Source of the DNA: Bacteroidales bacterium
GTDB lineage: Bacteria > Bacteroidota > Bacteroidia > Bacteroidales > JAIPAH01
Direction of reading: 5' to 3'
DNA length: 48,987 nt
NCBI GenBank assembly: GCA_021738485.1
Contig: JAIPBX010000012.1
Span: 1-48,987 of the forward strand
Shown: positions 1-48,987 of the stretch, in pieces
Position numbering within the stretch: the first letter of the stretch is position 1
Layout: every line of letters begins with the position of its first letter
The notes under the pieces: model-generated
Database searches by the model: none
Told to the model about the DNA's origin: nothing
Seen by the model: the letters and a program-made list of their open reading frames with translations, nothing else
Program-made: the position numbers and the translations under genes

Positions 1-439
1 GATATCTGTTTTAAATCCCAATATCCAAGCACCAAATCCCAAACAAATTCCAATTTTCAAACCCCAAACATCTAATATCCTTTTCTTCGTTTGTGTATTG
101 GATTTTGGTGCTTTTTTGAAATTTGGGAATTGTTTTTTGGGTTTTCTCCCGATTGTTGAGCTTGAGCGCCACACAATAACTCAGCGACCAAACAGGGCGT
201 CACAGACGCCAAGATGCTCCGCAAGCGAAGCATTCGCGCACGAGCTATGGATTTAAACCCCAAATCTCAAGAACCAAATCCCAAACAAATTCCAATTTTC
301 AAATCTCAAGCATCTTCTCTTTTCTTTGTTTGAAATTTGGTTTTTGGTGCTTTTTTGAAATTTGGGAATTGAAATTTGAAATTTTGTCCAATCACTAATC
401 AACCAATTACCATTCAACCATTCAACCAATTAACCAACG
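1..439. repeat. Gene-free repeat region: direct repeat pair around short hairpins
   Basis: No convincing gene lies here. Two AT-rich copies of one sequence, about 31-132 and 273-371, share a 31-nt exact match at the left (31-61 and 273-303) and a 30-nt exact match at the right (103-132 and 342-371). Within each copy the left part is roughly the reverse complement of the right part, so each copy is itself an imperfect palindrome. The segment between them (about 150-245) is richer in GC and holds two perfect hairpins: GGCGTC-aca-GACGCC at 196-210, and ATGCT/AGCAT arms at 214-218 and 229-233. A short run of CAACCATT-like repeats follows at 400-435. The sequence of copies is seen directly; calling the core a REP-like element is inference. 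Confidence 0.75.
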
Positions 440-1351
440 CTACCCCCCAAGCAACAGGTTCCAGAAATTGTTTTTTTCTAATGGATTTTTGACCACAAGT
501 ACCGGTACGGGGCTTTTGTACTTTCTCACCTCTTCGGCCACAAAGCCTAACAGGGTGGCATGGGAGGAGGTTTTTCCCTGTGCCCCGACTACTACTAGAT
601 TTGCTTCCGTGGCATTGGCCTTTTCCATAAGACGCACGGCTTGCTTGTTATAATCGGTCACTTCCACGTGTCGGGTAATTTTGGCGGGCTTGCGGGCATG
701 CTTTTTCAGGAACCGCTCCATTCGCCGCTTCCCTTTTTTCTCTACATACCGGGCAATCGATTGTCGCGGCGTGAGGGGAAAATAGATTTTGGGCATCTTA
801 AATAAAAGATGACAACCCATGTACGATTTGGTATAATCAGCAATCTGCGAGGCCAGTTTAAAGGCTTTGGCCGATACCGGCGAAAAATCCAAAGCCGTTA
901 GGATATGATCGATTTTATGATGTGGTGAAAGAGGCACCAGCAGCATATCGCTTTCGCCGTAAGCCATAATCCTCCCCGAATACAACTCTTTTCGATCCAT
1001 ATCAGCCTTTTTTCCCAGGGTAGTAACATCCACATCATTTTTCCGGATATAATCAATTATCACCTGGGAAGCATCCCGGTTTTCTTTAACCACTTCCGTT
1101 TCAATGTGGGTCTTGCTCAGATCATAGGGCTGGGTATGTTCTTTAACCTTCCATTCAACATATTCCTTAAGTTCGCGGCGAATCTGTCCCGAACGTTTTT
1201 GCTGCTCCGGTATATCGTAAGTCTGAATCACGTGGATAAATGTCAGCTTTTCGGCTTCCACAATATCAGCCAAAAAAGCGGCATAACGGATAATCCAAAT
1301 ATCCATTCCCGACAAATCCAAACAAGCAAGTATGTGTTTATAGTATTTCAT
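440..1351 (-). CDS. Universal stress protein, two tandem UspA domains
   Basis: The 303-residue length and internal layout fit two UspA domains in tandem. The first starts with a HILACLDLS-type strand at residues 6-14 and ends near the LLVPLS segment around 136-141; the second starts at HILTALDFS and ends with VPVLVVKNP near 283. The second domain keeps the glycine pattern GAQG followed nine residues later by G, but F stands where the ATP-binding motif has S or T, so nucleotide binding is uncertain. UspA proteins are cytoplasmic stress factors that often ride with transporters. Its start lies 35 bp downstream of the BCCT transporter stop on the same strand, so co-transcription with that osmolyte carrier is likely; a supporting role under osmotic stress is inference. 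Confidence 0.9.
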   Translation of the reverse strand: MKYYKHILACLDLSGMDIWIIRYAAFLADIVEAEKLTFIHVIQTYDIPEQQKRSGQIRRELKEYVEWKVKEHTQPYDLSKTHIETEVVKENRDASQVIIDYIRKNDVDVTTLGKKADMDRKELYSGRIMAYGESDMLLVPLSPHHKIDHILTALDFSPVSAKAFKLASQIADYTKSYMGCHLLFKMPKIYFPLTPRQSIARYVEKKGKRRMERFLKKHARKPAKITRHVEVTDYNKQAVRLMEKANATEANLVVVGAQGKTSSHATLLGFVAEEVRKYKSPVPVLVVKNPLEKNNFWNLLLGG

Positions 1352-1386
1352 TCACCAGCGTCTTACAATATTTCCTAATTGAGCAA

Positions 1387-3006
1387 CTATTCCTTGTCTT
1401 TATCCTTACTTTTTTTCCCTATCGCCTCCTCCAGGAGGTCGCGATAAGATTCTTTCTCTTTTTCTTTTCGCAACTGCAACATCTGGTAATGCTCCATACG
1501 CATCCCTTTCAGCAGGCTCCGGCTCATCAACACAAGTATCAGGGCAAAAGGAAGGCCGGTTGTTATAGCAGCTGTTTGTAAAGCTTTCAGGCCTCCGCCC
1601 AGCAGCAAAACCGCCGCTACCCCGCCAACGGCAAATGCCCAGAATACACGCTGATAGACCGGCGTTTGTGTTTTACCTCCCGAGGTAAACATATCAACTA
1701 CCAAAGAACCCGAATCCGAAGAAGTTACAAAAAAACTGACAATTAACAAAATGGCTACAATATGTGTCACATAAGCCAACGGGAAATTATCCAGCAATGA
1801 AAAAAGGGATAGGGCCACATCTTTTTCGATGATATCAGCTACCGATCCTACGCCGTGAAGCTCCATAAATACAGCCGATCCGCCAAAAGCTGAAAGCCAC
1901 AGGAACGTAAGTAATGTAGGGACGATAAGGACACCAAGGACAAATTCGCGAACAGTTCGTCCTATAGAAATCCTGGCTATAAACATCCCTACAAAGGGCG
2001 ACCAGGAAATCCACCAGGCCCAGTAAAAAATCGTCCAATCATTTTGCCATGAGGAGCCCTGGTAACTCTCAGCCCAAAAACTCTTATAAAAGAAGCTTTC
2101 GATATAAGCTCCAAAGTTCTGGCCATACGAATCCAGGATAAATACTGTGGGCCCGAACACAATGACAAAAACAAGCAGTACCGCTCCCAGGTTGATATTC
2201 AGTTCACTGAGACGCTTCACTCCCGAATCCAGGCCCGATATTACCGAACCCGTGGCTATCAGCGTAATAATAAGTATCAGTACTACCTGTACTTCAGGAC
2301 TAATGGTAATATCAAACAGGTAATTCAAACCACTATTCACCTGTTTTACTCCAAAGCCGAGAGAAGTAGCCAAACCAAAAACAGTGGCAATTGTTGCCAG
2401 TATATCGATGCCATTCCCTAAGGGTCCGTGAATACGTTCTCCAAAAATCGGATAAAATACCGAACGAATGGCTAGAGGCATCTTACGGTTAAAAGCGAAA
2501 AAAGCCAATGCCATTCCGACCAGGGCGTAAATTCCCCAGGCATGCAGCCCCCAATGCAAAAAAGAAAAATTCATGGCCTCCTCCGAGGCGGCCACCGATT
2601 TTGGGTCACTCATAGGAGGCTGCAGGAAATGAAAAACAGGCTCGGCCACACTCCAAAAAAGGATCCCGATGCCCATACCGGCACTGAAAAGCATAGCAAA
2701 CCACGCCGACCGCTTAAACTCAGGAACAGCCTCCTGCCCGCCAAGACGTATTTCTCCGTATTTACTAAACGCAAGATAAATCATGAAAAAGAGGAAAAAA
2801 TTCACTACCAGGATAAACAGCCATCCGGCATTATTAGAGATAGTATCCTGAACAGTGAGAAACACCTCTTCCATGGGCTCACCTACAATCAGGGTTATGG
2901 CTATAAAGGCGACAATAATAATCGACGAAGGGATAAAAACCGCGGGATGGACATCCACAAATCGTTTAAAATTGTTCTTACTCTTCTTACTTTCGTAATT
3001 TTCCAT
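1387..3006 (-). CDS. BCCT-family betaine/choline/carnitine-type transporter
   Basis: A 539-residue membrane protein of the expected BCCT size with about twelve hydrophobic segments. The family signature rich in Trp (WAWWISWSPFVGMFIARIS, about residues 330-348) is present, as is GMGIGILFWSVAEP near 110-123. The GMGIG form, with glycine where choline carriers tend to have aspartate, resembles sodium-coupled betaine carriers, so a zwitterion such as glycine betaine or DMSP is a more likely substrate than choline; this reading rests on remembered family data. The C-terminal tail is short and charged, without the long osmosensory tail of BetP. Upstream on the same strand is a DMSP-lyase-like cupin; a terminator-like hairpin and an inverted repeat lie between the two. 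Confidence 0.93.
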   Translation of the reverse strand: MENYESKKSKNNFKRFVDVHPAVFIPSSIIIVAFIAITLIVGEPMEEVFLTVQDTISNNAGWLFILVVNFFLFFMIYLAFSKYGEIRLGGQEAVPEFKRSAWFAMLFSAGMGIGILFWSVAEPVFHFLQPPMSDPKSVAASEEAMNFSFLHWGLHAWGIYALVGMALAFFAFNRKMPLAIRSVFYPIFGERIHGPLGNGIDILATIATVFGLATSLGFGVKQVNSGLNYLFDITISPEVQVVLILIITLIATGSVISGLDSGVKRLSELNINLGAVLLVFVIVFGPTVFILDSYGQNFGAYIESFFYKSFWAESYQGSSWQNDWTIFYWAWWISWSPFVGMFIARISIGRTVREFVLGVLIVPTLLTFLWLSAFGGSAVFMELHGVGSVADIIEKDVALSLFSLLDNFPLAYVTHIVAILLIVSFFVTSSDSGSLVVDMFTSGGKTQTPVYQRVFWAFAVGGVAAVLLLGGGLKALQTAAITTGLPFALILVLMSRSLLKGMRMEHYQMLQLRKEKEKESYRDLLEEAIGKKSKDKDKE

Positions 3007-3072
3007 CGTTAAAAATCATAAATGGCCTTTTACACAATTAATAAACCCATCACGCGGATGATCATCAAAATG

Positions 3073-3089
3073 CACATTATTACAATGTG
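3073..3089. promoter_or_regulatory. Inverted repeat upstream of the BCCT gene
   Basis: CACATT-ATTAC-AATGTG is a perfect 6-bp inverted repeat with a 5-nt centre, about 67 bp upstream of the BCCT start. It could be a regulator site controlling the transporter. No regulator gene lies nearby, so the assignment is open. Confidence 0.35.
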
Positions 3090-3120
3090 AATTCTACCTT
3101 CGAAGGAAATAAAAATTTTT

Positions 3121-3151
3121 GAAAATAAAAAGGGAAATGCCCATCATTCCC
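3121..3151 (-). terminator. Terminator-like hairpin after the cupin gene
   Basis: On the minus strand a GGGAATG...CATTTCCC stem with one bulged base begins a few bases after the cupin stop codon and is followed by TTTTTATTTT. This has the form of an intrinsic terminator. It suggests that the cupin and the BCCT transporter are either separate transcription units or coupled by partial read-through. Confidence 0.55.
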
Positions 3152-3156
3152 TGTTT

Positions 3157-3786
3157 TTAGACAAAACGCATTCCGTTTACGGCAAGCATTTGTTTGTTAC
3201 CCAGCCAGCTATAAAGCAATAAGCAAGGCTTTTCACCGGTTTTCAAGTCATGAGCCTCTGAGGTGCCTATCAAACTTGTTTCCGATTCATTAACAGTTTT
3301 ACCATTTATGGTGGCTTCGCCGCTCAAACAGATGTATAGCTCCTGAATATCATCATGCAAATGTTTCGGATAATGAGTATGAGGTCCAAGAACCAGTATG
3401 CCTATTAACATGTTTTCATTAAATACATGTCCTTTATGCCCCATCAGATTACAAAATGCAAAATTGTCGGATAAATCCGACGGTAAATTTTTATAGTCTT
3501 GTTCCCATCGTAAAAGATCGGATACTTGATTCAAGACATTAATAAGCGGAGTAAAATCGCTGGAAAAATTTATAAAAGAAGATAAAGGATAATTGTGGTT
3601 TACTTTTTTCATCTGAGGCTGCCTGGATTGAATCTTAAAGTCACCCCGCAAATATTCAATATTCTTCAAAATTTGAGCTACATGTTTTGCAACGGGTGAA
3701 TCCTGGTTTTGTTCCGACAAAAAAATTGTTTCAACTTCTCTAAGCAGTTCGTGCCAGTTAATTACATCAATTTGTGTATTCTGCAT
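3157..3786 (-). CDS. Cupin protein resembling DMSP lyases (DddQ/DddK/DddW type)
   Basis: A 209-residue protein with an alpha-helical N-terminal half (1-110) and a C-terminal cupin barrel. The cupin motif runs from G134 to G156: Y139, H142, H144, E149 and Y151, with a further metal-ligand candidate H179. A His-x-His pair, a Glu-x-Tyr pair and a distal His about 35-37 residues later are the pattern of cupin DMSP lyases, where the metal and a tyrosine remove a proton from DMSP to give dimethylsulfide and acrylate. Length and a C-terminal barrel behind a helical N-terminus also fit DddQ/DddL. There is no signal peptide. The downstream co-directional neighbour is a betaine-type transporter that could bring in DMSP. 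An uncharacterised cupin of the same superfamily is the main alternative; the family call is firmer than the activity. Confidence 0.6.
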   Translation of the reverse strand: MQNTQIDVINWHELLREVETIFLSEQNQDSPVAKHVAQILKNIEYLRGDFKIQSRQPQMKKVNHNYPLSSFINFSSDFTPLINVLNQVSDLLRWEQDYKNLPSDLSDNFAFCNLMGHKGHVFNENMLIGILVLGPHTHYPKHLHDDIQELYICLSGEATINGKTVNESETSLIGTSEAHDLKTGEKPCLLLYSWLGNKQMLAVNGMRFV

Positions 3787-3811
3787 GATATTTTGGCTAT
3801 TATAATTGCTG

Positions 3812-3819
3812 CAAATATA
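3812..3819 (-). promoter_or_regulatory. Bacteroidota -7 element upstream of the cupin
   Basis: TATATTTG on the minus strand matches the TAnnTTTG -7 consensus and sits 26 bp upstream of the cupin start. No convincing -33 TTTG was seen at the usual spacing. It probably drives the cupin and perhaps, by read-through, the transporter and stress protein. Confidence 0.5.
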
Positions 3820-3981
3820 ACCAATTTTAAATGCTATGAAATATTTTACCTATGGATGATCTTTTCCAATAATTTTTAACAACGGGAATTATTCCATTAA
3901 GGTATTGTATTTTTACAGTGGCGTTTTCAATTTAAACCCAAATCAACTAAAAGTCGGTAACACAGACGATAGAACACACTT

Positions 3982-6900
3982 ATGTTTATAATATTTGACA
4001 CGGAGACTACCGGTTTACCCAAAGATTATAATGCACCCCTGAGTGACGGTCAAAACTGGCCGCGACTGGTGCAACTGGCATGGCAGATCCATGATGAAAA
4101 AGGCGATCTTGTAGAGGCGCGGGATTATATAGTAAAACCCGAAGGCTTTACCATTCCTTACAGTGCCACAAAAGTACACGGCATCACCGATGAAAAAGCT
4201 GCCGAAGAAGGCGTGGAATTATCGTGGCTACTACAAACCTTTAATACAGCCCTCCACAAAGCCTCGTTCATTGTAGGGCACAACATCGAATTCGACCGTA
4301 ATATCGCCGGTGCCGAATATTACCGCACCTCGATTGATTCTCCTCTTCTGAAAATGGATCAGATAGATACGATGGATTCTTCTATCCGTTTTTGTGCATT
4401 ACCCGGCGGAAAAGGAGGCGGTTACAAACGGCCCAACCTTACCGAACTTCACGTAAAGCTTTTTGACGAACGTTTTGATGAAGCTCATAACGCTACGGCC
4501 GATGTGGAGGCAACGGCGCGTTGTTTCCTTGAACTGGTAAGGCGCGCAGTCATCACCCCCGATCAACTGCATTTCACTCCCGAACAAGTTCGCCGTTTTC
4601 AAGAGAACAACCCGGATATTATCCAGCCGGCAGGTGTTTCAATAAGTCCTCAAACCCAATCGGAACCTTCCCCAGCCCTGGAAGAAACCGAGCAAAAAAC
4701 TACCGGGACTGATATGGCACAGGTAGCCGACACCCCATTTAGTCACCTTCATGTGCACACGCAGTACTCCATTCTTGACGGAGCCGCTAAAATCAAAAAA
4801 CTCTTGCGTAAAGCCGGTGAGGATCATATGAAAGGACTGGCTATTACCGACCACGGGAATATGTTTGGCGTCAAGGATTTCCATGCCTCTGCATTAAGTT
4901 TCAACAAAGATGTAAAAAATGCCAAAGAAGCTGATATCGATGCCATACAGGCTGCTATCGGAGATCTCAAAATCGCTTTGTCTAACGCTAATGGTGAGAA
5001 AAAGCGAAAAGATTTACAAGAGGAAATAAAACAAAAAGAGAACGAAAAAGAGGAAACATATGCCCTGCGGAAATGTGAACCTGTTAAACCCGTGATTGGT
5101 TGTGAGGTTTATGTGGCCCGTGGTTCCAGGTTTGATAAAAAGGATGGAAAAGACAAGGGCTATCATCTTGTTCTGCTGGCTAAAAACCACAAGGGTTACC
5201 AAAATCTCATGAAGCTGGTTAGTTTGGGATTCCTCGAAGGGTTTTATTACAATCCCCGGATTGATAAAGACCTGCTAAAAGAACACAAAGAAGGGCTTAT
5301 CGCTTTATCGGGATGCCTGGGAGGAGAAGTGGCCCAAACCATCATGCATCAAAATGAAGATGCCGCGAGCGATGTTATTCGCGAATACCGGTCAATTTAT
5401 GGCGAGGACTTTTACCTGGAGATGATGCGTCATCCCAACAATGAGGAAAAAACCAGGGAAGTGTACAATGATCAACTCTATGTAAATGGCGTGTTGCAAA
5501 AGTTGAGTAAAGAAACCGGGGCAAAACTGGTGGCTACCAACGACGCTCATTTCATCGACGAAAAAGACGCTCCTGCCCACGACCGGCTGATTTGCATCAG
5601 TACCGGTAAAGATGTCGACGATCCGAACCGCATGCAATACACCCGACAGGAATGGTTCAAAACCCAGAATGAAATCAGGGAATTGTTTGCGGATGTTCCG
5701 GAAGCCCTCAAAAACACCAATGAAGTTATTGATAAAGTAGAAGTTTATGAGCTGGACCGCGATCCTATCATGCCTGAATTTGGCCTTCCCGATGAATTTT
5801 CAGATTATAACGAATACCTGCGCCATGTAACATTTGAGGGAGCAAAAGAACGCTGGGGAGAGATTAGCAGCGAGATCACAGATCGGCTGGACTTTGAGCT
5901 GGAAACCATAAGAAATATGGGCTTTCCCAGTTACTTTCTGATTGTGTGGGACTTGCTTAAAGCCGCACGTGAGCTGGATGTTTCCGTAGGTCCCGGGCGG
6001 GGCTCCGCTGCCGGTTCGGCAGTGGCCTATGCGCTTCGAATCACGGAAATCGATCCTATCAAGTATGATTTGTTGTTTGAGCGTTTTCTTAACCCCGACC
6101 GTATCTCTATGCCCGATATTGATATCGATTTTGATGACGATGGCAGGGCAAAAATTCTGGAATGGGTAGTGAACAAATACGGGGAAAAAAGAGTCGCCCA
6201 CATTATTACTTTCGGGTCTATGGCGGCTAAATCGGCCATACGCGATGTGGCTCGTGTCCAGAGCCTGCCCTTACCCGATGCGGACTACCTGGCGAAACTA
6301 GTGCCTGAAAAGCCCGGCATGAAGCTGGATAAGGCTATTCATGATACCCCGGAGCTTAAAAAGGAATTGGAGCATGGAAAACCGGAAATACAGTCGGTGC
6401 TACAGTATGCAAAAACTCTAGAAGGTTCAGTGCGAAATAAAGGCACCCATGCTTGTGGAATTATTATAGGTCGCGAGGATTTGGAGAATTATGTGCCCAT
6501 TACTACAACCAAAGACTCTGAGCTTACCTATGTTACACAATATGACGGGAATTTCGTGGAAGACATCGGCTTGCTTAAGATGGATTTCCTTGGGCTCAAA
6601 ACCCTTTCGATTATCAAAGATGCCGTGAAAAACATTGAATTATCGCGGGGAGAGACGGTGGATATAGCCAATGTCAGGCTGGATGACGAAGCGACCTATG
6701 AATTATACAGCCGGGGTGAAACCACAGGACTTTTCCAGTTTGAATCCGACGGCATGAAAAAATATCTCAAAGAACTAAAGCCCAGCCGTTTTGAAGACCT
6801 GATTGCCATGAATGCGCTGTATCGGCCGGGGCCTATGGAGTACATCCCCGACTTCATTAAACGGAAGCATGGCGAAGAGAAAATCAGCTATGACCTTCCT

Positions 6901-8412
6901 GAAATGGAAGAATACCTGGAAGAGACCTATGGCATTACCGTATACCAGGAGCAGGTAATGCGCCTTGCCCGTAAATTAGCCGGTTTCAGCCGCGGCCAGT
7001 CCGACACCCTGCGCAAGGCTATGGGTAAAAAGAAGAAAAAGCTGATGGCCGAGCTGAAAGTTAAGTTTTTTGAAGGATGCAAAGCCAATGGTTTCCCCGA
7101 GAAAAAAGTCGAAAAAATATGGAACGACTGGGAAGCCTTCGCGGAATACGCCTTTAACAAGTCGCATGCTACCTGCTATTCGCATATTTCTTACCAGACC
7201 GCTTATCTCAAAGCACATTATCCCGCGGAATTTATGGCAGCGGTATTAAGCCGTCATATGGATTCTATTGAAAAAGTCACTTTCTTTATTGAAGAGTGCC
7301 GCCGCATGGGTATTAAAGTGTTGGGACCGGATGTAAATGAAAGTTACTCCCGGTTCACCGTTAACCAAAACGGCGAAATACGCTTTGGGATGGTAGCCGT
7401 AAAAGGCGTGGGCGAAGGAGCCGTGGAAGAATTAATAAGAGAAAGGGATAATCACGGCGTTTTTCAGGATATCCTGGACCTGGTAAAACGGGTCAATCTG
7501 AAAAGCGTCAACCGTAAAACGCTGGAAGCTTTAGCCCTGGCCGGAGGGCTGGATAGCCTCGGAGATGCCCACAGGGCCCAGTATTTCTACAAAGAAAATG
7601 AATCCAATGGCATTTTCCTGGAAAAGATCATCAAGTATGGACAACAGTACCAGCAAAACCAAAACTCTTCGCAAACCTCCCTTTTCGGAGACACACAGGA
7701 CCAGGCTTTACCCAGCATCACATTTCCCAAAACGGAACCCTGGGGGCAGCTTGAGCAACTTAAGAAAGAACGGGAAGTTATTGGTTTTTACCTTTCAGGG
7801 CATCCTCTTGATGATTATAGCATAGAGCGAGAGACTTTATGCAATGCTACACTGAAAATCCTGGAGGGAGATCGTTCAAAACTTGTCGGCAGGGAATATG
7901 TCGTAGCAGGAATCGTTTCCAAACCCTCGCCCCCGAACCTCCAAACGCGGCAGGGAAAACCTTTCGGAAAATTCACCCTTGAAGACTACGAGGGTTCCGC
8001 GGATTTCTTTGCTTTTGATGAAATATTCAGCAATCACAGGGCCTCTTTAGAATCAGAAGGCACGCCCCTTCTTGTGCGTTTCAGTGTAGAAAAAAGAAAA
8101 AGCCGTAACAACAACGATGCCTCCGAGTATTCACCCTCGATTAAGAGTATTCAATTCCTCGGTGATGTACTTAACAATGTAAACAAAAAGGTGGCCATTG
8201 ATGTCAAACTGGAGGATGTGACTCCATCTTTTGTGGAAGAGATTTCTGCATTAGTGGATAAGTACCCTGGAAGGCACGATATTATTTTCAACATAATCAA
8301 GGATGATGAAAATATCTCTCTTCAGCTTCCTTCGCTGACTAAAAAGATAGATTTTTCAACGTTTATAAAAGAGTTGAATAATATCGAGAGCTTAACATAT
8401 CATTTAGTCTAA
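3982..8412 (+). CDS. dnaE: DNA polymerase III alpha subunit with fused proofreading exonuclease
   Basis: This 1476-residue replicative polymerase is about 300 residues longer than E. coli DnaE because an N-terminal DEDDh exonuclease is fused to it. The exonuclease motifs are FDTETTG at residues 5-11, GHNIEFD near 99-105 and HNATADVEA near 172-180. After a linker the PHP domain begins at HLHVHTQYS (255-263). The palm carries PDIDIDFD with D714 and D716 as catalytic aspartates, and the third is D868 in KMDFLGLKTL. A clamp-binding motif QTSLF lies at 1231-1235, followed by an OB-fold region and a C-terminal tail. The protein can therefore both polymerise and proofread, and should dock on the beta clamp encoded at 11732-12862. 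trxA follows in the same direction. Confidence 0.97.
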   Translation: MFIIFDTETTGLPKDYNAPLSDGQNWPRLVQLAWQIHDEKGDLVEARDYIVKPEGFTIPYSATKVHGITDEKAAEEGVELSWLLQTFNTALHKASFIVGHNIEFDRNIAGAEYYRTSIDSPLLKMDQIDTMDSSIRFCALPGGKGGGYKRPNLTELHVKLFDERFDEAHNATADVEATARCFLELVRRAVITPDQLHFTPEQVRRFQENNPDIIQPAGVSISPQTQSEPSPALEETEQKTTGTDMAQVADTPFSHLHVHTQYSILDGAAKIKKLLRKAGEDHMKGLAITDHGNMFGVKDFHASALSFNKDVKNAKEADIDAIQAAIGDLKIALSNANGEKKRKDLQEEIKQKENEKEETYALRKCEPVKPVIGCEVYVARGSRFDKKDGKDKGYHLVLLAKNHKGYQNLMKLVSLGFLEGFYYNPRIDKDLLKEHKEGLIALSGCLGGEVAQTIMHQNEDAASDVIREYRSIYGEDFYLEMMRHPNNEEKTREVYNDQLYVNGVLQKLSKETGAKLVATNDAHFIDEKDAPAHDRLICISTGKDVDDPNRMQYTRQEWFKTQNEIRELFADVPEALKNTNEVIDKVEVYELDRDPIMPEFGLPDEFSDYNEYLRHVTFEGAKERWGEISSEITDRLDFELETIRNMGFPSYFLIVWDLLKAARELDVSVGPGRGSAAGSAVAYALRITEIDPIKYDLLFERFLNPDRISMPDIDIDFDDDGRAKILEWVVNKYGEKRVAHIITFGSMAAKSAIRDVARVQSLPLPDADYLAKLVPEKPGMKLDKAIHDTPELKKELEHGKPEIQSVLQYAKTLEGSVRNKGTHACGIIIGREDLENYVPITTTKDSELTYVTQYDGNFVEDIGLLKMDFLGLKTLSIIKDAVKNIELSRGETVDIANVRLDDEATYELYSRGETTGLFQFESDGMKKYLKELKPSRFEDLIAMNALYRPGPMEYIPDFIKRKHGEEKISYDLPEMEEYLEETYGITVYQEQVMRLARKLAGFSRGQSDTLRKAMGKKKKKLMAELKVKFFEGCKANGFPEKKVEKIWNDWEAFAEYAFNKSHATCYSHISYQTAYLKAHYPAEFMAAVLSRHMDSIEKVTFFIEECRRMGIKVLGPDVNESYSRFTVNQNGEIRFGMVAVKGVGEGAVEELIRERDNHGVFQDILDLVKRVNLKSVNRKTLEALALAGGLDSLGDAHRAQYFYKENESNGIFLEKIIKYGQQYQQNQNSSQTSLFGDTQDQALPSITFPKTEPWGQLEQLKKEREVIGFYLSGHPLDDYSIERETLCNATLKILEGDRSKLVGREYVVAGIVSKPSPPNLQTRQGKPFGKFTLEDYEGSADFFAFDEIFSNHRASLESEGTPLLVRFSVEKRKSRNNNDASEYSPSIKSIQFLGDVLNNVNKKVAIDVKLEDVTPSFVEEISALVDKYPGRHDIIFNIIKDDENISLQLPSLTKKIDFSTFIKELNNIESLTYHLV

Positions 8413-8516
8413 GTTTAAAAAAAGGTATGATAAAGGGAACGACTCCTCCGGATTTTTGTAATAAATATTCAGGCTATTCCGAAGATACCGGGATGATTAG
8501 TTGAAAGAAATTTTTT

Positions 8517-8524
8517 TATATTTG
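8517..8524 (+). promoter_or_regulatory. -7 element upstream of thioredoxin
   Basis: TATATTTG matches the Bacteroidota TAnnTTTG consensus, 32 bp before the trxA start. It would let thioredoxin be transcribed independently of dnaE. The nearest upstream TTG is only 13 bp away, closer than the usual -33 spacing. Confidence 0.5.
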
Positions 8525-8556
8525 ATGACATTTTATAATTAAAAAAACAAAGAATT

Positions 8557-8877
8557 ATGCCATTAGAAATCAATGATTCGAATTTCGAGGAAAAAGTACT
8601 GAAAGCCGACAAACCGGTAATTCTCGACCTATGGGCAGAATGGTGCGGACCATGTCGTATGGTAGGTCCCATCGTTAATGAGATAGGAGAAGAATACGGC
8701 GACCAGGTTATCGTAGGAAAGCTAGATGTCGACAACAATCCGCAAACCACAGCAAAATATGGTATCCGGAATATTCCAACGATATTATTCTTCAAAAACG
8801 GAGAAGTTGTGGATAAGCAAGTGGGAGCCGTACCAAAAGCTGCACTCGTTGAAAAATTAGAACCACTGTTGGGATAG
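8557..8877 (+). CDS. trxA: Thioredoxin
   Basis: A 106-residue cytoplasmic protein of standard thioredoxin length. The active site W29-C30-G-P-C33 follows the usual LWAEW strand, and the cis-proline loop NIPTILFF is intact near residues 73-80. It reduces protein disulfides, including those of ribonucleotide reductase and peroxiredoxins, using thioredoxin reductase as electron source; no reductase is in the window. The start is the ATG at 8557, shortly after an A-rich stretch. It follows dnaE on the same strand after 144 bp with its own promoter-like element. There is no signal peptide, so this is the cytoplasmic type rather than a periplasmic TlpA/ResA protein. Confidence 0.97.
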   Translation: MPLEINDSNFEEKVLKADKPVILDLWAEWCGPCRMVGPIVNEIGEEYGDQVIVGKLDVDNNPQTTAKYGIRNIPTILFFKNGEVVDKQVGAVPKAALVEKLEPLLG

Positions 8878-8956
8878 GAAATCACGCGGGAACGGGCTCT
8901 TACGCAAGTTTCACGTTTGTAAGTTGTTACCGGCGCTAAGTTTAAAAAAGGTATTT

Positions 8957-9892
8957 ATGAGCGAAGGTATTGATAAAGGAAGGCTCCAGCAATTTCATTC
9001 ACTGGAGTTTCTGGCCAGGCAAGTAGTTGAAGGATTCATTACCGGATTACATAAAAGCCCGTTCCATGGATTCTCAGTAGAGTTTGCCGAACACCGCCTA
9101 TATAACCCGGGGGAATCTACCCGCCATATTGATTGGAAACTCTATGGCAAAACCGAGCGGCTTTATGTCAAGCGATATGAAGAAGAGACAAACCTGCGTT
9201 GCCAGGTAGTCATTGACAATTCCTCATCTATGTACTTCCCGCTCCAAAAGGCCCCGGATATTGACAACCCCAACAAAATCACCTTCTCTGTGTACGCTGC
9301 GGCTGCTATACTCCAGCTTTTGAAAAAGCAGCGTGATGCCGCTGGGTTAAGTGTTTTTTCAGACAAGATCGAGCTTTCTACCAAAGCCCGCTCAAGCAAC
9401 ACACATCATCAATATATACTTACCCAGCTTGAAAAATTCCTTCAACCCATTGAAAAAGATGAAAGGCGCACTACTTCGGCAGTGGATTCGCTGCATATGA
9501 TCGCCGAACAAATCCATAAGCGCTCGCTTATCATTGTTTTTAGTGATATGCTGGAAAATACGGATGACCCGGACAAAATTTTCTCTGCCCTGCAGCACTT
9601 AAAACATAATAAGCACGAGGTTATTCTCTTCCATGTGCATGATCAGGCTAAAGAAATTGACTTTGATTTCAAACAGCGCCCCTACCGTTTTATCGATATG
9701 GAAACCGGAGAAAAAATTAAGTTGCTGCCCGATGAGGTTAGAGAAGCCTATCGCGATCGCCTCAAAAATTTCAAAGATAATCTCAAGCTTAAATGTGGTC
9801 AGTATAAAATTGATTTTGTAGAAGCAGATATTAACCAGGGCTTTGAACAAGTCCTGCGTCCTTTTCTGCTAAAGCGTAACAAGATGTTCTAA
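8957..9892 (+). CDS. DUF58 protein with a von Willebrand factor A-like fold
   Basis: The conserved DUF58 core GESTRHIDWKLYGKTERLYVK is followed by a MIDAS-like DNSSS (D87, S89, S91, counted from the ATG at 8957), typical of a metal-binding VWA fold. An open frame extends upstream to a TTG at 8924, but the ATG at 8957, preceded by an A/G-rich stretch, gives the usual family start and a 311-residue protein. DUF58 proteins usually accompany a MoxR AAA ATPase and Bat-type VWA membrane proteins in envelope or stress functions; none is nearby, so the partner must lie elsewhere. Its last four bases overlap the end of the convergent phosphatase-family gene. Confidence 0.9.
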   Translation: MSEGIDKGRLQQFHSLEFLARQVVEGFITGLHKSPFHGFSVEFAEHRLYNPGESTRHIDWKLYGKTERLYVKRYEEETNLRCQVVIDNSSSMYFPLQKAPDIDNPNKITFSVYAAAAILQLLKKQRDAAGLSVFSDKIELSTKARSSNTHHQYILTQLEKFLQPIEKDERRTTSAVDSLHMIAEQIHKRSLIIVFSDMLENTDDPDKIFSALQHLKHNKHEVILFHVHDQAKEIDFDFKQRPYRFIDMETGEKIKLLPDEVREAYRDRLKNFKDNLKLKCGQYKIDFVEADINQGFEQVLRPFLLKRNKMF

Positions 9893-11043
9893 GGTTGTTT
9901 TAACTGCACATCCATCCAAACCATCCGGTGGTCCGAGCCCTTCTCCCCTTTCGTGAGCTGATACAGGGAGTCCGGTTCTTTAGGCCAGAATACTCCGGAA
10001 TTTTTTACTTTGAAATCGTCTGAAGGCAATACATAATCTATACGCATGTCAAATACCGAGGTGGTATGAAGTTCTTTTCCCTCTTCTTTGGAGCGATGCG
10101 AGGGCACCCATTTACCTGTGGCGGCTTTTTGGTTGACCTGCGGGTTTTCCAGCAATTGCATAATCGGGTTCCTGTAAGTCTCTCCCCTTTCCGGATCGGC
10201 ATTCATATCCCCCATAATTACAAAGGGTTTGGTGGTATCCAGGCCACCGTAATTCCCTTCATCATCATAGAGATACTCAGCTTTCTTCTCCCCGGAAATA
10301 TAATCTGCAAAAAGACGAATCTCGTCATGATTTCTTTTCCCATTCCGGTTTTCCTCCCCGTCAAAAACCGGGGGTGTGGGATGGGCAATAAGCATATGTA
10401 CGGCCTTACCATTAATTTGAACCGGTAGATCGACATGGTTTTTCGAAGACAACCTGAAAGCTTCCAGCTCTTTTTCGCTATAATAGGAAGAGCTGTCTTT
10501 TTTTAGCGGAAGGACTGCTGAGGGCATATCTTTCCATAAAAACTTCTGAAAGGTGCGCATAGCCGAGGTATCCAACGGGTATTTGGAAAGGATCGCAAAG
10601 GCATACTGTCCGGGATATTCGCCGTATCCATAGGCATCTTCAGGCGAGTGCTTTGTCCCATCATTATTAAAGTCAAAAGATGTGGGCAAGCCTGTATTTG
10701 ATGGAAAAGCCATAGCATAGCGATATTCGATAGGTTGAGACCCGTTCCAGGATTTTTCCAGGTAATTTTTCTTAAACAACTTGAGGTAATCTCCCCGCGG
10801 ATCATAATCAAATTCCTGAAGAGCAAGGACATCAGGACGTATGTGCTGAATAATCCGGGCTATAATCTGTATTTGTTCATCGGACCCTGTCTGAAGGTCT
10901 TTTTTCAAAACTCCGTGTTCATCGCGATACAGGGCCGTATTGAATGTGGCCACCCGGAGAGTGTCTTTCTGTTCGTGAGAAGGTTGACAACCTGCGACCA
11001 GAAAGAACAGCAGCAGAGTCATTGCCAGAAAATTCTTGTTCAT
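9889..11043 (-). CDS. Lipoprotein of the endonuclease/exonuclease/phosphatase family
   Basis: The 384-residue protein begins with a lipoprotein signal peptide: hydrophobic residues 7-17 and a LVAGC lipobox with Cys19. The EEP-fold residues are all visible: the N in VATFNTAL, E in LALQEFDYD, the MGDMNADPE segment, and the terminal SDH in KGSDHRMVW. Such enzymes hydrolyse phosphodiesters in nucleic acids, sphingomyelin or phosphoinositides; the substrate cannot be told here. The attached lipid places it on the envelope, so scavenging of phosphate from nucleic acid or lipid is a reasonable inference. It ends the long minus-strand run, 41 bp after an unknown lipoprotein gene, and overlaps the DUF58 gene tail by 4 bp. 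Confidence 0.9.
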   Translation of the reverse strand: MNKNFLAMTLLLFFLVAGCQPSHEQKDTLRVATFNTALYRDEHGVLKKDLQTGSDEQIQIIARIIQHIRPDVLALQEFDYDPRGDYLKLFKKNYLEKSWNGSQPIEYRYAMAFPSNTGLPTSFDFNNDGTKHSPEDAYGYGEYPGQYAFAILSKYPLDTSAMRTFQKFLWKDMPSAVLPLKKDSSSYYSEKELEAFRLSSKNHVDLPVQINGKAVHMLIAHPTPPVFDGEENRNGKRNHDEIRLFADYISGEKKAEYLYDDEGNYGGLDTTKPFVIMGDMNADPERGETYRNPIMQLLENPQVNQKAATGKWVPSHRSKEEGKELHTTSVFDMRIDYVLPSDDFKVKNSGVFWPKEPDSLYQLTKGEKGSDHRMVWMDVQLKQP

Positions 11044-11084
11044 CGCTACTATTTTGATATTGATGAATTTAGCTGCTTAGGAGC

Positions 11085-11654
11085 TTACTTATCCATGTAG
11101 AAACTTACCTTTCCTTCCATGAACATTCTTATTTCACTATCGGTACTAAATGTGTTCATAGAGGGGGTGGCATAAACCCTGAGAAAAACACCCCTATTCG
11201 TAAATTCTTGAGTTACGTCTTTATCTAAAACTTCCAGATTCACCTTACTATCAGACCCGTTGATATTATGGGTCTGAGCAATCTCAATTTCATCCCCAAA
11301 ATCCTCATCTCCCGAAATCGTTACTTTCGCATCGTTCAGGAAAAACAGCTCTGCGTCTGCGGGTTTATCAATTCCCAACACCATTTCATTGGCACGTGCC
11401 CGGGCGATATAATTCAACCCCTGCGCATCCAGCACACTGTCCACATCAATATCTACAAAGCATTGATAGAGTACAACCTCATTGGCTCTTCCCCCGTTCT
11501 CCAACGAATCAAGACCAAATACTCTCTTCTTAATCGGAATTTTAACCTTTGCCTCGTCTACATTTTCTGCAAGTTCTTCACAAGAACCCAGCGAAAATGC
11601 TGCTATCAGGAATGGCAAAAAGCTTGCCGTTATTTTTGCAGCTGTTCCCATCAT
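11085..11654 (-). CDS. Putative lipoprotein of unknown function
   Basis: A 189-residue protein with a lipoprotein-type signal: hydrophobic residues 10-22 and SLGSC lipobox, Cys24. The mature part is acidic and looks beta-rich, with no catalytic motif that I recognise. It starts with two methionines; the second is equally possible. It lies between dnaN (77 bp upstream) and the EEP lipoprotein (41 bp downstream), all on the minus strand, so co-transcription is plausible. I do not recognise the family. Confidence 0.75.
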   Translation of the reverse strand: MMGTAAKITASFLPFLIAAFSLGSCEELAENVDEAKVKIPIKKRVFGLDSLENGGRANEVVLYQCFVDIDVDSVLDAQGLNYIARARANEMVLGIDKPADAELFFLNDAKVTISGDEDFGDEIEIAQTHNINGSDSKVNLEVLDKDVTQEFTNRGVFLRVYATPSMNTFSTDSEIRMFMEGKVSFYMDK

Positions 11655-11731
11655 TTAATATTTGGTTAATTTCTCCTCGTTAACTCTATCAAAGATAATA
11701 AAAAAACTCAATCCCGCGCAATGCTTTTTCA

Positions 11732-12862
11732 TTACGTGTTAAGCATAACCGGCATAACGAGCATAAGAATCTCCTCATTCGTATTTTCCTCTTCTTCAAT
11801 AGGGAACAATATCCCCGCCCGGTTAGGCTCCGACATCTCCATCCGTATTTGCTCGGTATCCAGGTTGGTCACCATTTCCTGAAGGAATTTAGAATTAAAG
11901 CCAATTTCCAGGTCTTCACCTTCGTAGCTGCAATCCAATCGTTCATGCGCTTCATTAGCAAACTCCACATCTTCGGCTTTCAGGTATAATTCCTGACCGG
12001 ACAAACTGAGCCGAACCTGATGGGTTGATTGATTGGCAAAAATGGAAACCCTCCGCAGGGCGTTCTGGAACATTGAGCGGTTGATAACCAAATTTTTTGT
12101 GTTGTCTTTTGGAATCACCGCCTCATAATTGGGGTATTTACCTTCCACCTGACGGCATACGAGTTTAATATTTTCAAAGGCAAAAAAGGCATTGGCTTGA
12201 TTGTATTCGATATTAACAGGCGTATCATCATCCATCGACAAGACGGCCTTAAGCTGATTCAAAGGCTTTTTGGGCAGAATAAAGGAAGCGTTTTGTCCCA
12301 CGGAAACATCTTTCCGGGTGTAGCGCACCAATTTGTGAGCATCGGTGGCGACGAAGGTTACTTCTTCCGGTGATAGTTCGCATAGTACTCCTGACATCAC
12401 CGGTCTAAGCTCGTCATTACCGGTAGCGAATATTGTTTTATTAATAGCCATGGACAAGACGGAGGAGGCCATCGTAATATTTGTGGCATCTTCTTTTTCA
12501 GGCACTTGCGGGTATTCGTCGCTTTTATGACCGGGGAGTTTATAGGTTCCTTCACCGGCTGACATTTCCACAGTCATCGTCTCTTCATTGATGTTAAAAG
12601 AGACCGGAATATCTGAAAGCGTCTTGAGCGTATCCAGCAATATTTTTGCAGGAATGGCTACCACTCCGGGCTCCTCCATTTTATCCGGTTCAAGCGTTAC
12701 AGTCATAGTGGTATGTAAGTCAGATGCTGTAACCGAAAGCTGCTCTTCCGTCAACTCAAAGAGAAAATCATCCAGTATAGGAAGTGTGTTGTTTGTGCTG
12801 AGCACACCACTGATTTTTTGCAGGTTTTTCAACAGTAATGAACTGGAAACAATGAACTTCAT
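11732..12862 (-). CDS. dnaN: DNA polymerase III sliding clamp, beta subunit
   Basis: The 376-residue length matches the three-domain beta clamp. MKFIVSSSLLLKNLQKISGVL at the start, the LPILDDFLFEL segment near 27-37, TDAHKLVRY near 172-180 and the C-terminal MLVMPVMLNT are family hallmarks. The dimeric ring encircles DNA and tethers DnaE, whose QTSLF motif is seen in this window, as well as ligase and repair factors. It is not next to dnaA or recF here; it sits between plsY and a lipoprotein gene on the minus strand, 81 bp after plsY. The minus strand upstream has TATCTTTA, a near match to the -7 consensus, so it may have its own promoter. Confidence 0.97.
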   Translation of the reverse strand: MKFIVSSSLLLKNLQKISGVLSTNNTLPILDDFLFELTEEQLSVTASDLHTTMTVTLEPDKMEEPGVVAIPAKILLDTLKTLSDIPVSFNINEETMTVEMSAGEGTYKLPGHKSDEYPQVPEKEDATNITMASSVLSMAINKTIFATGNDELRPVMSGVLCELSPEEVTFVATDAHKLVRYTRKDVSVGQNASFILPKKPLNQLKAVLSMDDDTPVNIEYNQANAFFAFENIKLVCRQVEGKYPNYEAVIPKDNTKNLVINRSMFQNALRRVSIFANQSTHQVRLSLSGQELYLKAEDVEFANEAHERLDCSYEGEDLEIGFNSKFLQEMVTNLDTEQIRMEMSEPNRAGILFPIEEEENTNEEILMLVMPVMLNT

Positions 12863-12943
12863 ATTCTTATTTATTTCGTTCGCTAATAATTTTTTTCAAT
12901 CGGGTAAAGATAAAAAAAATGGATGAACGACTGTCCGCTCCTT

Positions 12944-13576
12944 CTACTTTTCTTTATCAAAAGATATTTTTGACTCTCTGCCTTCCTTAAGCCGTTTTAC
13001 ATTCCCGCGATGAGTTACGGGAACCACTACGGCAACCAAGCCTGAGACTATTTGCAATATTAATGATATATCAAAAAACCAAATGGATAATACAGGCAAC
13101 GCAAGGGCCACCACGATTGACCCCAGCGACACATACCGTGTGGACACAAAGACCAAAGCAAAAATCCCTATTTCAATGAGAATTAATTGCCAGGGGAACA
13201 AGGCTATAACCACTCCCAACATCGTGGCGATCCCTTTTCCGCCTTGGAATTTGGTATATAGCGGATAAATATGGCCACTTACCACAGCTATTCCTGCCGC
13301 TATCTCCAGCAATTGGATATTCCTGACTTCAAAAGCCACCTCATTCAGAAGGCCTGCCAGAAAAACCGCAATCCAACCTTTCAATACATCTATCAATAAA
13401 ACCGTAATGCCTGCCCTGGTGCCGAGCACCCTTAAAGTATTGGTGGCTCCGGCATTTCCACTTCCATGCTCTCTGACGTCAATATTATAATACCACTTCC
13501 CCAACCAGACGGCAGTACTGAAAGAACCTATAAAATAGGCCACTGCAACCGTTACTGCGTAAACCAGACCTTCCAT
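12944..13576 (-). CDS. plsY: Glycerol-3-phosphate acyltransferase
   Basis: A 210-residue membrane protein with five or more hydrophobic segments. The three PlsY loop motifs are present: GSGNAGATNTLRVLG near residues 38-52, GHIYPLYTKFQGGKGIATMLG near 101-121, and the late VSTRYVSLGS loop near 143-152. It transfers an acyl group from acyl phosphate to glycerol-3-phosphate at the inner membrane, the first step of phospholipid synthesis, and works with PlsX, which is not in the window. It lies 31 bp downstream of the giant exported protein gene and 81 bp upstream of dnaN. Confidence 0.95.
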   Translation of the reverse strand: MEGLVYAVTVAVAYFIGSFSTAVWLGKWYYNIDVREHGSGNAGATNTLRVLGTRAGITVLLIDVLKGWIAVFLAGLLNEVAFEVRNIQLLEIAAGIAVVSGHIYPLYTKFQGGKGIATMLGVVIALFPWQLILIEIGIFALVFVSTRYVSLGSIVVALALPVLSIWFFDISLILQIVSGLVAVVVPVTHRGNVKRLKEGRESKISFDKEK

Positions 13577-13607
13577 TTTATTTTAATTTAAAGCGTTGCA
13601 AATTTAG

Positions 13608-16600
13608 TTATTTATACTTAACATCTGCTTCCGATATACGCTGCAAAAAGAATTCTTTAAGATTTAAACCTCCCAGCGTGAACTCGAACGGTGGTTTCCC
13701 ATCTTCTGCGGAACGCCTTCGGTTTTTATCTTTCATCTCCCTTAAACGATTGTTAAAATTCTCGTCTGAAGAGAGCACATCCAGGTAATTATCCGTATAA
13801 GTAAAGAAGTACCAGGCGTCCTGTTGGGGTTCAAGATAGATATTTACTGTTCCTCCCTGACGAGTCGGCTGTATCTCAACCACTCCATTCATATATCTAC
13901 TGATCACGTTCTCCCCCATATTTCCGAGACCGATTTTACCGGCTGCTACGAGCGATTGTAAATCATCATTCCAGGTAAATTTCAGGTCGGTAAAAAACAT
14001 GGTTTGCTCCATTTCTTTCGGTAATTTCCTGGGCTCACCGTATAGGTTCTGCTCCACCATAATATCTTCTGCTTTCCTTTTACCCAGATAGGTGATAATT
14101 ATCTCCCGGAACCATTGTTCCTTCATCTCGATTTGGTTGAGATCATAACTCTTTAAGCTGTCACTCATCATCTCAATTACCTTTTCATCGAAAGGAAAAT
14201 CCACGCCCATAATAGCTTTCATTGACAGGGAACGATCGACGGATTTGTATTCCACTTTTCCGGCGGGCGTAACATTCATGCGCCCGAACAATCCCCCCAT
14301 ATCAAAACGAGAGTTCGATTCATAAGTGCATTCGGCGGTATTCATATAAAAATAGGCTCCGCTAGTGTCAGGATTATTGAGTTTTTCTTTGGAAGCTATA
14401 CGATATTGCGAGTTCTCTTCATGAAAAGTAATATACCCGTCGGCTTTCCAAAAAGGATAATCCAGCGTAATAGTATCGCTTTCCAGGAATAAAGGATATA
14501 TCTTACGCTTACGCGGCGAAAACATGTAAGAGGCATAAACTTCTTCTTGTTCCTGATCATACAGAGGATAACTTACAGAAAGTTTTACATCATTCGGATT
14601 GATCCTGTGATTGAACTTTACCCAGGTTTCTTCCTGCTTTAAGCATAAGGACTTAATTAAATGATAATACCCGTCAAACCTTAAAAGTGAATCCTCACCC
14701 TTTAAATGAACCTCCCCGAAATAATCGAAATAAGGATCCAAAGTAAAATTGCTTTGCCGCTCCACCTTTGTCATACCACGAGTTACCTTGTTTTCGACCC
14801 ACAAACTATCAAAATAAATAAGTTTCTCATCATCTTTATCTTTTTCATATTGATATGCCCCTTCCCCCTCATAATAATTTTTCGAGCGAATATTTACCGA
14901 GGCCGAATGGAAATAATGCGCTTTATGCTCCAGGTTACTAAGGATCTTTGCATCCTTTAGCTCTTCTATCTTCCCGTCTTCCGCAATAGCTAACCGTTCC
15001 TTTTTTGGAAATATAGCAGCATCGGCTACGTTTATATATTTTACTTTATCAGCCTCCAGGATATTAGTGGACAAATCATAGCTGGCCCGTAATGCAATAA
15101 AACTTAAAGAGTCCTGCCGGGGGTTGGTGGAAACAAAACGCGCCCCCGAGAGCTCTTCGTCAACAATACCTCTAACCGACAGCGTATCAAGATAAGAAAG
15201 CTCTTCCATACCGGAAATATTCATATGAAGAGTTTTTTGGGGTATCTCCCATTCAACCTGATCCAGGTAACTGATGTATTGATTTCTTGGGAATTGTAAG
15301 ATACTGCCATCGGGATTTTTATCAAAAGATGCTTTTTGCTGATTGATTTTTATTTGCGCGTAATAATCCTCAAACATCACAGCATTTTTGCCTTCTTCCT
15401 CGTTATTTCTGAAGGCCACATCTCCGGCATCAGTATACATCTCGTCATACAAAAAATTAAACTCATCTGAAATGATAGTAGCTTGTTTAAAAGTAACTTC
15501 TCCCCTTCCTTTCAAAGCTTCCGGTGTCAGGGCCAACACACCGTCAAGATGCATCTGATCCTTGTAAATAGCAAATGGAACGCGGGGCTCAGATATTATC
15601 ATGGAATCGGCACGCTGAAGCCAGCGCATTTGAGCCGTATCGACATCTACGCCGGGATAATTTTTTGATGTCTTCCTTGCTTCCAGGTGAAACTTACTTA
15701 AAGTGCCACGGGCAGAATCCGGGAAAAATATCACTCGATGGGCATTGGAAGTGGAGCTAAGGTAGTTGAGTTTCCCTTGCCCTATCAGTCCCTGGTTACT
15801 TAAGCTTAAATCGTTAAAGTATTTCCCTTTCCCCTTATATGTCAGGAAGCCATCCGCGGGGGTTGATGTTTCAAAACCCAGGGAAAGATCCGGCTGAATA
15901 GTTAGCGGCTGATGAATATCGGGAAAGATATCCGATTTTAAATGGCCTTTAAACTTCAGTCCTGTCGGGTAGTAATCATCCAGGCTGTCGATGGTAAAGG
16001 GTTCAAGCTGATATTTAAAACTTTCCCGATCATAAACATCCCTAAAGCGGGAATATTTATCATAATAAGCGAAAGAATTTTCTTTGGAATTGAGAATCGG
16101 GAAACGCGGTGACGGCTTCAGCCCTGATTTGTTATCAGGCTTATCAATTCTTAGATTACCTGCCAGGTCTTCAATAACTGTTCTTACAGGCAGCAAGGAA
16201 TTTTGCGGAACTTCCCTAAAATATGTTCCCGGAATATAAAATCGTAGCGAGTCGATAGTAGGGAGTCTCACGGAAAATTTCTCATAACTGAAAGCACAAC
16301 TATCTCCAAAAATTTCCGTATTCCCGGCCACTATGCGTCCGGAAAATTGAAAATCCCTGTTTTTCTTCATTTTGATACTATTATCTTTCGGAAAAATCAC
16401 AACACGCTGCGAATCGGATAGCTGAATGCGGGGGATGCCTTTTATGTCAAGATTGTAGTTGTTTAAATTCAGCTCGGCATTGCTTTCACCCTCTACGCTG
16501 GAAAGAAAACGCATCACATCATAATCGCGCAGCTTGTTTTTGGCCATAACATAATTACGCACCTTGGATTTGACTTTAAAACTTTTGGCCTCCCTGTCAT

Positions 16601-18095
16601 AAATAACAAATCCATTCCGTGCAAGTCTAAGCAACAGCAAATCTATTTGATGGGCGGCACGGTCAGTAAAACGGATCATTTCTTCATTGGTAAACCGCTT
16701 CTTATCTTTTTCCTTAACCATTTTATGGAGTATCCCCAGCGGATTAGTCCGGTCCATTAACTGCATATTATAAAAGCTACTTTCCGAATAATAATCATAC
16801 GATTCAAAAATGGCCCGGCCCTTTCTGTCCATGCCTCCTATTTCTCTGAAATTCAAAACACTATCCCGCATATGCCAGCTCAACTCCCGGCAATACATAT
16901 CCAGCTTATGAAAGGAATTGGAATAAGGCATAATACTGCCCTGCGGTTTTTTGGGAAACATTTTCAGCTTCCTGGTGTCCTTATAATACTCGAATTTAAC
17001 AGCAGGATGAAAGATGGAATCATTTTCGCCGATATAGAGTGAAACGCTGGCATTATAAGCCACAAAACGTTTATCCTGCAACAGCAACTTTGGGCTGTAA
17101 ACTTTCAGATACTTCCTGTCATCCTTTTTGAGCAAAGCCTCGGCATCATCGCTTTTTTCAGGATTTGTTCCGACAATTAGCCTGTCGCCCATGTATCGTA
17201 AAGAACCCTTGAGGGTTATATTCTCCAGGATATTTTCTATAACAAAAAAGCGGGAAGAATAAAACTGAGGATAGCGAATATTATGTCCCGTAAATTTGTA
17301 CACATAACCTTCTTTAAACTTGCCTTGCACCGAGTCTTCAAGAAGTTTTTTATCATACAACCTGGCAGAATCGGCCTCATAACTGGAACTCGTAAGATCC
17401 ACAGAATATTGGGTAAGTTCAGTGCGAATGCGGGAGGTATCATACCCTGCCCGCCTCCAGTATACTGTCCCCTGGCGCCCTTCCCAGCGATAGGACAGAG
17501 GGTAAAATATCCCTGAGGTTCTCAAAATACGCGAAGTATCGCTATCCGAAAAGCCCACCAGATTACAGTTTTTGAACTTTAAAGCAGGTTTGATCCCCGG
17601 CACAAAAGTAAATGTATCGGCTTTTACCTTCCAATTCACCGAGCTTTGGCTGTAAAGCCACTTATCATAAAAGAAATTATAACTCCTGGTGATAAACCTG
17701 GCCGCCTCTTTCATTTCATTTTTCAATATCATGCGTTTAATACTCTCATGCCAGTCATCAAAAAGAGATTTATTGCCGGCCAGGTAATGGGTCATCAACA
17801 AATACTTATACAAATCGGGATAAATACGGAAGCCCTCATCCAGCAATGTTTCTGTGAATGAATATATGGTATCTCTTTGTGTTAAAGTATATTGGCCACT
17901 AAACCAATTTTCGGTAAAATGTTCTTCAAAATGATCCCGCTTTTCTTTATGTTTGCGGGGCAGGTCATCTACCAGCGAAACGGCATATTCCTGAAAAGAA
18001 ACCGAATCTCTTTCAAAATCCGTATCTTCCTGGGCATAAACTTCTAAATGAGTGAGAAAGACGAAAAATATGAGATACAGCAAAAACTTTTGCAT
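13608..18095 (-). CDS. Giant exported protein of unknown function (1495 aa)
   Basis: A signal peptide covers residues 1-21 (hydrophobic core, then VYAQ), so the mature protein of about 1470 residues is exported, most likely to the periplasm or outer membrane. No enzyme motif is recognised. From about residue 560 on, many short strands with alternating polar and hydrophobic residues and recurring FxGxL or GxGxY turns suggest a long beta-solenoid or AsmA/LptA-like grooved structure; the N-terminal 120 residues look helical. It ends in a soluble charged tail (EADVKYK) and not in the aromatic residue of an outer-membrane barrel. Its neighbours on the same strand are prmA upstream and plsY 31 bp downstream. 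A role in lipid or envelope-component transfer is a guess based on shape and the plsY neighbour. Confidence 0.8.
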   Translation of the reverse strand: MQKFLLYLIFFVFLTHLEVYAQEDTDFERDSVSFQEYAVSLVDDLPRKHKEKRDHFEEHFTENWFSGQYTLTQRDTIYSFTETLLDEGFRIYPDLYKYLLMTHYLAGNKSLFDDWHESIKRMILKNEMKEAARFITRSYNFFYDKWLYSQSSVNWKVKADTFTFVPGIKPALKFKNCNLVGFSDSDTSRILRTSGIFYPLSYRWEGRQGTVYWRRAGYDTSRIRTELTQYSVDLTSSSYEADSARLYDKKLLEDSVQGKFKEGYVYKFTGHNIRYPQFYSSRFFVIENILENITLKGSLRYMGDRLIVGTNPEKSDDAEALLKKDDRKYLKVYSPKLLLQDKRFVAYNASVSLYIGENDSIFHPAVKFEYYKDTRKLKMFPKKPQGSIMPYSNSFHKLDMYCRELSWHMRDSVLNFREIGGMDRKGRAIFESYDYYSESSFYNMQLMDRTNPLGILHKMVKEKDKKRFTNEEMIRFTDRAAHQIDLLLLRLARNGFVIYDREAKSFKVKSKVRNYVMAKNKLRDYDVMRFLSSVEGESNAELNLNNYNLDIKGIPRIQLSDSQRVVIFPKDNSIKMKKNRDFQFSGRIVAGNTEIFGDSCAFSYEKFSVRLPTIDSLRFYIPGTYFREVPQNSLLPVRTVIEDLAGNLRIDKPDNKSGLKPSPRFPILNSKENSFAYYDKYSRFRDVYDRESFKYQLEPFTIDSLDDYYPTGLKFKGHLKSDIFPDIHQPLTIQPDLSLGFETSTPADGFLTYKGKGKYFNDLSLSNQGLIGQGKLNYLSSTSNAHRVIFFPDSARGTLSKFHLEARKTSKNYPGVDVDTAQMRWLQRADSMIISEPRVPFAIYKDQMHLDGVLALTPEALKGRGEVTFKQATIISDEFNFLYDEMYTDAGDVAFRNNEEEGKNAVMFEDYYAQIKINQQKASFDKNPDGSILQFPRNQYISYLDQVEWEIPQKTLHMNISGMEELSYLDTLSVRGIVDEELSGARFVSTNPRQDSLSFIALRASYDLSTNILEADKVKYINVADAAIFPKKERLAIAEDGKIEELKDAKILSNLEHKAHYFHSASVNIRSKNYYEGEGAYQYEKDKDDEKLIYFDSLWVENKVTRGMTKVERQSNFTLDPYFDYFGEVHLKGEDSLLRFDGYYHLIKSLCLKQEETWVKFNHRINPNDVKLSVSYPLYDQEQEEVYASYMFSPRKRKIYPLFLESDTITLDYPFWKADGYITFHEENSQYRIASKEKLNNPDTSGAYFYMNTAECTYESNSRFDMGGLFGRMNVTPAGKVEYKSVDRSLSMKAIMGVDFPFDEKVIEMMSDSLKSYDLNQIEMKEQWFREIIITYLGKRKAEDIMVEQNLYGEPRKLPKEMEQTMFFTDLKFTWNDDLQSLVAAGKIGLGNMGENVISRYMNGVVEIQPTRQGGTVNIYLEPQQDAWYFFTYTDNYLDVLSSDENFNNRLREMKDKNRRRSAEDGKPPFEFTLGGLNLKEFFLQRISEADVKYK

Positions 18096-18139
18096 ATGCT
18101 CTTCAAGGTTTATCTCCTGGTTATTTGTTCCGTTTTTAT

Positions 18140-18168
18140 ACTATGGTTGTTGCCATAACAATCATAGT
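18140..18168. promoter_or_regulatory. Hairpin in the leader of the giant gene
   Basis: ACTATGGTTGTT and AACAATCATAGT form 12-bp arms with one G.T-type mismatch around a 5-nt loop, 45 bp upstream of the giant protein gene start and inside the 152-bp gap after prmA. Neither strand has a T-run after it, so it is not an ordinary terminator. It may be a leader-RNA structure or a regulator site. Confidence 0.35.
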
Positions 18169-18247
18169 GGGCCTTCAGCAGCTTTTTCGTCCTTCTGTTT
18201 TTTTCTTTTAAAGACACCTCTTCCTTTATCGTCTATTCATCGAAAAT

Positions 18248-19087
18248 CTATTGGCGAGCCTTTTCAAACGTTAACGCCACCCAGTCATTCTTCTGGTTAT
18301 TGTTTATTAGCGCTAGCCCATGTCGGGCTGCCTCCTGCTTTACCAGTTCAATATCGTGCTCGTAAAATCCGCTCATAAGTAGGCGACCATTATTATCCAG
18401 ATGCCCGGCATACGCTTCTAAATCGCTAATCAGCACATTCCTGTTGATATTAGCCAATATCATATCAAATTCATGGTTAGGAATAGCCGAGACGTCCCCT
18501 AATATTATTTCCGGGATTTGCAGGGCATTATGGCGGAAATTACCCGGAGCGTTTTCATGGGCCCATTGGTCCACATCTATCGCTGTTATTTTCTTTGCCC
18601 CCATTTTGGAAGCCAGAATAGACAATATACCTGTCCCCGAGCCCATATCCAATACCTGTTTACCTTTGAAATCTTCTTCAAACATCAGTCTTATAACCAA
18701 TTCTGTGGTTTCATGATGAGCTGTACCAAAAGACATCCTTGGTTCAATAATAATGTCGTATTGGACATCATTACGCGCGGAATGAAACGGAGCTCTGATA
18801 TAACAAAGCTCATCTATCAACACCGGATCATAGTTACTTTCCCACAACCTGTTCCAGTTTTCTTCCTCTATTTCCTCGTACTCCAGAGTCACATCAAAGA
18901 GGCCGTCGCGAATAAGAGGTAATTGCTTTACCGCTTCAAAATCGAAAGAATCGGCAGGAATATATGCCAATAATCCTGTATCTGATTCGGCAAAACTTTC
19001 GTATCCGATTTCAGCAAGTTGGGCTGTTAAGATATCCGAAGCAGGTTCCGCCGGAAATACCTTACAATGTAATTCAATATAATTCAA
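18248..19087 (-). CDS. prmA: Ribosomal protein L11 methyltransferase
   Basis: A 279-residue protein with the PrmA layout: an N-terminal ferredoxin-like substrate domain (1-95) and a C-terminal SAM domain with VLDMGSGTGILSILASKMGA near residues 145-164 and ILANINRNVL near 211-220. It trimethylates L11 on the ribosome. No ATG is available: the frame is closed upstream by a TGA at 19094-19096, and the TTG at 19085-19087 gives MNYIELHCKV, the normal family start. It follows tpiA by 12 bp, so the two are probably one transcript. Confidence 0.94.
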   Translation of the reverse strand: MNYIELHCKVFPAEPASDILTAQLAEIGYESFAESDTGLLAYIPADSFDFEAVKQLPLIRDGLFDVTLEYEEIEEENWNRLWESNYDPVLIDELCYIRAPFHSARNDVQYDIIIEPRMSFGTAHHETTELVIRLMFEEDFKGKQVLDMGSGTGILSILASKMGAKKITAIDVDQWAHENAPGNFRHNALQIPEIILGDVSAIPNHEFDMILANINRNVLISDLEAYAGHLDNNGRLLMSGFYEHDIELVKQEAARHGLALINNNQKNDWVALTFEKARQ

Positions 19088-19099
19088 GAGCGCTCAATT

Positions 19100-19867
19100 T
19101 TATTCGTCATTCATAGCTTCAACAATCTGGAGAAAATCTTTTGACTTAAGGGAAGCTCCGCCTATCAGGCCGCCGTCAATGTCTGGCTGAATAAAAAGTT
19201 CATGAGCGTTGGAAGGTTTCACGCTGCCACCATAAAGTATAGATACTTCGGAGGCGATATTTTTGCCATACTTATTAGAAAGTTGATTCCTGATAAATTC
19301 ATGCATCTCCTGAGCTTGCTCAGGTGTAGCGGTCTCGCCCGTACCTATCGCCCATACCGGCTCATAGGCTACAACCACTCTGGAAATATCCTCTTTATCG
19401 AGGTAAAAAAGGCCTTCGGCTAATTGTTCGCCCACCACTTTGAAATGCTTTTCACCCTTTCTTACATCCAGATGTTCCCCGCAGCAAAATATCGGGGTCA
19501 AATCGTTTTCCAGGGCTTTATCCACCTTTCGGGAAAGGATATCGTCGGTTTCATTAAAATAGGATCGCCTCTCGGAATGGCCAATAATCGCATATTGCAC
19601 TCCCACCGAACGAACCATTTCGGCTGATATCTCACCGGTATACGCTCCCAAAGGGTATTGACTTATATTTTGCACCCCTACCGAAAAATTATAATCATCG
19701 GCAAAATCAGCTGCCATTTCGCTATACAGAAATGGCGGACATAAAACTACTTCTTTGTTGTTGAAATCTTTGTTGGCTATTCCTTTGGCGATTTCATTAA
19801 TAAGACCGTTAGCTTCTTCAAAGGTCTTGTTCATTTTCCAATTACCGGCAATAATCTTTGTTCTCAT
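19100..19867 (-). CDS. tpiA: Triosephosphate isomerase
   Basis: The 255-residue length is standard. Active-site landmarks are GNWKMN (residues 8-13, lysine included), GHSERRSYF with the catalytic His, AYEPVWAIGTG with the catalytic Glu, and the phosphate-binding YGGSVKPSN. It interconverts dihydroxyacetone phosphate and glyceraldehyde-3-phosphate in the cytoplasm. It lies 41 bp downstream of a BT_3928-type membrane protein and 12 bp upstream of prmA. Confidence 0.98.
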   Translation of the reverse strand: MRTKIIAGNWKMNKTFEEANGLINEIAKGIANKDFNNKEVVLCPPFLYSEMAADFADDYNFSVGVQNISQYPLGAYTGEISAEMVRSVGVQYAIIGHSERRSYFNETDDILSRKVDKALENDLTPIFCCGEHLDVRKGEKHFKVVGEQLAEGLFYLDKEDISRVVVAYEPVWAIGTGETATPEQAQEMHEFIRNQLSNKYGKNIASEVSILYGGSVKPSNAHELFIQPDIDGGLIGGASLKSKDFLQIVEAMNDE

Positions 19868-19908
19868 CTTTATAAGTTATTTTACAAAACGAAGATAATA
19901 AAACATTA

Positions 19909-21018
19909 TCATTTCGCAGGATATTTTTGCAGAATTTCTTTCGTGTTGGGGATATTAGAATAGTGCCACTTTTGCTTCACCACCCCATTTTTTAACAATA
20001 GCAGTCCGGGATTTGATCGAATCATTGCTTTAAGCTCAATGCCATCTGCCTGATAAGCAGGCAGAGACGTATCGTATTTTTTGGTTAATTCATCCACTCG
20101 CTTTTTAAGAGAAGAGGTAAGTAAGGCAAAATCATATCCCTTATCTTTTAATTTTTTATATAGCTTAACAACTTTTTCCACCCCTTTCTTATCAGCTTCA
20201 TCAAGCGAATAAGCTGCTATTAAAAACTGATAATCCGCATTTTCGATGATTTCCCTGGTCATATCATTGTTGTTATAATCCATAATTTGAAGATGATGTT
20301 TATGCTCGACCTGGGAATCATCTATTTGTTGTTCTACAAATTTCCAGTTTTTCATCCAGACCGAATCTTCATAAGGAATTTCGGAAGCAAGGTATTTTTT
20401 CTTCTCCCCGCTTTCTTTGTTTTCATAGACGAGATAATACTTTTCTTTGCCGGATTGCTTCATATTCTTACCCACTTTCCAGTCCCTGAAATCAATAGGA
20501 GGCAAATTGGTATAGCTATAATAACTCACCATAAAAAAGGCGATAACAAACAATAGCGCTACTGTATCCTGTTTCTTCTGAGATATGGTTATTTGGCGAT
20601 ACTTATGGGTAAAGAAAATAATAAGGGTGGGTATCATCAAAAAGACATTTTTGTAGAAGGTTTCCCAGTTGGAGAGTTTTATTGCCTCCCCAAAGCACCC
20701 GCAATCCGGTACGGGATTATATAGGGCATCGAAAAGAGTAACGATAGTAAAAAAAACCATCATCACAAGCACAGCCCATGTTGTTTGCTTTATCCTGAGA
20801 TTAAGCAATAAAAAAACGCCTATACTAAATTCGATCGTAACCAACAAGAAGGAAAGATAAATAGCAGCAGGCATAGCCCAATCCAGGTTGTAGGCCACCA
20901 GGTAGTCTTCAATTTTATACATGGTCCCCATCGGATCAATGCCTTTGACAAAACCCGAAAATATAAAAGTCAACCCCACAATAAAACGGCTAACCAAACG
21001 AATCACCTTCATAATCAA
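19909..21018 (-). CDS. BT_3928-family DoxX/MauE-like membrane protein with thioredoxin-like tail
   Basis: The first 160 residues hold about four membrane segments with the DoxX/MauE pattern (FIFSGFVKGIDPMGTMYKIEDY near 17-38, then a PVPDCGCFGEAI loop near 98-109). The remaining 200 residues are soluble and look thioredoxin-like (LLTSSLKKRVDEL, then SNPGLLLLKNGVVKQKW near the end), but no CxxC is present in that tail. Proteins of this architecture are conserved in Bacteroidota next to tpiA and DUF1599, and their role is not settled; a link to quinone or disulfide redox chemistry is inferred from MauE/DoxX. Its first four bases overlap the DUF1599 stop, so translation is probably coupled. Confidence 0.88.
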   Translation of the reverse strand: MIMKVIRLVSRFIVGLTFIFSGFVKGIDPMGTMYKIEDYLVAYNLDWAMPAAIYLSFLLVTIEFSIGVFLLLNLRIKQTTWAVLVMMVFFTIVTLFDALYNPVPDCGCFGEAIKLSNWETFYKNVFLMIPTLIIFFTHKYRQITISQKKQDTVALLFVIAFFMVSYYSYTNLPPIDFRDWKVGKNMKQSGKEKYYLVYENKESGEKKKYLASEIPYEDSVWMKNWKFVEQQIDDSQVEHKHHLQIMDYNNNDMTREIIENADYQFLIAAYSLDEADKKGVEKVVKLYKKLKDKGYDFALLTSSLKKRVDELTKKYDTSLPAYQADGIELKAMIRSNPGLLLLKNGVVKQKWHYSNIPNTKEILQKYPAK

Positions 21019-21566
21019 CTCATTTCATTTTCCTGCATTTTAATCAGGGCAAATATAGCATAATTAATGATATCCTGGTAATTGGCTTCAAGCCCCTCGG
21101 AAACCTGGGTAGTCCCCTGATTTTCTTCAATCTGTTTAATTCGGAATATACGCATCAGAATAATATCCGTTATTGAGCTGATGCGCATATTACGCCATGC
21201 TTCATCATAATCATGGTTCTTATTCGTCATTAATTCCATAGTGTTTTCCATATATTTTTCATAAAGTTGCATGGCTTCTTCATAACTCATATCAATAGTA
21301 TTCGGAACTCCCTTCTCAATTTGAATCAAAGCCATCAGGCTATAATTCACAATACCTATAAACTCAGATTCCATACCTTCTTCAACCCGGCTTACTTGTT
21401 TAGATTGTAAGCTTCTTATTCGACTTGCTTTGATATATATCTGATCCGTCAATGAAGAAACTCTTAATATCCTCCATGAAAGGCCGTAATCGCGATTTTT
21501 CGCTTGAAATACCTGCTTGCATGAGGCTGCTACTTCTTTAAATTTTTCAACAGTTTTGTTATTCAT
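21015..21566 (-). CDS. DUF1599 protein, internally duplicated
   Basis: A 183-residue, mostly alpha-helical protein made of two copies of a unit of about 93 residues. KNRDYGLSWR (23-32) and KNHDYDEAWR (116-125) are equivalent, each followed by a conserved R-[VI]-SS-[LI]-TD segment. DUF1599 has been grouped with nucleotide-modification-associated domains and resembles all-alpha NTP pyrophosphatases; no substrate is known for this branch. It is the first gene of the minus-strand run and overlaps the next gene by 4 bp. folP diverges from it after 79 bp. Confidence 0.88.
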   Translation of the reverse strand: MNNKTVEKFKEVAASCKQVFQAKNRDYGLSWRILRVSSLTDQIYIKASRIRSLQSKQVSRVEEGMESEFIGIVNYSLMALIQIEKGVPNTIDMSYEEAMQLYEKYMENTMELMTNKNHDYDEAWRNMRISSITDIILMRIFRIKQIEENQGTTQVSEGLEANYQDIINYAIFALIKMQENEMS

Positions 21567-21645
21567 ATTTTTTTTTATTAAATATTTTATTAATTTCGGG
21601 GCAAGATTTTAAGTTACTAATATTAAAAGAACTGAGGAGTATAAT

Positions 21646-22461
21646 ATGAAAAAGCGAATACTAGACTCATCGGAGCCGTTGGTAATGGGTATTTTAAACA
21701 TAACGCCGGATTCTTTTTATGATGGTGGCAAATATACAACGGAAAAAGAATGGATGCAAAAGGCGGAAGAAATCGTTACAGAAGGTGGGCGTATTATTGA
21801 TCTCGGAGCTATCTCGACCCGTCCCGGAGCAAAAGAAATCCCGGAAAAAGACGAAAAAGAACGACTGCTTCCGGCATTACGCTCCATTCGAAAAGAATAT
21901 CCCGACACTCTTATTTCTGTCGATACCTACCGGTCAAATATCGCTCAAATGGCTGTAGAGGAAGGAGCGGATATGATCAATGATATCTCCGGGGGCACTA
22001 TGGATCAAAACATGTTTAGTACCATTAGTAAACTAGAAGTCCCCTACATCATTATGCATATTAAGGGGACCCCCCAAAACATGCAACAGAATCCCGATTA
22101 TGACGATGTGATAGAGGAGATAGCTACTTTTTTCAGAAACCAAATTTTACAGCTCAACGAGCTTGGCTTTGATGATATTCTCCTGGACCCCGGTTTCGGC
22201 TTCGGGAAAAGCATAAGTCATAATTATCGTATCCTTCGCAAGCTCAGATCTTTCAGCGTCATGGGGTACCCTGTGGTAGCCGGGCTGTCGCGCAAATCGA
22301 TGATCAACCGCGTATTGAATGTGGGACCCGAAGAGGCCCTTAACGGGACTACTATTCTCAATACCATTGCTTTGAATAATGGGGCCAGCATTCTTCGGGT
22401 TCATGACGTTAAAGAAGCCGTCGAAGCCATTGCCCTGGTGAGCCTTGTAAGCAATGCTTAA
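21646..22461 (+). CDS. folP: Dihydropteroate synthase
   Basis: A 271-residue TIM-barrel enzyme. NITPDSFYDGG near residues 17-27, DLGAISTRPGA near 50-60, DMINDISGG near 107-115, DPGFGFGKS near 181-189, GLSRKSMI near 212-219 and RVHDV near the end are all family motifs. It joins p-aminobenzoate to the pterin pyrophosphate in folate synthesis and is the target of sulfonamides. A clear GAGGAG Shine-Dalgarno sequence lies just upstream of the ATG, stronger than at most genes here. cdaA follows in the same direction after 192 bp. Confidence 0.97.
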   Translation: MKKRILDSSEPLVMGILNITPDSFYDGGKYTTEKEWMQKAEEIVTEGGRIIDLGAISTRPGAKEIPEKDEKERLLPALRSIRKEYPDTLISVDTYRSNIAQMAVEEGADMINDISGGTMDQNMFSTISKLEVPYIIMHIKGTPQNMQQNPDYDDVIEEIATFFRNQILQLNELGFDDILLDPGFGFGKSISHNYRILRKLRSFSVMGYPVVAGLSRKSMINRVLNVGPEEALNGTTILNTIALNNGASILRVHDVKEAVEAIALVSLVSNA

Positions 22462-22625
22462 TTGTTTTGTCCACCCAAAAGTTGCATTGAATTATGCCGG
22501 AAAATGAGATGAGCCTGGATGGATATTTGCAGCAAAGTTTCTTTCGGTCCGGGTTCATCTTATTTTATTCTGATGTGCACATATTGCTCTATGGTTTTTT
22601 CTATCCGAAAATGATTTTCATTGCT

Positions 22626-22633
22626 TACTTTTG
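22626..22633 (+). promoter_or_regulatory. -7 element upstream of cdaA
   Basis: TACTTTTG matches TAnnTTTG and lies 20 bp before the cdaA ATG, which would leave a very short leader. It suggests that cdaA is transcribed separately from folP. Confidence 0.45.
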
Positions 22634-22653
22634 CGTTGCAAATGATTTAATTT

Positions 22654-23436
22654 ATGGTGCTTGAATTTATTACGGTCCGTTTCCTGGATATTATAGACAT
22701 TCTTCTGGTGGCTTTTCTCTTATATGAACTCTACAGCCTTCTGCGGGGAACTGCCGCCATAAACATTTTCATCGGAATCGTTGCCATATTATTGATCTGG
22801 CGTTTGGTTACGGCGCTTGAAATGGAATTGCTCAGTAAAATTCTAGGCGGTTTTATCAGTGTGGGTTTTATAGCATTAATCGTGGTGTTTCAACCCGAAA
22901 TACGGCGGTTCCTGCTTTTCCTCGGCACCCCCAATGCCTTAAACCGCATGCGTGATAATTTATTCTTCTGGCGTTTTAATATGTCCAATGCCCCCAAGCT
23001 TAAGGTGGACCATGTGGTTAAAGCCTGCCAGAGTTTGTCAAATAAAGATATGGGTGCCCTCATCGTTCTGGCCAAAAAAAATGAGCTCAATAGTTTCGTG
23101 GAGACCGGCACACGACTTGAGGCCAATATTTCCAGCGCATTGCTGGAGAACATATTTTTTAAAAACTCGCCACTGCATGACGGGGCCGTCATCATTCAGA
23201 AGAATAAAATACGAGCCGCACGATGTGTTCTGCCTATCACCCGAAACAGGAATTTTCCGGCAATATACGGGCTGAGGCACCGGGCAGCCGTAGGCATTTC
23301 CGAGCAAACGGATGCTATAGCCATAGCCGTTTCTGAAGAAACCGGAAAAATATCGTATGCTAAAGGGGGCTCATTGCATCCCCACCTCACGGCGACACAG
23401 CTTAAAAAGGTGCTGTCCGAGGAATTTAAAAGTTAA
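22654..23436 (+). CDS. cdaA: Diadenylate cyclase (c-di-AMP synthase), CdaA type
   Basis: A 260-residue protein with two or three N-terminal membrane segments (residues about 10-80) and a cytoplasmic DAC domain. The catalytic motifs D176-G-A178 and R208-H-R210 are both intact, so it should condense two ATP into c-di-AMP, a second messenger for potassium and osmolyte balance and wall homeostasis. It follows folP, an arrangement common in Bacteroidota. The next gene is convergent and only 3 bp away. No c-di-AMP phosphodiesterase is in the window. Confidence 0.95.
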   Translation: MVLEFITVRFLDIIDILLVAFLLYELYSLLRGTAAINIFIGIVAILLIWRLVTALEMELLSKILGGFISVGFIALIVVFQPEIRRFLLFLGTPNALNRMRDNLFFWRFNMSNAPKLKVDHVVKACQSLSNKDMGALIVLAKKNELNSFVETGTRLEANISSALLENIFFKNSPLHDGAVIIQKNKIRAARCVLPITRNRNFPAIYGLRHRAAVGISEQTDAIAIAVSEETGKISYAKGGSLHPHLTATQLKKVLSEEFKS

Positions 23437-23439
23437 TAA

Positions 23440-23967
23440 CTAGTTGCTGCCGGCGGCATTTTCCTTTTCGAATTGCTTTACTAACTCTTCCGGTGACTTT
23501 CCCAGATGCTTCAAAGACATCTCTACATCGTCGGCAAACTCGTGGCCGGGATATTTCTTCAAAAAACTCCTGTAAAATTCTTTGGCCTTAGCTAATTTCC
23601 CCTGGTAGTTCTCATAAATATAAGCCTTAAGGAAGGTAACCTCAGCTCTCTTTTCAAAATCCGGATAGCTTTTAAGTATCTTATCGAGTTGCTTCATTGC
23701 CTCCTCGCCATTTTCCATATTCATATAAATATCCGCTGCTTTAAAAAGATATTCGGAAGACAGAGAATCCCGGGGGTTTTTGTCGGCATATTTCACATAA
23801 TTTTCAGCCAAAGCACTTAATAATTCTTCGTCGGCATCCTGGCGGGCATCCGCCCCAAACAATTGCTCTTCCTGCTGAGCGATTTTCTCACGGAGTGAGG
23901 TTTCATTATTGCAGGCCATAAAGGCCGGTATCATTAATACGATAGTTACAGCAATTAGTTGTCTCAT
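23440..23967 (-). CDS. TPR-like lipoprotein
   Basis: A 175-residue protein with a lipoprotein signal peptide (hydrophobic residues 4-17, lipobox FMAC with Cys19) and helical TPR-like repeats: segments around YLFKAADIYMNM, AEVTFLKAYIYEN and AKEFYRSFLKKYPGHE, the last typical of the BamD/YbgF (CpoB) style of repeat. It is anchored in the envelope and probably works as a scaffold; the partner is unknown. It is the last gene of a tight ruvX-def-TPR unit, with a 2-bp gap to def, and is convergent with cdaA. Confidence 0.85.
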   Translation of the reverse strand: MRQLIAVTIVLMIPAFMACNNETSLREKIAQQEEQLFGADARQDADEELLSALAENYVKYADKNPRDSLSSEYLFKAADIYMNMENGEEAMKQLDKILKSYPDFEKRAEVTFLKAYIYENYQGKLAKAKEFYRSFLKKYPGHEFADDVEMSLKHLGKSPEELVKQFEKENAAGSN

Positions 23968-23969
23968 TT

Positions 23970-24551
23970 TTATGTTTTGGTTTTACTGGATTTCTTCATA
24001 AAAGGGAAAATCATCCGGTACTCCACTTCCACTCTGCCTTTGGAAATATTGCTCAGCTTGCTGCGAAGCATGGTCTTTCGCATTGTACTTAAGTGATCGG
24101 TAAACAGAATACCTTCAATGTGGTCGTATTCATGCTGGATAATGCGGGCCAGCATCCCGCTGTAATACTCGTCATGAAAATTCCAGTCGGCATCATAATA
24201 TTGAATGGATATGGCGTACTTCCGGGCCACTTCTTCACGGATATGGGGGATACTAAGACATCCCTCCTCCATCATATCCACTTCCCCTTCACGTTGAACA
24301 ATTTGCGGGTTGATAAATGTGTGACGTACATTTTCAGCCCCGGCTATTTGATTGGAGTAGGGTGTGGCGTCAATAATAAATATCCGCAGGGATTGATTGA
24401 CCTGGGGAGCCGCCAGCCCCACCCCTTCCGAATAATACATGGTCTCCCACATATTTTGAATTAGCTGATCCAGTTTAGGCTCGTTTTGTTCTACTTCCCG
24501 CGCTCGCTTGCGTAATACCGGGTGACCATATGCTACTATCGGTAAAACCAT
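23970..24551 (-). CDS. def: Peptide deformylase
   Basis: A 193-residue enzyme with the three deformylase motifs: G43-V-G-L-A-A-P-Q50, E96-G-C98-L-S-I-P102 and H140-E-Y-D-H144. C98, H140 and H144 bind the catalytic metal and E141 is the general base. It removes the formyl group from new proteins at the ribosome. It starts 1 bp after the ruvX stop and ends 2 bp before the TPR lipoprotein gene, so all three are surely co-transcribed. Confidence 0.97.
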   Translation of the reverse strand: MVLPIVAYGHPVLRKRAREVEQNEPKLDQLIQNMWETMYYSEGVGLAAPQVNQSLRIFIIDATPYSNQIAGAENVRHTFINPQIVQREGEVDMMEEGCLSIPHIREEVARKYAISIQYYDADWNFHDEYYSGMLARIIQHEYDHIEGILFTDHLSTMRKTMLRSKLSNISKGRVEVEYRMIFPFMKKSSKTKT

Positions 24552-24552
24552 A

Positions 24553-24969
24553 TTAAATATTTTTACTCTCTAAGTATGACTGAAGAATAATTGTTGCACT
24601 AATTTGATCGACCAGGGCTTTATTTTGTCGCTGCTTTTTTTTCATACCCGAATCAATCATTGTCTGAAAAGCCATTTTTGAAGTAAAACGCTCATCCATC
24701 CTTTCCACCGGTATATCCGGGAAACTCTTGCTTAACTTCTTCAAAAACGGCTTAATAAAAGCAACAGCTTCTGAGTCTGAGTTGTTCATCTGTTTTGGTT
24801 CGCCAACCACAAAGCGTTCTACGGGTTCGCGGCTGCAATAATCTTTAAGATATTCCAGCACTTTTTCGGCGCTCACGGTGGTGACGCCGTTGGCTATCAT
24901 TTGCAGCTCATCCGTAGCGGCAATACCTACTCGTTTCTTCCCGTAATCAATCGCAACTATTCTTCCCAT
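24553..24969 (-). CDS. ruvX: Putative pre-16S rRNA nuclease / Holliday junction resolvase, YqgF family
   Basis: A 138-residue RNase H-fold protein. The first acidic site lies in AIDYGKKRVGIAATDE (residues 5-20, D7), the second in VERMDERFTS with its Glu and Asp, and the third Asp in ALVDQISATIILQSYL near the C-terminus. YqgF/RuvX is needed for 16S rRNA 5' end maturation in E. coli and also resembles Holliday junction resolvases. It leads the ruvX-def-TPR unit from a promoter shared back to back with dapD. Confidence 0.94.
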   Translation of the reverse strand: MGRIVAIDYGKKRVGIAATDELQMIANGVTTVSAEKVLEYLKDYCSREPVERFVVGEPKQMNNSDSEAVAFIKPFLKKLSKSFPDIPVERMDERFTSKMAFQTMIDSGMKKKQRQNKALVDQISATIILQSYLESKNI

Positions 24970-24983
24970 TTTTCAATTTTGTG

Positions 24984-24991
24984 CAAAATTA
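24984..24991 (-). promoter_or_regulatory. -7 element for ruvX-def
   Basis: TAATTTTG on the minus strand matches TAnnTTTG, 15 bp upstream of the ruvX start. A plus-strand equivalent for dapD lies about 30 bp away, so this gap carries divergent promoters. Confidence 0.5.
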
Positions 24992-25021
24992 ATTAAAATA
25001 GTGCAAGAACCGAAAATTTAC

Positions 25022-25029
25022 TAATTTTG
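25022..25029 (+). promoter_or_regulatory. -7 element for dapD
   Basis: TAATTTTG matches TAnnTTTG and lies 32 bp before the dapD ATG at 25061. It is paired with the divergent ruvX element. Confidence 0.5.
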
Positions 25030-25060
25030 ACTTCTCTAAACCATAATATTGATAGGTGTT

Positions 25061-25876
25061 ATGCAACAAAACCGGAAGATCATCGAGGAGGCATGGGAAA
25101 ACAGACATATGCTGGAGAGGCCGGAAGTACAAAAAGCCATAACGGAAGCCGTAGATTTACTGGATCAGGGTAAAATCCGTGTGGCTGAAAAACAGGGAGA
25201 TGAATGGCAAGTCAACGAATGGGTAAAGAAAGCCGTCATTCTGTACTTTCCTCTTCAAAATATGAAAACCATGGAAGTAGGCCCTTTTGAATTCCATGAT
25301 AAGATAAAGCTTAAGAAAAACTATAAAGAGCAAGAGGTAAGAGTCGTACCTCATGCTATAGCCCGCTATGGCTCCCACCTTTCAAAAGGAGTGGTCATGA
25401 TGCCCTCTTATGTGAATATAGGCGCCTATGTAGGCAGTGGCACAATGGTCGATACGTGGGCCACAGTAGGTTCATGCGCTCAGATAGGTGAAAAAGTGCA
25501 CCTGAGTGGCGGCGTAGGTATAGGCGGTGTGCTGGAACCCCTTCAGGCGAAACCCGTCATCATAGAAGACGGTGCTTTCATTGGTTCAAGGGCTGTGGTT
25601 GTAGAAGGAGCTATGGTAGAAAAAGAAGCTGTTTTAGGAGCTAACGTAGTGATTACTCATTCCACCAAAGTAGTCGATGTGACCGGCCGGGAGCCTGTGG
25701 AATACAAGGGACGAATACCGCAGCGTTCGGTAGTTATTCCCGGTTCCTATACCAAAAAGTTTCCCGCCGGCGAATACCAGGTTCCCTGCGCCCTTATCAT
25801 AGGAAGGCGCAACCCTTCTACGGATCTGAAAACATCATTGAACCAAGCACTAAGAGATTATGATGTCGTTGTCTAA
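25061..25876 (+). CDS. dapD: Tetrahydrodipicolinate N-succinyltransferase
   Basis: This enzyme of 271 residues (from the ATG at 25061) has a helical N-terminal domain and a left-handed beta-helix of hexapeptide repeats, seen at VVMMPSYVNIGAYVGSGTMVDTWA and onward. It succinylates tetrahydrodipicolinate in the lysine and diaminopimelate pathway. The frame could begin at a TTG at 25049, but the ATG is preceded by ATAGGTG, a plausible ribosome-binding site, and gives the usual family N-terminus. The end overlaps the following glycosyltransferase gene by 17 bp. Confidence 0.96.
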   Translation: MQQNRKIIEEAWENRHMLERPEVQKAITEAVDLLDQGKIRVAEKQGDEWQVNEWVKKAVILYFPLQNMKTMEVGPFEFHDKIKLKKNYKEQEVRVVPHAIARYGSHLSKGVVMMPSYVNIGAYVGSGTMVDTWATVGSCAQIGEKVHLSGGVGIGGVLEPLQAKPVIIEDGAFIGSRAVVVEGAMVEKEAVLGANVVITHSTKVVDVTGREPVEYKGRIPQRSVVIPGSYTKKFPAGEYQVPCALIIGRRNPSTDLKTSLNQALRDYDVVV

Positions 25877-26879
25877 AAAGGATTTTCAAAAAATACTCAT
25901 CATACAGACGGCCTCCATTGGGGATGTCATTTTAGCTACGCCGGTGCTGGAAAAGTTAAAGGCCCATTATCCGGAAGCGAAAATTGATTTCCTGATGCGG
26001 GAAGGATCTGAACCGCTCTTGCGTGGACATCCTCATATTCGAGCCATTTTATCGTGGAATAAATCAGAAAACAAATACAATAATCTCACCCAGTTATTAG
26101 GTTATATCAGGGATAGGAAGTATGACTTAGTGGTCAATCTCCAGCGTTTTCTTTCAACGGGAATCTTAACCGCTTTTTCCGGGGCCAAAGTCACCGCAGG
26201 CTTTAATAAAAACCCCTTGAGCCTTTTCTTCTCAAACCGTGTCAAGCACCAAATCGGGTTAAAGTATCCTGAAGTTCACGAGATAGATCGCAATCTTAAG
26301 GTTGTTGATTTTTTAAACGATACTACGCGTTATAAACCACGACTTTATCCCGGAAAAAAAGCCTACGCCAAAATCTCCCAATACCGTACCCAAAACTATA
26401 TCACCATAACCCCGGCTTCCATATGGTATACCAAACAATATCCCGTAGACAAATGGGTGCAATTCATTAACAATGTTCCCCCGGAATATCACGTTTATAT
26501 TTTGGGAGCAAAAAATGATCGGGTGGTTAGCGATGAGATAGTCAAAAAAACCCGGAAAACAAATATATTGGACCTTTGCGGGCAATTCACATTGCTGGAA
26601 TCAGCAGCCCTAATAGCCGGGGCAGAAATGAATTATGCCAATGATTCGGCGGCCCAGCATATGGCTTCAGCCATGAATGCTCCGGTGACTACGGTGTACT
26701 GTTCAACCGTACCGGAATTTGGCTTTGGTCCTTTGTCGGACGACAGTAAGGTGATTCAAACTGATGAGAAACTGGATTGCCGCCCATGTGGACTGCATGG
26801 ATATAATCAATGTCCGGAAGGCCATTTTAAATGTGCGGATATTGATAGTAGCAAATTGCTAAAGCGTTTGGAAAAATGA
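25860..26879 (+). CDS. Glycosyltransferase family 9 (heptosyltransferase-like)
   Basis: A 339-residue GT9 protein with the GT-B fold. The N-terminal ILIIQTASIGDVILATPVLEKLKAHYPEA strand-helix near residues 11-39 and the C-terminal YANDSAAQHMASAMNAPVTTVYCSTVPEFGFGP segment near 259-291 are characteristic. Members add heptose or another sugar to lipopolysaccharide core from ADP-heptose at the inner face of the membrane. The closing part has three Cys residues (CRPCGLHGYNQCPEGHFKC), the common GT9 cysteine cluster. It starts inside the dapD coding end and overlaps tsaC by 4 bp, so the three are translationally coupled although their pathways differ. Confidence 0.92.
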   Translation: MMSLSKKDFQKILIIQTASIGDVILATPVLEKLKAHYPEAKIDFLMREGSEPLLRGHPHIRAILSWNKSENKYNNLTQLLGYIRDRKYDLVVNLQRFLSTGILTAFSGAKVTAGFNKNPLSLFFSNRVKHQIGLKYPEVHEIDRNLKVVDFLNDTTRYKPRLYPGKKAYAKISQYRTQNYITITPASIWYTKQYPVDKWVQFINNVPPEYHVYILGAKNDRVVSDEIVKKTRKTNILDLCGQFTLLESAALIAGAEMNYANDSAAQHMASAMNAPVTTVYCSTVPEFGFGPLSDDSKVIQTDEKLDCRPCGLHGYNQCPEGHFKCADIDSSKLLKRLEK

Positions 26880-27463
26880 AAAGCAAAGAGAAAGAAAAAC
26901 TGGACACAGAAGTTGAAAATGCAGCAAAAGTGATATTACGGGGAGGAACCATCCTGTATCCCACCGATACAATCTGGGGGATAGGTTGTGATGCCACTCG
27001 TGCTAAACCGGTAAAAAAAGTCTTTAACATCAAACTGAGAGATGAGTCCAAAAGTCTTATCATACTCATTGACAAAGCAGACCGTCTTAAACACTATACT
27101 GATTACTATTCAGATATGGTTTATGATTTAATACAAGGCTTTGACAAACCCACCACTATTATATATCCCGGAGCAAAAAATCTGGCTAAAAACCTAATTG
27201 CTAAAGACGGAACCGTGGCTATACGGGTAGTGAATCACGAATTCTGTCAGAAGCTTATAAGCCGTATCAATCGACCCATTGTTTCTACATCAGCAAACCT
27301 GTCGGGTGAAGAGGCGCCTTCGGTGCTTTCTCAAATCGGAGACAACATTCGGGAAAAAGTAGATTACATAGTCAACTGGGAGCAAGATGTAGTAAGGGAC
27401 ACGAAACCCTCAACCATCTTAAAACTCAAAGAAAATGGAATGTATGAAGTGATTCGGCCATAA
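26876..27463 (+). CDS. tsaC: L-threonylcarbamoyladenylate synthase
   Basis: A 195-residue YrdC/Sua5-fold protein. GGTILYPTDTIWGIGCDA near residues 23-40, KSLIILIDK near 60-68 and STSANLSGE near 139-147 form the ATP and threonine site. It makes threonylcarbamoyl-AMP from threonine, bicarbonate and ATP for the t6A modification of ANN-decoding tRNAs. Its length is that of the short TsaC form without the Sua5 C-terminal domain. The start codon overlaps the upstream glycosyltransferase stop by 4 bp. Confidence 0.94.
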   Translation: MKSKEKEKLDTEVENAAKVILRGGTILYPTDTIWGIGCDATRAKPVKKVFNIKLRDESKSLIILIDKADRLKHYTDYYSDMVYDLIQGFDKPTTIIYPGAKNLAKNLIAKDGTVAIRVVNHEFCQKLISRINRPIVSTSANLSGEEAPSVLSQIGDNIREKVDYIVNWEQDVVRDTKPSTILKLKENGMYEVIRP

Positions 27464-27591
27464 TTCGTTTATCGACGGGAGTTAACAGGTGAATTGAAGT
27501 TTCAAATAAATGCTGAATCTTTCAGACTGCCAATTTACTGAATATGGTTTTTTAATAACTAAAGTTTCGCACCTAAAAGTTAAGACTGTGA

Positions 27592-27722
27592 GATATTGAT
27601 TTTCAATAATATATCATCAAAGAAGTTATAACTTTGTGTTTCTTTGAGTATTAGTGCCTTAGTGGCCGTATTTTAAGAAGGTCACAAAGACACCAAGGCA
27701 CCAAGATTCACGAAGAAAGTCG
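27592..27722 (+). repeat. 131-bp palindromic intergenic repeat, copy A
   Basis: It aligns without gaps to copy B at 47858-47988 in the same orientation; by hand about 105 of 131 positions match. The core is an inverted repeat: TTAGTGCCTT near 27651-27660 and CACCAAGGCAC near 27691-27701 face each other, with CTTTGTG and CACAAAG nearby in the arms. Both copies lie upstream of plus-strand genes. Confidence 0.85.
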
Positions 27723-27914
27723 CATAGCATAATTGAAAAATATTAAAATTTGATATGTAAGTTTGAATTTTATCCTGGTTAGCCGGCTAGGTTTTAAGTT
27801 TTGAACTTTAGACTTGGTATTTTCTGCCAAAATATGACAGCACATGAAATTAAAACACTAAATTAAAAAACCTGATCATGGTTCTTCAATTTCCTGAACA
27901 AAAGCAAAACCGCC

Positions 27915-27937
27915 TTGTTAAAATAATGGTTTAACAA
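27915..27937. promoter_or_regulatory. Inverted repeat before the E1 start codon
   Basis: TTGTTAAA at 27915-27922 and TTTAACAA at 27930-27937 are perfect 8-bp arms around 7 nt, ending 12 bp before the E1 ATG. It could be a repressor site or an RNA hairpin near the ribosome-binding site. No Shine-Dalgarno match is seen between it and the start. Confidence 0.4.
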
Positions 27938-27949
27938 AGCGTACAAACA

Positions 27950-29992
27950 ATGAAAAGTAAGGAAAAATTAACCATAAGGTCGGTTGATAAAAAAACACTC
28001 GAAAAGTGGTATCGCATTCTGACGCTGGGCCGTCAAATGGATGATAAAGCACCTAATTATTTGAAACAAGCCCTTGGGTGGTCTTATCATGCACCCTACG
28101 CGGGACATGACGGGATACAGTTTGCTATCGGGCAGGTTTTTGATAAGGAGCATGATCATTTATTTCCCTATTACAGGGATATGCTCACCACCTTTTCCGC
28201 CGGACTGACAGTGGAAGAAATTTTATTAAATGGGCTGTCCAAAAAAGATGATGTAGCCAGTGGTGGGCGACACATGTCAAACCATTTTGCCAAACCGGAA
28301 TGGAACATCCATAATGTGTCCTCTGCAACGGGGAACCACATACAACAAGCCGTTGGTGTGGGCAGGGCCATAAAATACTATGGCGGCAAAGGCGTAGCTA
28401 TATCCTCACAGGGCGAATCTTCGGTATCCGAAGGATTTGTGTATGAAGCCATAAATGGAGCTTCCAACGAAAAACTTCCGGTTATTTTTGTTTTCCAGGA
28501 TAATGGGTACGGCATATCGGTTCCGAAAGCAGACCAAACAGCGACACCTTATGTGGCTGATAATTTTGCCGGTTTCCGTAATCTTAAAATCTTTTATTGC
28601 AATGGGAAAGATGTCTTCAGTTCCATGAATACCATGCAGAATGCCAAGAAATGGGTACAGGAAAATCAAATGCCGGCTATCGTTCATGCCAATTGTGTAC
28701 GCATTCACTCCCACTCCAATTCCGATCGCCACGAACTTTACCGCGACGATGAGGAACGTGAAAGAGCCCTCAGGCAAGACCCGGTAGCTATTTTCAAACA
28801 GCGGCTCCTCTATTCAAAGGTCTTTGAGCAGGAAGAACTGGACAACATCGATAAAGAAGCCAAGAAAGAAATCTCCAAAAACCACAAAAAGGTTATAAAG
28901 GCTGCCGATCCGGACCCGGAAACGATTTTTGATTACGTGATTCCCGAACCTTACAAAGCGGAAAAATACCCAACGGGGACCCACAATCACGACGGCGAGA
29001 AGAAAAAATATATTACAGCACTCAACGAGACGCTCAAGAGCGAGTTCCGCAATAATCCCGACACTTTTTTGTGGGGGCAGGATGTAGCTAACAAAGACAA
29101 AGGCGGTATCTTCAACGTTACCAAAGGGATGCAGCAAGAGTTCGGCAAATCGCGTATTTTCAATGCCCCGATTGCCGAAGATTATATTGTCGGCACGGCC
29201 AATGGTATGAGCCGCTACGATAATAAAATCCGTATCGTCGTGGAAGGTGCTGAGTTTGCCGACTACTTCTGGCCGGCCATGGAACAATATGTGGAGGCTA
29301 CGCACGATTACTGGCGCTCCAACGGAAAATTTGCCCCCAATGTAACCATCCGGCTCGCATCCGGCGGCTATATCGGTGGCGGATTGTACCACTCGCAAAC
29401 CACCGAAGCTGCTCTGGGGACTTTCCCCGGTATCAGGGTTGTTTATCCTTCGTTTGCGGATGATGCCGCCGGATTACTGCGCAGCAGCATTCGATCGGAA
29501 GGACCGACCTTATTCCTGGAGCCCAAAGCTCTATATAACGACCCGAAAGCAGCTACAGCTATTCCTGATGATTATGAGGTTCCTTTCGGAAAAGCAAGGG
29601 TGAGACGTGAAGGTAGCGACTTAACGATCATTACTTACGGCAATGTTACCCATCATAGCCTTGAAGCAGCGGCAAAAATAGAGGAAGAAACTAACGCCTC
29701 CATCGAGGTGATTGACCTGCGGTCTCTTATACCGCTGGATAAGGAGACGATCCTTGAATCCATTAAGAAAACCAATAAAGTGTTGGTAGCCCATGAAGGT
29801 CCTGTATTCAACGGTTTCGGGGCTGAGCTCTCATCACTTATCACCGAAGAGGCATTTGAATACCTCGACGGGCCGATTAAGCGCGTAGGAGCTACTTTCA
29901 CACCGGTAGGATTTCATAAAAACCTTGAGAATGCTATCCTGCCCAATACCAACAAGGTTTACGCCAGACTGAAGGAAATATTGGAATATTAG
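27950..29992 (+). CDS. 2-oxo acid dehydrogenase E1, fused alpha and beta subunits
   Basis: A 680-residue single chain joins an E1 alpha-like half (about 1-340) to an E1 beta-like half (about 350-680). The thiamine-diphosphate/magnesium site is visible as G155-E-S ... D184-N185-G-Y, a variant of the GDG...NN motif. In the beta half, IAEDYIVG has the cofactor-activating Glu, and H481 in LYHSQTTEA is the conserved active-site His. It decarboxylates pyruvate or a branched-chain 2-oxo acid and passes the acyl group to a lipoyl E2; the exact substrate cannot be told, and no E2 or E3 is in the window. A perfect bidirectional terminator follows. A divergent paralogue lies at 31135-33048. Confidence 0.92.
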   Translation: MKSKEKLTIRSVDKKTLEKWYRILTLGRQMDDKAPNYLKQALGWSYHAPYAGHDGIQFAIGQVFDKEHDHLFPYYRDMLTTFSAGLTVEEILLNGLSKKDDVASGGRHMSNHFAKPEWNIHNVSSATGNHIQQAVGVGRAIKYYGGKGVAISSQGESSVSEGFVYEAINGASNEKLPVIFVFQDNGYGISVPKADQTATPYVADNFAGFRNLKIFYCNGKDVFSSMNTMQNAKKWVQENQMPAIVHANCVRIHSHSNSDRHELYRDDEERERALRQDPVAIFKQRLLYSKVFEQEELDNIDKEAKKEISKNHKKVIKAADPDPETIFDYVIPEPYKAEKYPTGTHNHDGEKKKYITALNETLKSEFRNNPDTFLWGQDVANKDKGGIFNVTKGMQQEFGKSRIFNAPIAEDYIVGTANGMSRYDNKIRIVVEGAEFADYFWPAMEQYVEATHDYWRSNGKFAPNVTIRLASGGYIGGGLYHSQTTEAALGTFPGIRVVYPSFADDAAGLLRSSIRSEGPTLFLEPKALYNDPKAATAIPDDYEVPFGKARVRREGSDLTIITYGNVTHHSLEAAAKIEEETNASIEVIDLRSLIPLDKETILESIKKTNKVLVAHEGPVFNGFGAELSSLITEEAFEYLDGPIKRVGATFTPVGFHKNLENAILPNTNKVYARLKEILEY

Positions 29993-30019
29993 ACAATTAT
30001 TTTTTCTCTCTTACTATAG

Positions 30020-30048
30020 AAAAAGGCCGCCAAAAAGCGGCCTTTTTT
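30020..30048. terminator. Bidirectional intrinsic terminator
   Basis: AAAAAGGCCGC and GCGGCCTTTTT form a perfect 11-bp stem with a 6-nt loop, with T-runs on both strands. It sits between the convergent E1 gene and the sulfatase-modifying-factor-like gene and should end both transcripts. Confidence 0.92.
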
Positions 30049-30066
30049 GTTGAAAAGTTGAGAAAA

Positions 30067-30915
30067 CTACTCTTGCGAGTCTTTTACAATGCGAAATCCT
30101 ATCCAGTCATGAGGTGTTCTGGGGTTATTGTAGGCCCGGAAATTAATTTTGCAATAAGAGGCTGCATTTGTAATAGAGCCACCCCGTTGCACCTTCTTCT
30201 TTCCTGATGTAGGCCCTTTAGGATTATTCTCCGGACTCCGTTTATAATAGTTTTTATTATAACGGTCCGAGCACCATTCCCAGGCATTCCCACTCATGTC
30301 ATAAAGCCCAAGGGCATTAGGCTTTTTCTGTCCTACTTCATGTAATTCACCGCCGCTATTCACGCGGAACCAACCTACTGAAAACAGCCAATTGCCTCCG
30401 CTAAATTTATGATCACTATCGTCCGATCCACCCCTGGCAGCATATTCCCATTCAGCTTCGGTAGGCAGCCGTCCCCCGGCCCAATCGGCATAGGCATTGG
30501 CGCCATGCCAGCTAACTTCTACGACCGGTTTGTTTTCACAACCGCTTTTAGGTTTAAATTTTCCATTATCACAAATAATACCGCAGTCGCTGTCATTCAT
30601 ATCAATATATTCTTTTGCTTTGACATGACCATCCGATGGGCACCCGATATCATTCAGGAATTCAACATACTGGGCATTGGTGATTTCATACTTGCTCATC
30701 ATAAAATCACCCACTTTTACCGTATGGATAGGGTTCTCATCCTTGAAGTCACCGCCTCCCATTGTAAACTCGCCTCCATCGATCTTTACAAAATCAAAAG
30801 ATTTGGAAGCCTTCCTTTCTTCGGTATCATCGTTTCCTGCATAAATGGTAGTGCTGCTAAAAATTGCGATAAGCACTAAAATCTTTAGATTGGAGATTGC
30901 ATTTTTGTATACCAT
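30067..30915 (-). CDS. Exported SUMF1/formylglycine-generating-enzyme-like protein
   Basis: The frame opens at 30960, but the second Met (30915) gives a compact signal peptide (hydrophobic core ILVLIAIFSS, then YAG), so 282 residues is preferred. The FGE-sulfatase fold is clear: FVKIDGGEFTMGGGDFKDENPIHTVKVGDF, ISKYEITNAQYVEFL-type segment, PVVEVSWHGANAYADWAGGRLPTEAEWEYAARGG, and the closing VQRGGSITNAASYCKINFRAYN with GFRIV. True formylglycine generators use two Cys in the C-terminal region; here only one, in SYCKINFRA, is obvious, so a structural or other role (as in many lipoprotein relatives of this fold) is more likely. No sulfatase is in the window. It lies alone on the minus strand between the two E1 paralogues. 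Confidence 0.88.
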   Translation of the reverse strand: MVYKNAISNLKILVLIAIFSSTTIYAGNDDTEERKASKSFDFVKIDGGEFTMGGGDFKDENPIHTVKVGDFMMSKYEITNAQYVEFLNDIGCPSDGHVKAKEYIDMNDSDCGIICDNGKFKPKSGCENKPVVEVSWHGANAYADWAGGRLPTEAEWEYAARGGSDDSDHKFSGGNWLFSVGWFRVNSGGELHEVGQKKPNALGLYDMSGNAWEWCSDRYNKNYYKRSPENNPKGPTSGKKKVQRGGSITNAASYCKINFRAYNNPRTPHDWIGFRIVKDSQE

Positions 30916-30993
30916 AGCTTGATAGTTTTTAGTTTGTATAAAGATAAAAGAAAAATACATAAAAACCTAGCAATCAGTTAAATTATGTATAAG

Positions 30994-31033
30994 GTGCGGG
31001 TTTTATTGTATGAGTTGCGGGTTTTATTGTATG
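30994..31033 (+). repeat. Two 19-bp direct repeats between divergent genes
   Basis: TGCGGGTTTTATTGTATGA occurs twice, at 30994-31012 and 31015-31033, exactly 21 bp apart, which is two helical turns. The pair lies in the 219-bp gap between the SUMF1-like gene and the E1 paralogue, upstream of a possible promoter. It has the form of a tandem regulator site. Confidence 0.5.
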
Positions 31034-31071
31034 AATGGATAGAAAAAAGATTATCAACTTTCCGAATTTTT

Positions 31072-31105
31072 CTTTGCCTGCCAAACGCTTATTTTTTTAC
31101 TTTAG
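31072..31105 (+). promoter_or_regulatory. Possible promoter of the divergent E1 paralogue
   Basis: TTTG at 31072-31075 and TACTTTAG at 31098-31105 resemble a Bacteroidota -33/-7 pair with a 22-bp spacer; the last base pair of the -7 box deviates from consensus. It places transcription start just upstream of the ATG at 31135 and argues against the earlier in-frame ATG at 30985. Confidence 0.4.
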
Positions 31106-31134
31106 AAAAACAAAAAAACGAATCTTTTATACTT

Positions 31135-33048
31135 ATGGTCTACATTTCTGATATTAAAGGATATAGCATCCGCTCGTTGCGGAAATGGATGGAAAGCCTT
31201 ACCTACAATACTTTGTTACAGCAGGAGATAGAGAATCACTTTAAGGAACACGAGATTGAGCCGATCTTTGATATCAATCAACACATGAATTTCGCCGACC
31301 TTGCCATGGGTGCATTTTACAAACCCGAACAGGATTTTTGTTACCTCTATCCCGGCAACCTGTTGGGAGGGCTTTCCTGCGGCTTATCGGTTATGGATAT
31401 CCTGATGACCATTCACAACAAAAAAGACCTGAATCATCATTATAACCGCATCTCTCCCACTCATTTTTATAACCTGGAAAAGCGCATAAAACCGGTCTCG
31501 GGCATTAAGAGCAATCAGACGGCAATAGCCGTAGGGCTGGCTCGCAGCCTGAAGATATATCATACCCGTGGTATTGTTATCTGCCCTGTGCATCCCGACG
31601 AAATCATTGAAGGAACGCTTTTCGAATCGATGCATGCTGCCAATGAGGAGCGGCTACCTTTGTTGTTTATCGTATCCGGTTATGCCGGAGAATCTGCAGC
31701 TTTCAATCCGGATATTTTTCAACGCCTGACCAATATTTATTTCAGCTATTGCGACGGTAGCAGCTTTTTTGACACTATGAACGCTATGAATAAATCCTGG
31801 CAGATTACCCGCGACGGTACAGGACCTGTTATGATGATTGGCCGAAACAGGCTTACTTCACGGCAAGCCTATGATACTTTAGCCGGAGAGTTATATCATT
31901 CACAAAAGCTTACCAAGGAAGAAATTAACAAAATGTGGGAGGACGCCCGTATACAAATCCGCCAGGAAAAAGAAAAAGTGATAGCTTTAGAATCCCCGGA
32001 TGCAGGAGACATAACGATGACGCAAACGAAGGTATTTAAAGCCCGGGAACAAGAAGCTAACGAAGAGACGCCACGATATACTATTCGTCAGGCCATTGAA
32101 AGCACGATAATCAAAGAATTACAACAAAACATCCATGGATTTTACGTAGCCAGAAAATATACCGCTGAAGCAAACCCGTTTCCCAGCAGGCTCAGGTCTT
32201 ATATTGCCGAGCACAGGGTTATCACGCTTAATGCCGGTGAGCAACTGCTGACCGCTTCCGCGGGAGGCATGTGCGAATACAATGAAAATATGAGTGTCGT
32301 GGTGGAACCGTGTGCCCATGCCGATGACTACTGGAGCTCGCTGGCCCAGGTTGTTGATTTAACCTTCTCGATGCTTATGCTGCAGCAGAATATTTCATTA
32401 GTTATTCGCATTCCCTCGGGAGGATATACCGGCAGCGGACCCTATGCTTCCCAAAATCTGGAGGGTCCGTTGCTTTCAGTGCCGGGGTTAAGAATTGCCT
32501 ATCCGGCTTATGCTAATGATTATGCCGGTTTACTCCGTTCAGCTATGCGTTCGCCCGGAATAACCATATTGCTTGAAAGCAAGGCTATATATGATGACGA
32601 TATCGCCACTGCCCGCGTGCATTCTGAAAACAGTGTTCCTTTCGGGGAAGGAAAGATTGTCAGGGAAGGAAAGGACCTGACCATTTTTAGCTACGGCAAT
32701 GCACTGCACCTGGCCGTATTGGCCGCGGAAAGGCTTGCCCGCGAAGAGGAGTATGAAGTGGAGGTTTTTGATCTGCGATCGCTACTCCCTATGGATAAAA
32801 CAGGTATCTTAAAAAGTGCCAGGAAAACCGGAAAAGCACTCATCGTCACTGAAAGTTACCTCTTTGGTAATGTAGGGGCAGAAATCAGCTCTCTATTAAA
32901 CCAGGAAGCTTTTTTTTCGCTGGAAGCGCCGGTCAAAAGACTGGGAAGCCTCTTTATACCTGTCCCCTATCAAACCAACCTCGAAAGCACCGTCTTACCC
33001 GGTGTTACCGATATAAAAGAAGCAGCCAGGGATATACTTTATATGTAA
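31135..33048 (+). CDS. Divergent fused E1 alpha/beta paralogue, probable pseudoenzyme
   Basis: The open frame begins at 30985, but the ATG at 31135 aligns with the start of the intact paralogue at 27950 and gives 637 residues; the earlier 50 residues look like translated leader. The alpha half is divergent: where the active protein has G-E-S and D-N-G-Y, this one has H-P-D (about 153-155) and S181-G-Y-A-G-E-S187 in an ungapped alignment, so the thiamine-diphosphate/magnesium ligands are gone. In the beta half the active-site His of the HSQ motif is A438, although the AGE segment with a Glu and the DLRSLLPMDK region are retained. The frame is long and uninterrupted, so it is selected for something. 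A regulatory or structural partner of E1, or a changed reaction, are the options. Confidence 0.85.
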   Translation: MVYISDIKGYSIRSLRKWMESLTYNTLLQQEIENHFKEHEIEPIFDINQHMNFADLAMGAFYKPEQDFCYLYPGNLLGGLSCGLSVMDILMTIHNKKDLNHHYNRISPTHFYNLEKRIKPVSGIKSNQTAIAVGLARSLKIYHTRGIVICPVHPDEIIEGTLFESMHAANEERLPLLFIVSGYAGESAAFNPDIFQRLTNIYFSYCDGSSFFDTMNAMNKSWQITRDGTGPVMMIGRNRLTSRQAYDTLAGELYHSQKLTKEEINKMWEDARIQIRQEKEKVIALESPDAGDITMTQTKVFKAREQEANEETPRYTIRQAIESTIIKELQQNIHGFYVARKYTAEANPFPSRLRSYIAEHRVITLNAGEQLLTASAGGMCEYNENMSVVVEPCAHADDYWSSLAQVVDLTFSMLMLQQNISLVIRIPSGGYTGSGPYASQNLEGPLLSVPGLRIAYPAYANDYAGLLRSAMRSPGITILLESKAIYDDDIATARVHSENSVPFGEGKIVREGKDLTIFSYGNALHLAVLAAERLAREEEYEVEVFDLRSLLPMDKTGILKSARKTGKALIVTESYLFGNVGAEISSLLNQEAFFSLEAPVKRLGSLFIPVPYQTNLESTVLPGVTDIKEAARDILYM

Positions 33049-33056
33049 AAATTGAA

Positions 33057-33064
33057 TACATTTG
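33057..33064 (+). promoter_or_regulatory. -7 element upstream of the CDF transporter
   Basis: TACATTTG matches TAnnTTTG and lies 95 bp upstream of the transporter start, right after the E1 paralogue stop. It probably starts the metal-transporter transcript. Confidence 0.45.
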
Positions 33065-33159
33065 CAGCGGATTTGAAAAAATAACAACCCGTAAGTTGCA
33101 TTTTTATGCTTTTTATGGTGCTTTTATAACTGTTTTAGTACAAAATTTTTAAATCAACA

Positions 33160-34089
33160 ATGTCGAGCAAACTCCAAAAGGTCAGAAATGCTTCTATCTT
33201 CAGCACAGTGCTCAATGGCATCCTGGCCCTTGGAAAAATAACCATCGGGTTTATCAGCGGAAGCCTGGCCGTATTAAGTGACGGATTAGATTCGGCAGGC
33301 GATGTCCTTACTTCAATCATTATGATTGTTACTGCCCGATTAATGAAGAAGCCTCCTAATATCAAATTTCCTTACGGTTATGACAAAGCTGAGTCTATCG
33401 CCTCCAAAGCCATATCTTTCTTTATTTTCTTTGCAGGTGCGCAACTGGTTTTCTCCGCTGTCCGCAAATTGTTTGTCATTGAAAACAATCCCATTCCCGG
33501 AGAATTAGCATTATGGGTGACAGCTATTTCTATAGCAGTCAAAATTATTTTAAGTCTGCATCAACATAAAAGGGCCAGGCAATTACAAAGCCACATGCTT
33601 AAAGCCAATGCCCGAAACATGCAAAATGACATTCTAATTTCCGGGAGTGTCCTGCTGGGATTGTTGCTAACACAAACGCTGGAAATCTATCAAATCGATG
33701 TTATTATTGGCCTGGGAATAGGCTTGTATATCATGTGGACGGCCTACAGAATTTTTCTCTCCTCAAGTACGGAGCTTATGGACGGGGTGGAGGACCCATC
33801 TATCTACAACAAAGTCTTTGAAGCTGTGGCAGAAGTAAAAGGAGCTACCAATCCACACAGGGCGCGAATACGGCAAATGGGAAATCAGTATTTGGTTGCC
33901 ATTGATATAGAAGTTGACGGGGCGATATCAGTAGCTAAGTCTCATGAAATAGCGGCAGAGCTTGAACAAAGTATTAAAAAGAAAATCCCAAATGTATATG
34001 ACATCCTGGTACACATTGAACCATACGGACATAGCGAAAAAGACGAGAAATTCGGTATTTCCCACAAAAATTTTCCGGAAGACCTATAA
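33160..34089 (+). CDS. Cation diffusion facilitator (CDF) family transporter
   Basis: A 309-residue CDF protein with six membrane segments and a C-terminal cytoplasmic metal-sensing domain (residues about 205-295). In TM2 the metal site is D44-x3-D48, and in TM5 it is N153-x3-D157 where zinc carriers have His-x3-Asp. The Asp/Asn set differs from the zinc type and points to another divalent metal such as iron or manganese, but the metal is not certain. It exports metal from the cytoplasm by proton exchange. Confidence 0.92.
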   Translation: MSSKLQKVRNASIFSTVLNGILALGKITIGFISGSLAVLSDGLDSAGDVLTSIIMIVTARLMKKPPNIKFPYGYDKAESIASKAISFFIFFAGAQLVFSAVRKLFVIENNPIPGELALWVTAISIAVKIILSLHQHKRARQLQSHMLKANARNMQNDILISGSVLLGLLLTQTLEIYQIDVIIGLGIGLYIMWTAYRIFLSSSTELMDGVEDPSIYNKVFEAVAEVKGATNPHRARIRQMGNQYLVAIDIEVDGAISVAKSHEIAAELEQSIKKKIPNVYDILVHIEPYGHSEKDEKFGISHKNFPEDL

Positions 34090-34180
34090 TATTTTAGTGA
34101 AAAAAATCCTCCCGGTGGTGTAACATAATTCCTGCTTAATCGTCAAAACGTGAATACAAAAAACAAAAAACAATACAATC

Positions 34181-34849
34181 ATGAATCTTAGAAAAATTTT
34201 GTTAGCCGGCACATTAATGGCATTCTCCATGACCATGTTTTCCCAGACTCATCAAATGCAGAAAGATGACAATGGCATGAAATACCTGATAGACGGAGAT
34301 ATTAATCTCTCCGGTTTCGGGGGTGTTACAGTTGATTTTACTTCTGTAGAGAACGATCCTGCTGTTTTTGTCGGTGGCGGCGGGGCTTTACTAATCAACC
34401 AGAGTGTTTTTCTCGGAGGTTATGGCCAAGGCCTCGCCACCCAGCACAAGAGGCACGATGTCTCTATCGATGAAGCAGAAAACATTGATCCTGTCTTGCA
34501 GTTCGGTCACGGTGGGGTGTGGCTGGGATATATCCTTCAACCTTCCAGCGTAATACATCTGAATATTAACACGAAGTTCGGGGCCGGGGAATTAGCCCTT
34601 ACCGAGTCACTGGATGAATACGATATGTTTGACAGCTATCATAAGGACCAGGTTTTGGTTCTCACCCCCTCCGTCGGAATAAACGTAAACATTCTCCCCT
34701 GGTTCCGCATTGCCGCTAATGCAGGATACAGGTTGACCAGCGGTGTGGGCGATAAAACCTATAATAACAGTGAGGAATTGATCTTTAAGAGTAAGGATTA
34801 TAATGCTCCTTCCTTCTCATTATCATTCCTCTTTGGAGGGTTCAATTAA
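34181..34849 (+). CDS. Exported outer-membrane beta-barrel-like protein
   Basis: A 222-residue protein with a signal peptide (about 1-21, ending MFSQ) and a mature part of alternating strands with glycine-rich turns (GGGGALL, FGHGGVWLGY) and a C-terminal SFLFGGFN that resembles a barrel closing strand. No family is recognised. It lies 45 bp upstream of the TonB-dependent receptor in the same direction, so it may be an accessory protein of that system. Confidence 0.75.
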   Translation: MNLRKILLAGTLMAFSMTMFSQTHQMQKDDNGMKYLIDGDINLSGFGGVTVDFTSVENDPAVFVGGGGALLINQSVFLGGYGQGLATQHKRHDVSIDEAENIDPVLQFGHGGVWLGYILQPSSVIHLNINTKFGAGELALTESLDEYDMFDSYHKDQVLVLTPSVGINVNILPWFRIAANAGYRLTSGVGDKTYNNSEELIFKSKDYNAPSFSLSFLFGGFN

Positions 34850-34894
34850 AAATAATTCAGATTAATCCTGCCACAGTTCAACAAACAGCGAATT

Positions 34895-37246
34895 ATGAAA
34901 ATATATAACATTCTGTTTGCCTGGCTACTTATTGTATTTATGACAGGCAACCTTTATGCAGACAATGTCGAAGAAAGCAACAAAAACACTATAAGCGGAT
35001 CTATCACCAATGCCCGTAACGGAGAAGCCCTCATTGGAGCTACCGTATACGTACAAGAGCTTAAAACGGGTACCAGTGCCAATGAATACGGATATTACTC
35101 AATAAGTTTGCCTCCGGGCAATTATACATTGGTATACTCATACATTGGTTTTGAAAAAAAGACCCTGGAAATAGACCTGCAGGAAAATATAACCCAAAAC
35201 ATCGAGTTGCGGGAAAAACAGGAAACACTTGATGAAGTGGTGGTTAAAGGCGAAAGAAAAGATGCCAATATTAGCAAAAACGAAATGAGCGTCTCGAAAA
35301 TGGACGCTAAAACCATATCAAAAATCCCCGCCATGATGGGAGAAACCGATCTTGTAAAAGCCATACAGCTATTACCGGGCGTTCAGTTTGCCACTGAGGG
35401 ATCATCCGGATTCACGGTGCGGGGCGGCTCTCCCGATCAAAACCTTATCCTGCTGGATGAAGCCTCGGTTTATAATGCTTCCCACCTTATGGGATTCTTC
35501 TCGGTTTTCAACAACGATGCCATAAAAGATGTGAAGCTGTACAAAGGGAACATCCCGGCAAGTGCAGGAGGGCGTCTTTCTTCTTTGCTGGATATCAGGA
35601 TGAAAGAGGGCAACCAAAAAAGGCTGTCAGGACAAGGGGGAATAGGCACTATCTCCAGCCGCATGACATTAGAAGGTCCTTTAGCTAAAGATAAAGCTTC
35701 CTTCCTGGTGGCCGGTCGCCGATCTTATGCCGATTTGTTCCTGCCTTTGGCCAGTGATGACAATGTCAGCGACAACACCCTTTATTTCTACGATCTGAAC
35801 GCCAAGGTAAACTACAAAATCAATGAAAACAACCGCCTTTTCGTGTCGGGCTATTATGGCCGGGACACCTTTAAAAACCCGGATTTTCGCATCGGCTGGG
35901 GTAACAATACCTCCACCGTGCGATGGAATCATCTCTTCAGTAAAAAATTGTTCTCCAATTTCACTTTCGTGAAAAGCAATTACGACTACAATCTGGGTGT
36001 GCCCGAAGGAGAACCTAATTCCTTTATCTGGAAGGCCGATCTGAATGATTATACCATGAAGGGCGATTTCGGCTATTACCCAAGTCCGCAGAGTACTTTT
36101 AAATTCGGGATTCAATCGACGTATCACCGGTTTTTCCCGGGAACGGCCAAAGGCCTCGGTGAGCAAAGCCTCTTCAGCGAATATGAAGTACATCACAATA
36201 ATTCGCTGGAAAGCAGTCTCTACTTTGAACACGAATACGAGTTCAACCCGCTGCTTTCCTTACGCTACGGGGTGAGATATACACTATTTCAAAATGTGGG
36301 CAGTGGGGTGCTCTACCATTTCAATGACAGTTATGAAGTGACAGACAGCACAAAATATGATTCCGGCGAATTCTTTAACAACTACGATGGTTTTGAACCG
36401 CGGATCGGGCTGCGCTACCAGCTAAATGAGTTTTCTTCTATCAAGGCCAGTTATTCGCGGACCAAACAGTATATTCACCGGGCAACGAACAGTACTTCGG
36501 GAACGCCGCTGGATATATGGTTTCCATCAACGCCGAACATCGCACCGCAAAAATCCGACCAATGGGCTCTGGGCTACTTCCGCAACTTCAGGGAAAACAC
36601 CATCGAAACCTCCCTGGAAGTATTTTATAAAGACATGGATAACATAGTCGACTTCAAGGACCATGCGGAAATTCTTCTCAACAAGGAATATGAAGGAGAA
36701 ATTCGGTCGGGAGATGCAACGGCTTACGGGGCGGAACTAATGGCAAAGTTTGATATAACCCGCTTTAGCGGGAGGGTGAGCTATACGTACTCTCACTCGG
36801 AGCGTACCGTTAATACCGTTAATGACGGGAAAACCTACCTATCGCCCTATGACAGGCCTCATGACATTACCATAGTTCTAAATGCCGATATCTCGGAACG
36901 CCTGTCCGCCGGCTTGAACTGGGTTTATATGACCGGGCGGCCGGTAACTTTTCCCACAGGAAGGGTAGAGATTGGCGGGAAGTATGTGCCGGTATACTCC
37001 GAGAGGAATGCTTACAGGATGCCTGATTATCACCGTATGGACTTTGCTCTTACTTATAAGGGAAAAGAATCCGCAGACAAAAAATTTCACAGTGAATGGA
37101 ATTTGTCGTTATACAATGCCTATGGACGGAAAAATGCCTGGGTTATAAACTTCGTGCAGGATGAACAAAATCCTTCACAAACTTATGCGGAAAAGACCTA
37201 CCTCTTCGGGGTAGTGCCTTCAATAACCTATAATTTTTATTTTTAA
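34895..37246 (+). CDS. TonB-dependent outer-membrane receptor
   Basis: A 783-residue receptor. The signal peptide covers about 1-22, a carboxypeptidase-regulatory-like domain spans about 33-115 (GSITNARNGEALIGATVYV...), the plug about 140-240 (AIQLLPGVQ, RGGSPDQNLILLDEASVYN, LYKGNIPASAGGRLSSLLDI), and a beta-barrel follows to the terminal Phe (SITYNFYF). It takes up a ligand across the outer membrane with TonB energy. It is shorter than SusC proteins and is paired with DUF4249, not SusD, 12 bp downstream, so carbohydrate uptake is less likely than a metal chelate, peptide or other small ligand. Confidence 0.95.
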   Translation: MKIYNILFAWLLIVFMTGNLYADNVEESNKNTISGSITNARNGEALIGATVYVQELKTGTSANEYGYYSISLPPGNYTLVYSYIGFEKKTLEIDLQENITQNIELREKQETLDEVVVKGERKDANISKNEMSVSKMDAKTISKIPAMMGETDLVKAIQLLPGVQFATEGSSGFTVRGGSPDQNLILLDEASVYNASHLMGFFSVFNNDAIKDVKLYKGNIPASAGGRLSSLLDIRMKEGNQKRLSGQGGIGTISSRMTLEGPLAKDKASFLVAGRRSYADLFLPLASDDNVSDNTLYFYDLNAKVNYKINENNRLFVSGYYGRDTFKNPDFRIGWGNNTSTVRWNHLFSKKLFSNFTFVKSNYDYNLGVPEGEPNSFIWKADLNDYTMKGDFGYYPSPQSTFKFGIQSTYHRFFPGTAKGLGEQSLFSEYEVHHNNSLESSLYFEHEYEFNPLLSLRYGVRYTLFQNVGSGVLYHFNDSYEVTDSTKYDSGEFFNNYDGFEPRIGLRYQLNEFSSIKASYSRTKQYIHRATNSTSGTPLDIWFPSTPNIAPQKSDQWALGYFRNFRENTIETSLEVFYKDMDNIVDFKDHAEILLNKEYEGEIRSGDATAYGAELMAKFDITRFSGRVSYTYSHSERTVNTVNDGKTYLSPYDRPHDITIVLNADISERLSAGLNWVYMTGRPVTFPTGRVEIGGKYVPVYSERNAYRMPDYHRMDFALTYKGKESADKKFHSEWNLSLYNAYGRKNAWVINFVQDEQNPSQTYAEKTYLFGVVPSITYNFYF

Positions 37247-37258
37247 ACTATAAGAAAG

Positions 37259-38113
37259 ATGAAAAAATATTTGATAATCCCAATGCTATTCCTATTGGCA
37301 ATAGCAGGATGCACGGAAAAAATCGATGTGGAACTCGAGGAAAGCTATGAACGCTTGGTGGTGGAAGGTTACATCACTAATGAATCCGGTCCCCATCAGA
37401 TAGAATTAAGTAAAAGCACGGATTATTTTGACCCGGGAAAAGCAGCAAGGGTGGAAGGAGCCCTTGTAATTCTGGACGATGGGGTAAACCCACCGGATAC
37501 GTTAGCAGCACACCCGGAAAAACCAGGAATATATCAGACCGATTCCGGCTATCGCGGCGTGGCAGGGCGTCAATATCACCTGCGTATCGAACTTGCAAAA
37601 CCTATTCACGAAACATCTGTCTATGAAGCTACTTGTGAGATGCCTCCCCAAAGGTATCTTGATTCGATCTATGTCTATTACATAAAACGGTGGGATGCAT
37701 GGGAAGTGCGCTCCTTCGCGGAGGACCCTCCAACAAAAGATTTCTACATGTTTGACCTCTATAAAAATGATACGCTGGTGACGGATACGATAACGGAAGC
37801 TTTCGTCACGGAAGACCGGCTATTCAACGGTCAATCGACCAATGGAGCTGCCATAGGCTACTTTCAAGCCGAATTTCCTGATGAGGTAGTCAGATCCGGT
37901 GATACCATTACGGCTCGCATCGCAGGCATCACAAAAGAACACTTCAATTTTCTTATGGATGTAAGAGAAGAGTCGGGTTTCCAGAACCCCCTATTCAGCG
38001 GCCCTCCGGCCAATATCCGCGGAAATATCAGCAATGGCGGCATAGGATTCTTCGGAGCCTTTGCCGTGGATTATGCTTCCACGGTGTACCAGGGAGCGGG
38101 GATGGATGAATGA
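37259..38113 (+). CDS. DUF4249 lipoprotein, partner of the TonB receptor
   Basis: A 284-residue protein with a lipoprotein signal (hydrophobic residues 6-16, lipobox AIAGC with Cys18) and the DUF4249 opening YERLVVEGYITNESGPHQIELSKS. DUF4249 proteins sit on the cell surface next to TonB receptors in Bacteroidota, and their ligand is unknown. The GNISNGGIGFFGAF segment near the end is the usual family close. The final residues MDE and the stop are read from the first unit of a 16-bp tandem repeat, so the natural C-terminus has been shifted or extended by a few residues. Confidence 0.9.
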   Translation: MKKYLIIPMLFLLAIAGCTEKIDVELEESYERLVVEGYITNESGPHQIELSKSTDYFDPGKAARVEGALVILDDGVNPPDTLAAHPEKPGIYQTDSGYRGVAGRQYHLRIELAKPIHETSVYEATCEMPPQRYLDSIYVYYIKRWDAWEVRSFAEDPPTKDFYMFDLYKNDTLVTDTITEAFVTEDRLFNGQSTNGAAIGYFQAEFPDEVVRSGDTITARIAGITKEHFNFLMDVREESGFQNPLFSGPPANIRGNISNGGIGFFGAFAVDYASTVYQGAGMDE

Positions 38114-38195
38114 TTGGATGGATGAATGGTTGGATGGATGAATGATTGGATGGATGAATGATTGGATGGTTGAATGGTTGAATGATTGAATGATA
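38101..38195 (+). repeat. 16-bp tandem repeat array (GATGGATGAATGATTG)
   Basis: Four near-identical units start at 38101, 38117, 38133 and 38149; the second has one change (A to G). The array then decays into 8-bp AATGRTTG units to about 38195. The first unit supplies the stop codon of the DUF4249 gene. Similar arrays lie at 40168-40263 and 43455-43502. Confidence 0.85.
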
Positions 38196-38808
38196 AATTT
38201 TTAGATAAAATAAAAGTATTGAGATGTAAAAATAATTACTTATCAAATGATTAAAATAAGTAAAAATGCAGCCTTCTATCCTTCTTCGCCGCATCTAAAG
38301 ACGCCCCTAACACCCAGAACCTTCCATGCGGCGAAAATTCGGATGGGAAGATTACCCGATGCTCGAAGGGTTTTCCCATCTGCTGCGGTATTCACCAAAA
38401 GCCCGCTAAAGCGGGCTAAGAGAAGGTTGTTGGGAAATCTTTGCCACCCGGATAAATCCGCCCGCCCGAACGTGCCGACATTCGTCACGGGCGGGGGTGC
38501 TACCCTCATTTGAAAAAGATTAAAATGAGTAACTATCTTTACACCTCATTAAAAGATGGGTGACATATAATACCAGTATTAGGAATATAAGTCCCCGGTA
38601 ATATTCAAACTTCAGAGTATTCGTTAGAGTATGCCTGAAAACCTAGAAATTGAAAGCCAACAGAAACGAATATTCCATAAATTATAACCCGTTTATCACA
38701 GAACAATAGTTATTCTATTGCCTTATCGTAATTTTGCAGCGGTTTTAAACCATAGCCGGATAGCAATTTTTGTATAGCTACTGGAGAGCAATAAACGAAA
38801 ATAGTGGA
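38114..38808. other. Gene-free gap with repeats and hairpins
   Basis: This 695-bp gap holds the end of the tandem array and a cluster of hairpins (38285-38495). The stretch 38516-38808 is AT-rich with no recognisable gene; an 88-residue frame across the hairpins is unlikely to be coding. Confidence 0.65.
38285..38495. repeat. Cluster of four hairpins, REP-like
   Basis: Perfect inverted repeats follow one another: TTCGCCGCAT (38285-38294) with ATGCGGCGAA (38326-38335); GATGGGAA (38342-38349) with TTCCCATC (38373-38380); GCCCGCT-aa-AGCGGGC (38401-38416); and CCCGCCCG (38461-38468) with CGGGCGGG (38488-38495). The region is clearly more GC-rich than its flanks. It may be a non-autonomous mobile repeat or a structured RNA; no transposase is adjacent. 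Confidence 0.6.
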
Positions 38809-40131
38809 ATGTTAATAAACCCTGCTAAATCGAAAATATTTTACGGCTGGTACATGATTGGCCTGGGCACGCTAGGGGTGCTGATGAGTGTGCCGGGACA
38901 GACTATCGGAATATCGGCATTTACGGATTATTTGCTTAAAGCCCTGGAGCTTACACGGGGGCAGCTAAGCACCGCCTACATGTTCGGAACAATCAGCAGT
39001 TCGTTTATGCTGACTTTTGCCGGACGGATGTATGACCGCCATGGGGCCAGGCTTGTGGCCGCTGCAGCAGCCATGGGAATGGGGGGTATTTTGATCTATC
39101 TTAGTTTTAGTGATGTCATCAGCTCTGCGATTATTACTCTCATCCCGGCGATCCCGAACTGGCTGATTAATTTTATCGTCATTTTTCTTGGCTTTTTTCT
39201 TTTGCGTTTTTTCGGTCAGGGAGCGCTCACGCTCTCCTCCCGGAACATGATTATGGAGTGGTTTGAACATCGTCGCGGCCTGGCCAACGCTTTGTCGGGC
39301 CCTTTCATTGCGGTGGGATTCTCCTCCGCCCCGCTGCTTTTTGATTTTCTCATCAACAACCATGGCTGGCGGGAAGCATGGCAGCTTTTGGCGATAATTT
39401 TTGGATTTGCTTTTACTGTGGTAATCCTGGTTTTTTACCGCGATAAGCCCGAAAAATTCGGCCTGAAGCCCGATGGCAAACAATCCGAGGCCGCAAGAAA
39501 CAGGCGCATTAAACGCAACAAAGTATGGTATGAGTTCAACCTGAAAGAAGCACGTCACAAATTTGCATTCTGGGTTTTTGTTATTAGCCTCTCAATGTTT
39601 GCCCTGTATATAACCGGCTTTACTTTCCATGTGGTGGATGTTTTTGAGCAGGTGGGGATTAGCCGCCAGAAAGCCCTGGCAATTTTTCTGCCGGCCTCTG
39701 TCATAGCATTCTCTCTTAATGCCACCGGAAGCTGGCTGAGCGATTATATCAAACTCAAGCACCTGTATAAAACCATTGCATTTGGTGGCGTTTTATCAAC
39801 GGCAGGGTTAATTATGCTGGAGCATAGCTGGGCTTATTACGTGATCATCATCGGAAACGGGATCCTTCACGGGATGTTTGGCATCCTCTCTGCCATCACC
39901 TGGCCGAAATATTTCGGCAGGAAGCACCTGGGGGCGATAAGCGGGTTCAACCAATCCTTCAACGTGTTCTTTAGCGCCATAGGTCCCTGGATATTTAGTC
40001 AATCGCTTACCTTCACCGATTCATACAAAACCGCCGGATACATCATTATGGCTGTTTGGGCCGTATTGTTCATTGGTTCCTTTTTTGCTGATAATCCACA
40101 ATTGAAGATGCGCAGGGATGAGGAGGTATAA
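38809..40131 (+). CDS. MFS transporter (oxalate/formate-antiporter-like)
   Basis: A 12-segment MFS carrier of 440 residues from the ATG at 38809; an in-frame TTG at 38770 would add 13 polar residues and is less likely. The MFS loop motif GRMYDRHGARLV near residues 67-78 and the FFGQGALTLSSRNMIMEWFEHRRGLANAL segment near 139-167 are typical of the oxalate/formate and monocarboxylate-type branch. It probably moves a small organic anion; the substrate is not visible. It stands alone between two repeat-rich gaps. Confidence 0.88.
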   Translation: MLINPAKSKIFYGWYMIGLGTLGVLMSVPGQTIGISAFTDYLLKALELTRGQLSTAYMFGTISSSFMLTFAGRMYDRHGARLVAAAAAMGMGGILIYLSFSDVISSAIITLIPAIPNWLINFIVIFLGFFLLRFFGQGALTLSSRNMIMEWFEHRRGLANALSGPFIAVGFSSAPLLFDFLINNHGWREAWQLLAIIFGFAFTVVILVFYRDKPEKFGLKPDGKQSEAARNRRIKRNKVWYEFNLKEARHKFAFWVFVISLSMFALYITGFTFHVVDVFEQVGISRQKALAIFLPASVIAFSLNATGSWLSDYIKLKHLYKTIAFGGVLSTAGLIMLEHSWAYYVIIIGNGILHGMFGILSAITWPKYFGRKHLGAISGFNQSFNVFFSAIGPWIFSQSLTFTDSYKTAGYIIMAVWAVLFIGSFFADNPQLKMRRDEEV

Positions 40132-40167
40132 GTTTCCGGCTTTTTGGTAGGGCATTGAGGGATGGGT

Positions 40168-40263
40168 AAGATGGGATGGATGTATAGATGAATGGTTGTA
40201 TGATTGAATGGATGGATGGTTGTATGATTGAATGAATGGATGGATGATTGAATGGATGGATGA
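40168..40263 (+). repeat. GATGGATG-type tandem repeat array
   Basis: Imperfect repeats built from GATGGATG, AATGGTTG and TATGATTG units, with a longer period of about 24 bp (AATGGATGGATGGTTGTATGATTG-like). It is the same type as the 38101 array and lies just beyond the MFS gene stop. Confidence 0.8.
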
Positions 40264-40266
40264 TGG

Positions 40267-40396
40267 CTCGCGTTCGCTTGTGGCGAGTGCGGAATTTCTT
40301 TGCGTTTTTAACGCACAAACAAGGGCTTGAGATATTTCAAGGGTCATGGAAAGTCGTTGCAAACGACAAGAAAAATAGGCCCTCGTCGCAGACGAG
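40267..40396. repeat. Five-hairpin element, REP/IS200-like remnant
   Basis: Five short hairpins follow in line: CTCGC/GCGAG (40267-40287); TGCGTT-ttt-AACGCA (40301-40315); CTTGA/TCAAG (40326-40341); GTCGTT-gca-AACGAC (40353-40367); CTCGTC-gca-GACGAG (40382-40396). The last two share the design of 6-bp stem and 3-nt loop with GGCGTC-aca-GACGCC at 196-210. Such hairpins are what REP-associated tyrosine transposases recognise; none is coded here. Confidence 0.6.
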
Positions 40397-40542
40397 CGCC
40401 AGCCAGGGTTTTATGTAAGTCGGATTTTCTCTTAATCTATTTCCTTTTAAACCGAAATTTCAAAGTATAATTTAAAAATTAGGCCTAAAAAAACCGCAGC
40501 CACATTTATGACTACGGTTCGCTCTCTCTGCTCCTCCCCGAT

Positions 40543-40884
40543 TTACAATACTTTTGTCGATTCGGTGGGTTTGGGCACTTTAACCACCAGGATTCTCAAA
40601 ATATCATCACTTTCATTGTACCAGCAATGGGGAATTTTTTTCGGTGAATCGATGAGGGTGTCTTTATCCACTTCTTGTTTTTCATCGCCAATTTCTACCA
40701 CTCCTTTTCCTTCGAGAACATAAAAAAATACATCCACCGGTGTGATATGTTTTTTCAGTTGCTCACCCGGTTGCAGCAGCAGGTGACTGGCCATGGCATT
40801 TTCACTGTCATAAAGCGCGCGGGCATCTACCCCATGCGGATTTTTTCGCTTTTCAGCTTCTGTGTATTTTATCGTTTTTATCAT
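40543..40884 (-). CDS. Small cupin-domain protein
   Basis: The frame extends up to 40968, but the ATG at 40882-40884 (MIKTIKYTEAEKRKNPHGV) gives a normal 114-residue cupin; the upstream part is AT-rich and not protein-like. Cupin strands are seen at LLLQPGEQLKKHITPVDVFFYVLEGKGVVEIGDE (about 38-71) and IPHCWYN (about 85-91). H50 in KKHITPVD and H87 in IPHCWYN are candidate metal ligands, so the metal set appears reduced. Function unknown. It is not related in sequence to the DMSP-lyase-like cupin at 3157-3786. Confidence 0.82.
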   Translation of the reverse strand: MIKTIKYTEAEKRKNPHGVDARALYDSENAMASHLLLQPGEQLKKHITPVDVFFYVLEGKGVVEIGDEKQEVDKDTLIDSPKKIPHCWYNESDDILRILVVKVPKPTESTKVL

Positions 40885-41192
40885 AACCTGTTTTCTACTT
40901 TTGGAAATTTTTCCTAATTGTATTTTTATAATAACTGTTTTATTCGATTCGATAATGTAAAATCCCAAATTTCAAATAACAAATCCCAAAAAAGTACTAA
41001 AAATCAAAAATCAAACAAAGAGTAAAGAAGAAGATTGATAGTTGGAGAGTGAATATTGAAATTTGTTTGTCAATTGTGTTTTGTATTTTGAAATTTTGAG
41101 AGACCGGGAGCACTTCATCCTATCTTCTCCGGACAATATGTCCATCTCCTCCTCGTTCAGTTCTGTCCGTGCTCCCGGTAAGTAAGCTATAT
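40885..41192. other. Intergenic gap with AT-rich repeat and an RNA-like hairpin
   Basis: No gene is seen. At about 40960-41097 is a CCCAAAT/ATTTGGG-type imperfect palindrome related in style to the repeats at 31-132 and 273-371. At 41103-41179 is a separate long hairpin described on its own. Confidence 0.65.
41103..41179 (-). other. Long hairpin downstream of hcp, candidate structured RNA or terminator
   Basis: ACCGGGAGCAC (41103-41113) and GTGCTCCCGGT (41169-41179) are perfect 11-bp arms enclosing 55 nt. Inside is a second perfect hairpin, GGACA-ata-TGTCC (41131-41143). It lies 13 bp beyond the hcp stop. There is no good T-run on the minus strand, so it is not a typical terminator. Confidence 0.5.
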
Positions 41193-42854
41193 CTATTTAG
41201 CCATGAACATTTCCACGTCTTCTTTAGGCTCACCGATGCCGGAGATACCGAATTTATCCACCAGTACGTTGGCTACGTTTGGTGAAAGGAAAGCCGGCAA
41301 GGTGGGTCCCAGGTGAATATCCTTCACGCCAAGTGACAGCAGGGCCAGTAATACGATAACCGCCTTCTGCTCGTACCAGGCGATGTTGTATTCAATCGGT
41401 AAATCGTTGATATCATTGAGTTCGAAAACTTCCTTGAGCTTCATAGCGATAACGGCTAAGGAATACGAGTCGTTGCACTGTCCGGCATCCAATACTCGCG
41501 GAATGCCACCGATGTCACCTAAGCCCAGCTTGTTGTAACGGTATTTGGCACAGCCGGCGGTCAATATCACCGTATCATCAGGAAGTTCCTGAGCAAAATC
41601 GGTGTAATACTGCCTTGATTTCATGCGGCCGTCACAGCCAGCCATGACAAAGAACTTGCGGATAGCGCCGCTTTTCACAGCATCCACCACCTTGTCAGCC
41701 AGTTGCATGACCTGGTTATGAGCAAAACCACCGACGATTTCTCCGGTTTCTATCTCCTTCGGGGGATCACATTTTTTGGCATGCTCGATAATCTGCGAGA
41801 AATCTTTCATGCCATCATTTTCCCTTGCCGGAATATGTGTTGCTCCATCCAACCCGGAAGCTCCGGTTGTATATATCCTATCTTTGTAGCCGGCGTTTTT
41901 CCTTGGCGGAACGATGCAATTGGTTGTGAAAAGGATAGGTCCGTTAAATGATTCGAACTCTTCTTTTTGTTTCCACCACGAGTTACCGTAATTTCCTACA
42001 AAATGATCATACTTTTTGAAAGCGGGGTAATAATTGGCCGGGAGCATCTCGCTATGGGTGTATACATCCACGCCACTTCCTTCCGTTTGCTGAAGCAAAT
42101 CCTCCATGTCTCTGAGATCATGGCCGCTGATCAGTATCGCCGGGTTATTGCGTACCCCAAGATTCACCGACGTCATTTCAGGATTCCCATAGCGGCTTGT
42201 ATTGGCCTGGTCAAGCAATGCCATTACCTCCACACCATATTTACCTGTTTCCAATGTGAGGGATACCAAATCATCCACTGATAGTGAATCATCCAAAGTG
42301 CCGGCCAAAGCCCGCTCCATGAAAGCATAGATTTCATCTTTTTTATGACCGAGATTATAGGCATGTTCTGCATAAGCTGCTATTCCTTTTACGCCGTATG
42401 TAACGAGTTCACGAAGCGATCGTACATCTTCATTTTCAGTTTGGAGGACCCCTACATTTTCGGCCTTCATATCAAGCGCTCCATCGGTTTCACCGGTCCA
42501 CGTGCACGCATCTTTCAACTCTTCATCATTAAAAGATATTCCATTCTTCTCCAGCTGCTTTCTTAACCGGTCTCTCACCTCAAAACCGCGATAAACTCTT
42601 TGACGAATGGCTTCTTTATCGAAGTTGGCATTGGTGATAGTGGAGAAAAGCCCGTCCATAACAAAATGGTTCACTTCATCATCCACTGTCATATTGTTTT
42701 TTCGTATTTCATAAGCGAAAAAAGTGGTGCCTTTGATAACATGCATCAAAAGGTCCATCATGTTAGCGGTGTCATCCGTTTTTCCACAAACACCTTTGCT
42801 TGTGCATCCTGCATTTTTTAATGCCTCCTGGCATTGGAAACAAAACATACTCAT
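41193..42854 (-). CDS. hcp: Hybrid cluster protein (hydroxylamine/NO reductase)
   Basis: A 553-residue Hcp. The N-terminal cysteines C5-x2-C8-x8-C17-x5-C23 have the spacing of class I proteins that hold a [4Fe-4S] cluster, as in strict anaerobes, unlike the wider spacing of the E. coli [2Fe-2S] form. Hybrid-cluster ligands are seen in the C-terminal half, for example [18 protein letters not shown] and the EIGNYG/NWHH-like blocks. It reduces NO or hydroxylamine and protects against nitrosative stress. Its ATG overlaps the stop of the Rrf2 regulator gene by 4 bp, so the two are co-translated. Confidence 0.96.
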
Positions 42855-43279
42855 AAATCTTCTCTTTTTAATGTAATTTTAGTTTTTAAATCTTGTATTG
42901 TTGTATTTTCGAGATAATCCTTAACCTCATCTTTTACGCGTTCACCTAAATCGCCGTAGATGCATGGCTCAAAAATGCAATCCTCTGAGCACATATCACA
43001 CATGCGGCCGCTTATCGCACCTTCGATAAACTGATAAATCTCCAGTAAGTTTATATCCTCCGGAGCTTTACCCAGAATGAATCCACCTCCCGGCCCGCGA
43101 GTACTTCTTAAATAGCCACCTTTTACCAGCATCTGCAAAACTTTGGCCGAATGGTTTTTAGAGAAATTAAAACCTTCCACGATCTCAGTCACATTCATTT
43201 TTTTATCAGTGCTGGCAATAATAACCACACTGTGTATGGCAATAGATGCGGCTTCTGATATGTTAACAATTCGACTCAC
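42851..43279 (-). CDS. Rrf2-family regulator, probable iron-sulfur NO/redox sensor
   Basis: A 142-residue winged-helix protein. The DNA-binding part spans about 1-70 ([28 protein letters not shown]). Four cysteines follow: C94, C97, C101 and C106. Rrf2 proteins such as NsrR and IscR bind an iron-sulfur cluster with such residues, so sensing of NO or redox state is likely. It is the first gene of an operon with hcp, the classical NsrR target, and an inverted repeat overlaps its promoter, which fits autorepression. Confidence 0.92.
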
Positions 43280-43308
43280 GGTTCACGTAATTAAGATGTT
43301 TATTACTG

Positions 43309-43342
43309 CAAATATAAAACATAAAAAGGTAAAACAATACCT
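43309..43342 (-). promoter_or_regulatory. Promoter and probable operator of the Rrf2-hcp operon
   Basis: On the minus strand, TATATTTG (43309-43316) is a -7 element and a TTG (43335-43337) lies about 18 bp upstream as -33. An inverted repeat AGGTA-N6-TACCT at 43327-43342 covers this TTG. Binding there would block the promoter. Confidence 0.6.
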
Positions 43343-43892
43343 AAATGTGGAAAATAATACAAAGACGCTGAAAAACAGCGCAATGATTGATATATTTATT
43401 TTTGTTCTAAATAAAATAGGCTTAGAGATTTCGGTGACGTTGATTAGTGGCGGATTGGATGGATGGATGAATGAATGGATGGATGAATGATTGAATGGAT
43501 GACTTGTAATTAGTTGATTCGTAATTTGTTAATTGGTAATTGGTAATTTGTTGAATCTCCTTCAATCTTCTTCAATCTTCCTTTTCAATCTCCATCAATC
43601 TTCCTTTTCAATCTCCTTCAATCTTCTTCAATCTCCTTCAATCTTCTTCAATCTCCTTCAATCTTCCTTTTCAATCTCCTTCAATCTCCTTCAATCTTCT
43701 TCAATCTTCCTTTTCAATCTCCTTCAATCTCCTTCAATATCCTTCAATCTTCCTTTTCAATCTTACATCAATCTCCTTCAATATCCTTCAATCTCCTTCG
43801 ATTAAAGATTGCGGAGGATTTCTGAGTAGAAGATGCAGATTTGTTACAGGACAATTTATTCCCTACCTTGCTTGCCGCAAATAGAAAATCGT
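43343..43892. repeat. Gene-free gap made largely of tandem repeats
   Basis: 43455-43502 is a short GATGGATGAATG-type array. 43508-43552 is low-complexity TTAATTGGTAATTTG-like sequence. 43553-43803 is about 250 bp built from the 10-mer CAATCTYCTT with occasional longer CAATCTTCCTTTT units. No spacers of constant length or unique sequence occur, so it is not a CRISPR array. A 90-residue frame runs through it but is only translated repeat. Confidence 0.8.
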
Positions 43893-44516
43893 ATGCTGGA
43901 AGTATTGCAATATGCCGGTGCAGGGCTCCTCCTGGGAAGTATGGCGGGAATTTCACCCGGACCTTTGCTGGCACTTGTTATCAATCAAAGTCTGAAGCAC
44001 GGACGCAAAGAAGGAATCAAAGTCTCGTTCACCCCTCTGATAACAGATTTACCGGCGATATTACTGTCAGTGTTTCTGATTTCGGAATTAGCGGAGTATA
44101 AGCCGGTTTTTGGAATTATTTCTTTTGCAGGGGCTGCCTATATTATTTACCTGGGCTATGAAAGTATTGTTTCGGCTGGGAAGGAAATGGAACTGGAAGA
44201 AGTTAAAACAAATTCACTCCGAAAGGGCGTTCTTACCAACCTGTTAAATCCGCATCCCTATTTGTTCTGGATCACTGTTGGAACCCCTCTGATGATGAAA
44301 GCTTCCCAGCTTAGCTTTTTCTCGGCCGCGCTATTCGTATTTTCCTTTTACCTGACGATAATCGGTGCTAAAGTGATTATAGCTTTGCTGGCTGACAAAT
44401 CAAGAGCTTTTTTAAGCGGTAAGGCCTATTTGTGGACCTTGAGGGTTTTAGGTGTTTTGTTGATTGTTTTAGCACTTGTTTTAGCCCGGGAAGGATGGAA
44501 TTATTTGATTTCATAA
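43893..44516 (+). CDS. LysE-family exporter
   Basis: The frame opens at 43833, but the ATG at 43893 (MLEVLQYAGAGLLLGSMAGISPGPLLALV) gives the family start with the SPGP motif in the first membrane segment, 207 residues and about six segments. LysE/RhtB proteins export amino acids or similar small molecules across the inner membrane. NLLNPHPYLFWITVGTP near 128-144 is the second family motif. It directly follows the long CAATCTYCTT repeat array, with only 90 bp between. Confidence 0.88.
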   Translation: MLEVLQYAGAGLLLGSMAGISPGPLLALVINQSLKHGRKEGIKVSFTPLITDLPAILLSVFLISELAEYKPVFGIISFAGAAYIIYLGYESIVSAGKEMELEEVKTNSLRKGVLTNLLNPHPYLFWITVGTPLMMKASQLSFFSAALFVFSFYLTIIGAKVIIALLADKSRAFLSGKAYLWTLRVLGVLLIVLALVLAREGWNYLIS

Positions 44517-44566
44517 TCGAATAAGTGTAAACGATTTTATGTATTTATCCGTTTATAAAATAAAAA

Positions 44567-45583
44567 ATGAAAATCACGCAAGGATTAATATTTGTACTCG
44601 CAGCTTTGCTTATCGCTCCTGCTGTAAAAGGTCAGAAAAGCGAAACCGCCATACCCATCTTTGCTTATCACCGGTTTGGCGATAGCCGTTACCCTTCCAC
44701 AAACATTGAAATGGATGTTTTTAAAAAACAGCTCCGGTACCTGGAAGAAAATAATTATTCTGTGATGACCCTCGGTAATGCCCTGAAGGCAATTGATAAC
44801 AATAATCTTCCAAAAAATCCGGCAATCCTTACTGTGGATGATGGCTATTTGTCATTCTTTGAAAATGCCTTTCCTGTTTTAAAAGAATATGGATACCCGG
44901 CAACGATTTTTATTAATACTTCTTACGTTGGGAATAAGAGTTATATGAACTGGAGTCAGTTGGAAAAGCTTCATGAAGCAGGTATAGAAATCGGAAATCA
45001 CTCGCATGCTCATCCTCATTTTGTAAATTCCGACGATCCTGTAGAAGCTTTCGAAGACGATGTCTCCAGGGCGCAAGAGCTATTTAAAAAACATTTGGGT
45101 TTCAAACCTGAAGTTTTTTCTTATCCTTATGGAGAATATACCCGGAAGCTGGCCGATAAAGCGGAAAATATGGGCTTTATTGCTGCCACAGCTCAGCGTT
45201 CAGGCGTTTTGGGAGCATCTACCTACCGGTTTGCCATTCCCCGTTTTCCGATGGGAGGGCCGTTTGCAACAATGAAAGGGTTTAAATCCAAAATCAAAAT
45301 GCTTCCGCTTGAGGTCGAAATGACAAATCCTGAAAGTACTCTTGATTACCAGGTTGATAAGGTGCGTTTTCGTATAGAAACGCCGGTTCACGAATCCACA
45401 ATTCAATGCTTTATCGATGGCAGGAAACAAGAAGTAAAAGAACGAACAGACTATTTTGAAGTGGACATGCCTTCTTTGAGTGACCGGAGAACACTTATCA
45501 CCATTACCGCCCGGGGTCAGGAATCCAACAGCTGGCACTGGTTTAGCTACGTAGTAATCAATAAAGCGGTAGAGGAAAAGTAA
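44567..45583 (+). CDS. Exported polysaccharide deacetylase (NodB-fold)
   Basis: A 338-residue protein with a signal peptide (about 1-22, ending VKG-Q). NodB motifs: LTVDDGYLSFF with D91 and D92 (motif 1), IGNHSHAHPHF with H145-x3-H149 (motif 2, metal ligands), and FSYPYGEYTRKLAD (motif 3). It should remove acetyl or similar groups from a surface or peptidoglycan-like polymer. After the barrel (about residue 235) there is a C-terminal beta-rich domain of about 100 residues without a name. It follows lysE in the same direction after 50 bp. Confidence 0.92.
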   Translation: MKITQGLIFVLAALLIAPAVKGQKSETAIPIFAYHRFGDSRYPSTNIEMDVFKKQLRYLEENNYSVMTLGNALKAIDNNNLPKNPAILTVDDGYLSFFENAFPVLKEYGYPATIFINTSYVGNKSYMNWSQLEKLHEAGIEIGNHSHAHPHFVNSDDPVEAFEDDVSRAQELFKKHLGFKPEVFSYPYGEYTRKLADKAENMGFIAATAQRSGVLGASTYRFAIPRFPMGGPFATMKGFKSKIKMLPLEVEMTNPESTLDYQVDKVRFRIETPVHESTIQCFIDGRKQEVKERTDYFEVDMPSLSDRRTLITITARGQESNSWHWFSYVVINKAVEEK

Positions 45584-45755
45584 AGACTTTTTTGGAAAAG
45601 CCACGAATTCGCGTATGAAAGCCTTGCTCTTTTAAGTAAAGTTTTCTTTCCCGAAAGGCCAATGAAGTGGGCATACCCTATAACTTAGCCCATAAATTTA
45701 TGATGAGCCAGGCTCACTGATACATTTGCACTTCGTCGTTGTATTTTGTCTCAGG

Positions 45756-46310
45756 CTATTTGACTTCCAAACGCTCTTTGAAAGGCAGGAAAGTCATAAA
45801 ATCGGCGTGGTGCACCACGTAGGCTTCAGTCGTACGCTTCACCTTATCCCCTTCGCCGGCATGGGCGGCGATGATGTGGCAAACTTCCGGGGGCACCCCG
45901 CACTCTTCCGCAATAGAAACGCCTGAGAAAGGATGACGCAGGTATTTGCCGTATGTCCCCTGAACCGCATTGCCATTATCATCCAGCACATACTCCAGGA
46001 GTTTACCTACATCGGCAAGGATCGCTCCCGCTATCAACACATCCATATCCACCGTCAGCTCGCCGTGATACATGTCGTTAATCTTTTGTCCGGCATCGCG
46101 GGCGATGTGAACGACCGAGCGTTTGTGATCCATAAAAGTGACTTTCAAATCGGGGCCCACCAACAAAGTAAAAGGGATGCGCTTCAAATCTTCAGCACCC
46201 AATACGCTACGCTCAAGAGCCAGCTCCCATGTTTTGGCGGTTTGTTCTTTCAGTTTCTGATCTTTTATCCAATCCAGTTCAGGCCACAGGTTATATACTT
46301 CTTTTGTCAT
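45756..46310 (-). CDS. HD-domain-like protein with altered HD motif
   Basis: A 184-residue helical protein with the HD-phosphohydrolase layout: DHKRSVVHIARDAG, then LIAGAILADVGKLLEY, RHPFSGVSIAEECG and HIIAAHAGEGD. In the position of the canonical His-Asp pair it has Ala-Asp (ILADVGK), so one metal ligand is absent while the others remain. Many relatives hydrolyse nucleotides or phosphate esters; here activity is doubtful or may use another site. It lies 154 bp downstream of the dehydrogenase gene on the same strand. Confidence 0.82.
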   Translation of the reverse strand: MTKEVYNLWPELDWIKDQKLKEQTAKTWELALERSVLGAEDLKRIPFTLLVGPDLKVTFMDHKRSVVHIARDAGQKINDMYHGELTVDMDVLIAGAILADVGKLLEYVLDDNGNAVQGTYGKYLRHPFSGVSIAEECGVPPEVCHIIAAHAGEGDKVKRTTEAYVVHHADFMTFLPFKERLEVK

Positions 46311-46367
46311 ATTTATCCGATATTTTAAATATTCATTCTTTTATTAAATTAATCAGGTTAATGGTAA

Positions 46368-46421
46368 GTTGGCAGTTGGCAGAGAGCAGTTGGCAATTAT
46401 TTATTCTTGCCAACTGCCAAC
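46368..46421. repeat. TTGGCAGT palindromic intergenic repeat
   Basis: GTTGGCAGTTGGCA (46368-46381) and TGCCAACTGCCAAC (46408-46421) are perfect 14-bp inverted arms, with further partial copies (CAGTTGGCAA and TTTTGCCAACTTA) around them up to 46440. It lies between the dehydrogenase and HD genes on the minus strand. It may form a strong hairpin in the transcript. Confidence 0.75.
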
Positions 46422-46464
46422 TGCATTTTGCCAACTTAACATAAGGCTAAATGCTCTTTGCCTT

Positions 46465-47664
46465 CTACTTCAGTTTCTCAATAACAGCATCGGTCATCTG
46501 ATACGTAGAGGCGGCGCCCTGTTTTACAACATCCGGGCTTCCTTTCATTTTCATCATATCGTAGGTTCTGTCCTTTCCTTCTGAAATAACATCAGCCACG
46601 GCATTGCGAACTTTTGTTGCCTTGTCGTATTCTCCCACATGCTCAAGCATCATACATGCCGAGGATATCATAGCAATAGGATTCGTTATGGGTGTGTCAA
46701 ATTCGGCATACTTGGGGGCGGAACCATGCGTAGGCTCAAACACTCCAACGCCCGTATCAGGGTTGGCCTGGGCACTGCAGGCAAAACCAAGACCGCCAAT
46801 CAATCCGGCAAAGCCATCCGAAACAATATCTCCAAACATATTTCCGGAAACAATAACACCATAATTTTCAGGATTCTTAGTCATCCACATCATCTGGGCA
46901 TCGATGTTGGTATTGTTGAGGTAAATATTCGGATAATCCTTTTCCTGGATTTCTTTAGCCATAGCAAACATCATCCCTGAAGTTTCGCGAATGACATTAG
47001 GTTTCTCGCAAAGGGTCACCGACTCATAACCAAACTTGCGGGCATGCTCAAAAGCAGCTCTGAGAATACGTTCGGTTCCTTTTTTAGTAAAAATGCGGGT
47101 AGAAACCGATATTTCGCCTTTCGGCACTTTCCCGAAATTCTTATTAAACTTCGGATGGGTCATCAGGGCATCGTAAACCTGCTGGTCCGGGTTTGACCAT
47201 TCTACCCCTCCGTATAGTCCTTCGGTATTCTGACGGAAAACCACCACGTCAACTTCCGGTTCCTCAATGCCGCCTTTACCGTCTCTGCGGATAAAATTGA
47301 GCGGGTTGCCTTTGTAGGTTTTACAGGGCCTTTGACAGATATCCAGGTTGAAGAGCTGACGAAGTCCGACGATTGGGCTGGAATAAACCAATCCCTGGTT
47401 TTGAAGCTCCGGTGCCAGCTCTTGTGCGGCAGCATCTTTCGGTTTGGAAGTAATAGCTCCGAAAAGGGCCACCTTGTGTTTGTCGATAAGATCAATGGTA
47501 CGCTGGGGCAAGGGATTCCCTTCCTTTTTCCAAAATTCCCAGCCAATATCGCCTTCAACATAATCAGCCTCAAATCCGGCTGCTTCAAGTACACGGATGG
47601 CTTCCTCCAAAACAATGCGACCTATGCCGTCACCGGGAAGCTTTACAATAGTTCTTTTTGCCAT
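46465..47664 (-). CDS. Isocitrate/isopropylmalate dehydrogenase family protein
   Basis: A 399-residue beta-decarboxylating dehydrogenase. LPGDGIGRIVLEEAIRVLEAAG opens it; FRQNTEGLYGGVEW near residues 143-156, LCEKPNVIRETSG near 220-232, GDIVSDGFAGLIGGLGFACSAQAN near 278-301 and FEPTHGSAPKYAEF near 310-323 form the active and cofactor sites. The P-K-Y after HGSA is the pattern of NADP-dependent isocitrate dehydrogenases rather than the P-D of NAD-dependent isopropylmalate dehydrogenases. Isocitrate is the likely substrate, but homoisocitrate or another 2-hydroxy acid cannot be excluded. A -7 element lies upstream. Confidence 0.9.
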   Translation of the reverse strand: MAKRTIVKLPGDGIGRIVLEEAIRVLEAAGFEADYVEGDIGWEFWKKEGNPLPQRTIDLIDKHKVALFGAITSKPKDAAAQELAPELQNQGLVYSSPIVGLRQLFNLDICQRPCKTYKGNPLNFIRRDGKGGIEEPEVDVVVFRQNTEGLYGGVEWSNPDQQVYDALMTHPKFNKNFGKVPKGEISVSTRIFTKKGTERILRAAFEHARKFGYESVTLCEKPNVIRETSGMMFAMAKEIQEKDYPNIYLNNTNIDAQMMWMTKNPENYGVIVSGNMFGDIVSDGFAGLIGGLGFACSAQANPDTGVGVFEPTHGSAPKYAEFDTPITNPIAMISSACMMLEHVGEYDKATKVRNAVADVISEGKDRTYDMMKMKGSPDVVKQGAASTYQMTDAVIEKLK

Positions 47665-47693
47665 ATTCGGTTTTTTTTGTTGGTTTTAACCAC

Positions 47694-47701
47694 CAAATAT
47701 A
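47694..47701 (-). promoter_or_regulatory. -7 element upstream of the dehydrogenase
   Basis: TATATTTG on the minus strand matches TAnnTTTG, 30 bp upstream of the dehydrogenase start. No clear -33 element at the normal spacing. Confidence 0.5.
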
Positions 47702-47857
47702 CAACCTATCGGAAAATAAGCCATTTTTTGGATGGCCTTTCGGTGTCATCACTCATTAAATTTAATTAATTTAAATAGCGGAAGGGTTTTTACGCAAATC
47801 TACTGGATATTCTTTTATAAAATGTTAAAATTTAACACCTTATAATTGTAATTGTTA

Positions 47858-47988
47858 AATATTGATACGCAATAATTTATCATCAAATATATTCTTCCTT
47901 TGTGTTTCTTAGAGACTTAGTGCCTTGGTGGCAGGAAATCCAGAAGGCCACAAAGATACCAAGGCACAAAAATTCATGAAGAAAGTCG
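47858..47988 (+). repeat. 131-bp palindromic intergenic repeat, copy B
   Basis: Gapless match to copy A at 27592-27722, same orientation. Here the arms are cleaner: GTGCCTTGGT and ACCAAGGCAC are perfect 10-bp complements, with CTTTGTG/CACAAAG nearby. It lies 128 bp before the CCA-enzyme start. Confidence 0.85.
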
Positions 47989-48094
47989 TTTGACAAATGT
48001 AAAACTTAGCAAAATTTTTAAAAGCAATTATTTTCTTTTTGGACGGTCCCTAAGTAAGCCATTAGCAGGGAAAATGCATGAGGTAATATTTTCT

Positions 48095-48102
48095 TAAATT
48101 TG
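48095..48102 (+). promoter_or_regulatory. -7 element upstream of the CCA-adding enzyme
   Basis: TAAATTTG matches TAnnTTTG and lies 15 bp upstream of the TTG start at 48117. A very short leader would result. Confidence 0.5.
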
Positions 48103-48116
48103 CACCAAAAACGGCA

Positions 48117-48987
48117 TTGAATCTAAAGCACCACATAAAGAGCCCCATTTTCGGCATGATTGCGGAAGCAGCCCGGGAGATCAACACCGATGCATATTTG
48201 ATAGGAGGATTTGTGAGAGACCTGGTCATCGGCCGGCCTTCCAAAGACATTGACATCGTGGCCGAAGGCTCCGGTATTGAACTCGCGCGGCAGGTGGCCC
48301 AAAAACTGGGTCGCAACACACAAATCAGCGTCTTCAAGAATTACGGAACGGCCATGATTCGCTATTCAGGAGATAAAGACTGGGAAGTGGAATTCGTCGG
48401 AGCCCGTAAAGAGTCTTACAATCGGGATTCCCGCAAGCCTGTGGTGGAAGACGGAACGTTGCAGGATGATCAAAACCGGCGCGATTTTACAATTAACGCA
48501 TTGGCTATCAGTCTTCAGGATAAAAATTACGGAGAAGTGGTAGACCCCTTTGGAGGATTGGATGACATTCATCAAAAAATCATACGTACACCCCTGGATG
48601 CCGATATCACTTTTTCCGACGATCCGTTGCGAATGATGAGAGCCGTACGGTTTGCTACGCAGTTAGATTTTTATATTGACCCGGACTCCTTTGAGGCTAT
48701 CCGAAGAAACAGGGAAAGGATAGAAATCGTTTCAGCCGAGCGGATAACCGAAGAGCTGAACAAAATTATCCTGGCGACAAAGCCTTCCAGGGGATTCAAA
48801 TTACTGGATGAAACGGGCCTCTTGAAAATCATTTTCCCTGAACTGGTCGCCATGAAAGGCGTGGAAGAGAAAGAAGGCGTGCGGCACAAAGATAATTTCT
48901 ACCATACGTTGCAAGTGCTTGACAACATCGCCGAAAACACCGACAACCTTTGGCTGCGATGGGCTACCCTGCTGCATGATATCGCCA
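48117..48987 (+). CDS. CCA tRNA nucleotidyltransferase with HD domain (partial)
   Basis: The gene runs off the window end; 290 codons are visible. The nucleotidyltransferase signature [19 protein letters not shown] (about residues 29-47) has the catalytic D-x-D, and [26 protein letters not shown] and ERITEEL follow in family order. [15 protein letters not shown] and LLHDIA near the end show a C-terminal HD domain. It adds or repairs the CCA end of tRNAs. An in-frame TAA at 48084 limits the start; the only codon that yields the usual [12 protein letters not shown] opening is the TTG at 48117, while the ATG at 48156 would cut off 13 residues. The symbol is omitted because the cca subtype cannot be judged from a partial sequence. 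Confidence 0.92.

What the first reader, a model, noticed from the sequence alone, without database searches (positions are those of the whole stretch)
1387..3786. DMSP-lyase-like cupin upstream of a betaine-type BCCT carrier in a Bacteroidota-like chromosome
The 209-residue cupin shows H142, H144, E149, Y151 and H179 in the spacing of cupin DMSP lyases, and the next gene encodes a BCCT carrier with the betaine-type GMGIG motif. Together they could take up and cleave DMSP to dimethylsulfide and acrylate. Known DMSP lyases are mainly from Proteobacteria and some algae, and I do not recall a characterised one from this phylum. A terminator-like hairpin separates the two genes, and no acrylate-use genes are nearby, so the system, if real, is small or split.
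Basis: partly seen in the sequence, partly recalled or inferred. Interest (0 to 1): 0.65.

Follow-up and report, generated by a model that had tools for sequence, protein, structure and literature searches.

The report
DddL-type DMSP lyase in Bacteroidales
An uncultured bacterium of the order Bacteroidales carries what looks like a real DddL enzyme, the kind that splits the marine sulfur compound DMSP into the climate-active gas dimethylsulfide, next to a second osmolyte importer; none of the papers read describes such an enzyme in this phylum, so it is worth a simple bench test.

Summary
The 209-residue cupin (3157-3786, -) matches Pfam DMSP_lyase at 1.4e-23 (83.9 bits, cut-off 27) and no other cupin family significantly. 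Its closest relative found is not DddQ or DddK but a DddL in an acuR-acuI-dddL operon of a Rhodobacteraceae plasmid: 29% identity over nearly the whole length, grouped with it at 96/96 support. The two share a one-residue-longer metal motif (Y..H.H....E.Y) that nine other family members lack. All six DddQ active-site residues are aligned. A second MAG of the same GTDB genus holds the same locus (86% identity); no other of about 390 genomes each of the order and class does. So this is probably a horizontally acquired DddL, fixed in one Bacteroidales lineage. The neighbouring BCCT carrier and universal-stress protein are a second, diverged copy of a BCCT-Usp pair that relatives keep without the cupin; its substrate cannot be read from sequence. 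The cupin has its own terminator and conserved promoter-like element. No AcuI or CoA-transferase III was found in either (78-79% complete) genome, so acrylate disposal is unexplained. Most likely: DMSP (or DMSOP) cleavage after BCCT uptake. Enzyme activity is untested; the structure model failed.

The parts
3157..3786 (-). DddL-type cupin (209 aa); predicted metal-dependent DMSP/DMSOP lyase; active-site set Y139, H142, H144, E149, Y151, H179, plus W194
   Evidence: Pfam PF16867 1.4e-23; DddQ 3.3e-7 by single sequence and 1.7e-11 by profile; DddL of Rhodobacteraceae SC52 29% over nearly the whole length, 2e-31 in the pairwise comparison; tree 96/96
3334..3372 (-). metal/active-site motif 1, YPKHLHDDIQELY (residues 139-151), HxHx4ExY spacing shared with DddL
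3133..3151 (-). terminator-like hairpin with T-rich tail after the cupin gene
   Evidence: 3 terminator-like sites in the region, 0.5 expected; not more stable than shuffles
3797..3819 (-). TATATTTGCAGCAATTATAATAG upstream of the cupin start, identical in both MAGs; holds TAnnTTTG, the Bacteroidota -7 promoter consensus (consensus from memory)
   Evidence: exact match only in the loci of the window genome and the Tobar MAG
1387..3006 (-). BCCT carrier (539 aa), betaine/TmaT-type; diverged second copy in this genome
   Evidence: PF02028 4.4e-194; TmaT 8zw8 600 bits; 61% to the other copy on contig C64, which is 73-81% to copies in relatives
440..1351 (-). tandem universal stress protein, 35 bases after the BCCT gene; BCCT-Usp is a recurring pair
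   Evidence: PF00582; pairs in L045, L041, L042

Best explanation
The cupin is a DddL-subfamily DMSP lyase, acquired horizontally by the ancestor of one uncultured Bacteroidales genus and kept next to dnaE beside a second BCCT-Usp osmolyte-uptake pair. Likely mechanism: the BCCT carrier brings in DMSP (or a similar onium osmolyte) with sodium. In the cytosol the divalent metal held by H142/H144, E149 and H179 positions the substrate. A tyrosine (Y151, or Y139) takes the alpha proton, and beta-elimination gives dimethylsulfide and acrylate; DMSOP would give DMSO and acrylate. Shown: family, nearest subfamily, active-site residues, conserved locus. Inferred: activity, substrate, uptake route, metal, promoter and terminator function, horizontal origin. 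Not explained: the fate of acrylate.
For: Pfam DMSP_lyase 83.9 bits against a cut-off of 27; next cupin family E = 0.02. PDB relatives at E < 0.01 by single sequence are only DddQ, 5cu1 (DMSP lyase) and 4b29, all DMSP-lyase family. Best full-length relative is L034, called DddL by its depositors; here its neighbours score as AcuI (522.9 bits, cut-off 440) and AcuR (255.5, cut-off 247), the acuR-acuI-dddL order reported for R. sphaeroides (PMC13104084). Co-linear alignment at 29%, including N-terminal NW..LL.E, RQ...K.V, L.WE..Y, A.C and C-terminal PCLL.Y.W.G. Grouping 96/96; placement with three other members gave p-AU 0.014, 0.016 and 0.050. Shared one-residue insertion with DI in motif 1; nine other family members lack it. 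The two motif tyrosines are reported as conserved in cupin DMSP lyases but not in other cupins (PMC5395565) and are present. Locus conserved in a second MAG (86% cupin, 94% BCCT). Lower GC of the cupin (36.7%) than of dnaE, BCCT and Usp (45-46%), and absence from 391 other genomes of the order and 394 of the class, fit a gain by transfer.
Against: Identity to the operon-supported DddL is only 29% and branches are long. No sequence of a biochemically characterised DddL could be aligned. The family also holds enzymes of unknown function (Lei 2018, title as cited in PMC8163506). No acuI in either draft genome, unlike the known dddL operon. The cupin and BCCT genes look like separate transcription units. 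The AlphaFold model had pLDDT 35 and is useless.
Confidence: 0.68

Rival explanations
1. A DddL-like cupin whose main substrate is another beta-substituted propionate or onium compound; DMSP cleavage is absent or only a side activity.
For: The family is known to hold enzymes of unknown function; some Rhizobiaceae plasmid members annotated as lyases lie beside flavin oxidoreductases and electron-transfer flavoproteins rather than DMSP genes. No AcuI in the two genomes. 29% identity leaves room for a change of substrate.
Against: Its kin is the DddL branch, not the Rhizobium branch, and every named active-site residue is kept.
Confidence: 0.22
2. The BCCT-Usp pair is an ordinary betaine or trimethylamine importer with no functional tie to the cupin; the cupin merely lies beside it. 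(This concerns the carrier only and is compatible with the cupin being a lyase.)
For: BCCT-Usp pairs occur without the cupin in relatives and on contig C64 of the same genome; closest solved structure is TmaT, which binds trimethylamine and not betaine (PMC11708041); terminator-like hairpin between the genes.
Against: This copy is a diverged one (61% to the other copy; Usp 27%) found only in the genus that has the cupin, and the three genes stay together in both MAGs. Both MAGs are one genus, so shared order is weak evidence.
Confidence: 0.45
3. Assembly or binning artefact: a proteobacterial gene placed on a Bacteroidales contig.
For: Both genomes are MAGs, 78-79% complete.
Against: The gene lies between dnaE and BCCT in two separate MAGs with 86% identity, has low GC unlike the alphaproteobacterial members, and has an identical upstream element in both.
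Confidence: 0.02

Closest known systems
DddL (cupin DMSP lyase of Rhodobacteraceae; acuR-acuI-dddL operon)
   Same: Co-linear alignment over nearly the whole length, HxHx4ExY spacing with DI, two motif tyrosines, motif-2 His, C-terminal PCLL.Y.W.G
   Different: 29% identity, Bacteroidales host, no acuR or acuI alongside, beside a BCCT-Usp pair, lacks the N-terminal extension of about 15 residues seen in the plasmid DddL
DddQ, DddW (and PDB 5cu1 DMSP lyase)
   Same: Pfam DMSP_lyase family, same metal and tyrosine residues
   Different: HxHx3ExY spacing; similarity limited to about residues 77-199
TmaT (trimethylamine carrier, Myroides) and NCBIfam betaine_BCCT
   Same: 600 and 594 bits; same Met and six aromatic-box residues as TmaT
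   Different: Below the betaine_BCCT equivalog cut-off (593.9 against 650); substrate unknown
DddT (DMSP-type BCCT)
   Same: BCCT family
   Different: Only 260 bits, far less alike than TmaT or BetT

Membership tests
DddL DMSP lyase | Match to Pfam DMSP_lyase above its cut-off | tested here: met
   83.9 bits, cut-off 27
DddL DMSP lyase | Metal ligands and catalytic tyrosines (DddQ Y120, H123, H125, E129, Y131, H163 equivalents) | tested here: met
   Y139, H142, H144, E149, Y151, H179 aligned
DddL DMSP lyase | Groups with DddL rather than other cupin DMSP-lyase-like proteins | tested here: met
   96/96 with the one operon-supported DddL; alternatives p-AU 0.014, 0.016, 0.050. Only one DddL was available
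DddL DMSP lyase | Genetic link with acuR and acuI (usual context, not a property of the enzyme) | tested here: not met
   None nearby; no AcuI above cut-off in either genome
DddL DMSP lyase | Metal-dependent release of dimethylsulfide from DMSP | not testable with these tools
   Needs purified protein
DddL DMSP lyase | Fold superposes on DddQ | tested here: inconclusive
   Model from 2 sequences had pLDDT 35, not searched
DddQ / DddW | HxHx3ExY spacing | tested here: not met
   Window has HxHx4ExY (DddQ and DddW residue numbers from PMC4437653)
BCCT betaine-type carrier | BCCT family match, GMGIG and aromatic box | tested here: met
BCCT betaine-type carrier | NCBIfam betaine_BCCT equivalog cut-off | tested here: not met
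   593.9 against 650
DddT DMSP carrier | Closest to DddT among solved BCCTs | tested here: not met
   260 bits against 600 for TmaT

The most novel reading that the evidence does not exclude
An uncultured Bacteroidales lineage, probably of saline anoxic water, cleaves DMSP with a transferred DddL that has become part of an osmolyte-turnover module (dedicated BCCT, stress protein, own Bacteroidota promoter) without the acrylate-detoxifying genes that accompany dddL elsewhere. [quoted passage not shown]
Probability: 0.3. Interest if true: 0.65.

Novelty: new member of a known kind. Interest (0 to 1): 0.52.

Why it matters
[quoted passage not shown] A confirmed DddL there would widen the set of organisms counted in dimethylsulfide budgets. 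The divergent sequence and the HxHx4ExY signature give a way to find more of them.

Tried and rejected
AlphaFold model from the window and Tobar sequences: pLDDT 35, discarded, so no fold search was made. Viral-contig scans with the three-sequence alignment and with the plasmid DddL: no relatives; phage records: none. Other Pfam DMSP_lyase matches in 395 Bacteroidota genomes: only the window is matched over most of the profile; the other five over the cut-off score 28-39 bits and match only the C-terminal cupin part, and 27 of the 29 other loci examined lack the two-tyrosine motif; rejected as DddL. AcuI-like hits score 79-85 bits against a cut-off of 297 and were rejected. FMN_bind hits (open frames of 181-271 aa) look too short for an acrylate reductase and may be Rnf or Nqr subunits; not tested further. 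Contamination considered and rejected on synteny in a second MAG. The Wang 2023 DddU paper is not in the library. A promising literature hit for DMSP lyase with Bacteroidales (PMC5394123) in fact reports no lyase genes.

Full report
What is there. On the minus strand the window holds, in order of transcription, a 209-residue cupin (3786-3157), a 539-residue BCCT carrier (3006-1387) and a 303-residue tandem universal-stress protein (1351-440); dnaE (3982-8412) starts on the opposite strand. The cupin scores 83.9 bits (1.4e-23) against Pfam DMSP_lyase, three times the cut-off; the next cupin family is at E = 0.02. Against solved structures its only hits below E = 0.01 by single sequence are DMSP-lyase family entries, first DddQ at 3e-7, or 2e-11 with a three-sequence profile.

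Which lyase. The best full-length relative found is a protein of a Rhodobacteraceae plasmid annotated DddL (29% over 97% of the query, 1e-22). I checked that annotation by its neighbours: they score above the NCBIfam equivalog cut-offs for AcuI (522.9 against 440) and AcuR (255.5 against 247), which is the acuR-acuI-dddL operon reported for Rhodobacter sphaeroides (PMC13104084). The alignment runs from the N-terminal NW..LL.E to the C-terminal PCLL.Y.W.G. In a tree of 12 family members the window, its Tobar homologue and this DddL form one group with 96/96 support; forcing the window with the Gemmobacter, Sinorhizobium or Sulfitobacter members gives p-AU 0.014, 0.016 and 0.050. Branches are long, and only one DddL could be fetched.

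Active site. In DddQ the active-site residues are Tyr120, His123, His125, Glu129, Tyr131 and His163 (PMC4437653). Profile and pairwise alignments put Y139, H142, H144, E149, Y151 and H179 of the window on them. The two motif tyrosines are said to be conserved in cupin DMSP lyases but not in other cupins (PMC5395565). The motif is Y..H.H....E.Y, one residue longer than in DddQ and DddW and than in all nine other plasmid family members examined, but the same as in the plasmid DddL.

Where it occurs. The window's genome is a MAG, 78% complete. Its GTDB family has one other genome. A locus of the same identity (86%) is on a contig of the MAG 'Bacteroidales bacterium isolate Tobar18m-G1', which has the same dnaE-cupin-BCCT-Usp order; I take the two to be the same genome. 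No other of 391 genomes of the order matches the protein, and no other of 394 in the class matches the alignment. In the 395-genome phylum sample the remaining Pfam hits are short-range cupin matches. The cupin's GC is 36.7% against 45-46% for its neighbours. I infer horizontal gain before the two species split; the donor is unknown. The sample name suggests Lake El Tobar, a meromictic lake (PMC9477826); that link is inference, and its saline deep water is from memory.

Transcription. A hairpin with a T-rich tail follows the cupin gene at 3133-3151, though the region folds no better than shuffled sequence. Upstream, TATATTTGCAGCAATTATAATAG is identical in both species and holds the TAnnTTTG box of Bacteroidota promoters (from memory). 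The cupin is probably its own unit.

The carrier. The BCCT is nearest to TmaT among solved structures (600 bits), then BetT-type carriers (415), BetP (328) and DddT (260). All TmaT substrate residues (PMC11708041) are kept, but so they are in every BCCT of the order examined, so they do not identify the substrate. It falls below the betaine equivalog cut-off. The genome has a second BCCT-Usp pair on contig C64 whose carrier is 73-81% identical to those of three relatives; the window pair is 61% (BCCT) and 27% (Usp) to it and was found only in this genus. A tree puts the window carrier beside this order-level group (SH-aLRT 91) on a long branch. A second, diverged uptake pair beside a lyase is suggestive of DMSP uptake but does not prove it.

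Acrylate. AcuI is not found above cut-off in either genome, nor CoA-transferase III, the family of DddD. With 78-79% completeness, absence is weak evidence. How acrylate is handled remains open.

Verdict. A real and probably functional DddL-type enzyme in Bacteroidales: a new member of a known family in an unexpected phylum, with an unusual gene neighbourhood. The lyase activity, the DMSP uptake and the acrylate route are all untested.

Noticed in passing
window 10-139 and 252-378: Two copies (85-86% identical over 64 and 60 nt, spaced about 240) of an AT-rich intergenic repeat downstream of the Usp gene.
   Followed up: partly
L032 7781-8004: The Tobar MAG carries a palindromic repeat (GTCTAAAAAGCCTTAAG...CTTAAGGCTTTTTAGAC around CCCCTTCAGGGGATTTAGGGG) in the cupin-BCCT gap; the window has no match to its core anywhere.
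   Followed up: partly
window 30985-33048 and 27950-29992: Two fused E1 alpha-beta type 2-oxoacid dehydrogenase-like genes; the one at 30985 scores only for Transketolase_C, so it looks like a degenerate second copy.
   Followed up: partly
window 41193-43279: Hybrid-cluster (prismane) protein with an adjoining Rrf2 regulator, a typical nitrosative-stress pair.
   Followed up: no
L017 and L020 (other Bacteroidota): Two low-scoring Pfam DMSP_lyase loci contain the two-tyrosine cupin motif (YPNHVHPAGEEIY, YAYHNHAISEMY); L017 has the DddL-like spacing but an open frame of only 118 aa.
   Followed up: no
L050, L052, L053 (Rhizobiaceae plasmids): Family members annotated as DMSP lyase lie directly after an NADH:flavin oxidoreductase gene, in two cases with electron-transfer flavoprotein genes following; their substrate may well not be DMSP.
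   Followed up: no

Follow-up and report, generated by a model that had tools for sequence, protein, structure and literature searches.

A fused E1-like protein lacking the catalytic residues of 2-oxoacid dehydrogenases is under purifying selection in a genus of Bacteroidales

Introduction

Paralogues with a dead active site are, to our knowledge, known for the E2 component of 2-oxoacid dehydrogenase complexes (E3-binding protein) and for transketolase (TKTL1). The E3-binding protein, or protein X, is a non-catalytic E2 paralogue that serves as a structural subunit of eukaryotic pyruvate dehydrogenase complexes. TKTL1 is an animal paralogue within the thiamine-diphosphate (ThDP) family in which the cofactor segment is deleted and the fold is kept; its activity is debated, and heterodimers with the active paralogue have been proposed. 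A search of the open-licence literature with few terms found no described E1 pseudoenzyme. The active sites of E1-type enzymes are located between the alpha and beta halves. There are two such sites per alpha2beta2 or fused dimer, and E2 places one subunit-binding domain on the E1 twofold axis (PMC2663715, in the part available).

Here we describe an E1-like protein, referred to as pseudo-E1, encoded in a stretch of 48,987 nucleotides (the window) of a Bacteroidales bacterium (assembly GCA_021738485.1, contig JAIPBX010000012.1). It shares the domain order (E1 alpha, Transket_pyr, Transketolase_C) and the predicted fold with the fused branched-chain-type E1 of Bacteroidota, but the metal-ThDP motif, the catalytic histidines of the two halves, Phe436 and the loop over the active site are all absent from it. 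Like TKTL1, as the latter is generally understood, pseudo-E1 is a dead-site paralogue with a retained fold; unlike pseudo-E1, TKTL1 is a transketolase and has no lipoyl/E2 partner. The role proposed below would resemble that of the E3-binding protein, in part as generally understood, in that an inactive copy of one component is retained in the complex for structural purposes, although the E3-binding protein is a paralogue of E2 and is integrated in the core. Duplicated E1 subunits with a changed role, as we propose for pseudo-E1, are described for Carassius, where the copies have kept catalysis and lost E2 binding (beta D319N), whereas pseudo-E1 has kept the acidic anchor and lost the catalytic residues (PMC5554223, in the part available).

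Results

Gene organization of the locus

A preliminary description of the locus, made from the DNA letters and translated reading frames, reported an open frame of more than 600 codons, and indeed the frame at 31135–33048 runs for 637 codons without a break. The features discussed in this study are the following (window coordinates).

27950–29992, + strand: intact fused E1, neighbouring paralogue upstream of pseudo-E1, 680 aa
30067–30960, − strand: FGE-sulfatase domain gene between both paralogues, deleted in the sister genome
31073–31105, + strand: promoter-like site TTTG-21-TACTTTAG, 29 nt before ATG 31135, identical in the sister genome
31135–33048, + strand: pseudo-E1, alpha+beta-fused 2-oxoacid dehydrogenase E1-like protein without the ThDP/metal site, 637 aa
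31591–31599, + strand: HPD (residues 153–155) replacing the GE/DS metal-ThDP motif (G155, E/D156, S157 in E1s) in both orthologues
31678–31686, + strand: GYA (residues 182–184) at the place of QDNGYGISVP, with the metal-binding N185 (70/70 E1s) in a gap
31873–31878, + strand: site of the missing active-site loop of approximately 21 residues (E1 260–280), just after the lost alpha His, from the alignment of E1 with that of T. thermophilus
32239–32241, + strand: retained beta Glu E369 (E410 of E1, Glu in 70/70), from column counts
32317–32319, + strand: His395 replacing the invariant Phe436 of E1, from the alignment of 70 E1s
32446–32448, + strand: Ala438 replacing the catalytic beta His (H481, 70/70 E1s), aligned with H128 beta of the G. 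stearothermophilus E1p
32923–32925, + strand: Glu597 of both pseudo-E1s, the acidic residue at the position that anchors E2, aligned with Asp640 of E1 and Glu285 of 1w85_B

The start codon of the preliminary description (ATG 31135) is preferred over an alternative start at 30985 (687 aa), as the resulting extension is absent from the frame of the sister genome and the conserved promoter-like stretch would fall inside it. The reading of this stretch as promoter-like relies on what we take to be the Bacteroidota promoter consensus. E1 and pseudo-E1 are separated by a hairpin that by eye resembles a terminator and, in the window, by the opposing FGE gene; the two are therefore probably not co-transcribed. 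No E2 gene lies near pseudo-E1. The sister genome (G001), which belongs to the same genus by kinship, has the same order of E1, pseudo-E1 and efflux genes. It retains approximately 139 bp comprising a terminator-like hairpin and the last bases of the FGE gene, which indicates that the sister has lost this gene. Further downstream in the window, a 222-aa open reading frame without a Pfam match (34181–34849) lies between the efflux and TonB-receptor genes, which are directly adjacent in the sister.

Domain organization and predicted structure

Comparison with Pfam and NCBIfam models identified all three domains (E1_dh, Transket_pyr and Transketolase_C) in the neighbouring E1. The window pseudo-E1 matched Transketolase_C (E 1.4e-31) and Transket_pyr (1.7e-6) with no match to E1_dh, and its sister orthologue reached 17.4 bits for E1_dh, under the cut-off of 22 bits; Transket_pyr and Transketolase_C are above their cut-offs in both copies. 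By its domain order and E1-like fold pseudo-E1 belongs to the fused-E1 family, even though E1_dh is sub-threshold.

Structures were modelled with AlphaFold2 as monomers, from alignments (60 sequences for pseudo-E1) that are rich in E1s and thereby favour an E1-like fold. The pseudo-E1 model has a pLDDT of 86.7 and a pTM of 0.87, compared to 89.3 and 0.90 for the E1 control. The beta half superposes on 1w85_B with Z 40.1 (1.6 Å over 317 residues; E1 control Z 38.2, 1.5 Å, 321 residues), and the alpha half on 1umb_C with Z 29.8 (2.9 Å over 299 residues; E1 control Z 38.2, 2.8 Å, 332 residues). The models thus predict a beta half no less E1-like than that of the intact E1, and an alpha half that has drifted.

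Loss of residues required for catalysis

Pseudo-E1 and the neighbouring E1 are 30–32% identical (637 versus 680 residues; 30–34% in the comparison with the fused branched-chain-type E1 of Bacteroidota), and with an E value of 3.8e-88 this likeness is not due to chance; the C-terminus of pseudo-E1 lies at the same place as in the 680-aa E1. Their alignment, which had been described as ungapped, does contain gaps, including approximately 9 residues at DNGYGIS and approximately 21 after the alpha His. As a reference, we aligned 70 fused E1s (those of the window and the sister, 40 more from Bacteroidales and 28 from other Bacteroidota) with the two pseudo-E1s. Residues N185, H255, F436, H481, H452, E410 and R251 are each a single letter in 70/70 E1s, S157 is found in 69, and the second position of the GE/DS motif is Glu in 64 and Asp in 6.

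Against this background, the reported changes of GES to HPD and of the active-site beta His to Ala438 are real and recur in the sister-species orthologue. What was reported as a replacement of DNGY by GYAG holds as a loss of the metal-binding Asn but not as a substitution; a gap that covers D184-N185 is the better description. The preliminary description did not list three further changes: in both pseudo-E1s the alpha His H255 is R243, H452 is Phe and F436 is His395. Also missing from the beta half is GQD (376–378), a segment invariant among E1s, and R251 is kept in both pseudo-E1s. Of the features that define the enzyme, pseudo-E1 lacks the metal-ThDP motif and the catalytic His of both the alpha and the beta half, and has the ThDP-activating beta Glu.

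Based on the alignment and partly on general knowledge, we take E410, H255 and F436 to correspond to E59 beta, H271 alpha and F85 beta of the G. stearothermophilus E1p. For that enzyme, the respective roles given to the three residues are activation, acyl transfer and stacking (PMC2663715, in the part available). Substitution of H128 beta in this enzyme leaves 0.9% of decarboxylation and 0.7% of complex activity in H128N, and 100% and 3.8% in H128Q, and the crystals of both variants were without cofactor (PMC2663715, same part). The loss of catalytic residues in pseudo-E1 is well supported by the sequence comparisons, and we infer that the protein would be unable to bind ThDP-Mg, to decarboxylate or to acylate lipoyl groups.

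Purifying selection on pseudo-E1

Selection was estimated from one orthologous pair within one genus. The sister orthologue (L035:2543–4453) is 88% identical in amino acids and 84.5% in nucleotides, and equal in length, with no indels and no stops. The dN/dS of this pair is 0.080 (NG86), 0.099 (LWL85), 0.094 (YN00) or 0.106 (ML), compared to 0.030–0.038 for E1, 0.044–0.085 for the efflux gene, 0.077–0.091 for SucB and 0.039–0.048 for E2b from the same two genomes. Changes are distributed over the codon positions as 54/30/212, and simulated neutral evolution introduced 9.7 stops on average, with zero stops in 0.05% of runs. The constraint on pseudo-E1 is thus that of an ordinary gene and similar to that on SucB, although its protein changes faster than E1 (88% versus 98% identity between the species).

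Within pseudo-E1, dN/dS (NG86) is 0.064 for the beta half and 0.096 for the alpha half, the opposite of E1 (alpha 0.011, beta 0.056). Pseudo-E1 has kept 77 of the 190 residues that are invariant among E1s. The orthologue has the same residue at every one of these 77, whereas among variable sites the two proteins agree at 397 of 459 (p 6e-5). The kept invariants comprise 22/83 in the alpha half, 34/80 in beta-Pyr and 21/27 in beta-C (beta-C versus alpha, p 3e-6). The full conservation of the kept residues, the merely ordinary conservation of the replaced ones and this split are all expected of a protein that has lost its active site but retained its scaffold.

The preliminary description had proposed an E1 paralogue without an active site under selection, and had named the lack of orthologues together with a dN/dS near 1 as evidence to the contrary. 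An orthologue exists, dN/dS is 0.08–0.11, the 637 codons contain no stop or indel and the kept invariants are unchanged, all of which bears the proposal out. Purifying selection on pseudo-E1 is well supported, and its combination with lost catalytic residues is that of a pseudoenzyme, for which absence of activity is predicted.

Distribution and origin

It had been hoped that the substitutions would prove conserved in an orthologous group spread across Bacteroidota. The motif losses are all common to both known orthologues, but the distribution is narrow: among the matches listed, orthologues occur in 2/2 genomes of the family and in 0/391 other genomes of the order. The order, phylum, class and 59-genome sets searched overlap. 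With pseudo-E1 as query, 51 of 59 genomes matched at E 1e-3 (the source genome, G000, included), and the only orthologue besides that of G000 was in G001; at 1e-60, 113 of 393 order genomes matched, with two matches only in G000 and G001. In the phylum set 31/395 genomes matched, only G000 with two, and in the class set the single match at 1e-97 (1/345) was G000 itself. When E1 served as query, 153 of the 393 genomes of the order matched at 1e-45, and a second full-length, stop-free fused frame was present only in G000 and G001 among the matches listed, which for four genomes comprise the stronger ones. The families of the near E1s G040 (1 genome) and G202 (2 genomes) contain no pseudo-E1. Fused matches fetched from outside the genus are ordinary E1s, at 66–74% to the window E1 within the order and 52–58% elsewhere. 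A scan of 84,980 species genomes for short exact peptides, which reaches close relatives only, returned only L035 of the sister.

An origin by recent duplication of E1 within the locus is not supported, because pseudo-E1 is no closer to the E1 of its own genus than to other Bacteroidales E1s. In similarity to pseudo-E1 the own-genus E1 ranks 39/42 in beta-Pyr, 36/42 in beta-C and 19/42 in the alpha half, and of the 17 genus-derived E1 residues 3 recur in pseudo-E1, which carries the common residue at 4 of the remaining sites and a different one at 10. In a tree of 50 rows the pseudo-E1 pair is on a saturated branch (approximately 10 changes per column), and its place within the fused E1s is not fixed. 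Recent horizontal gain was likewise set aside, as there is no compositional sign of it: the GC (46.2%) and GC3 (49%) of pseudo-E1 match those of the neighbouring E1. In genome G201, E1 and the four genes before it (including hexapeptide (THDPS-type), glycosyltransferase and Sua5-type genes) follow the order of the window, and no pseudo-E1 or efflux gene was found in the stretch fetched downstream of E1. As read from this one genome, the E1 locus is ancestral, and pseudo-E1, FGE and efflux genes lie in a genus-specific stretch.

The E2 anchor and possible partners

We take the acidic position occupied by Glu597, which is E285 in 1w85_B and D640 in the window E1, to be the counterpart of human D319. 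This beta residue forms a salt bridge, and its loss raises the E1-E2 dissociation constant more than 100-fold (PMC5554223, in the part available). Both genomes encode an E2 (467 and 461 aa) that combines lipoyl, E3_binding and acyltransferase domains. The source genome also encodes a third E2 of 448 aa with an E3_binding domain (L097:841–2187, G000:C134), alone on its contig; the stretches examined contain no E1 gene. Another fused E1 that looks intact (L103:3621–6047, G000:C155; 808 aa, GDSS...DDDYGIS) brings the E1 types of this genome to at least two besides pseudo-E1 and 2-oxoglutarate dehydrogenase.

The E1 of the genus deviates at 14–15 of 311 conserved columns, compared to a mean of 3.8 in 40 other Bacteroidales E1s, 1 of which is as high. 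This excess may fit, weakly, a mutual adjustment with pseudo-E1. The deviations include the change of HEDK to HEGP (D617G, K618P) in the C-terminal beta domain. Between the intact E1 and L035:250–2292, dS is 0.30–0.38, unusually low against roughly 0.4–1.8 for the other genes compared, which could be explained by codon bias or gene conversion.

Discussion

On balance, we lean towards pseudo-E1 being a non-catalytic E1 paralogue and a subunit with a structural or regulatory role in the branched-chain-type complex. A role as regulator or scaffold of E1-E2 is plausible, as the beta half, the C-terminal domain and the acidic anchor position are kept and E2 is present in both genomes. The presence of Glu597 and of E2 leads us to propose that pseudo-E1 could occupy E2 or pair with E1. 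As a non-catalytic subunit it would set the number of active E1 units on the complex; alternatively, it would pair with E1 and damp or tune it. A pseudo-E1 homodimer would have no metal site, and in a heterodimer with E1 each interface site would lack either the metal site (with the pseudo-alpha half) or the beta His and Phe (with the pseudo-beta half). More tentatively, and with somewhat less confidence than in a subunit role as such, we suggest a dedicated dead E1, specific to this lineage, that occupies the places of E1 on the E2 core of a bacterial branched-chain 2-oxoacid dehydrogenase or pairs with E1, and so sets activity. Against a role in the complex speak the probable lack of co-transcription with E1 and the lack of a nearby E2 gene, and retention of the beta-C domain may reflect a constraint of the fold instead of E2 docking.

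A changed catalytic function or a role in sensing a ligand is unlikely, though it deserves serious consideration: the former ThDP cleft could have been rebuilt (HPD, H395, D397-D398) to hold a different metal or ligand or to carry out a different reaction, with pseudo-E1 working apart from E1-E2. The new HPD and AHADD segments are identical in both orthologues, as are 40 of the 42 beta-Pyr sites at which an E1-invariant residue has been replaced, and it is the alpha half that departs most from E1 folds. A new catalytic site would, however, predict higher conservation of the replaced sites, and overall the conservation of these does not exceed that of ordinary sites (88/101 versus 397/459, p 1.0), with those of the alpha half less conserved (43/53). 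The stronger constraint on the beta half (0.064 versus 0.096) likewise counts against it.

That the pseudo-beta half and the E1 alpha half complete an active site in a hybrid enzyme, capable of decarboxylation with little acyl transfer to lipoamide, seems improbable to us. The activating Glu (E410) is kept as E369, the H128Q beta variant retains decarboxylation and not complex activity (PMC2663715, in the part available), and duplicated E1 subunits gave rise to a new pyruvate decarboxylase in Carassius (PMC5554223, likewise in part). However, the H128N beta variant is dead in both assays (PMC2663715, same part), and the beta half of pseudo-E1 has also lost F436, H452 and the GQD segment.

A decaying duplicate, with its frame open by chance, would account for the lost catalytic residues, for the faster change of the protein and for the presence in two genomes only among the matches listed, but is very hard to reconcile with the low dN/dS, the frame free of stops and indels in two species, the third-position bias of the changes and the conserved upstream stretch. 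Although the source genome is a draft of 156 contigs and 78% complete, an assembly chimera or contamination can be practically dismissed, as the assembly of a second species has the same order of E1, pseudo-E1 and efflux genes at 84.5% nucleotide identity over pseudo-E1, and the GC and GC3 values match those of the neighbouring E1.

Pseudo-E1 adds an E1 case to the known dead paralogues of complex subunits. If it is indeed a non-catalytic subunit of the complex, E1 stoichiometry or activity could be set by a non-enzyme subunit in a bacterium, and the protein would provide a natural test of functions of the E1 fold other than catalysis. It would then be the E1 counterpart of the relation of the E3-binding protein to E2.
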